A stretch of 33,466 nt of DNA, taken from Clostridia bacterium. GTDB lineage: Bacteria; Bacillota; Clostridia; Christensenellales; Aristaeellaceae. Below the pieces are notes generated by a model, which saw nothing but the letters and a program-made list of their open reading frames with translations, was not told the origin of the DNA and did not search any database. The DNA lies in contig JAFYOR010000059.1 of the NCBI GenBank assembly GCA_017547805.1, forward strand, positions 1-33,466, read 5' to 3'. Both the position numbers and the translations under genes were made by a program. Below, one piece after another: positions 1-33,466 of the stretch; within the stretch, counting starts at the first letter, position 1; the number at the start of each line of letters is the position of its first letter.

Positions 1-160
1 ATGTGGGGGTCTTTTGTTTTGTCAAAAAAGAGTTAGGGATTCGAACTAGCCCGGCAATGAATGACAGCCCAGTGGGCTGTCAGAACCGGGCTGACCGACG
101 AGCGTCGAGCGAGGAGAGACGAGATCCCTAACTCTCCGCCAAAAACAAAAGATCCCCCCT
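1..160. repeat. Hairpin repeat, unit 1 of 2
   Basis: First of two tandem units with a 160-bp period. It opens with a terminator-like stretch, then AGAGTTAGGGATTCGA, a variable centre and a conserved 3' half ending GATCCCTAACTCTCC. The edges AGAGTTAGGGAT and ATCCCTAACTCT are perfect inverted repeats. The centre holds a nested stem: AGCCCGG/CCGGGCT encloses GACAGCCC/GGGCTGTC. GACG-AG-CGTC forms another small hairpin. On the minus strand the end reads TTCGAATCCCTAACTCT, which resembles a tRNA T-loop and acceptor strand, but the T-stem does not pair. Function unknown; a structured mobile repeat or a small RNA are both possible. Confidence 0.75.
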
Positions 161-180
161 ATGTGGGGGTCTTTTGTTTT
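141..180. terminator. Bidirectional terminator-like palindrome inside repeat
   Basis: AAAACAAAAGATCCCCC, a short loop, and GGGGGTCTTTTGTTTT form a near-perfect palindrome with a T-rich tract on each side, so it could stop transcription in both directions. The right half recurs at the very start of the window, so it belongs to the repeat unit. Confidence 0.6.
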
Positions 181-302
181 GTCAAAAAAGAGTTAGGGAT
201 TCGATACTTAAGCGGGAGTGAATGAGGCCACGGTGTGGCCTCAGAGCCGCCCTGACCGACGAGCGTCGAGCGAGGAGAGACGAGATCCCTAACTCTCCGC
301 GC
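161..302. repeat. Hairpin repeat, unit 2 of 2
   Basis: Second copy of the unit. Its left about 44 bp and right about 50 bp match unit 1 almost exactly, while the centre differs in sequence but keeps the fold: GAGGCCAC/GTGGCCTC replaces the inner stem and GCGG/CCGC the outer one. Changed stems with preserved pairing suggest that the RNA or cruciform structure is what is conserved. It ends about 10 bp before the promoter of the next gene. Confidence 0.75.
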
Positions 303-310
303 CCCCGCAT

Positions 311-339
311 TTGACAATCCCCCAAGTCGGTGATAAGAT
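311..339 (+). promoter_or_regulatory. Promoter for DMT permease
   Basis: A perfect -35 box TTGACA (311-316) lies 17 bp before a -10-like TAAGAT (334-339), about 75 bp upstream of the permease start. Confidence 0.55.
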
Positions 340-414
340 ACAGCATATCCGGCTGATCGGCCGGAATCCATGATATCCGCAGATCACATGCTGATCGCAC
401 GGAAAGGAAAAACA

Positions 415-1251
415 ATGATTTATCTGCTTCTGGCTATCGCATCCAGCACCATGGTGTCCGTTTTTTCCCGGCTGAGCAGCGGGCGGGTCAAAAACCGAGG
501 CGTCATGGTCGCCTTCAATTATCTGGCTTGCTCGGTGACCGGCTTTGCGCTCATGCGCACGCTTGACGTCTTTCCCGCGCAGCCCGGGCTTTCCTCCGCG
601 CTGCTGATGGGCATCGTCGGAGGCGGCATGTATCTGACGGGCTTCCTGCTGCTGCAGTGGAATATCGCCAGAAACGGCGTGGTGCTTCCGGCGACGTTCC
701 AGAAGCTGGGCGTGCTCGTGCCAACGGCCTGCGCGCTTTTGATCTTCGGGGAAATCCCGACCCTGCTTCAGGCGATCGGCTTTGCCGGGGCGGTGCTGGC
801 GATCCTGCTGATCCGCGGCGGCGACGGCGAACGGCGCAGCGCCGGCAGCGGCGGACTGATCGCGCTGATGCTGGCGGGCGGCAGCGTGGACGCGCTGGGC
901 AAGTTCTATGAGGAATGGGGAAATCCGGCGCTCAAGAATCATTATCTGTTCTATGTGTTCTTCTGCGCGTTTGTGTATGCCGCGATCCTGTGCGTGCTCA
1001 AACGGGAGCGCGTGACGCGCTGGGATGCGCTCTTCGGCGTGCTGGTGGGCGTGCCGAATTACCTGTGCTCCCGCTTTTTGCTGCTGTCGCTTTCGGATCT
1101 TCCGGCGGTGGTGGTGTATCCGACGTTCAGCGTCGGCACAATCGTGCTTGTGACGCTCATCGGCATGCTGGCCTTCCGCGAAAAGCTGGTCCGCCGGCAG
1201 GTGGTCGCGATGGGCATCATTCTGGCGTCGCTTGCGCTGCTGAATATGTGA
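415..1251 (+). CDS. DMT/EamA-family membrane permease
   Basis: A 278-residue integral membrane protein with about nine or ten hydrophobic segments and almost no soluble loops, the size and pattern of drug/metabolite transporter (EamA-like) permeases. The two halves look like repeats of a five-helix unit, as is usual in the family; the second half starts near the GGSVDALGKF segment. The start at 415 is chosen because AAGGAAA lies just upstream; an in-frame ATG at 370 would add 15 polar residues and has no good ribosome binding site. It has its own promoter at 311-339 and a terminator at 1271-1298, so it appears monocistronic. Substrate cannot be told from sequence. Confidence 0.8.
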   Translation: MIYLLLAIASSTMVSVFSRLSSGRVKNRGVMVAFNYLACSVTGFALMRTLDVFPAQPGLSSALLMGIVGGGMYLTGFLLLQWNIARNGVVLPATFQKLGVLVPTACALLIFGEIPTLLQAIGFAGAVLAILLIRGGDGERRSAGSGGLIALMLAGGSVDALGKFYEEWGNPALKNHYLFYVFFCAFVYAAILCVLKRERVTRWDALFGVLVGVPNYLCSRFLLLSLSDLPAVVVYPTFSVGTIVLVTLIGMLAFREKLVRRQVVAMGIILASLALLNM

Positions 1252-1270
1252 TGCTGTGCATAATGAAAGA

Positions 1271-1298
1271 GGGCATGCGCTTTTGCGCATGCCCTTTT
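1271..1298. terminator. Bidirectional terminator
   Basis: GGGCATGCGC-TTTT-GCGCATGCCC followed by TTTT; A-rich sequence on the left lets it also serve the convergent minus-strand permease gene ending at 1310. Confidence 0.8.
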
Positions 1299-1309
1299 AG
1301 CTGTCCGGT

Positions 1310-2494
1310 TTATTTCTTTCTGGCGCGGATCCGGCTCATCGGATTCTTCTTTTTCTGCGGCTTCGCTTTGGCGGCAGCCTTCTTTTCGCTTTCGGGGGAA
1401 GCGGGCGCTTCCTGCTGCTGCTTTCTGGCTTCGGCCTGAATGCGCGCATTTCGGGATCTGTTCATCGCCGTGATGACGGCAAGCGTCACCGGGAAGGCGA
1501 TCAGGCCGACGAGACCGAACAGGCGCAGACCCACGAGCATGGAGATCAGCGTGGCCAGCGGATGCAGGCCGATCTGCGCGCCGACGATCTTGGGCTCCAG
1601 CGTCTGGCGCACGGCGGTGATGATTACATACAGCGCGGCGATGCCGGCGGCGAGCTTCAGGTTGCCCATCACCACGAGGATCAGCGCCCACGGCAGCAGG
1701 ATGCCGCCGGTGCCGAGAATGGGCAGCAGATCGAAGATGGCGATGATCAGCGCCAGCAGCACGGCATAAGGCACCTTCAGCAGCGCAAAGCCGACCGTCA
1801 GCTCGATGAACGTGAGGGTAAAGAGCAGCGTGTAGGACTTGATGTATACGCCGATCATGCTCTTGGCGTAATGCAGGCTCGTATCCACAAGCTCCTTTTT
1901 GGAGGAGGGAATCAGCTTCTTAAGGAAGGAGAGGATGAGGTCAAAATCAATCGCCATGAAGAAGGTGGAAATCACCGTGATGACGACGTTGACGATGATG
2001 CCCGGGATGGAGGTGGCGTAGCCGGTGACCAGAATCAGAGCCTTGGCGGAAAAGTCCGTAACCGTCTGGCTGATGGTTTTCAGGGTGCTGGTCGCCATCT
2101 GGTCGATGACCTTGGCCAGATTGGTGTCGTATGCGGCGACGGTGACTTCCAGCTCGTCAAAGCCGCGATTGATGAAGGGCACCAGTTCGCTGAACAGGCG
2201 CGGAATGGCGCGCACGAGATCGCCGGTTTCCTTGATGAGCCGGGACCCCACAACCAGAACGATCACAAAGACGATCAGGTAGAAAATGCTGCACAGTCCG
2301 ATGCTCGCCAGCTTGCGCATGGAGGTGTGCTTGAAATCCATCTTGTCCAGCGTCAGCTGCAGCAGGCCGGCGACGATGAACGCGATGATGAAGGGCACCA
2401 TGATCGGAAGAATATACTGGAACACCAGCAGCGCAGCGATACCGATGATTCCATAATATCCGGCGTCAATGATAAATTTCTTTCTGGCATCCAT
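1310..2494 (-). CDS. AI-2E family transporter (possibly YtvI-like)
   Basis: A 394-residue membrane protein of the AI-2E transporter family (PF01594-type). It has N-terminal paired helices, a long soluble amphipathic central part (about residues 60-190), then a cluster of helices containing the family-typical region around FDLLPILGTG and, near the end, LFGLVGLIAFPV. Some Firmicutes members (YtvI) are linked with sporulation; others export ions or small molecules, so the role is open. The C-terminal tail of about 40 residues is rich in Lys, Ala and Glu and is probably cytoplasmic. The start at 2494 is chosen because AGAGGAAG lies at proper distance; earlier in-frame ATGs have no such site. It has its own promoter and converges on the DMT gene. 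Confidence 0.85.
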   Translation of the reverse strand: MDARKKFIIDAGYYGIIGIAALLVFQYILPIMVPFIIAFIVAGLLQLTLDKMDFKHTSMRKLASIGLCSIFYLIVFVIVLVVGSRLIKETGDLVRAIPRLFSELVPFINRGFDELEVTVAAYDTNLAKVIDQMATSTLKTISQTVTDFSAKALILVTGYATSIPGIIVNVVITVISTFFMAIDFDLILSFLKKLIPSSKKELVDTSLHYAKSMIGVYIKSYTLLFTLTFIELTVGFALLKVPYAVLLALIIAIFDLLPILGTGGILLPWALILVVMGNLKLAAGIAALYVIITAVRQTLEPKIVGAQIGLHPLATLISMLVGLRLFGLVGLIAFPVTLAVITAMNRSRNARIQAEARKQQQEAPASPESEKKAAAKAKPQKKKNPMSRIRARKK

Positions 2495-2557
2495 CGGCAT
2501 CTTCCTCTTCTCTGGCATTGTCCGGGAAAAATGGACACATACCCTCATAATATGTAT

Positions 2558-2586
2558 ATTCTGACACGAATGGAGAACTCTGTCAA
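2558..2586 (-). promoter_or_regulatory. Promoter for AI-2E gene
   Basis: On the minus strand TTGACA (2586-2581) is followed after 17 bp by CAGAAT (2563-2558), which matches the -10 consensus at four positions. It lies about 65 bp upstream of the start codon. Confidence 0.5.
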
Positions 2587-2723
2587 CCGCTATTCTGTGA
2601 GATCATGACAAGTTTGCATTAAGATTGTGTTAAGGCAAAAGCGCCGGACAGCGGAATCTCCGACAAGGTTCAATCAATCCGGCTCTTCTGCGCACGAGAG
2701 CGTTTTTCGGATTTGCATAATAA

Positions 2724-2746
2724 AAAAGAGGCCGAAGCCTCTTATG
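2724..2746 (-). terminator. Terminator of murA transcript
   Basis: On the minus strand AAGAGGC-TTCG-GCCTCTT is followed by a run of T. The stable UUCG tetraloop and U tract make this a strong intrinsic terminator. It lies about 190 nt past the murA stop, after the two copies of the 75-nt element. Nothing else is recognised between 2587 and 2723. Confidence 0.85.
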
Positions 2747-2748
2747 TT

Positions 2749-2842
2749 TATCGCATAGGAAATTGCGGGAAATTGCTCGCGTGTGCCATGCTGCACAGCA
2801 TACAGACCCGGGCAGAAGTGGGGGCGGGCACTGCCCGTATTT
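2749..2842. repeat. Post-stop element, copy A
   Basis: Copy A of a repeat whose 75-nt core (2765-2839) aligns without gaps to copies at 2859-2933 and 27124-27198. Conserved blocks on the plus strand are CCATGCTGCA, GAAGTGGG and GCGGGCAC. It contains ATGCTG/CAGCAT and CGGGCA/TGCCCG stems. Copies A and B are in tandem with a 94-bp period, and both lie in the predicted 3' UTR of murA. Confidence 0.8.
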
Positions 2843-2933
2843 TATCGCATTGGAAACTGTATGAAATCGGCCGCGTGCGCCATGCTGCATATCATGCAGG
2901 CTTGGGCGGAAGTGGGAGCGGGCACTACCCGCG
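2843..2933. repeat. Post-stop element, copy B, abuts murA stop
   Basis: The core (2859-2933) ends at the base next to the murA stop codon (2934-2936), so on the transcript strand it begins directly after TAA. Stems: CTGCAT-GAT-ATGCAG (as read on the minus strand) and GCGGG-TAGTG-CCCGC. The copy beside glmS has the same placement. Confidence 0.85.
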
Positions 2934-4211
2934 TTATGCGTCTTTGGAGCGGCGGATGTCCGCGCCGAGGGAAGAAAGCTTGTCCTCCAGATGCTCGTAG
3001 CCGCGGTCGATGAAATGCGTTCCGGTGATTTCGGTCGTGCCCTGCGCCATAAGACCGGCAACCACCAGCGCAGCGCCTGCGCGCAGATCGCTTGCCTCTA
3101 CGGCGGCGCCGTGGAGCTTGGGCACGCCCTGAATGACGGCCGTGCGCTCGAAGACGCGGACGTTGGCGCCCATGCGCTCCATTTCCGCCAGATGACGCAG
3201 ACGGGATTCAAAGATATTTTCAACCACCGTCGAACTGCCCGTCGCCGTGCACAGCAGCGCGCTCATCGGCTGCTGCAGGTCGGTCGGGAAGCCGGGGTAC
3301 ACCTGCGTCTTGAAGGTGACGCCGCGGTGCGCGCCGATGGAGCGGACGCGGATGGCATCGTCCTTTTCATCCACGCGCGCGCCCATTTCAAGGAGCTTCG
3401 CTGTGAGCGCTTCCATGTGCGTGGGAATGCAGCCGGTTACAGTCACGTCGCCGTGCGTTGCGGCGGCGGCGATCATCAGCGTGCCGGTTTCGATCTGATC
3501 GGGAATGACGGCGTAAGGACGGCGCGGCCTCAGGTTCTGCTGGCCGCGGATGCGGATGACGTCCGTGCCGGCGCCCTTGACCTTGCAGCCCATGGAGTTG
3601 AGGAAGTTGGCAAGGTCAACGATGTGCGGCTCTTTTGCCGCGTTGTAGATCGTGGTGATGCCCTGCGCGCGGGAGGCGGCGAGCATGACGTTGATCGTGC
3701 CGCCGACGGTGGGCATATCCAGAAATACGTCGCCGCCGGACAGGCCGTTCTTCGCCTGGGCAAGAACCGTGCCGCCGCGGTCGGTATCCACCTGAGCGCC
3801 GATGGCGCGCATGCCCTTGATGTGCTGGTCAATCGGACGGCGGCCGATGGTGCATCCGCCGGGCAGCGGCACCTTCGCCTCGCCAAAGCGCGCGAGCAGC
3901 GCGCCGATATAGTAGGAAGAGGCGCGCATCCGGCTGCACAGCTCTTCGGGGATGGCGGTTTTTGTGATCGTGCTGGGATCGACTTCCATGATCCCTTCTT
4001 CAGGACTCCATGTCACCTTTGCGCCCAGATAGCGCAGCGTTTCCACGGAGACGATGACGTCTTCGATGTTGGGCAGATTCTCAATTACGCAGGGCGTCTG
4101 GCTGAGAATGGCAGCCGGAATGATGGCGACTGCGGTGTTCTTGCCGCCGCTGACGCGCACGGTTCCCTCCAGCCTCCGCTCACCGGTAATGAGCATTTTT
4201 TCTTCTGCCAT
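2934..4211 (-). CDS. murA: UDP-N-acetylglucosamine 1-carboxyvinyltransferase
   Basis: MurA transfers enolpyruvate from PEP to UDP-GlcNAc, the first committed step of peptidoglycan synthesis, in the cytoplasm. The 425-residue length is normal. Key residues are present: Lys24-Asn25 in GGKNTA, Arg96 in RMRAS, the catalytic and fosfomycin-target Cys120 in PGGCTIGRRP with Arg125, the Asp of YPGFPTDLQQP, Arg of ENIFESR, Arg of DLRAGAAL and the Arg of IDRGYEH. The start at 4211 has GGAGG six bases upstream; the upstream in-frame ATG has none. It has a consensus promoter at 4268-4296 and a terminator at 2724-2746, so it seems monocistronic with an unusual repeat-bearing 3' UTR. A second MurA lies at 31966-33219. 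Confidence 0.97.
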   Translation of the reverse strand: MAEEKMLITGERRLEGTVRVSGGKNTAVAIIPAAILSQTPCVIENLPNIEDVIVSVETLRYLGAKVTWSPEEGIMEVDPSTITKTAIPEELCSRMRASSYYIGALLARFGEAKVPLPGGCTIGRRPIDQHIKGMRAIGAQVDTDRGGTVLAQAKNGLSGGDVFLDMPTVGGTINVMLAASRAQGITTIYNAAKEPHIVDLANFLNSMGCKVKGAGTDVIRIRGQQNLRPRRPYAVIPDQIETGTLMIAAAATHGDVTVTGCIPTHMEALTAKLLEMGARVDEKDDAIRVRSIGAHRGVTFKTQVYPGFPTDLQQPMSALLCTATGSSTVVENIFESRLRHLAEMERMGANVRVFERTAVIQGVPKLHGAAVEASDLRAGAALVVAGLMAQGTTEITGTHFIDRGYEHLEDKLSSLGADIRRSKDA

Positions 4212-4267
4212 GCAAATCCTCCCTGTGCCCCATGAAACGGGGATAACAATGATATGGTAACTCATAT

Positions 4268-4296
4268 ATTATACACATCATTGAACTGTTTGGCAA
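4268..4296 (-). promoter_or_regulatory. Promoter for murA
   Basis: On the minus strand TTGCCA (4296-4291), a 17-bp spacer and a perfect TATAAT (4273-4268), about 57 bp before the murA start. Confidence 0.75.
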
Positions 4297-4398
4297 GCAG
4301 GTGTATACAATTGCGATCCGATGCATGGGGAACCTGCGCAAAAAACGGGCGAAATTGTCCCGCTCAAAGGATTCATGGCGACGGGTATTGCGTTTCTA

Positions 4399-4407
4399 TG
4401 GTATAAT
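4399..4407 (+). promoter_or_regulatory. Extended -10 promoter for FHA-ftsW unit
   Basis: TGG directly before TATAAT (4402-4407) gives an extended -10 element; no good -35 box is seen. It is 65 bp upstream of the FHA gene start. Confidence 0.5.
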
Positions 4408-4471
4408 AATAATTCACCCATGTTTGGTCTGTGACCGGGCAGGGGAAGATGAAGAAAGGGAGGCGCGGCGT

Positions 4472-5248
4472 GTGAATCAGGCATGGTATCAGGTGCTGTC
4501 GATGATCTATGGTTATCTTGCGGCGGCGGTGATTGCATTGGTGCTGCTGCTTACGCTCAGGAAGATTGTTTCGGACGCAGCGCTTTTGCGCCGCGTGCGA
4601 AAGAACACGCCGCAGGCGGGCGCGGTCGGTGCGTTTCGCGTGCTCTCGGCGGGAACAAGACGCCTGAGCGCCGGAGCGGAAATCCGCATCCCGTATGAAG
4701 GCACGCTGGGCGCGGCACATAGCTGCGACGTGTGCATTCCCTACCGCAGGGTCCACATGCGCTCGGCCTTTTTCTGGATGGAAAGGGACGGACTGCACAT
4801 GGTCGCCCTGCATAAGGACGGCTTTTTCGTGGACGACGTCGCCGTGGAGCCGGGCGACGAGGCGATTCTGGAAGACGGCGCGGTGCTGCGCGTGCGCGAG
4901 CTCAAGCTCGTGCTCCGGCTGTATTCCTCCGCGCTTTCGCGCATGGATACGGAGGATGTCGCGCCGTATGTCACCAGCGAACGGCGAAACCGCGCGCAGC
5001 AGGGACGCGGCGAGGGCATCGGCGCGCCCGGCAAGGGAGAAATCCGCCGGGAAAAGAAGCTGCGCAAAAAGATGGACGCGGAAAAAGAAAAAAAGCCGTC
5101 AGGCAGGGCGAAGCGTGCTGCCGGGACGCAGGACGGGCAAAAAAAGAGCCGAAAACCGTCATCCGCCGCGACCACGGACGCCGGAGAAAAGAATGTATAC
5201 CGCAGAAAGCGTGAAACGCCGTCGCGGACGGCAAAGGAAAAGAGGTGA
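4472..5248 (+). CDS. Membrane-anchored FHA-like protein
   Basis: A 258-residue protein. One transmembrane helix lies at about residues 8-30, a forkhead-associated (FHA)-like fold at about 70-150, and a highly basic Lys/Arg/Ala tail from about 165 to the end. The FHA fold is recognised by LGAAHSCDVCIP, VHMRSA and DGFFVDD..VEPGD, but the canonical phosphothreonine-binding residues are replaced: the Arg of GR is Ala81, the Ser and His of SRxH are His95 and Ser98, and the Asn of NGT is missing. Start GTG 4472 is chosen because AAAGGGAGG lies 8 bases upstream and the hydrophobic helix follows. It is 3 bases from the FtsW/RodA gene. Fha-rodA-pbp gene order is known from Actinobacteria, so a role in cell-wall assembly is inferred. 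Confidence 0.7.
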   Translation: MNQAWYQVLSMIYGYLAAAVIALVLLLTLRKIVSDAALLRRVRKNTPQAGAVGAFRVLSAGTRRLSAGAEIRIPYEGTLGAAHSCDVCIPYRRVHMRSAFFWMERDGLHMVALHKDGFFVDDVAVEPGDEAILEDGAVLRVRELKLVLRLYSSALSRMDTEDVAPYVTSERRNRAQQGRGEGIGAPGKGEIRREKKLRKKMDAEKEKKPSGRAKRAAGTQDGQKKSRKPSSAATTDAGEKNVYRRKRETPSRTAKEKR

Positions 5249-5251
5249 CCC

Positions 5252-6793
5252 ATGGCAGGAAAAGCACCGGTGTATACCGCGAAAAAAAAGAGCGGCGTGA
5301 GCGCATCGCCTGCCGCAGGGTCGAAGGAAAAACAGCGCGCAGCGCAAAAGACAACCGAGAAAAAGGGCGCGGCTGAAAAGAAAAGAGAAAAAAAGCCGGC
5401 AAATACGAAAATAACGGAAAAAAAGACACCGCGATCCTCGTCTCTTCATCAGAGGGGGGAAAAGCAGGTGAAAACAAGACGCGGCGCAAAGCAGGCGCGG
5501 GAAACGGCGCGCCTCAATGCCGTTATGCGCGACAGGCGCCGGGCGGCGCTGGGAACGGGCGGCTTTGGCGTGACGCTGATGGCGCTGCTGACGGCAGGCT
5601 TTGCAGCGCTGGGCTTTCTTTTGCTGGCTGTGCGCGAAAAAGGCGCGGTGGATACGCAGGCGTTTGTGCTGATGGCGGTGACGGTGCCGCTGGGGCTCGC
5701 AACTTCGCTTTTGCTGCCAAGGTTGATGCGCATGGACGCGCTGACCATGACGCTGACCAACTTTATCTGCAGCGTGGGACTGGTGATTCTTTATACCGTA
5801 TCGCCGGAACGCGGCGTACGCCAGACGATGTTTTACGTCCTTGGTCTGGCGGTGATGATGGTGATGAGCGCCGTCGTCTCCCGCATGCGGCGCACGGGCG
5901 GGCTGACGCTGCTGGCGATGGTGCTGGGCATCGGCGCGCTGGCGCTGCCGCTGCTCTTTGGCACATGGCAAAACGGCGCAAAGAACTGGGTGGAGGTTCC
6001 CTTCTTCGGCTCTTTCCAGCCCAGTGAGTTTGCCAAGCTTGCGTTGGTTTTGTCCCTTGCGTATTACTTTTCCACCCACAGAACGGTGCTGCAGATGATG
6101 CCGGCGATTCTTTTTGCCGGCGCGTGTCTGGCGCTGCTGATGCTCCAGCGCGATCTGGGCACGGCGCTGATCTATTACCTGACAACGGTGGTCATGTTCT
6201 ATGCCGCCTGCGGCAACGTGCCGCTGACGGCGCTGGGTGTGATGGGCGGCGCCGGCGCGGCGGTGCTCGGCTACAAAATGTTCGCGCATGTCAAGGTGCG
6301 CGTGGCGATGTGGCGTAATCCGTGGAGCGATCCGCTGGACAAGGGCTACCAGATCATTCAGGCGCTGCTGGCGATCAGCTCGGGCGGTCTTTTCGGCGTC
6401 GGTCTTGGACAGGGTACGCCGGAAAAAATCCCCATGTACTACAACGACTTTATCTTTGCCGTCATCTGCGAACAGCTGGGGCTGGTGTTCGGACTGTTCC
6501 TGCTGGCGGTGTATGCGGCGCTGATTGTGCGCTGCGTGCATGCGGCGCTGCGTTCGCGCCGTTCGTTTGATCTGCTGCTGGGCTGCGGCGTGGCGGCGAT
6601 GCTGGGCATTCAGACGTTCATGATTGTGGGCGGCGTCATTAAGCTGATTCCGCTGACGGGCGTGACGATGCCCTTCATCAGCTACGGCGGCTCGTCCTTG
6701 ATTTCCTGCATGGCGATGATCGGCATTGTGCATGGTATTGCGGGCAGGGCGCAGCGGGAGATGAGCGAGGATTTGTTTGCGATGGAAGAATGA
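5252..6793 (+). CDS. FtsW/RodA/SpoVE-family peptidoglycan glycosyltransferase
   Basis: A SEDS-family protein that polymerises lipid II glycan strands, working with a class B PBP such as the one downstream. About ten transmembrane segments follow residue 100. Diagnostic motifs: FQPSEFAKL, the catalytic-Asp region LQRDLGTALI, KGYQIIQALLAISSGG, GLGQGTPEKIP, DFIFAVICEQLG and MPFISYGGSSLI. The length of 513 exceeds the usual 370-420 because of a Lys/Arg-rich N-terminal tail of about 95 residues. The ATG at 5252 follows GAGGTG and couples to the upstream gene; an internal GTG at 5468 preceded by GGGGGG would give a 441-residue protein of more usual length. Sequence does not decide between RodA, FtsW and SpoVE roles. 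Confidence 0.93.
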   Translation: MAGKAPVYTAKKKSGVSASPAAGSKEKQRAAQKTTEKKGAAEKKREKKPANTKITEKKTPRSSSLHQRGEKQVKTRRGAKQARETARLNAVMRDRRRAALGTGGFGVTLMALLTAGFAALGFLLLAVREKGAVDTQAFVLMAVTVPLGLATSLLLPRLMRMDALTMTLTNFICSVGLVILYTVSPERGVRQTMFYVLGLAVMMVMSAVVSRMRRTGGLTLLAMVLGIGALALPLLFGTWQNGAKNWVEVPFFGSFQPSEFAKLALVLSLAYYFSTHRTVLQMMPAILFAGACLALLMLQRDLGTALIYYLTTVVMFYAACGNVPLTALGVMGGAGAAVLGYKMFAHVKVRVAMWRNPWSDPLDKGYQIIQALLAISSGGLFGVGLGQGTPEKIPMYYNDFIFAVICEQLGLVFGLFLLAVYAALIVRCVHAALRSRRSFDLLLGCGVAAMLGIQTFMIVGGVIKLIPLTGVTMPFISYGGSSLISCMAMIGIVHGIAGRAQREMSEDLFAMEE

Positions 6794-6858
6794 GACGGAT
6801 GAGGTTGCCGCCCGCAGGCGGGCGCAGCGCTCAAGGCATAAGTTGTGCGCCATACGAA

Positions 6859-6981
6859 GCCCTATCAGTCACGGCTGTGCCGTGCCAGCTCCCCCGAAGG
6901 GGGAGCCAAGGTTTATTCGCAGCTTCGCTTCATCTTGCCTCTCCCTTTGGGAGAGGTGTCACCGAAGGTGACGGAGAGGGC
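6859..6981. repeat. MITE-like palindromic repeat
   Basis: A 123-bp non-coding element whose ends are imperfect inverted repeats: GCCCTATCAGTCAC on the left and GTGACGGAGAGGGC on the right. Inside are GCTCCCCC-GAAG-GGGGAGC, CCTCTCCC-TT-GGGAGAGG and TCACC-GAA-GGTGA hairpins. Similar palindromes are, to my knowledge, common between genes of gut Clostridia. No transposase is nearby. It sits between the FtsW/RodA and PBP genes. Confidence 0.75.
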
Positions 6982-7047
6982 TGATGAAAAGGTTACAGTG
7001 TATGCACCATGAATGAAGAATGCCGCTGTGCAGGAAACATAAGCTCT

Positions 7048-7199
7048 ACGCCCGCTGGCTCCTGCCACCAGCCTGCGGCTGGTCCCCCTCCCTCCCGGAG
7101 GGAGGCTCCAAAGGCGCTACTTCCGAGAGAAAAAGACACTGGTTTATAGAAGAAACATATACCAGAAGCCTTCCTCCGGGAGGTACCGGAGCCGAGCGC
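7048..7199. repeat. Second palindromic repeat cluster before PBP
   Basis: Contains ACCAGCC-TGC-GGCTGGT, CCTCCCTCC-C-GGAGGGAGG, and near 7165-7185 a CCTTCCTCC-GGGAGG stem. It looks like a degraded or different member of the same class of palindromic intergenic elements. Open reading frames across it are repeat translations and not real genes. Confidence 0.5.
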
Positions 7200-7259
7200 A
7201 CAAATCATGATTCCCGCACTGCTGCAACAACCAATATCTTTTTCACCCCATCAAAGGAA

Positions 7260-8675
7260 GTGATTATTATCAAGGTTATCCGGCGGCGTATCCGCCTGCT
7301 TACCGCGCTGATGCTTGCGCTGTTTACAGCCATGGGCGCGTATTTCTGCTATTCGGTCTATTTCTACGGCGGACGCTGGATTTCCAATCCGTATAATCCG
7401 CGCATCACCAGCCAGAAACAGAGCGTGATCATGGGTACCCTCACCGACAGGGACGGCACGGTACTGGCGTATACGGATGCAAACGGCGCACGCCGTTACA
7501 GCAACAGCCGCGATACGCGTCTGGCCGTGTGTCAGGTTGTGGGCGACAGCGGCGGCAAGGTTTCAACCGGCGCGGATACGTTCCACGCGCAGTACCTGCT
7601 GGGCTTTAAGTCCAACGTCTTTGAGCGCGTGGCGGACGCCTTTTCAGGAACGCTCCAGCGCGGCGATAACGTGCAGCTGACGGTTTCCGAACGTCTCTCC
7701 CGCTATATCAGCGAACAGTTCCCCGAGGGCAAGCGCGGCGCGGTCGTGGTGATGAACTATAAGACCGGCGAGATTCTTTCCATGGTGTCCATGCCGCAGT
7801 TTGACCCCACGCATGTGGACGAGGCGCTTGATGACGAGGAGGCCGGCGCGCTGGTCAATCGCTGCACGCAGGGCATGTATCCGCCCGGCTCGACGTTCAA
7901 GATCGTGACGATGGCGGCGGCGCTTGAAAACCTGCCGGATCTAGATGACTTTGCCTTTGACTGCACGGGCTATTACCCGGTGGGTCATTACTCCGTCACG
8001 GAATCCTCTGGTCACGGCGTTCAGTCGCTGTCCGATGCGTTTGCGCATTCGTGCAATACGACGTTCGCCGCGCTTTCTCAGGAGCTGGGCTATGAGATGC
8101 TCGGCGATATGGCGCAGAAGCTGGGATTCAACGAAAACTTCCTGTTCAACGACCTCATCGTCTATAATTCCAGCTATCCCATCGACGACCTGAGTCCGGA
8201 GGATCTGGCGTGGTCCTCGATCGGTCAGGGCCGCGTGCTGGCGACGCCGCTGCATATGACGCTCATCGCGTCGGCGATTGCCAACGGCGGCGTGATGAAC
8301 GAGCCGAGGCTTCTTCGCAGCATCACCACCGCGCAGAACGCGCAAAGGACGCTGCCCGCCGCCGCAACGGGGAAACGCGTGATGAAGGCGGAAACCGCGC
8401 AGCGTCTTGAGAAAGAGATGATCCGCGTCGTCAAGAGCGGCACGGGTACGCGCGCCGCGCTTTCTAACGGCTATGTCGTCGCCGGCAAGACGGGCTCCGC
8501 CGAGGCGAGCAACGATAAGTCGATTGAAACGCATGCGTGGTTTGTCGGATATATTACCAACGACAACGCGCCCTACGCGATCAGCGTTGTCGTGGAAAAC
8601 GGCGGCGCGGGCGGCAGCGTGGCGGCGCCGCTGGCCAGAAAGACGCTGCAAAAAGCGATCAACATCGGCCTGTAG
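7260..8675 (+). CDS. Class B penicillin-binding protein (PbpA/FtsI-like transpeptidase)
   Basis: Cross-links peptidoglycan stem peptides outside the membrane, presumably as partner of the SEDS protein upstream. An N-terminal anchor helix (about residues 10-30) follows a basic KVIRRRIR stretch; then a short pedestal and the transpeptidase domain with all three motifs: STFK (Ser211, Lys214), SCN (264-266) and KTG (410-412). About 471 residues, a short class B form without PASTA repeats. The start is uncertain. The best ribosome binding site, AAGGAAGTGA (7254-7263), lies too close to GTG 7260; at normal distance stand ATT 7266 and ATC 7269, just before KVIRRR. GTG 7260 is used here as the conventional choice. 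No terminator separates it from ftsW/rodA, but 466 bp of repeats do. Confidence 0.93.
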   Translation: MIIIKVIRRRIRLLTALMLALFTAMGAYFCYSVYFYGGRWISNPYNPRITSQKQSVIMGTLTDRDGTVLAYTDANGARRYSNSRDTRLAVCQVVGDSGGKVSTGADTFHAQYLLGFKSNVFERVADAFSGTLQRGDNVQLTVSERLSRYISEQFPEGKRGAVVVMNYKTGEILSMVSMPQFDPTHVDEALDDEEAGALVNRCTQGMYPPGSTFKIVTMAAALENLPDLDDFAFDCTGYYPVGHYSVTESSGHGVQSLSDAFAHSCNTTFAALSQELGYEMLGDMAQKLGFNENFLFNDLIVYNSSYPIDDLSPEDLAWSSIGQGRVLATPLHMTLIASAIANGGVMNEPRLLRSITTAQNAQRTLPAAATGKRVMKAETAQRLEKEMIRVVKSGTGTRAALSNGYVVAGKTGSAEASNDKSIETHAWFVGYITNDNAPYAISVVVENGGAGGSVAAPLARKTLQKAINIGL

Positions 8676-8818
8676 CAGGCAGGGCCTGCATCAGCACCGC
8701 TTCGCGGCGGAGGGTCCTGCAAAACTACAGAGCATGAAGAAATGTATGCCCTTGTAGGGGAGGGGCTTTGTTCCTTCCGTCGTCTCTAACGTCACCCAAA
8801 TTGGCAAGGAGGCTGTCT

Positions 8819-9910
8819 ATGAAACGAATCCTCACCCTGTTTATCCTCTTGGCGATGGTCTGCGTGATTTCCTGCGCGTGCGCCGTTGGCGCGACGGTCC
8901 GGGTGTTCACGCCCTTTGCGGATATGGACTTTGCCGCGCAGGCGTATAACGACCTCATCGGCCAATGGGAAACGGAAACCGGCAATTTCGTCGAGGATTA
9001 TTCCGGCGCGATGGACGAGGTTTGGCTTACGCAGCTCAAGGAAATGGCGCGTTCGGGCGAGGCGGACGTTCTGGTGCTTCCGGTGGGTTCCGGGCTGACG
9101 GGCGCGCAGCTGGCGACCGCCGCGGAGCTTAAGCTTGCCGCGCCGCAGCTGGGCGTGCGCATCCTCTCCGCGATGACCGAGCCGGACGGCAGCGTGCTGC
9201 TGACGCCCGTGCGGCTGAACTGGGAGGCGCTGTATGTCAATACCGCGCTGCTTGCGCAGCAGGGGCTTTCCGTTCCCTCCACCCTTGAGGAGCTGACGGC
9301 GGTCTGCGCGCAGCTTGCCGCAAAGGGCGTGCTTCCCATCGCCAATGCGATGCACGACTGGCCGGAGATCGCGCTTGACTGCCTGGCGCTGTGCGGTGCG
9401 CCCGCTGCGCTCTACGGCGGCAGCGAGTCCTTCGCCGGCGCGGAAAATGCGCTTTCCATGCTGGCGGCGGTCGGCGCGTTTGGCAGCGATCCCGCTGCGA
9501 TGACGGACGAGGATGCGATGAACGCCTTCCTTTCCGGCGGCGCGGCAATGCGCTTTGATTCCGATTTCCTCGCCTATGACATCTCCGCGGAGCTGGCGGA
9601 CGCCGTGACGGTGATCGCGCCCCCGACGCTGGGCGGCGTGCAGACGGGGTTTGCCGTGGGCGCGCCGGGCGTGGGACTTGCCATCACGCGCAGCTGCTTT
9701 GAGGATGAGGAGCGGCGCGAGGCGGCGATTTCCCTTTGCGAAAAGCTCCTCGCCAGCGAGGCGCTCGTTTCTCCTGCGGGCGGCGCGCTGGGCAGCAGCA
9801 TCATGCAGCTGACGAAATCCGCACAGGACTGCACGGGCTTGCTCTACGACGCGAACCCCGATGGATTTGACAGCTGGAGCATGCAGGCGGTTTCTTCTCT
9901 GGTAAAGTAA
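8819..9910 (+). CDS. Solute-binding-protein-like lipoprotein
   Basis: A 363-residue exported protein. The signal peptide MKRILTLFILLAMVC is followed by a lipobox VISC (residues 16-19), so Cys19 is probably lipidated. The rest resembles family 1 extracellular solute-binding proteins of ABC importers: a short beta strand RVFTP, a WETETG region, MDEVW, VLVLP, LNWEALYVNTALL hinge-type segment, PSTLEELTAVCAQL and GAAMRFDSD. Similarity is weak and Ala-rich low-complexity drift is evident. The start has AAGGAGG at 8806-8812. No permease or ATPase gene is adjacent, so it is an orphan, or serves as a surface sensor. The ligand is unknown. Confidence 0.65.
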   Translation: MKRILTLFILLAMVCVISCACAVGATVRVFTPFADMDFAAQAYNDLIGQWETETGNFVEDYSGAMDEVWLTQLKEMARSGEADVLVLPVGSGLTGAQLATAAELKLAAPQLGVRILSAMTEPDGSVLLTPVRLNWEALYVNTALLAQQGLSVPSTLEELTAVCAQLAAKGVLPIANAMHDWPEIALDCLALCGAPAALYGGSESFAGAENALSMLAAVGAFGSDPAAMTDEDAMNAFLSGGAAMRFDSDFLAYDISAELADAVTVIAPPTLGGVQTGFAVGAPGVGLAITRSCFEDEERREAAISLCEKLLASEALVSPAGGALGSSIMQLTKSAQDCTGLLYDANPDGFDSWSMQAVSSLVK

Positions 9911-9920
9911 CGTATACAGC

Positions 9921-9952
9921 AAAAGGCGCATCCGCGGTGGATGCGCCTTTTA
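9921..9952. terminator. Bidirectional terminator
   Basis: AAAAGGCGCATCC-GCGGT-GGATGCGCCTTTT, a long perfect stem with A and T tracts, placed between the converging lipoprotein and leucine-rich-repeat genes. Confidence 0.85.
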
Positions 9953-9963
9953 GTTTATGGGAA

Positions 9964-12900
9964 TTACTTGAAGATTGTGCAATCTGTCAAGCTGTCAAGC
10001 GGGGAGTAATCGGTGATGGAGTTAAATGTGAGAAACAGAGATCGCAGATTTGTCATACCAGACAGAGCGGAAACATCCGAAATGCTGTTTTGGGTAAGAT
10101 CAAGATAGGTCAATCCGGTCATGCCGGAGAGCGGAGTAATATCCGAAATTGCATTTCTGAACAGGTACAGTTTTTTCATGTCGGTCATGCCGGCAAGTGC
10201 AGAGAGATCGGAAATGTTGTTGTAGGCTAGATGCAGGGTTGTCAACCCGGTCAGGCTGGCCAGCGGGGTAATGTCTGAGATAGCATTGTTATACAGGTTC
10301 AGCACCTGAAGATTCGTCATCTCTGCAAGCGGCGAAATATCGGTGATGCCGTTTCCGTAAAGATACAGTTCTTTCAGCCCGGTCAAACCGGACAGTGCGG
10401 AAAGGTCGTTGATGCCGACAAGACCAAGTTCAAGATAGGTCAGTCCGGTCATGTGCTGAAGGTCGGAAAGCGTGGATAGCTTTTCTTTCTCGATGGTCAG
10501 CGACGTCACCTTGCCAAGGTCGTTGTAGGTGACGCTTCCCTCCGGCTTCTCCAGCGCCTCACGGACGTGTTTTTCCACCACCGGATCGGCGAAGGTGTAA
10601 TCCTGGTCCAGCGTCTTCCCGTCAAGCGAGGTCAGGCTGGGCAGATTATACAGCGGGGAATAATCGGTGATGGGGTTGTCCTGTACATACAGCGTATCCA
10701 GCTTCGTCATGCCGGCAAGCGCGGAAATGTTGGAGATGCTGTTATGGGCAATGTTCAGCCAGAACAGTTCAGTCATGCCGGCAAGCGGGGAAATGTCGGT
10801 AATCTGATTATTGCTTATGCCCAGATATTTCAGTTCAGTCATGCCGGCAAGCAGGGAAATGTCAGCGATCTGATTTCCGTAGAGATACAGATCTGTCAAC
10901 TTGGTCATGCCGGCAAGCGCAGAAAGATCGCCGATGCCTGCATTGTCGCCAAGTTCCAGATAGGTCAGATTGGTCATGCCCGCAAGCGGGGAAATGTCGC
11001 GGACTTCATTATTACGCAGATCCAGCTTGTTCATTTCCGTCATGCCGGCAAGCGGGGAAATGTCACTGATTTTGTCGTTTTGCAGATACAGCGTGTTCAT
11101 TTCCGTCATGCCGGACAGAGCGGAAATATCGGAAATGCTGTTATTGCAAAGGTTCAGCCATGTCATGCCCGTCATGCCGGCAAGCGGGGAAATGTCGGTG
11201 ATCTGATTATCGCTCAGGCCCAGAGAGGTGATGCCGGTCAGGCCGGACAGGGCGGAAATATCGGAAATGCCGTTTCCGTAAAGATACAGTTGGTTTAGCC
11301 CGGTCAGATCGGACAGCGCGGAAAGGTCGCTGATGCCGGTGTTGTTGCCGAGATCCAGACGGGTCAGCCCGATCATAAACTCAAGATCCCGGAGCTTAGA
11401 AAGGTTTTCATTATTGATGGTCAGCTTCTTGACCCTGACCAGATCGCGATAGGTGATATCACCTTCGGGCATGCTGAGCGCTTCGCGGACGGCCCGCTCG
11501 ATGACGGGGTCTGAAAAGGCGCGAATGTCATTGAGCGATATTCCGTTGAGCAGAGTCAGACTGGGAAAGCTGAGAACCGGGGAAAAGTCGCTGAGGGGAT
11601 TATCTGATAGCGACAGGAGTTCCAGATTGGTCATGGCGGACAGGGCGGAAATATCGCTGATCTGGTTGTCATGCAGATACAGCTTCTGCATCCGGGTCAT
11701 GCCTGCAAGTGGGAGAATATCCGAGAGACCGCTGTTAGTCATCCATAGTTCTGTGAGACCGGTCAGATCTTTGAGCGGGGAAATATCGGTGAAGTCGTTG
11801 GAGCCCACCCTCAGTGCTGTGAGGTTCGTCAGGCCTTGGAGCGGGGAAAGATCAGAAATATTGTTGCCGGTCAGTCGCAGATCTGTGAGACTGGTCATGT
11901 TTTTAATGGGAGAAATGTCGGAAATCTGATTGTTGCTCAGATACAGCGTCTGCATCCGGGTCATCGCGGCGAGCGGAGAAATGTCGCTGATTTCATTATT
12001 CAGCAGCTGAAGCGTCTGCATCTGCGTCATGCCGGACAGGGCGGAAATATCGGAAATGCTGTTGTCAGAGAGGTTCAGCCATGTCATGCTGGACATGCCC
12101 GCAAGCGCAGAAACGTCGGTGATCTGATTTTTGCTCAATCCCAGAGAGGTAATGCCGGTGAGCTGTGCAAGCGGCGAGATGTCGGAGATGCTGTTTCCGT
12201 AAAGATTCACGTATTGAAGACTGGTAAGCTGTGCAAGCGGCGAGATGTCAGAAATGCTGTTTTCATACAGGTACAGTTTCTTCAGATTCGTCAGGCCGGA
12301 AAGCGGAGAAAGGTCCCGGATTCCGGTGTTCTTGCTCAAATCCAGATTGGTCAGCCCGGTCATATACTGAAAATCGGCCAGCGTGGAAATCGCCTCTTCT
12401 TTGATTTCCAATTTCGTCACTTTGACAAGCTCGCCATAGGTGATGCTCCCCTCCGGCTTTGACAGCGCCTTGCGGACGTAGCTTTCCACTACCGGGTCGG
12501 CGAAGGTATACGGTACAGCGGATATATCCTGCTTGCCGATTTCCACACGGGTGTTCGTAAGCGCACTCAGCGGGGCTGTGTCATAGATCCGGTTGTTGTC
12601 CAGAAACAGCTTTTTCAGGTTCGTCAGCCCGGCGAGCGGGGTAATGTCGGCAATCTGATTCTTGGACAAAACCAGATCGGTGAGATGGACCATGCCCCTG
12701 AGCGCAGAGACGTCAGAAATCTGGTTTTGTCCCAGATGCAGGACGGTGAGGTTCGTCAGGCTTTTGAGTGCGGAGATATCGGCGATCTGCCTATTGTCGG
12801 ACAGATACAGCTCCGTCAGATTCGTCAGCCCGGCAAGTGGGGAAACGTTGGCAATCTGATTGTCATACAGCCAGAGCTCTTTAAGGTTTGTCAGGTCTTT

Positions 12901-13545
12901 GAGCGGGGAAAGATCAGAAACCGGGTTGTATTTCAGATCCAGCTCTGTGAGATTTGTCAGCTCGGCGAGCGGGGAAATGTCGCTGACGCCGCCATTCCAG
13001 ACAGACAGGATCGAGAGGTTTTTCATGTGGCGCAGATCGTGCAGGGAGGAAAGCGCTTCATCATAGAAACTCAGCTTTTCTACTTTCTGAAGATCGCCGT
13101 AGGTGATCGCGCCGATGGGCCTTGAAAGCGCTTCGCGCACCGCCTTTTCGATGACGGAATCGGTAAAGACGATGATGCAGGCGGAGCACTTGCCTGCCGC
13201 GCAGTATTTGCCTGTGCAGGCGATGTTCACGTCCTCGCCGGACTGATAGGCGCCGGCATGCTGATAGCCCGTGCCGCTGCAGTCGGGGCACAGGCCGGTG
13301 TTTTCGCAGACCTTGCATGCGACAACGCATTCCGGGCACAGACCGTGATTGCAGCCCGCGGGACAGGCAATCTGGATGGTTTCCCCGGATTCAAAGGAAA
13401 CCTGATTCTGATGTCCTGTGCCGCCGCAGGCGTCGCAGACATGATCGCCGCCGCAGATCCGGCAGGGACCCATGAAATGGAAGGCGGCAAAGACCATCGC
13501 CGCAAACAGCGCGATGCAAAGGATGGCGGCAGGAAGTTTTTTCAT
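9964..13545 (-). CDS. Giant secreted LRR protein with Cys-rich DnaJ-like N-terminus
   Basis: A 1193-residue protein with an N-terminal hydrophobic signal or anchor (residues 4-25), 16 cysteines between residues 28 and 123, and then about forty internalin-like leucine-rich repeats of about 22 residues (pattern LTxLxLxxNxIxDISPLAGM). The Cys region includes CDACGGTG and CPDCSGTG, matching the CxxCxGxG zinc motifs of DnaJ. The LRRs form four blocks, each begun by a conserved cap of the form FxDPVxExxVRxAL followed by PEGxITYxDL, near residues 127, 348, 677 and 985. No LPxTG, choline-binding or other C-terminal anchor is seen. The start has GGAGG six bases upstream. Likely surface exposed and protein-binding; the partner is unknown. 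Confidence 0.85.
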   Translation of the reverse strand: MKKLPAAILCIALFAAMVFAAFHFMGPCRICGGDHVCDACGGTGHQNQVSFESGETIQIACPAGCNHGLCPECVVACKVCENTGLCPDCSGTGYQHAGAYQSGEDVNIACTGKYCAAGKCSACIIVFTDSVIEKAVREALSRPIGAITYGDLQKVEKLSFYDEALSSLHDLRHMKNLSILSVWNGGVSDISPLAELTNLTELDLKYNPVSDLSPLKDLTNLKELWLYDNQIANVSPLAGLTNLTELYLSDNRQIADISALKSLTNLTVLHLGQNQISDVSALRGMVHLTDLVLSKNQIADITPLAGLTNLKKLFLDNNRIYDTAPLSALTNTRVEIGKQDISAVPYTFADPVVESYVRKALSKPEGSITYGELVKVTKLEIKEEAISTLADFQYMTGLTNLDLSKNTGIRDLSPLSGLTNLKKLYLYENSISDISPLAQLTSLQYVNLYGNSISDISPLAQLTGITSLGLSKNQITDVSALAGMSSMTWLNLSDNSISDISALSGMTQMQTLQLLNNEISDISPLAAMTRMQTLYLSNNQISDISPIKNMTSLTDLRLTGNNISDLSPLQGLTNLTALRVGSNDFTDISPLKDLTGLTELWMTNSGLSDILPLAGMTRMQKLYLHDNQISDISALSAMTNLELLSLSDNPLSDFSPVLSFPSLTLLNGISLNDIRAFSDPVIERAVREALSMPEGDITYRDLVRVKKLTINNENLSKLRDLEFMIGLTRLDLGNNTGISDLSALSDLTGLNQLYLYGNGISDISALSGLTGITSLGLSDNQITDISPLAGMTGMTWLNLCNNSISDISALSGMTEMNTLYLQNDKISDISPLAGMTEMNKLDLRNNEVRDISPLAGMTNLTYLELGDNAGIGDLSALAGMTKLTDLYLYGNQIADISLLAGMTELKYLGISNNQITDISPLAGMTELFWLNIAHNSISNISALAGMTKLDTLYVQDNPITDYSPLYNLPSLTSLDGKTLDQDYTFADPVVEKHVREALEKPEGSVTYNDLGKVTSLTIEKEKLSTLSDLQHMTGLTYLELGLVGINDLSALSGLTGLKELYLYGNGITDISPLAEMTNLQVLNLYNNAISDITPLASLTGLTTLHLAYNNISDLSALAGMTDMKKLYLFRNAISDITPLSGMTGLTYLDLTQNSISDVSALSGMTNLRSLFLTFNSITDYSPLDSLTDCTIFK

Positions 13546-13617
13546 ATCTTTATCCTCCGTATGGTGGTTTGAGCAGCAGCGGCGGCGGGCGGAAAAGGAG
13601 TTTCATGATCGGACACA

Positions 13618-13629
13618 TACAGTATATCA
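13618..13629 (-). promoter_or_regulatory. Possible extended -10 promoter for LRR gene
   Basis: On the minus strand TGATATACT (13629-13621) fits an extended -10 element, about 75 bp before the LRR start; no -35 box is seen. Confidence 0.35.
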
Positions 13630-13677
13630 CAGGACGCGCGCGCTGTGTTGCGCGAAAGGCGACAAAGTGCATGCGGC

Positions 13678-14445
13678 TTATACCAGCAGCATCCCCGCGA
13701 GTGTCAGAAGCAGGCAGAGCAGGAACGCGCACAGGCAGCAGGCGAATGCGCTCTGGGAAATGTCTCCCGCGATGGGCGCATGATCGGCTTCGCCCTGAAG
13801 GCCGAGAAGATGCATCAGCGTTTCCTTGGCGTCCTCTCCGCCGATGCGCAGCGGATTTCGTCCGAACAGACCCGCGCACAGGTGCAGCAGGAACATGGCG
13901 ACAGCGTTGCCCATGCGATCAGGCAGCGCAAGGATGCGAATGAGCCGCGGTGATTTGATTTCAAGCAGCCGCAGCGCTGCATATGTCCAGCCCAGCGCGC
14001 CGCCCAGATGCAGCGGCAAGCCGATGGCGCACAGGATGAGCGGCGTGATCAGGCAGGGGACGAGCGCTTCTCCCAGCGCTTCGCAGCAATGCACGACGCG
14101 GGTTTCGTAGGCTTCCCTGTCTTTTGCGTATTTGCCGGAATCCAGCTCGCGCTTGGCTGAAAAGCATTCGGGCATCAGCGCAAAGAAGGAAAACAGCGGC
14201 GCCATCACGAGCGCATCGGCAACGGGATGGACAAGGGAGAGCAGCGTGGAAAAGAGGACAGGACCGGAAAGATAAAGGAAGAGAATGGCTTTGTCATCCG
14301 GGTTTTTCCGTCTTTCGATGATGTTCTGCCTGATGATTCCGGGCAGCGCAGACAGGCGCTGGCTGATCCATGTCTTTGCGCCGGGAACAAGCGTATAGAG
14401 CGCCACGCCGAGCAGCAGCGCGGCAGGCAGCGCAAGCATTCTCAT
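13678..14445 (-). CDS. Membrane protein, distantly CbiB/CobD-like
   Basis: A 255-residue protein with four to six hydrophobic segments. The middle and C-terminal arrangement (EALGEALVPCLITPLI, a GWTYAALRLL stretch where CbiB has its conserved NTLDSM part, then LPDRMGNAVAMFLLHL and a final helix) recalls CbiB/CobD, the membrane enzyme joining aminopropanol phosphate to cobyric acid. The conserved CbiB residues (ENxxDG, DSMVGYKN, SPNxG) are not present, so enzymatic function is doubtful. No other cobalamin genes are in the window. Start by GGAGG seven bases before ATG. It lies downstream of tmcAL on the same strand, separated by a two-hairpin repeat. Confidence 0.55.
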   Translation of the reverse strand: MRMLALPAALLLGVALYTLVPGAKTWISQRLSALPGIIRQNIIERRKNPDDKAILFLYLSGPVLFSTLLSLVHPVADALVMAPLFSFFALMPECFSAKRELDSGKYAKDREAYETRVVHCCEALGEALVPCLITPLILCAIGLPLHLGGALGWTYAALRLLEIKSPRLIRILALPDRMGNAVAMFLLHLCAGLFGRNPLRIGGEDAKETLMHLLGLQGEADHAPIAGDISQSAFACCLCAFLLCLLLTLAGMLLV

Positions 14446-14472
14446 ATAAAAACCTCCTATATACTTAAAACC

Positions 14473-14538
14473 GCGCGAAGCGATGCGGGGTCAAGGGGCT
14501 CAGCCCCTTGACGGGGTTTCAGGGGCAGTCGCCCCTGA
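14473..14538. repeat. Two-hairpin intergenic repeat, copy 1
   Basis: Begins GCGCGAAGCGA (14473-14483), followed by GTCAAGGGGCT-C-AGCCCCTTGAC and TCAGGGGC-AGTC-GCCCCTGA. The same head and two-stem architecture recur at 25469-25529. It could also act as a processing or termination structure for tmcAL. Confidence 0.6.
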
Positions 14539-14547
14539 CATCTCTCA

Positions 14548-15735
14548 TCAAAGAATCACCGGCGACGTGGTAAAATCCCGACCGGCTTTTCGCAGCTGCG
14601 GATTTTTGCAGCCCAGCGACCACAGATCCTGCGCGCGTACATCCAGCGCAAAGAGCGGATCGTCCGCGTCATAATCCGCCGCCTTGGTGATCAGCGGGAT
14701 GGACGCGCGCTCCTTGATTGCGCGCAGCAGCGGCGCGGCGTCCTTCCTGAAGCCCAGAATCCGTGCGTGGGTGGGCAGCGGATGGGCGGCGGCGAAGTCC
14801 TTTGTGATGCCCAGCAGCGCGCAGGCTGCCGCTCGGGAAAGACGCGCGTGCGTGTAGCGCTTTGATTTGACGAGGGCAAGCAGCTCTTCGCGCGTGACGG
14901 CCGTTCTTGCCGCGGCGATGAAGCGGTGCTCAAGCCCTTCGTCCATGCCATAGATGCGCGCAAGCGCGTCCGGCGAAACTGTGCGCAGCAGGTACAAAAG
15001 CGGCTGCGTCAGCGCCTCCTCCTCGTGGATGCCGCACAGCGCTTCGCAGTTCCTGAGCAATCCGGCGTCCGGCACGGATGCAAGCGCCGCTTCAAGCGCT
15101 CCTTCGGCGAGGGCGCGGCGGATGGCCGTCGCGCTGGCCAGCTCGGTCAGCTCGCTCTCGTGGTATCCGGCGCCCTCCCGGATCACGGGCACGGGCGCGA
15201 TATTATCCGGCAGCGCGCGCAGGTATTCAAGCGCCAGCGCGGCGTTGGGATTTGCGATGATGTCGGCAAGCCCTTCAATGCCGCATGCGGCCTGCGCGGC
15301 GAGCGCTCGGGCTTTGGGATAGGGGAGTCCCTCGTTAAGGCGGGCGCGTATGGCATCGGTAAAAACGGGATTTGTTTCATCGAACGCGTCAAGCGCGGCG
15401 GAAAGCAGCGGAAGGGCTTCCTTTTCGCAGCCGAAGGACAGATGCGTGCATACGCCAAGCGCTGCGAGCAGGTGAACGCCGCCGGCGGCAAACTCCTGCG
15501 CGCTGGCGCAGGAAAAACGCGCGGGCAGCTCGATGACCAGATCCGCGCCGCCGGAGAGCGCCATCTTTGCGCGGGACCACTTGTCATGCCGCGCGAACGC
15601 GCCGCGCTGGGTGACGCTGCCGCTCATGACGCAGATGACATAATCCGCTCCGCTCAGCGCGCGGGCGCGGGAAAGATGATAAGCATGTCCCCGGTGAAAG
15701 GGATTGTATTCGCAGATGACGCCGGCGGCGCGCAT
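14548..15735 (-). CDS. tmcAL: tRNA(Met) cytidine acetate ligase
   Basis: TmcAL (formerly YlbM) acetylates C34 of elongator tRNA-Met using acetate and ATP. The 395-residue protein starts MRAAGVICEYNPFHRGH, with the HxGH nucleotidyltransferase motif (HRGH), then VMSGSVTQRG and, further on, ELASATAIRRAL and a C-terminal tRNA-binding part ending around DVRAQDLWSLG. The start at 15735 is chosen by GGAGG seven bases upstream; the longer reading (29 more residues) is non-homologous. It is divergent from acetate kinase, whose substrate is also acetate; this neighbourhood with yceD and rpmF is common in Firmicutes. Confidence 0.93.
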   Translation of the reverse strand: MRAAGVICEYNPFHRGHAYHLSRARALSGADYVICVMSGSVTQRGAFARHDKWSRAKMALSGGADLVIELPARFSCASAQEFAAGGVHLLAALGVCTHLSFGCEKEALPLLSAALDAFDETNPVFTDAIRARLNEGLPYPKARALAAQAACGIEGLADIIANPNAALALEYLRALPDNIAPVPVIREGAGYHESELTELASATAIRRALAEGALEAALASVPDAGLLRNCEALCGIHEEEALTQPLLYLLRTVSPDALARIYGMDEGLEHRFIAAARTAVTREELLALVKSKRYTHARLSRAAACALLGITKDFAAAHPLPTHARILGFRKDAAPLLRAIKERASIPLITKAADYDADDPLFALDVRAQDLWSLGCKNPQLRKAGRDFTTSPVIL

Positions 15736-15810
15736 AGAATCCTCCTGACAAATGACGACGGTTTTGCAAATAAATTCACACTTTGGCTTTTCAAATTGGC
15801 AAAAATGCGG

Positions 15811-15866
15811 TATACTAGACACAAACCATGTACTATACGATGGGCGTATTATACGATATGCCCATT
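15811..15866. promoter_or_regulatory. Divergent tmcAL/ackA control region
   Basis: The 249-bp AT-richer gap between tmcAL and ackA holds several -10-like hexamers on both strands (TATACT at 15811 on plus; TATAAT-type on minus near 15850 and 15866) and an inverted repeat ATGGGC (15840-15845) / GCCCAT (15860-15865). The inverted repeat overlaps the candidate -10 boxes and could be an operator. No box pair of full consensus was found, so promoter positions are not fixed. Confidence 0.4.
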
Positions 15867-15984
15867 ATAGCACGCCCTGATGGATTTACATAGTCCGCAG
15901 CGGCACAAAATCGCAACTGACTATCCGCAAGGATAGCTGTTATATTTTACCCAAACCGGGCAAAAGATTCGGAGGTTGATTCCC

Positions 15985-17181
15985 ATGAAGATTCTGGTCA
16001 TCAACGCTGGTTCTTCCTCCCTGAAGTTCCAGCTCATCGACATGGACGACGAGTCCGTGAAGGCGAAGGGCCTTGTCGAGCGCATCGGCATTGAAGGCAC
16101 CCACTTCAAGCAGACCGTCACCGAAGGCAACAAGGTTATCGAGTTCACCCGCAACATGGCTGACCACACCGAGGCCATCGCGGCTGTTCTGGAAGCGCTG
16201 ACCGACAAGGAGAACGGCGCGATCGAGTCTCTGGATGAAATCGGCGCCTGCGGCCACCGCGTGCTCCATGGCGGCGAAACCTTCAAGGCTTCCGCCCTCG
16301 TGACCGAAGAGAGCATGAAGGCGATCGAGGAGCTCGTTCCCCTCGGACCGCTGCATCAGCCGCCGAACATCGCCGGCATCAAGGCCTGCCAGGCGGTTAT
16401 GCCGGGCAAGCCGAACGTCGCTGTCTTTGACACCGCGTTCCACCAGACCATGCCGCCCAAGGCGTTCCTGTATGCCATCCCGTATGAGTACTACAAGAAC
16501 CTGAAGGTCCGCCGCTACGGCTTCCACGGCACCTCCCACCGCTTCATCGCGGGCGAGACCCCGAAGTTCCTTGGAAAGAATCCGGAAGACTGCAAGTTCA
16601 TCATCTGCCACCTGGGCAACGGCTCTTCCCTGAGCGCGATCGTCGGCGGCAAGGTTGTGGATACCTCCATGGGTCTCACCCCGCTTGAGGGCATTGTCAT
16701 GGGCACCCGCTCCGGTGACCTGGATCCGGCCGTCCTTGAGTACATCATGGACAACACCGGCATGGACATCCATCAGATGCTCAACACCCTGAACAAGAAG
16801 TCCGGCTACGCTGGCCTCTCCGTCTCTTCCGACATGCGCGACGTCAAGACTGCCGCTGCCAAGGGCGACGAGCAGGCGCAGACCGCCGTTGACATCTGGA
16901 CCTACCGCCTGCAGAAGTACATCGGCTCCTACATGGCCGCTGTGCAGGGCGCGGACGCCATCGTCTTCACCGCCGGCATCGGCGAAAACGACACCGACGC
17001 GATCGCCGAGGTCATCAAGGGCTTCGAGTGGATGGGCATCAAGATCGATCCGGCCAAGAACGTGCGCGGCTGCTGCGGCATCATCAGCACCGACGACTCC
17101 ACCGTCAAGGTTCTGCGCATCCCGACCAACGAGGAGCTGCCGATCGCCCGCGATACGCTGGAGATTGTTTCCAAGCTGTAA
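15985..17181 (+). CDS. ackA: Acetate kinase
   Basis: Makes ATP from acetyl phosphate and ADP in the fermentative acetate pathway. A normal 398 residues. ASKHA-fold motifs are intact: INAGSSSLKFQL with Asn7, GHRVLHGGE with the substrate Arg, FDTAFHQTMP with the catalytic Asp, RYGFHGTSHR with His, HLGNGSS, GTRSGDLDP with the catalytic Arg, FTAGIGEN and the C-terminal PTNEE. ATG 15985 is used with GGAGG at 15971-15975. Codon use is strongly biased (AAG, CTG, CTC, GGC), as expected of a highly expressed gene. No phosphotransacetylase gene is in the window. No clear terminator follows; a strong promoter for yceD starts 19 bases after its stop. Confidence 0.98.
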   Translation: MKILVINAGSSSLKFQLIDMDDESVKAKGLVERIGIEGTHFKQTVTEGNKVIEFTRNMADHTEAIAAVLEALTDKENGAIESLDEIGACGHRVLHGGETFKASALVTEESMKAIEELVPLGPLHQPPNIAGIKACQAVMPGKPNVAVFDTAFHQTMPPKAFLYAIPYEYYKNLKVRRYGFHGTSHRFIAGETPKFLGKNPEDCKFIICHLGNGSSLSAIVGGKVVDTSMGLTPLEGIVMGTRSGDLDPAVLEYIMDNTGMDIHQMLNTLNKKSGYAGLSVSSDMRDVKTAAAKGDEQAQTAVDIWTYRLQKYIGSYMAAVQGADAIVFTAGIGENDTDAIAEVIKGFEWMGIKIDPAKNVRGCCGIISTDDSTVKVLRIPTNEELPIARDTLEIVSKL

Positions 17182-17199
17182 TAAATACTCAATTACCGC

Positions 17200-17228
17200 T
17201 TGACAATCGTTTATAACCTGCGTATAAT
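17200..17228 (+). promoter_or_regulatory. Consensus promoter for yceD-rpmF
   Basis: TTGACA (17200-17205), 17-bp spacer, TATAAT (17223-17228): a perfect sigma-A-type promoter just after ackA, 30 bp before yceD. Confidence 0.9.
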
Positions 17229-17257
17229 ATGGAACGGTCAACTTTGAGGTGAAACTG

Positions 17258-17779
17258 ATGAAGCTGGATATTACCAAGGGCATACAGCGAAAGGGCTATG
17301 ACGTTGCTTTCGAACTGGTTGATTCCTGGACCGAGGACCGCTGGAACGGCGATGCGATTGCATACACCGCACCTGTGACTCTTTCCGGCACGTATATGCT
17401 CGCCGACGAGACCGTCATCGTGCGCGGCACTGCCCGCGCCGAGATCACTTCTCCCTGCGCACGCTGCCTGAAGCCCGCCGTCACGATTGTGGAGGCGGAG
17501 GTGGAGGAAGCTTTCTTCCGCGACATCGACGGCACGCTGGAGGTTGAAGAGGATCAATACAAATATTCGGGTCATATGCTGCAGCTTGATGACGCTGTCC
17601 GCAGCGCACTGCTGCTGGAGCTGCCATCGCGCATCTTTTGCAGGGCGGACTGCAAGGGACTGTGCAGCCACTGCGGTAAGGACCTGAACATAAACGAGTG
17701 TTCGTGCCAGAAGGATCTGACTCACAGAAATCCTTTTTCGGCATTAGCATCTTTGCTGAACGAGGATGAGGAGGTGTAA
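17258..17779 (+). CDS. yceD: YceD-family (DUF177) protein
   Basis: A 173-residue YceD/DUF177 protein, a family almost always encoded just before L32 and linked with 23S rRNA or ribosome assembly in other organisms. Cys pairs CARC in the middle and, near the C-terminus, FCRADCKGLCSHCG...CSC give a probable zinc site typical of the family. ATG 17258 is chosen with GAGGTG upstream; a GTG three codons earlier lies within the ribosome binding site. It ends 3 bases before rpmF, so the two are translated from one mRNA. Confidence 0.9.
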   Translation: MKLDITKGIQRKGYDVAFELVDSWTEDRWNGDAIAYTAPVTLSGTYMLADETVIVRGTARAEITSPCARCLKPAVTIVEAEVEEAFFRDIDGTLEVEEDQYKYSGHMLQLDDAVRSALLLELPSRIFCRADCKGLCSHCGKDLNINECSCQKDLTHRNPFSALASLLNEDEEV

Positions 17780-17782
17780 ACA

Positions 17783-17980
17783 ATGGCTTGTCCTAAGGGA
17801 AAAATTTCTAAGTCTCGCGGCCGTATGCGCCGTGCGAACTGGAAGCTGTCCGCGCCGGGGATCGTCAAGTGCCCGCGCTGCCAGCAGATGAAGCTCGCCC
17901 ACCGTGTCTGCAAGCACTGCGGTTACTACGATGGTAAGCAGGTCATCAACATGGAAGCTGAAGCTGCTTCCGCGAACTAA
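17783..17980 (+). CDS. rpmF: 50S ribosomal protein L32 (zinc-binding form)
   Basis: A 65-residue basic protein. The N-terminal MACPKGKISKSRGRMRRA stretch and a zinc ribbon CPRC...CKHC (the C+ form) are characteristic of L32. Start ATG 17783 follows GAGGTG. The C-terminal QVINMEAEAA is family-typical. Ends 12 bases before a strong terminator. Confidence 0.97.
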   Translation: MACPKGKISKSRGRMRRANWKLSAPGIVKCPRCQQMKLAHRVCKHCGYYDGKQVINMEAEAASAN

Positions 17981-17992
17981 TCAAGTTCAACT

Positions 17993-18030
17993 CACCCGGC
18001 TGACGTACGCAGCCGGGTGTTTTATTTTTT
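17993..18030 (+). terminator. Terminator of yceD-rpmF
   Basis: CACCCGGCTG-ACGTACG-CAGCCGGGTG followed by TTTTATTTTTT. Confidence 0.93.
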
Positions 18031-18043
18031 GTGGGATGTGGAT

Positions 18044-18058
18044 GTGGGCACAGCCCAC
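18044..18058. repeat. GTGGGC-ACA-GCCCAC palindrome
   Basis: A small palindrome preceded by GGATGTGGAT. It resembles the 3' part of the post-stop element and the repeats at 33301-33466 (GGGCACAGCCC). It follows the rpmF terminator. May be a degenerate member of that family. Confidence 0.4.
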
Positions 18059-18153
18059 TAGTCGCATGCCGGGCGACTGCGCCGGCGCAAAAGCGGCGTA
18101 TAATCAGGCCATCGCCGGTGAAAGAAAAATTATCCGACGGCATGCATAGAAGG

Positions 18154-18182
18154 TTGCTGATTATGCATGAAAATGGTATAAT
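18154..18182 (+). promoter_or_regulatory. Promoter for ybjN-like gene
   Basis: TTGCTG (18154-18159), 17-bp spacer, TATAAT (18177-18182) preceded by TGG. Downstream, CTGTGGT-TG-ACTACAG near 18197-18212 is an imperfect inverted repeat that could bind a regulator. Confidence 0.75.
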
Positions 18183-18233
18183 AAGGCAAATGTAAACTGT
18201 GGTTGACTACAGTGAAAATTGGAGGTATGAACG

Positions 18234-18794
18234 ATGGGTTGGTTTGGCAAGAAGACGGAAAAGCCTGAAGAGTATCGCGTGACGCCGGCGGAGCCGGTGA
18301 AGCCGCTGCGTCCGGAAGAGCGCACCTTTACCAAGCAGGAGCTGCTGGATATCGCCGCTGAGGCGCTGGATGCGAAGAACTTCCACTACAACCGCAACGA
18401 GGAGAAGGAATACATCGACTTTAAGATTACGCTGAGCACCTGCAAGAAGATGGGCAGCGTCCGCGTGATCATCATCCCCAATAACAACAACGCGATTGCG
18501 ACCTACGCCGTTTGCCCGCAGAACGCGGACGAGTCCGAGCGCGCCGCGGTCATGGAGTACATCACCCGTGCCAACTACGGCCTGCGCGTGGGTAACTTTG
18601 AGATGGACCTGCGCGACGGCGAAGTCCGCTATAAGACCTACCTGCAGATGCAGAGCGACGTGCCGCCGCTCAAGACGGTTGACCGCTACATCGCGCTGAG
18701 CTACCTGATGCTCGAAAAGTACGGCAACGGCCTGCTGAGCGTCATGTTCGGTGTTACCTCTCCGGAAGAGGCTGTCAAGGCTGCTGAGGCTTAA
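18234..18794 (+). CDS. YbjN domain-containing protein
   Basis: A 186-residue soluble protein. After a charged N-terminal linker (residues 1-30) comes a YbjN-type domain (PF10722-like): an initial helix LLDIAAEALD, a beta-rich centre with GSVRVIII and NNAIATYAVCP, then RAAVMEYITRANYGLRVGNF, DGEVRYKTYLQ and a C-terminal YLMLEKYGNGLLSVMFGV-type helix followed by SPEEAVK. The family fold is related to type III secretion chaperones, and its function is poorly known. ATG 18234 follows GGAGGT. It has its own promoter and terminator and is monocistronic. Confidence 0.82.
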   Translation: MGWFGKKTEKPEEYRVTPAEPVKPLRPEERTFTKQELLDIAAEALDAKNFHYNRNEEKEYIDFKITLSTCKKMGSVRVIIIPNNNNAIATYAVCPQNADESERAAVMEYITRANYGLRVGNFEMDLRDGEVRYKTYLQMQSDVPPLKTVDRYIALSYLMLEKYGNGLLSVMFGVTSPEEAVKAAEA

Positions 18795-18813
18795 TTCAGT
18801 TTCGCTGTTTCCC

Positions 18814-18850
18814 AAAGGATTCCGCAGATCTGCGGAATCCTTTCTTTTTA
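18814..18850 (+). terminator. Terminator after ybjN-like gene
   Basis: AAAGGATTCCGCA-GA-TCTGCGGAATCCTTT, followed by CTTTTT; a long perfect stem. Confidence 0.93.
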
Positions 18851-18911
18851 ACCGGTGGCTGCAGGGGAGGATCATATCAGTGTTACGGCGGGGAATAATA
18901 TCCTTTACGGC

Positions 18912-18930
18912 GGGCGGATAATATCCGCCC
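18912..18930. repeat. GGGCGGATA palindrome
   Basis: GGGCGGATA-A-TATCCGCCC, with a degenerate echo (GGCGGGGAATAATATCC) 27 bp before. It lies 5 bp upstream of the MFS gene's -35 box. It resembles a short palindromic repeat widespread in gut Clostridia, or it could be an operator. Confidence 0.5.
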
Positions 18931-18934
18931 CTAC

Positions 18935-18962
18935 TTGACATCTATTCAGAAAATGGTAAAAT
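18935..18962 (+). promoter_or_regulatory. Promoter for MFS gene
   Basis: TTGACA (18935-18940), 16-bp spacer, TAAAAT (18957-18962), about 48 bp before the start. Confidence 0.75.
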
Positions 18963-19010
18963 GAAGCGGATTTTATGGGAATGTTATTCCCAAAACGGAG
19001 GAAGAAACGC

Positions 19011-20171
19011 ATGGTTTCCACGATGCTTCTGATCATCATTTATGTATCGTTCATCAGTCTGGGTCTTCCGGATTCGCTGCTGGGCAGCGCGTGGCCGTCG
19101 ATGCTCACGCAGATTGACGTGCCGGTCTGGGGCGCGGGCCTGATTCAGATGACGGCGTCGCTGTGCACGATCATTTCAAGCCTGAACAGCGCAAGCCTCA
19201 TCCGCCGTTTTGGCACGGGCAGGCTGACGGCGCTTTCCACCGGACTGACGGCGCTGGCTCTTTTGGGGCTGTCTTTGGCGCCGAATTACGCCATGCTTCT
19301 GTTGATGTCCGTTCCGCTGGGACTGGGCGCCGGCGCGGTGGACGCGGGCATCAATAACTACGTCGCTCAGCACTGTGAGCCGCGCCACATGAACTGGCTG
19401 CACTGTTTCTGGGGTGTGGGCACGGTGATCAGCCCGCTGATTCTTTCCGCCGCGCTGACGGCGGGCTTTGCCTGGCGCTGGGGCTACAGGACGGTTTCCC
19501 TGCTGCAGGGGCTGCTGTGCGTCGTGCTCTTTGCGACGCTGCGCCTGTGGAAGTCGGGCAGCATTGAACAGGAGGAGAAGAACGCGAAGGTGCTTTCCGT
19601 GCGTCAGGTGCTCGCGCTTCCGGGCGCGGCTGCCGGCATGACGACGTTCTTTTGCTACTGCGCGGCGGAATCGACGCTGATTCTCTGGGCGCCGACGTTC
19701 ATGGTCATGACGCGCGGCATCAGCCCGGAAAAGGCGGCGTCCTTTGGTTCTCTTTTCTGCATCGGCATTACGGTGGGACGCGCGGTTTCCGGTTTCATGA
19801 CGCTGCGCTTCACCCCGCGCCAGATGGTGCGCATGGGTCACGCGGGCATGGCGGTCGGCGCGGCGATGATGCTCCTGCCTGTCGACAGCCTTGCGCTTGC
19901 CGGCGTGATCGTTGCGGGCCTTGGCTGCGCGCCGGTCTATCCCAACATCATGCAGGATACGCCGGTCAATTACGGCGAAGAGAACTCTCAGGCGGCGGTT
20001 GGCGTGCAGATGGCGTTTGCCTATTGCGGCTCCCTGTTCGTGCCGACGATTTTCGCGTGGCTTGCGGATTTCGTGGGTTATGGGCTGATGCCGGTATTCC
20101 TGCTGGCGCTCATCGCGGCTATGGCGGCGCTCTTTCAGGTTCAGGCGAAGATCGTGGACGGGAAAAAGTGA
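19011..20171 (+). CDS. MFS permease
   Basis: A 386-residue major facilitator superfamily protein with about twelve hydrophobic segments. The first starts LLIIIYVSFISLGLPDSLLG. The loop RRFGTGRLTA between helices 2 and 3 fits the MFS motif A position; a polar stretch with IEQEEKNAK near residue 190 marks the central cytoplasmic loop. Many Clostridia have such FucP/YfnC-like carriers for sugars or other small molecules; the substrate cannot be told. The start ATG 19011 follows GGAGG by 9 bases; an upstream in-frame ATG (18975) would add only a basic tail. No repeats or regulator next to it indicate a substrate. Confidence 0.85.
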   Translation: MVSTMLLIIIYVSFISLGLPDSLLGSAWPSMLTQIDVPVWGAGLIQMTASLCTIISSLNSASLIRRFGTGRLTALSTGLTALALLGLSLAPNYAMLLLMSVPLGLGAGAVDAGINNYVAQHCEPRHMNWLHCFWGVGTVISPLILSAALTAGFAWRWGYRTVSLLQGLLCVVLFATLRLWKSGSIEQEEKNAKVLSVRQVLALPGAAAGMTTFFCYCAAESTLILWAPTFMVMTRGISPEKAASFGSLFCIGITVGRAVSGFMTLRFTPRQMVRMGHAGMAVGAAMMLLPVDSLALAGVIVAGLGCAPVYPNIMQDTPVNYGEENSQAAVGVQMAFAYCGSLFVPTIFAWLADFVGYGLMPVFLLALIAAMAALFQVQAKIVDGKK

Positions 20172-20223
20172 AAAGTGAAGAGCGAGTGGGCGGATGGCGA
20201 AAGCTGTCCGCTTTTTCCATCGC

Positions 20224-20252
20224 TTGCTTTTTGTTTGCAGATATGATATTGT
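20224..20252 (+). promoter_or_regulatory. Promoter for cggR
   Basis: TTGCTT (20224-20229), 17-bp spacer, TATTGT (20247-20252). A weak -10 but with the CggR-like operator just downstream. Confidence 0.55.
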
Positions 20253-20257
20253 GGAAA

Positions 20258-20293
20258 CGGGACAATATGGCGCACGCCGGGCAAGGAATGACC
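20258..20293 (+). promoter_or_regulatory. Putative CggR operator
   Basis: CGGGAC at 20258 and CGGGCA at 20278 lie exactly 20 bp apart, just after the -10 box. The B. subtilis CggR operator, as I recall it, is two CGGGAC-N6-TGTC halves separated by 4 bp, also a 20-bp period. The TGTC parts are here GCGC and GACC, so they are degenerate. Position and spacing favour autoregulation that would be relieved by fructose-1,6-bisphosphate in related systems. Confidence 0.6.
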
Positions 20294-20312
20294 CGCATGC
20301 ACGGGAGGGACT

Positions 20313-21350
20313 ATGGATACATCGATTCTTGGCACGCTGTCGCTGATTGCGCCGGATCTGATGGAGGAGCTGGAGCTGCGCGCGCTGATTCTGGAGCGCG
20401 TTGCGGCGCTGGGGCCCATCGGCAGGCGCGCCCTTGCCGCGCGGCTGAATCTGTCTGAACGTGCGGTGCGCGCCGCGGCGGATGCGCTGCGCGAGGCGGG
20501 CTGCATCACGCAGAGCGCGGCGGGCATGGAAATCAGCGAGGCGGGCAGGATGCTTGTGGAGACGGCGCGCGCCGTCAGCCGGAGCCGCCGCTTCGTTCAG
20601 TCCACGGAGCTGACGCTTTCAAGAAAACTGAATATCGAGCGCGTGTGCGTTGTGCGCGGCGACGCGGACAGGGATCCGGGCGTCGTGGATGAAATTGCGC
20701 ATGCGGCGGCTGGACAGCTGCGCTTTTTGCTGCAGGGCGCGCAGGTCATTGCCGTTTCCGGCGGCAGGACCGTTGCGGCCATGTCCCGGGTGATCACGGC
20801 GGCTGCGCCGATGGATATCACCGTTGTTCCGCTGCATGGCGGACTGGGCGGCATGTCGCAGACGCAGGCGAATACCGTCGTTGAACGCATCGCGCAGGCG
20901 CTGGGCGGGCGGCACAGGCTGCTGCACCTGCCGGACGGCCTGTCAAGGAGCGCTGCGGCGGAGCTTTCCCGTCTGCCGCAGGTGCGCGAAGCGCTGGAGC
21001 TTTTGCAGCATGCGGACGTGCTGCTCTACGGCGTGGGCCGCGCGCAGGAGCTGGCTGTGCGAAGGGGTCTCAATAGCCAGGAGCGCGACGATCTGACGGC
21101 GCACGGCGCTGTCGCCGAAGCGCTGGGATTCTATTTTGACGCGCAGGGCCGCGTGGTCGGCGGCGCGTCGCTGGCGCTTTCCGAGGATGAGATCGGCCAT
21201 CGCAGCAAAGCGGCGGCGATCGCCGCCGGCAGCAGCAAGGCGGAGGCGATTCTGGCGGTTTTGCGCCATCATCCGCACAGGCTGCTCGTCACAGATGAAG
21301 GCGCAGCGGAGAAAATGATTGAAATTTTGAAGCGGCAGGCGTCTTTTTAA
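20313..21350 (+). CDS. cggR: CggR-type central glycolytic regulator (SorC family)
   Basis: A 345-residue SorC/DeoR-type regulator. The N-terminal winged helix (about 25-70) includes GPIGRRALAARLNLSERAVR, very like CggR. The effector domain, related to glucosamine-6-P isomerases, runs from about 95 to 340 with IAVSGGRTVAAM, VPLHGGLGG, LLYGVGRA and GFYFDAQGRVV. In Bacillus CggR represses the gapA operon and is released by fructose-1,6-bisphosphate. ATG 20313 follows GGGAGG. Here pgk follows directly (178 bp), and no gapA gene lies between. The operator-like repeat upstream suggests autoregulation; readthrough to pgk is likely, though pgk also has a promoter of its own. Confidence 0.92.
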   Translation: MDTSILGTLSLIAPDLMEELELRALILERVAALGPIGRRALAARLNLSERAVRAAADALREAGCITQSAAGMEISEAGRMLVETARAVSRSRRFVQSTELTLSRKLNIERVCVVRGDADRDPGVVDEIAHAAAGQLRFLLQGAQVIAVSGGRTVAAMSRVITAAAPMDITVVPLHGGLGGMSQTQANTVVERIAQALGGRHRLLHLPDGLSRSAAAELSRLPQVREALELLQHADVLLYGVGRAQELAVRRGLNSQERDDLTAHGAVAEALGFYFDAQGRVVGGASLALSEDEIGHRSKAAAIAAGSSKAEAILAVLRHHPHRLLVTDEGAAEKMIEILKRQASF

Positions 21351-21359
21351 GTGAAATCT

Positions 21360-21388
21360 TTGACAAGCACTGTAAAAGATGGTATATT
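21360..21388 (+). promoter_or_regulatory. Promoter for pgk
   Basis: Perfect TTGACA (21360-21365), 17-bp spacer, TATATT (21383-21388). Located 10 bp after cggR, so pgk can be made independently of the CggR promoter. Confidence 0.85.
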
Positions 21389-21395
21389 AGAAAGA

Positions 21396-21454
21396 GCGCA
21401 GAGGAGAATCTGCGCAGTCATGAAAATGCAAGATCGCTCCGGCAGAAACGGAGC
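21396..21454 (+). other. Structured pgk leader
   Basis: The roughly 130-nt 5' leader of pgk holds two perfect hairpins: GCGCAGA-GGAGAA-TCTGCGC (21396-21415) and GCTCCG-GCAGAAA-CGGAGC (21436-21454). No U tract follows, so they are not terminators; they may stabilise the mRNA. No known riboswitch is recognised. Confidence 0.55.
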
Positions 21455-21527
21455 TTTCCGACGCCCGGGCAATGCTCCTGTGCGTCTGCATAATGAGATC
21501 ACAGATCATGAAATGGAGGAATTTCCC

Positions 21528-22724
21528 ATGGCGAAAATGACTGTTGAAGACATCAAGGTTACTGGTAAGAAGGTGCTCGTGCGCTGCGACTTCAACGTCC
21601 CGATGAAGGACGGCAAGATCACCAGCGATAAGCGCATTGTTGCGGCTCTGCCGACGATCAAGAAGCTGATCGCCGACGGCGGCAAGGTCATCCTGTGCAG
21701 CCACCTGGGCAAGCCGAAGAACGGTCCGGAAGAGAAGTTCTCTCTCGCGCCGGTCGCCGTGCGCCTCTCCGAGCTGCTGGGTCAGCCGGTTGTCTTTGCC
21801 AACGATGATACTGTCGTGGGCGAGAACGCCAAGGCTGCCGTTGCCGCGATGAAGGACGGCGACGTCGTGCTCCTGCAGAACACCCGCTTCCGCAAGGAAG
21901 AAACCAAGAACATCGAAGCGTTCTCCAAGGAGCTTGCCTCCCTGGCGGATTGCTATGTGGACGACGCGTTCGGCTCCTGCCATCGCGCGCACTGCTCCAC
22001 CGCGGGCGTGACCGAGTTCCTCAGCCCCTGCGTTGCCGGCTATCTGATCGGCAAGGAGCTGTCCATCATGGGCAAGGCGCTTGAAAACGCCGACCGTCCG
22101 TTCGTCGCCATTCTGGGCGGCGCGAAGGTTGCCGACAAGCTCTCCGTCATCGAGAACCTGATTGAGAAGGTTGACACCCTGATCATCGGCGGCGGCATGG
22201 CCTTCACCTTCCTCAAGGCGCAGGGCTTCGAGGTTGGCAAGTCCCTGCTGGACGAGACCAAGATCGACTACTGCCGCGACATGCTCGCCAAGGCCGAGGC
22301 CAAGGGCGTGAAGATCCTGCTGCCGGTTGACACCGTCTGCGTGCCGGAGTTCACCTTCGATCCGGCCGTTGAGACCGTCGTTTGCGACTCCACCGCCATC
22401 CCGGCCGACAAGGAAGGCTGCGACATCGGCCCGAAGACCGCCGCGATGTACGCCGAGGCTGTCAAGGCTGCCAAGACCGTCATCTGGAACGGCCCGATGG
22501 GCGTCTTTGAGAACCCGACCCTGGCGAAGGGCACCCTGTCCGTCGCTCAGGCGCTGGCCGAGACCGACGCTGTCACCATCATCGGCGGCGGCGACTCCGC
22601 TGCGGCTGTCACCCAGATGGGCCTGGCCGACAAGATGACTCACATCTCCACCGGCGGCGGCGCGTCCCTGGAGTACCTCGAGGGCAAGACCCTGCCGGGC
22701 GTCGCGTGCCTGGACGAGAAGTAA
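21528..22724 (+). CDS. pgk: Phosphoglycerate kinase
   Basis: Converts 1,3-bisphosphoglycerate and ADP to 3-phosphoglycerate and ATP. A standard 398 residues. Motifs: VRCDFNVPM at the N-terminus, [48 protein letters not shown] and the C-terminal GGGDSAAAV and STGGGASLE. The start ATG 21528 has TGGAGG upstream; the longer ORF begins within the leader. Codon use is strongly biased to GC-ending optimal codons as in tpiA and ackA, which suggests high expression. Followed by a terminator before tpiA. Confidence 0.98.
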
Positions 22725-22824
22725 TCGGCGTGCCGCCGACGGCGCATCCGACGAAACGGTGAAATCATTCCTGTTTCGCGAACGTGGCCGTATGTAGGCA
22801 GTTGATTCATCACTAAACCAACAT

Positions 22825-22858
22825 GCCCCGGTCGCCCTTGGGGCCGACCGGGGCTTTT
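22825..22858 (+). terminator. Terminator between pgk and tpiA
   Basis: GCCCCGGTCG with the complementary CGACCGGGGC around an internal CCCTTGGGGC, followed by TTTT. It may be an attenuator allowing partial readthrough, since no clear promoter for tpiA is seen. Confidence 0.75.
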
Positions 22859-22887
22859 CTATGACAGATAAAAAGGAGATTACCACT

Positions 22888-23640
<753 letters not shown>

Positions 23641-23668
23641 TAATTAAACGGGTTTCGCCTGCGGGCGG

Positions 23669-23778
23669 GACCTCACCCGCCCTTCGGGCACCCTCCCCAA
23701 AGGGGAGGGCTTATCAACCAGAAAATAAGCCTTCCCCTTTGGGGAAGGTGGATCGCCGAAGGCGAGACGGATGAGGTC
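23669..23778. repeat. MITE-like element with inverted ends
   Basis: A 110-bp palindromic element with terminal inverted repeats GACCTCA (23669-23675) and TGAGGTC (23772-23778). Inner hairpins: CCCTCCCC-AAAG-GGGGAGGG type, CCTTCCCC-TTT-GGGGAAGG and TCGCC-GAA-GGCGA. Non-coding; similar to elements common in gut Clostridia. Lies in the tpiA-gpmI gap. Confidence 0.8.
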
Positions 23779-23831
23779 CTCGCGGCTTTATCCACAAAGA
23801 ACCTGACCAATAGCAAGGAGCAATTATCGAT

Positions 23832-25355
23832 ATGTCTAAGAAACCCGTTCTGCTTTGCATTATGGACGGCTACGGCCTGCCGAATGAAACCTTCGGCAAC
23901 GCCATCGCTGCGGCGAAGAAGCCGAACCTTGATAAGCTGTTTGCGACCTGCCCGTACACCACCATCGACGCGTCCGGCATGGCTGTCGGTCTTCCGGATG
24001 GTCAGATGGGCAACAGCGAGGTCGGCCACACCAACATCGGCGCGGGCCGCATCGTCTATCAGCAGCTGACGCTGATCACCAAGTCCATCATGGACGGCAC
24101 GATGAAGGAAAACGACGTGCTCGTTCGCAACATGAAGAAGGCGATTGACGCGGGCAAGGCAATCCATTTCATGGGTCTGCAGGGCACCGGCGGCGTGCAC
24201 AGCCACATCGAGCACCTCTTCGGTCTGCTGGATCTGGCCAAGCATCTGGGCGCTGAAAACGTGTACATCCATGCCATCATGGATGGCCGCGACACCGACC
24301 CCAAATCCGGCCTCGGCTTCCTGCAGGATGTGCAGGACAAGCTTGACGCCATCGGCCTTGGCACCATCGCGACCGTGACCGGCCGCTACTACGCCATGGA
24401 CCGCGATTCCAACTGGGATCGCGTGGAAAAGGCGTATGCCGCGTTCGTCTACGGCGAGGGCGAGAAGGCCGAAAACTGGAAGGCCTGCATGGAGAAGACC
24501 TACGAAGCCGGCGTGACCGACGAGTTCGTCGTGCCGTGCGTCACCTGTGAAGGCGGGCGCGTGAGCGAAGGCGACACCGTCGTCTTCCTCAACTTCCGTC
24601 CGGACCGTGCGCGCGAGATCACCCGTACCTTCGTCGATGACGAGTTCAAGGGCTTTGAGCGCCGTTTTGGCCGCTTCCCGGTGCAGTATGTCTGCATGGC
24701 GGAGTACGATGCGACCATGCCCAACGTGGAAGTCGCCTATCCGCCGGTCGAGCTGACCAATGTGCTGGGCGAGTACCTTGCCAAGAACGGCAAGACCCAG
24801 CTGCGCATCGCGGAGACCGAGAAGTACGCGCACGTGACGTTCTTCTTCAACGGCGGTCTGGAAGCGCCGTACGAGGGTGAGGACCGCAAGGTCATCCCGT
24901 CCCCGAAGGTTGCGACCTACGACCTCAAGCCGGAGATGAGCGCCTACGAAGTGGCCGAGGAGTGCGCTGCGCGCATCCGCTCCGGCAAGTACGACGTGGT
25001 CATCCTCAACTTCGCCAACTGCGACATGGTCGGTCACACCGGCGTGTTTGATGCGGCGAAGGCGGCGGTTGAGGCTGTCGACGCGTGCGTGGGCAAGGTC
25101 TGGGAGGCCACCGAGGAAATGGGCGGCTGCATGTTCCTGACAGCCGACCACGGCAACGCGGACAAGATGATGAACGAGGACGGTTCTCCCTTCACCGCGC
25201 ACACCACCAACGTCGTGCCGTTCCTGGCTGCCGGCGTGGGCGATGTGAAGATGCGCGAAGGCGGCTGCCTGGCGGACATCGCGCCGACCATGCTGCCCTA
25301 CATCGGTCTGGAAGTGCCCGCGGAAATGACCGGCAAGAGCATTATCGTCAAGTAA
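23832..25355 (+). CDS. gpmI: 2,3-bisphosphoglycerate-independent phosphoglycerate mutase
   Basis: Manganese-dependent conversion of 3- to 2-phosphoglycerate. A typical 507 residues with two domains of the alkaline-phosphatase superfamily. N-terminal MDGYG (metal Asp), the catalytic Ser in GNSEVGHTNIGAGR, HSHIEH, GRDTDP, GRYYAMDRDSNWDR and FRPDRARE; C-terminal metal-binding NFANCDMVGHTG, TADHGNAD and AHTTNVVPF. ATG 23832 with AAGGAG about 10 bases upstream. Ends the glycolytic cluster; enolase does not follow. A terminator lies 15 bases after the stop. Confidence 0.98.
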   Translation: MSKKPVLLCIMDGYGLPNETFGNAIAAAKKPNLDKLFATCPYTTIDASGMAVGLPDGQMGNSEVGHTNIGAGRIVYQQLTLITKSIMDGTMKENDVLVRNMKKAIDAGKAIHFMGLQGTGGVHSHIEHLFGLLDLAKHLGAENVYIHAIMDGRDTDPKSGLGFLQDVQDKLDAIGLGTIATVTGRYYAMDRDSNWDRVEKAYAAFVYGEGEKAENWKACMEKTYEAGVTDEFVVPCVTCEGGRVSEGDTVVFLNFRPDRAREITRTFVDDEFKGFERRFGRFPVQYVCMAEYDATMPNVEVAYPPVELTNVLGEYLAKNGKTQLRIAETEKYAHVTFFFNGGLEAPYEGEDRKVIPSPKVATYDLKPEMSAYEVAEECAARIRSGKYDVVILNFANCDMVGHTGVFDAAKAAVEAVDACVGKVWEATEEMGGCMFLTADHGNADKMMNEDGSPFTAHTTNVVPFLAAGVGDVKMREGGCLADIAPTMLPYIGLEVPAEMTGKSIIVK

Positions 25356-25369
25356 TCAACAGGATATAG

Positions 25370-25404
25370 AGCGTTCCATCCGCAGGGATGGGACGCTTTA
25401 TTGT
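25370..25404 (+). terminator. Terminator of gpmI
   Basis: AGCGTTCCATCC-GCAG-GGATGGGACGCT then TTATTGTT; one G-T pair in the stem. Confidence 0.85.
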
Positions 25405-25468
25405 TATGTGAATAATATCTGTCTGTTTTTATCCTGCTATTTTTATTTCCTGAATGCATCTTAAACAA

Positions 25469-25529
25469 GCGCGAAGCGAAGAAGGGGTTTGGGGATGAAA
25501 TCCCCAAGCAGGTTTGGGCGGCAGCCCAA
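25469..25529. repeat. Two-hairpin intergenic repeat, copy 2
   Basis: Starts with the same GCGCGAAGCGA as the copy at 14473, then TTGGGGAT-GAA-ATCCCCAA and TTGGGC-GGCA-GCCCAA. Stem sequences differ from copy 1 but the plan is the same. Confidence 0.55.
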
Positions 25530-25575
25530 TGGATCTCCTGTATCATCAATCAAGATAAAATAGAATAGTATCAAT

Positions 25576-25938
25576 TTACCTCGATTGAAATTTGTCGTTT
25601 GCTGCGATGGCCTGGCATACATCAATCATGAGCGAACACGCTTTTTCTGAACAGCCAGCAGAAAGAAACTGGATGATCAGACCCAGATTTCTTTTTTCCT
25701 TGGTTATTCTTTTCGGAATAGAATCTGTGCAGCCTAAAAGCAGTTCATCAATAGAAAGGTTTAGTATGTCGGCAATTTTTTCAAGTTGAAGCAGAGAAAC
25801 ACATCGTTCTCCGCGTTCCAGCCTGCCGTAATGCAGCACGGAGATTCCCATCATTTCTGCAAATCGTTCTTGGGTAAATCCTTGGTGTTTTCGTGCTCGC
25901 CGTATGTTTCGTCCTATCGTGGTGAATGATATGCCCAT
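25576..25938 (-). CDS. XRE-family regulator
   Basis: A 120-residue DNA-binding protein. The N-terminal Cro/C1-type helix-turn-helix spans about residues 8-65 (TIGRNIRRARKHQGFTQERF, AEMMGISVLHYGRLERG, then a dimer or follow-up helix with LEKIADILNLSIDELL). The C-terminal 50 residues are predicted helical with two Cys and unlike known domains. Base composition is clearly AT-richer than its neighbours, suggesting recent acquisition. ATG 25938 is used with GGAG at short distance; GTG two codons upstream is an alternative. Promoter TTGAAA-TATAAT with a palindrome in the spacer indicates self-repression. Diverges from another XRE gene at 26050. Confidence 0.85.
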   Translation of the reverse strand: MGISFTTIGRNIRRARKHQGFTQERFAEMMGISVLHYGRLERGERCVSLLQLEKIADILNLSIDELLLGCTDSIPKRITKEKRNLGLIIQFLSAGCSEKACSLMIDVCQAIAANDKFQSR

Positions 25939-25975
25939 AAACACTCCAAATTAGATATTTCAATGCTATAAAGAT

Positions 25976-26004
25976 ATTATACTCAATCCTTGAGTAGATT
26001 TCAA
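25976..26004 (-). promoter_or_regulatory. Promoter with embedded palindromic operator
   Basis: On the minus strand TTGAAA (26004-25999), 17-bp spacer, TATAAT (25981-25976). The spacer and -10 edge contain ACTCAA-TCC-TTGAGT (25981-25995), a perfect 6-bp inverted repeat, with a further TACTCA half-site at 26005. A repressor bound there would block the promoter of the 120-residue XRE gene. Confidence 0.7.
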
Positions 26005-26049
26005 TACTCAGATCCTGATTGTTCTACGATATTCCTGAGGTGATTCTGT

Positions 26050-26256
26050 ATGGATTACAGACAGCGTTTGAAGGAAGTCAGAGAAGATCGTGATCTGACA
26101 CAGGAAGAGATTGGAAAAGTGATCAACAAATCACAGCAGGGTTATGGACATATTGAGAACGGCAGAGCGGAACTGAAAATCGATGATTTGATCGCCCTCT
26201 GCCGCTTCTACAACCTCTCCGCCGACTACCTGATCGGCCTGACGGATGAAGTATAA
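26050..26256 (+). CDS. Small XRE-family regulator
   Basis: A 68-residue protein that is nearly all Cro/C1 helix-turn-helix: YRQRLKEVREDRDLTQEEIG, KVINKSQQGYGHIENGRAEL, then DDLIALCRFYNLSADYLIGL. ATG 26050 follows GAGGTGATT. Shares its control region with the divergent 120-residue XRE gene; the pair resembles C1/Cro-type switches of mobile elements, but no other phage or element gene is here. AT-richer than flanking genes. Confidence 0.85.
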   Translation: MDYRQRLKEVREDRDLTQEEIGKVINKSQQGYGHIENGRAELKIDDLIALCRFYNLSADYLIGLTDEV

Positions 26257-26348
26257 TTGCGAACTTCCTGTGAACTTTCCATTTCCGGGGAATATTGGAA
26301 GCGGTTCTCTCGTCTTATAGGTGAACAAACAAGAGGAGGAACCATCTG

Positions 26349-27041
26349 ATGAAAAAGTGTTTTGCAATGCTGCTGTGCGCCATCATGCTGTGCGCCGCGT
26401 CCCTCGCGCTGGCGGACGGTGCGGAAATCACCGCGCAGGGCACGGCGGAGATTTCTGCCGAGCCGGATATGTTCACCATTACGTCCAATGTTTCCATTTC
26501 GGAAATCACCGTCGCCCGGGCGCAGGAAAGCGTCGCGGCGGTAATTGCGAGCGCGACGACCAAGCTCCTTGAACTGGGCGTCAGGGAAGAGGATATCGTC
26601 ACGCAGGATTTTTCCTATTATCCGGAATACGACTATTCCGGCGATCAGCCCAAGCTGACCGGATACCGCGTCAACCACTCGCTGCGCGTGACCTGCCGGG
26701 ATCTGGGGATGCTGGACAGCGTGATGGCGGTTCTGACCGACAGCGGCATGACGGAAACTTGGAACGTCGGTTTTGACATTTCCACCCGTGGCGAACTGTA
26801 TCGTCAGGCGCTGGCGCTGGCCATCGGCGCGGCGAAGGAAAAGGCGCAGACCATGGCGCAGGCTGGCGGTCTTGAAATCACCGGCATTGAGAGCATTGCG
26901 GAACATGCCTCCGGCGACGTTGCGCGTTATGCCAACGCGACGGAAGACGCTGTGATGATGAAGGCGACGGCAGGCGGCGGCATCCGCTCGGGCGACGTCA
27001 CCGTGTCCGCCAGCGTGACCGTCGTGTTTGACGCGAAGTAA
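26349..27041 (+). CDS. Secreted SIMPL-domain (DUF541/YggE-like) protein
   Basis: A 230-residue exported protein. Signal peptide MKKCFAMLLCAIMLCAASLALA with likely signal peptidase I cleavage after ALA. The rest is a SIMPL/YggE-like domain: ITAQGTAEISAEPDMFTI, a long helix with AQESVAAVIASATTKLLELGV, EEDIVTQDFSYYPEYDY, GYRVNHSLRVTCRD, and the second helix YRQALALAIGAAKEKAQTMA. Family function is largely unknown (linked to stress in enterobacteria). GAGGAGG precedes ATG 26349. Probably monocistronic, with a terminator at 27078. Confidence 0.85.
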   Translation: MKKCFAMLLCAIMLCAASLALADGAEITAQGTAEISAEPDMFTITSNVSISEITVARAQESVAAVIASATTKLLELGVREEDIVTQDFSYYPEYDYSGDQPKLTGYRVNHSLRVTCRDLGMLDSVMAVLTDSGMTETWNVGFDISTRGELYRQALALAIGAAKEKAQTMAQAGGLEITGIESIAEHASGDVARYANATEDAVMMKATAGGGIRSGDVTVSASVTVVFDAK

Positions 27042-27077
27042 ACGCGGTGCAGCGGGCAGCTGCGTTTTCTGTTAATC

Positions 27078-27109
27078 AAAAAGGATTGCGGCAGGCAATC
27101 CTTTTTTGA
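27078..27109. terminator. Bidirectional terminator SIMPL/glmS
   Basis: AAAAAGGATTGC-GGCA-GGCAATCCTTTTTT, with A tract on the left and T tract on the right, between the convergent SIMPL and glmS genes. On the minus strand it follows the glmS post-stop element. Confidence 0.9.
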
Positions 27110-27123
27110 TTCTGTAAGTAATT

Positions 27124-27198
27124 GCGTGAAATCGGTCGCGTGCGCCATGCTGCATATTATGCAGACTCGGGCGGAAGTGGGCGCGGGCACTGTGCGCT
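27124..27198. repeat. Post-stop element, copy C, abuts glmS stop
   Basis: A 75-nt element aligning without gaps to the copies at 2765-2839 and 2859-2933 (about 80-90 per cent identity to copy B by eye). It ends at the base next to the glmS stop codon (27199-27201), exactly as copy B ends at the murA stop. Contains CTGCAT-AAT-ATGCAG (minus strand) and a weaker second stem, where CCC has become TGC. Confidence 0.85.
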
Positions 27199-29076
27199 TT
27201 ATTCTACTGTCACGCTTTTGGCCAGATTTCTCGGCTTATCCACGTCCAGCCCGCGCTCGCAGGCGATATAATACGCGAGCAGCTGCAGCGGCACAACGCC
27301 GACCGACGCGGCAAACAGCGGATGCGTCCCTGGCAGACCGATGCAGAAATCCGCTGCTTCTGCAAGCCGGTCATCCGCCTGCGCCGACAGCGCAAGGACG
27401 CACGCGCCCCGGCTTTTTACCTCCGCGATGCCGCTGAGCATTTTGGCGAAAACCTGCGGCTGCGTCGCCGCGCCGATGACAAGCGTGCCATCCTCAATCA
27501 GGCTGATCGCGCCGTGCTTGAGCTCGCCTGCGGCATACGCCTCGGAGTGGATGTAGCTGATTTCCTTGAGCTTGAGGCTGCCCTCCATGCACAGCGCATG
27601 GTCCAGCCCGCGGCCGATGAAAAAGACGTCCCGGCAGGCGGCAAAGGTGTTGGCAAAGCGCTGTATGCGCGTTTTTTCTCCGAGCGCCTGCTTGATTTTT
27701 CCGTCAAGCGCCGTCAGCGCTTCCAGCAGCTCCTGTTTTTGCGCCGGGCTGATCGCCGCACGCCGGCTTGATAGATGCACCGCCAGCAGATACAGCGCGG
27801 CAAGCTGCGCGGAGTAGGCCTTCGTCGTCGCCACGGCGATTTCCGGTCCGGCGTGGGTATAGAGCACCGCGTCCGCTTCCCGCGCGATGGAGGAACCCAC
27901 GACGTTGACGATCGCCAGCGTCTTCATGCCCTTTTCTTTGCAAAGGCGCAGCGCGGCGAGGCTGTCCGCCGTCTCTCCGCTCTGGCTGATGAGCACGCAG
28001 AGCGTGCCGGGCTGCACCGGCGCATTGCGGTAGCGCAGCTCGCTGGCCAGCTCCGCGCTGCAGGGAATGCGCGCGAGCGCCTCCGTCACGCCGACGCCGA
28101 CCAGCCCGGCATGATACGCTGAGCCGCAGCCCACAAACAGCACCCGCTGGATGCGCCGGATTTCCTCGTCCGTCAGTCCCGTTTCTGTCAGGTCGGTATC
28201 GGGCGCGCCGTTCCGCGAAACGATGCGCGGGGAAAGCGTATCGCGCACGGCGGCGGGCTGTTCGTGAATTTCCTTGATCATGAAATGCTCATAGCCGCCC
28301 TTTTCGGCAGCCTGCGCATCCCATGTGATGTGCATCATGGGCTTGCTGATGCGCTCGGCATCGATGCTGTAGATATCCAGCGTGTCTTTCGTTATCCTGG
28401 CGATTTCCATGTTGTCAAGATAGACCACGTCGCGCGTATAGGAGAGCACCGCCGGCACGTCGGAGGCGAGGATATGCCCGTGCGCTTCCCCCGTGCAGCG
28501 TCCGACAACCAGCGGGCTGTCCCTTCGCGCGGCGTAGACCACGTCCGGCTGATCGTGAAAAAGGATGCCCAGCGCATACGACCCCTGAAGCCGGAGCATC
28601 GTCGTGCGGATGGCGTGCACCGCGCGCTCCTGCGGCGAATTCCCGTCCTCCCCGGCATAGGCGCAGTCCAGCAGCAGCGCCGCGGCCTCCGTATCCGTCT
28701 GCGTATGGAAGCGGTAGCCGCGCCGCTCCAGCATGTCGCGGATTTCCTGATAGTTTTCGATGATGCCGTTGTGGACGATCACCACGCGCTTTTCCCGCGA
28801 ATAATGCGGATGCGCGTTTTCGGCGCTCGGCTCTCCGTGCGTCGCCCAGCGCGTATGCCCCACGCCGCTCATGCCGCAAACAGCCTGCCCGCCGCCGGTC
28901 ATATCCATCAGGCGGTCAAGACGCCCCTTCGCCTTGATGACCTCGATATGCGCCGACGATGCGTCGCGCACCGCAATGCCGGCCGAGTCATACCCCCGGT
29001 ATTCCAGCTTTTTGAGTCCGTGAAGCAGGATGGGCGCCGCCTGCGCCCCGCCCGCATATCCGACAATTCCGCACAT
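27199..29076 (-). CDS. glmS: Glutamine-fructose-6-phosphate aminotransferase
   Basis: Makes glucosamine-6-phosphate from fructose-6-phosphate and glutamine, the entry to UDP-GlcNAc and cell-wall synthesis. 625 residues, usual size. The N-terminal glutaminase domain has nucleophile Cys2 in MCGIVGY, RGYDSAG, HTRWATHGEPS and HNGIIENY. Two SIS sugar isomerase domains follow with GCGSAYHAG, SQSGETADS, ATTKAYSAQ, SLKLKEISYIHSEAY and the C-terminal KPRNLAKSVTVE. The ATG at 29076 is needed to expose Cys2 and has GGAGG eight bases upstream. No glmS ribozyme core is visible in the leader. The 3' UTR carries the 75-nt element shared with murA. Confidence 0.98.
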   Translation of the reverse strand: MCGIVGYAGGAQAAPILLHGLKKLEYRGYDSAGIAVRDASSAHIEVIKAKGRLDRLMDMTGGGQAVCGMSGVGHTRWATHGEPSAENAHPHYSREKRVVIVHNGIIENYQEIRDMLERRGYRFHTQTDTEAAALLLDCAYAGEDGNSPQERAVHAIRTTMLRLQGSYALGILFHDQPDVVYAARRDSPLVVGRCTGEAHGHILASDVPAVLSYTRDVVYLDNMEIARITKDTLDIYSIDAERISKPMMHITWDAQAAEKGGYEHFMIKEIHEQPAAVRDTLSPRIVSRNGAPDTDLTETGLTDEEIRRIQRVLFVGCGSAYHAGLVGVGVTEALARIPCSAELASELRYRNAPVQPGTLCVLISQSGETADSLAALRLCKEKGMKTLAIVNVVGSSIAREADAVLYTHAGPEIAVATTKAYSAQLAALYLLAVHLSSRRAAISPAQKQELLEALTALDGKIKQALGEKTRIQRFANTFAACRDVFFIGRGLDHALCMEGSLKLKEISYIHSEAYAAGELKHGAISLIEDGTLVIGAATQPQVFAKMLSGIAEVKSRGACVLALSAQADDRLAEAADFCIGLPGTHPLFAASVGVVPLQLLAYYIACERGLDVDKPRNLAKSVTVE

Positions 29077-29170
29077 GTTTCTATCCTCCACGCTTGATTT
29101 GATTATCCTATGCCGCGCGGGAGGGAAGTATGTAAGTTACCGTCGGTTTTGCGTCACTGCCTGATTACAT

Positions 29171-29199
29171 AAAAAGGGAAAGCGCATCGCGTTCCCTCT
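29171..29199 (-). terminator. Second terminator behind glnN
   Basis: On the minus strand GGGAACGCG-ATG-CGCTTTCCC with one mismatch, followed by TTTTT. It is nearly identical to the terminator at 29430 and lies upstream of glmS, insulating it from glnN readthrough. Confidence 0.8.
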
Positions 29200-29201
29200 T
29201 T

Positions 29202-29428
29202 CAGCCTGTCAAAAAGGGTTTTTGACAGGCTGGTGGACGGGGGAATCTTTCCCCCGCCATAACCCCCCTACATTTTTCAGCCGCGTCCTTCGGACACAAC
29301 TGAAAAAAGCAAGGAAACGATTATTTCTTCCGGGAAATGGGATTTCCCTACAGAAAAACCGCTGCGGTCGCGCCGTACACGCCGCTGCGACCGATCCCAT
29401 TGGCTGCTTGATGCAGGTTTTTTGACAA
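29202..29428. repeat. Hairpin-rich non-coding island
   Basis: About 230 bp between two almost identical terminators, without a convincing gene. Left: a perfect 14-bp stem CAGCCTGTCAAAAA with GGG loop (29202-29232). Then GGGGG-AATCTTT-CCCCC, TCAG/CTGA around a GTCC-TTC-GGAC hairpin, and a repeated CCGCTGCG motif. GGTTTTTGACA occurs near both ends (29217, and with one more T at 29416). Looks like an intergenic mobile repeat or a structured RNA; unknown. Confidence 0.5.
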
Positions 29429-29429
29429 A

Positions 29430-29460
29430 CAAAAAAGGGAAAGCGTATCGCTTTCCCTCT
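29430..29460 (-). terminator. Terminator of glnN
   Basis: On the minus strand AGGGAAAGCG-ATA-CGCTTTCCCT followed by TTTTTT. About 100 nt after the glnN stop; nothing else is recognised in 29464-29559. Confidence 0.88.
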
Positions 29461-29559
29461 TTGTTGATTATGCGAATTTTTCTTCAATGCTTCGGCCTCG
29501 TTTGCAGGCGTTTGAGATTTACGGCACTTTGTCGGTGATGCCGCCGGCAGCATGCCGGT

Positions 29560-31662
29560 TTATACGTTGAACAGCAGGTCGCCGTAGGACGGCATCGGCC
29601 AGACATCGGAAGAAACGATCATTTCCAGATGATCCACCGGCGCGCGCAGCACCTCCATCGCGGGACAGACCGTTTCATAATACGCCCGCGCCTGCGCTTC
29701 GCCCGTGAGCACGCTGGCCTTCGCCTGCTTTTCGCGCAGGTCGGCAAGCGCGGCGCTGGCTTGCTTGAGCAGCACGGTCACGCGCGTGAGCAGCTCGCGC
29801 TGCACGCCGGCGTCAAGGCCCACGTCCTCCACGGACTTGACGCCCTGCGCCAGCTCCGTGGCAAAGCGGATCACGGCGGGCAGGATGTCCTTGCCGGCCA
29901 TGTCAATCATCGTCAGCGCCTCGATATTGATCGTCTTGGCGTAGATTTCGTAGGAAACGTCCGCGCGGGCGATGAGCTCCTTCTCGGTATAGACGCCGTG
30001 GCGTTCAAACAGCTCGACAGAGCCGCGCTTGACCAGCTCGGGAATCGCATCGACCATGCCCTTGATGTTGGGCAGACCGCGGCGCGCCGCCTCGCCCAGC
30101 CACTCGTCGGTATAACCGTTGCCGTTGAAGATGATGCGCTGATGGGCGCTCATTTCGCGGCGGATGAGCGCGTGAAGCGTCTCCTCAAAGTTCTCCGCGC
30201 CCTCAAGCTCGTCGGCGAAGGCGCCGAGCACGTCCGCGGCAATCGTGTTGAGCACGGTGTTGGCGTCTGCGATGCAGCCGGAGGACGGCGTCATGCGGAA
30301 CTCAAACTTATTGCCGGTGAAGGCGAAGGGGGAGGTGCGGTTTCTGTCGGTTGCGTCGCGGCGGATGACCGGCAGGGTGGAAACGCCGACCTTCATCTTG
30401 CTGTCGGTGGGCACGGTTTCCTCGTTGCCGGCGATGATGTGCTCGACAATCGCCGTCAGCTGATCGCCAAGGAACATCGAGATGACCGCGGGCGGCGCTT
30501 CGCCGCCGCCGAGGCGGTGGTCGTTGCCCGGCACGGCGGCGCTCATGCGCAGAAGACCGGCATGCTCGTCGACCGCTTTCATCATCGCCGCAAGCATCAG
30601 CAGGAACAGATCGTTCTTCTGCGGATTCTTGCCCGGCTCCAGCAGGTTGCGGCCCGTATCGGTGCACAGCGACCAGTTGTTGTGCTTGCCGCTGCCATTG
30701 ACGCCGGCGAACGGCTTTTCGTGCAGCAGGCATACCAGCCCGCGCCGCAGGGCAACCTTCTTCATGACGTTCATGATGAGCATGTTCTCATCCGTCGCCA
30801 CGTTGGTGGTGGAGTAAATCGGCGCGAGCTCGTGCTGCGCGGGCGCGGCTTCGTTGTGCTCGGTTTTTGCTGGAATGCCCAGCTTCCACAGCTCCACGTC
30901 CAGATCGCGCATATAATCGCTTACGCGCTCTTTAATCGCGCCGAAGTAATGATCCTCCATCTCCTGTCCCTTGGGCGGCATCGCGCCAAAGAGCGTGCGT
31001 CCGGTGAAGATGAGATCCTTGCGCTTTAAGTAGGTTTCGCGATCGACGATGAAATATTCCTGTTCCGCGCCGACGGAGGAAATCACCCGCTGCGCCTGCG
31101 TATCCCCAAAGAGGCGGACGATGCGCAGCGCCTGCTTGCTCACAGCTTCCATGGAGCGCAGCAGCGGGGTCTTCTTGTCCAGCGCCTCGCCGGTGTAGGA
31201 GCAGAACGCCGTGGGGATGCACAGCGTCTTGGTATCGCCGCTGTCATAGAGGAAGGCGGGGCTGGTGATATCCCATACGGTATAGCCGCGCGCCTCAAAC
31301 GTCGCACGGATGCCGCCGGAGGGGAAGGACGAAGCGTCCGGCTCGCCCTTGATGAGCTCCTTGCCGCGCAGCTCCATGATCACGGTGCCGTCGCTCTGCG
31401 GGCTGATGAAGGAATCGTGCTTTTCCGCCGTCGTGCCCGTCAGCGGCTGGAACCAGTGCGTGAAATGGGTCGCTCCCTTGGAAATCGCCCATTCCTTCAT
31501 CGCCGCCGCCGTCGCATCGGCGACGACGAGATCCAGCTCCTCGCCGGTGATCATGCTGCGCTTGAGGCTCTTGTAGATCGCTCTGGGCAGACGCTCGCGC
31601 ATCTCTTTATCGCCAAAAACATAGCTTCCATAAATTTCCGAGATATTCAGAAACTCGCTCAT
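29560..31662 (-). CDS. glnN: Type III glutamine synthetase
   Basis: GSIII makes glutamine from glutamate, ammonia and ATP; 700 residues fits the large GSIII type known in Bacteroidetes, cyanobacteria and Clostridia. N-terminal LNISEIYGSYVFGDKEMRE, the GSIII SFPSGGIRATFEARGYTVWD region, metal-binding GAEQEYFI, NEAAPAQHELAPIY, the strong signature NGSGKHNNWS, AAVPGNDHRLGGGEAPPA and TGNKFEFR. Start ATG 31662 follows AAAGGAG by six bases; a longer ORF begins in the promoter. Glutamine is the amino donor for GlmS, next downstream on the same strand but behind two terminators. Promoter at 31723-31751. Confidence 0.97.
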   Translation of the reverse strand: MSEFLNISEIYGSYVFGDKEMRERLPRAIYKSLKRSMITGEELDLVVADATAAAMKEWAISKGATHFTHWFQPLTGTTAEKHDSFISPQSDGTVIMELRGKELIKGEPDASSFPSGGIRATFEARGYTVWDITSPAFLYDSGDTKTLCIPTAFCSYTGEALDKKTPLLRSMEAVSKQALRIVRLFGDTQAQRVISSVGAEQEYFIVDRETYLKRKDLIFTGRTLFGAMPPKGQEMEDHYFGAIKERVSDYMRDLDVELWKLGIPAKTEHNEAAPAQHELAPIYSTTNVATDENMLIMNVMKKVALRRGLVCLLHEKPFAGVNGSGKHNNWSLCTDTGRNLLEPGKNPQKNDLFLLMLAAMMKAVDEHAGLLRMSAAVPGNDHRLGGGEAPPAVISMFLGDQLTAIVEHIIAGNEETVPTDSKMKVGVSTLPVIRRDATDRNRTSPFAFTGNKFEFRMTPSSGCIADANTVLNTIAADVLGAFADELEGAENFEETLHALIRREMSAHQRIIFNGNGYTDEWLGEAARRGLPNIKGMVDAIPELVKRGSVELFERHGVYTEKELIARADVSYEIYAKTINIEALTMIDMAGKDILPAVIRFATELAQGVKSVEDVGLDAGVQRELLTRVTVLLKQASAALADLREKQAKASVLTGEAQARAYYETVCPAMEVLRAPVDHLEMIVSSDVWPMPSYGDLLFNV

Positions 31663-31722
31663 TGTTTTCTCCTTTGATTGAGCGGCGGTATGCCCGCCGA
31701 AAAAAAGTAAACAGTTGTTAAT

Positions 31723-31751
31723 ACAATACAACATTTTATGGCGAATTGCAA
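31723..31751 (-). promoter_or_regulatory. Promoter for glnN
   Basis: On the minus strand TTGCAA (31751-31746), 17-bp spacer, TATTGT (31728-31723), about 60 bp before the start. Confidence 0.55.
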
Positions 31752-31965
31752 TGAAAAGATTCCCCGCTGACAGATCCCGACAGCCGAGCGCCGATTTTAT
31801 AAGTCCGCACGCAGCTGCGCTTCCAGCATAAAATCAAAACCATGGCGCCGCCTTGTTTTCTGCCCGAGGATGCAAACCGCGCCGCCGGGAGAAGATTCTT
31901 CTGCGGCGGCGCAGTGTTCTGCTTTGCTGCCAACAATGGATCGACCAGCTCATCGGAGGGATTTT
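31752..31965. other. Intergenic region upstream of second murA
   Basis: No gene, clear promoter or terminator is recognised. Short ORFs on both strands are not supported. The ribosome binding site CGGAGGG for murA lies at its end (31954-31960). A TAAAAT hexamer near 31830 is a weak -10 candidate without a -35 box. Confidence 0.4.
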
Positions 31966-33219
31966 ATGGCGCATTATGCTGTACGCGAAAGCCCGCCCCT
32001 GCGGGGAGAAATCCCAATCAGCACGTCCAAAAATGCCGTGCTGCCCATCATGTGCGGCGCGCTTTTGACCGGCGGCGACGTACGGATAGAAAAAGCGCCG
32101 GATCTGACCGACGTGCGCACGCTGACCGCGCTGCTGCGTTCCTGTGGCTGCGGCGTCAAGCGTGAAAAGGATGCGCTGATTTTCAATGCCGAAAGCGTCA
32201 ACGGCGCAGGCGATGAAGAGAGTGCGCGCCGGATGCGCGCCTCTGTGCTCATCCTCGGTCCGCTGCTCTCGCGCCTTGGTCAGGCGCGCATCGCGCTGCC
32301 GGGCGGCTGCGCCATCGGTCAGCGGCCTATTGACCAGCATCTCAAGGGCATGAGCGCGCTGGGCGCGAAAATCCGGATGGATCACGGCGGCGTAACGCTT
32401 ACCGGCCATTTGCGCGGGGCGACCATTTATCTGGATATGCCCTCCGTCGGCGCGACGGAAAACCTGCTTATGGCGGCGACGCTGGCAAAGGGTACCACGC
32501 GCATTGAAAACGCAGCCAAAGAGCCGGAGGTCGTGGATCTGGCGAATTTCCTGAGCGCCATGGGCGCGCACATCAGCGGCGCGGGAACGTCGACCATCAC
32601 CATCGAGGGCGTTTCCTCGCTGCACGGCGTTTCCTGGACGCCGATAGAGGACCGGGTGGAGGCGGGCACGATGGCCTGCGCCTGCGCGATCACCGGCGGC
32701 GAGCTGCTGCTGCGCGGCGCACGTGCGGAGCATCTTCGTTCCCTGCTCTTTAAGCTCAGCGAATCCGGCGTACATATCAAGGATACCCCGACCGGGCTGA
32801 TGGTTTTCGGGCGCGCCAAGCAGCCCTTTGAAATCCGAACCATGGTCTATCCGGGCTTTCCCACCGACCTGCAGGCGCCGATGATGGCCGTCGCCTGCCG
32901 CACGCCCGGCACAAGCGTATTCCTTGAAACCATCTTCGAGAACCGGTTCATGCATGCGGCGGAGCTCATGCGGCTGGGCGCGCATATCCGGGTGGAAAAC
33001 CGCGTTGCCGTCGTGGAGGGCACGCCGCAGCTGACCGGCGCGCATGTCCGCGCGACCGATCTGCGCGCAGGCGCGGCGCTGATCCTCGCCGGCCTGTGCG
33101 CGGAAGGCGAAACCATCGTGGACGACGCCGGCGGACACATCGACAGGGGATACGACCGCATCGAGGAAAAGCTCAGCGCCGTCGGCGGTCTGGTCCGCAG
33201 GATCGAAAGGACGGCGTGA
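31966..33219 (+). CDS. murA2: UDP-N-acetylglucosamine 1-carboxyvinyltransferase, second paralogue
   Basis: A second MurA of 417 residues (MurAB/MurZ type). Catalytic residues fall on E. coli numbering: Lys22-Asn23 in STSKNAV, Arg91 in MRAS, Cys115 and Arg120 in LPGGCAIGQRP, then YPGFPTDLQAP, IFENRF, DLRAGAAL and IDRGYDR. All needed residues are present, so it should be active and fosfomycin-sensitive. It differs widely from the copy at 2934-4211, so they are old paralogues, not a recent duplication. ATG 31966 follows CGGAGGG; the ORF reading from 31870 adds a non-homologous tail. Divergent from glnN, and ends with a terminator. Confidence 0.95.
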   Translation: MAHYAVRESPPLRGEIPISTSKNAVLPIMCGALLTGGDVRIEKAPDLTDVRTLTALLRSCGCGVKREKDALIFNAESVNGAGDEESARRMRASVLILGPLLSRLGQARIALPGGCAIGQRPIDQHLKGMSALGAKIRMDHGGVTLTGHLRGATIYLDMPSVGATENLLMAATLAKGTTRIENAAKEPEVVDLANFLSAMGAHISGAGTSTITIEGVSSLHGVSWTPIEDRVEAGTMACACAITGGELLLRGARAEHLRSLLFKLSESGVHIKDTPTGLMVFGRAKQPFEIRTMVYPGFPTDLQAPMMAVACRTPGTSVFLETIFENRFMHAAELMRLGAHIRVENRVAVVEGTPQLTGAHVRATDLRAGAALILAGLCAEGETIVDDAGGHIDRGYDRIEEKLSAVGGLVRRIERTA

Positions 33220-33228
33220 GGGAACGGG

Positions 33229-33264
33229 AAGCGGGAGCAGTTTACAGGCGCTGCTCCCGCTTTT
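33229..33264 (+). terminator. Terminator of second murA
   Basis: AGCGGGAGCAG-TTTACAGG(CG)-CTGCTCCCGCT followed by TTT. Nine bases after the stop codon. Confidence 0.9.
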
Positions 33265-33292
33265 GGTATACGTTCAAAACGGATCAATACGC

Positions 33293-33325
33293 AGCCCGCC
33301 GGAAGTGGGTATGGGCACAGCCCGC
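33293..33325. repeat. GGAAGTGGG palindromic repeat
   Basis: GCCCGCCGGAAGTGGG, then GGGC-ACA-GCCCGCC: the last part matches the end of the post-stop element (GGAAGTGGGNGCGGGCAC) and sits after another amino-sugar gene, though its orientation relative to that gene is reversed. Confidence 0.5.
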
Positions 33326-33374
33326 CGGAAGAGGAAGCGGGCACGGCCCGACGAAAAGTGAGAAAACGCAAAAC
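33326..33374. repeat. 49-bp direct repeat, copy 1
   Basis: Perfect 49-bp repeat of 33418-33466, 92 bp apart. It begins CGGAAGAGGAAGCGGGCACG and ends GAAAACGCAAAAC. Contains CGGGC-AC-GGCCCG pairing. Confidence 0.9.
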
Positions 33375-33417
33375 CATCGGCCACGTACGCAGAAACAGCA
33401 AAACATGCAGAGTGTTT

Positions 33418-33466
33418 CGGAAGAGGAAGCGGGCACGGCCCGACGAAAAGTGAGAAAACGCAAAAC
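33418..33466. repeat. 49-bp direct repeat, copy 2
   Basis: Identical to 33326-33374 and ends exactly at the end of the window, so an array may continue beyond. The 43 bp between the copies (33375-33417) are unlike them except for GAAACAGCAAAAC, which echoes the repeat's end. Confidence 0.9.

Follow-up and report, generated by a model that had tools for sequence, protein, structure and literature searches.

Small, probably mobile repeats with a REP-like 3′ hairpin lie mostly behind intrinsic terminators in a genus of uncultured Clostridia

The repeats found behind murA and glmS in a contig of an uncultured Clostridia bacterium belong to a family that we read, with a probability of roughly 85%, as small non-autonomous mobile repeats of about 94–100 nt, known so far from one genus of uncultured Clostridia. 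The copies at murA and glmS are most likely members of this mobile family, not a switch for those two genes. The window, i.e., the whole stretch of DNA that was analyzed, comprises 33,466 nt (contig JAFYOR010000059.1, positions 1 to 33,466).

Results

Repeat copies in the window and the build of the unit

Three copies aligning without gaps (2765–2839, 2859–2933, and 27124–27198; copies A, B, and C) had been described from the sequence, and all three were recovered as claimed. Copies B and C start one base past the TAA on the transcript (murA stop 2934–2936, glmS stop 27199–27201, both TTA on the + strand), and on each transcript a terminator hairpin follows the gene, as had also been proposed. 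The identities of MurA (TIGR01072, 514.6 bits) and GlmS (TIGR01135, 742.3 bits) were confirmed. The core motif is found above chance, with five matches against 0.14 expected for a pattern made from the copies with at most three mismatches; three of the five are the copies themselves, one lies on the opposite strand of copy C, and one lies elsewhere. The repeat is real, but its length of 75 nt did not hold, since the unit extends to 94–100 nt. The features are as follows.

2728..2741, murA terminator read on the − strand: terminator hairpin GAGGC-CGAA-GCCTC, read from the sequence; upstream terminator test positive for C48:2750
2750..2844, + strand: unit A, extending the copy at 2765–2839 (covariance model R1, 99.9 bits)
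2844..2938, + strand: unit B, following unit A head to tail and overlapping the murA stop at its right end (TTA 2934–2936; R1, 104.4 bits)
2918..2932, + strand: hairpin GCGGGC ACT ACCCGC on the 3′ side of unit B, with innermost bases that do not pair; read from the sequence, the helix covarying in the family
27083..27101, between the convergent gene 26349–27041 and glmS: terminator hairpin GGATTGC...GCAATCC, read from the sequence; upstream terminator test positive
27109..27203, + strand: unit C, its right end overlapping the glmS stop (TTA 27199–27201; R1, 105.0 bits)
27183..27197, + strand: 3′ hairpin of unit C, GCGGGC ACT GTGCGC, read from the sequence
33353..33449, + strand: diverged unit, part of a tandem array that the contig end truncates (R1, 29.2 bits, E = 2.5e-6), the repeat running into its flanks

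On the + strand, the tail TTATGTTT of the hairpin at 2728–2741 stands immediately before unit A, and the T-tract 27102–27107 of the hairpin at 27083–27101 precedes unit C. The unit is better read on this strand, along which a T-tract is followed by a conserved left end like ATCGCATAGGAAATTGCGTGAAA, a variable middle, CGGAAGTGGGAGCGGGC ACT GCCCGC, and TTTTTT. Its 3′ end is GTGGnnGCGGGC-ACT-GCCCGC-TTTTTT; the general form of the 3′ module is GTGGnnGCGGGC-ACn-GCCCGC plus a T-tract, laid out as GTGG, 2 nt, and a 6-bp helix closed by the ACn loop. With the unit defined on the + strand, the murA and glmS transcripts read it backwards, hairpin first. Throughout the genus the left end is conserved, and its boundary is sharp. 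By eye, no terminal inverted repeats were seen in the units, and a T-tract is present on both sides. Two units with different left flanks (L252 and L253) have the right T-tract variant TTTCTT in common, thus the right T-tract travels with the unit.

The 3′ helix of the family covaries. Its covariation score of 0.389 compares with a maximum of 0.128 when the helix is slid along the alignment and is reached by 0 of 500 shuffles. All six pairs, and 36 cells, are changed on both sides; the number of pairs so changed is the weakest of the five measures taken on this alignment (A3, which retained about six chance rows), and 19 of 500 shuffles reach it. On average, the unit middles do not fold more strongly than shuffles. 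After near-duplicates were merged (112 to 44), the 44 representative middles had mean z of −0.29 and −0.36 on the two strands, with z below −1 in 18% and 32%, although strong folding is seen in a few middles of the type found in genome G008 (z −2.5 to −4.2). For the three copies in the window, folding on both strands is at the level of shuffled sequences (z −0.89 to 0.37). Since the helix covaries and the middles lack excess folding, the conserved feature is the 3′ hairpin rather than an RNA fold spanning the entire unit. Covariation of a middle hairpin between subtypes was considered as well, but the average folding of the middles does not support it.

A repeat family in one genus

Using BLAST, copy B gave 46 matches in its own genome (G000) at E ≤ 10. 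A covariance model (R1) was built from 18 copies, and the search of the genome and its relatives that had been suggested earlier was run; it returned a family of 97 matches at E ≤ 1 in 68 places of G000. Four of the 97 fall in the window, the diverged fourth unit included. Twenty matches of the subtype originally described score at least 78 bits, and the other 77, with related ends and other middles, score at most 52 bits. None lies wholly within a called gene, genes having been called by a codon-usage caller built for this analysis, with approximate gaps and tRNA genes uncalled. Eighteen places hold two to six units, head to tail on one strand.

Among relatives, 12 of the 28 other genomes of the genus have matches at E ≤ 0.01. 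In the rest of the family one of seven genomes matches, by a weak 43-nt match only, and elsewhere in the order 0 of 24 genomes match the unit; stricter filters were used in this search of relatives, by which weak matches were lost. A two-box pattern was found in 51 stretches in seven MAGs among 84,980 species genomes, from which records of the own genome were possibly excluded. All seven MAGs are titled Clostridia or Clostridiales bacterium, and four of the titles also name a source (rectum samples, taken from water deer, sheep, and goat). No match was found in viral contigs (pattern search), plasmids (a unit of genome G010 as query), or phages (unit B as query).

Sister units with the same 3′ module and another left end (GTTTCC...GGAAAC) were observed at L133 (G000:C56:8219–8561), L140, and L141. 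The tandem period at L133 is 124 nt, the sister units at L140 and L141 adjoin TAA, and the upstream terminator test is negative in all three. At L221:856–1060 there are REP-like 3′ modules that lack the left part, and three of these repeat every 26 nt.

The window itself terminates inside a tandem array of the diverged unit (33353–33466), and further contigs of this genome (C26, C38, C50, C59, C66, and C110) likewise start or stop close to such units. Because several contigs begin or end near or inside unit arrays, the repeat probably breaks the assembly of this genome, and it would account for several of its contigs ending in short arrays.

Recent spread in one species

Recent spread of the unit was observed in at least one species, represented by G010. 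This genome carries 21 units, spread over 19 unrelated places; 17 of the units are 90–100% identical to their consensus and four are 74–83% identical. Its sibling G026 is 91% identical to it over the murA locus and holds decayed units elsewhere in the genome. For 16 G010 sites, a counterpart was found for 14 in G026 and for 10 in a second sibling, G019. With R1, all 14 of the G010 loci searched proved to contain units and none of the 25 sibling loci did; 22 of the latter are informative, as L270 and L272 end near the site and L280 is off target. The alternative of a mobile repeat, which had been raised alongside a regulatory one, is thus borne out by a burst of near-identical units and by 0 of 22 informative sibling loci being occupied.

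Four of the 24 sibling alignments were judged by eye clean enough for reading the junction. Two pairs (L255/L260 and L243/L266) show a plain insertion at the end of the T-tract and are the cleanest empty sites, and a third (L242/L276) shows an insertion plus an indel. In the fourth (L240/L279), TGA comes after about 22 nt in the empty site, and in the filled site the T-tract of the unit forms TAA, the C-terminus KASRK being the same. In another pair (L250/L268), G026 carries a different repeat at the very post-terminator position where G010 has the unit; this position may be a general landing place for repeats. The different repeat in G026 also ends in CCGCTTTTTC.

Selection rather than transposition could in principle amplify such a unit, if it served the host as a backup terminator and were not a selfish repeat. 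Intact units do end in a hairpin plus T-tract, and the helix is maintained by compensatory changes. Yet a burst of near-identical whole units with a conserved left end fits poorly with this idea, as do arrays of up to six units, which exceed the need for a backup, and we consider it very unlikely.

Insertion downstream of intrinsic terminators

Units with the standard left end lie directly behind the T-tract of intrinsic terminators, in the orientation of the terminator. In G000, a terminator was found directly upstream in 36 of 65 testable places, as compared with 0 of 65 mirrored right flanks, 4 of 624 shifted positions, and a background of 82 of 990 random positions 30–100 nt behind stops. 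The pass rate is 29 of 37 for places where the left end is of the standard kind and 15 of 19 for the originally described subtype. Against this stand 29 failures among the 65 places: 8 come from the 37 places that have the standard left end, and 21 from the 28 with other left ends (7 of 28 pass); given these 21, the sister class with other left ends does not seem to need a terminator. In G010, each of the 19 unit places is immediately behind a T-rich tract and 17 pass a strict hairpin test, the remaining two resembling, by eye, terminators with larger loops.

Units also occur behind a 6S RNA gene (L241) and behind genes for tRNA-Arg (L130), tRNA-Glu (L142), and tRNA-Met (L152), loci that have no stop codon; the insertion target is therefore the terminator rather than the stop codon. 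Judging from its sequence, the 3′ hairpin with its T-tract would itself act as a terminator. Insertion would then leave termination intact and recreate its own target, so that it would be nearly neutral and arrays could grow. The enzyme that moves the unit would presumably act in trans.

Abutment on stop codons

The proposal that the element inserts at stop codons captured a real association, but the commoner anchor is the terminator T-tract at the other end of the unit. Where the right neighbor is convergent, its stop lies directly at the hairpin of the element in 19 of 35 places, versus 3 of 54 background convergent-pair terminators (counted from both strands) within 6 nt of the opposing stop (P = 2.6×10−7, Fisher's exact test). 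The abutting stops are TAA in 17 of 19 cases, versus 180 of 330 in the background (P = 0.003). The further proposal that the element may itself supply the TAA fits one orthologous pair, the change from TGA to TAA with the unit described above (L240 versus L279), an example suggesting that the A-run of the unit can supply TAA. Insertion behind a T-tract does not account for stops on the right that abut exactly, and the abutment is thus real but only partly explained.

No link to the amino-sugar pathway

The original prediction had considered a 3′-UTR regulatory RNA or sRNA acting on two genes of one pathway, and had allowed that the shared pathway could be chance. The 3′ hairpin with its compensatory changes, the few well-folding middles of the G008 type, and the position of the copies next to murA and glmS would suit an RNA controlling amino-sugar genes. 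However, no unit was found by R1 at 24 murA and 22 glmS loci of relatives, the 3′ flanks of which were also read by eye, and the only R1 matches among all the murA and glmS loci are the two of the own genome. Of the two marks of a cis-regulatory element that were considered, conservation at orthologous genes was thus seen at 0 of 24 murA and 0 of 22 glmS loci, and conserved structure beyond the 3′ hairpin was not found among the 44 middles. Rfam gave no match in the window.

The 17 other genes whose stops abut a unit are of unrelated or unknown function (four have no family at E = 1e-10), and include genes for a thioredoxin reductase-like protein, bile salt hydrolase, an alcohol dehydrogenase-like protein, Obg, D-Ala-D-Ala ligase, release factor 3, a phosphotrehalase-like protein, and endonuclease III. 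Since the murA and glmS loci of relatives lack the unit and the other abutted genes are unrelated, the amino-sugar link was rejected and is attributed to chance. A conserved RNA was rejected also, as the window copies and the average middles fold like shuffles. With units behind tRNA and 6S genes in addition, regulation of the pathway by this element is hardly credible, and its case serves as a caution against taking a repeat for a regulator merely because it follows two genes that share a pathway.

The genus apparently has two types of GlmS (window 27199–29091), relatives being either 62–69% or 53–58% identical, as opposed to 78–86% identity for the main MurA orthologs; the GlmS C-terminus LAKSVTVE is the same in all 22.

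Search for a mobilizing enzyme

Y1 transposases (Y1_Tnp), group II introns, reverse transcriptases, and IS110 elements were sought, and none is consistently present with the unit; no mobilizer was found. In G000, an 83% complete MAG, there is no match to Y1_Tnp, group II intron RNA, reverse transcriptase, or IS110. G010, a 96% complete MAG with young copies, has no Y1_Tnp match and, among the four candidates, only one reverse transcriptase, of no named group. Neither G008 nor G017 has a reverse transcriptase or IS110 match, and Intron_gpII has no match in G000, G010, or G017. The lone reverse transcriptase of G010 (L362:1889–3238 on G010:C148; 449 aa) best fits general RT and DRT-like profiles, and its neighbors of 515 and 235 aa have no match in Pfam or PADLOC.

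A longer element with the same ends was not found in 348 kb round the units, which hold 67 full units, 16 left-only ends, and 34 right-only ends, the single ends being, by eye, diverged units or chance. From 84 left-end matches in G010, G017, and G026, 13 regions were followed, none with a right end at the distance of a longer element.

It is possible, if on the unlikely side, that the unit is of the REP type and owes its movement to a RAYT/IS200-like (Y1) transposase, for which GTGG plus the hairpin would be the site; terminators would be favored as places where single-stranded hairpins form. The 3′ module GTGGGAGCGGGC-ACT-GCCCGC matches nearly every letter of the REP of Pseudomonas putida KT2440, TGTGGGAGCGGGC(a/g)TGCCCGC, in the form tabulated in PMC2817692. 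Y1_Tnp is present in 16 of 29 genomes of the genus, including the unit-rich G008. Open reading frames with HUH and YI(D/E)ENP motifs, which we take to be RAYT-like, are found in G003 and G009, and a match in G019 has an internal stop (loci L406, L407, and L408). Speaking against such a transposase are the lack of Y1_Tnp matches in G000 and G010, the head-to-tail arrays, and the absence of any unit beside the RAYT-like genes within the 3.5–4 kb examined.

Copying could also proceed with no dedicated enzyme, if a nascent strand stalled at a terminator hairpin and switched template at T-tract microhomology, so that the segment between two terminator T-tracts would be copied, from DNA or RNA. This is consistent with a unit that starts just after one T-tract and finishes with the next, with the lack of inverted ends by eye, with the different repeat of G026 at the post-terminator position L250/L268, and with the lack of a consistent mobilizer. 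On the other hand, the sharp left end conserved over the genus suggests a recognized end, and the TTTCTT variant moves with the unit; we hold this explanation to be unlikely. A broader form, which seems to us more doubtful than either, is a self-targeting element that has no enzyme of its own: any segment from behind one terminator T-tract to another T-tract might be copied to other terminators, the nascent strand stalling at the hairpin and re-priming on T-tract microhomology, either from DNA or from terminated RNA as a bacterial SINE-like retrocopy. If this were true, terminators would generally serve small repeats as points of both arrival and departure. Should a mobilizer or a template-switch mechanism be found for the non-autonomous repeats described here, it would show how small repeats colonize terminators with little harm to the host.

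Discussion

It had been held at the outset that copies scattered regardless of stop codons or pathway, with no compensatory changes, would mark an ordinary REP or MITE. The copies are indeed scattered, but compensatory changes do exist, in the 3′ hairpin, and the family is a variant of the REP/MITE kind. A literature search returned no report of it, most subscription journals lying outside the coverage of that search.

The likeness to MITEs lies in the small size, the non-autonomous nature, and the species-specific bursts, whereas terminal inverted repeats were not seen by eye and no autonomous partner with shared ends was found. The MIRUs of mycobacteria, of about 50–100 bp, likewise form head-to-tail units with ends overlapping stop codons; they are located between co-directional genes of operons, and the unit instead lies behind terminators.

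As in REPs and REPINs, a tag (GTAG or GTGG) is joined to a GC-rich hairpin in the same layout, and there are many extragenic copies (97 matches in 68 places). The near-identity of the 3′ module to the P. putida REP, as far as the tabulated form goes, may reflect kinship or convergence. Unlike REPs, the unit is about 95 nt long, has its own conserved left end and a terminal T-tract, and is placed behind terminators; no Y1 transposase was found in the own genome or G010, both incomplete MAGs. The alternating orientation of BIMEs and REPINs is absent, the 18 multi-unit places being head to tail on one strand.

The target choice resembles that of group IIC introns, which, according to a review (PMC4424553), insert after intrinsic terminators and in the same orientation; the unit shows this placement at 17 of 19 places in G010 and, among places of the own genome that have the standard left end, at 29 of 37. 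It differs from these introns in its length of about 95 nt and in having no match to a ribozyme (domain V/VI), and an Rfam scan of 41 element loci gave no group II intron match. The family adds to these systems a REP-like repeat in Clostridia, here without the transposase that moves REPs elsewhere, and with a preference for the kind of target that has otherwise been described for group IIC introns.
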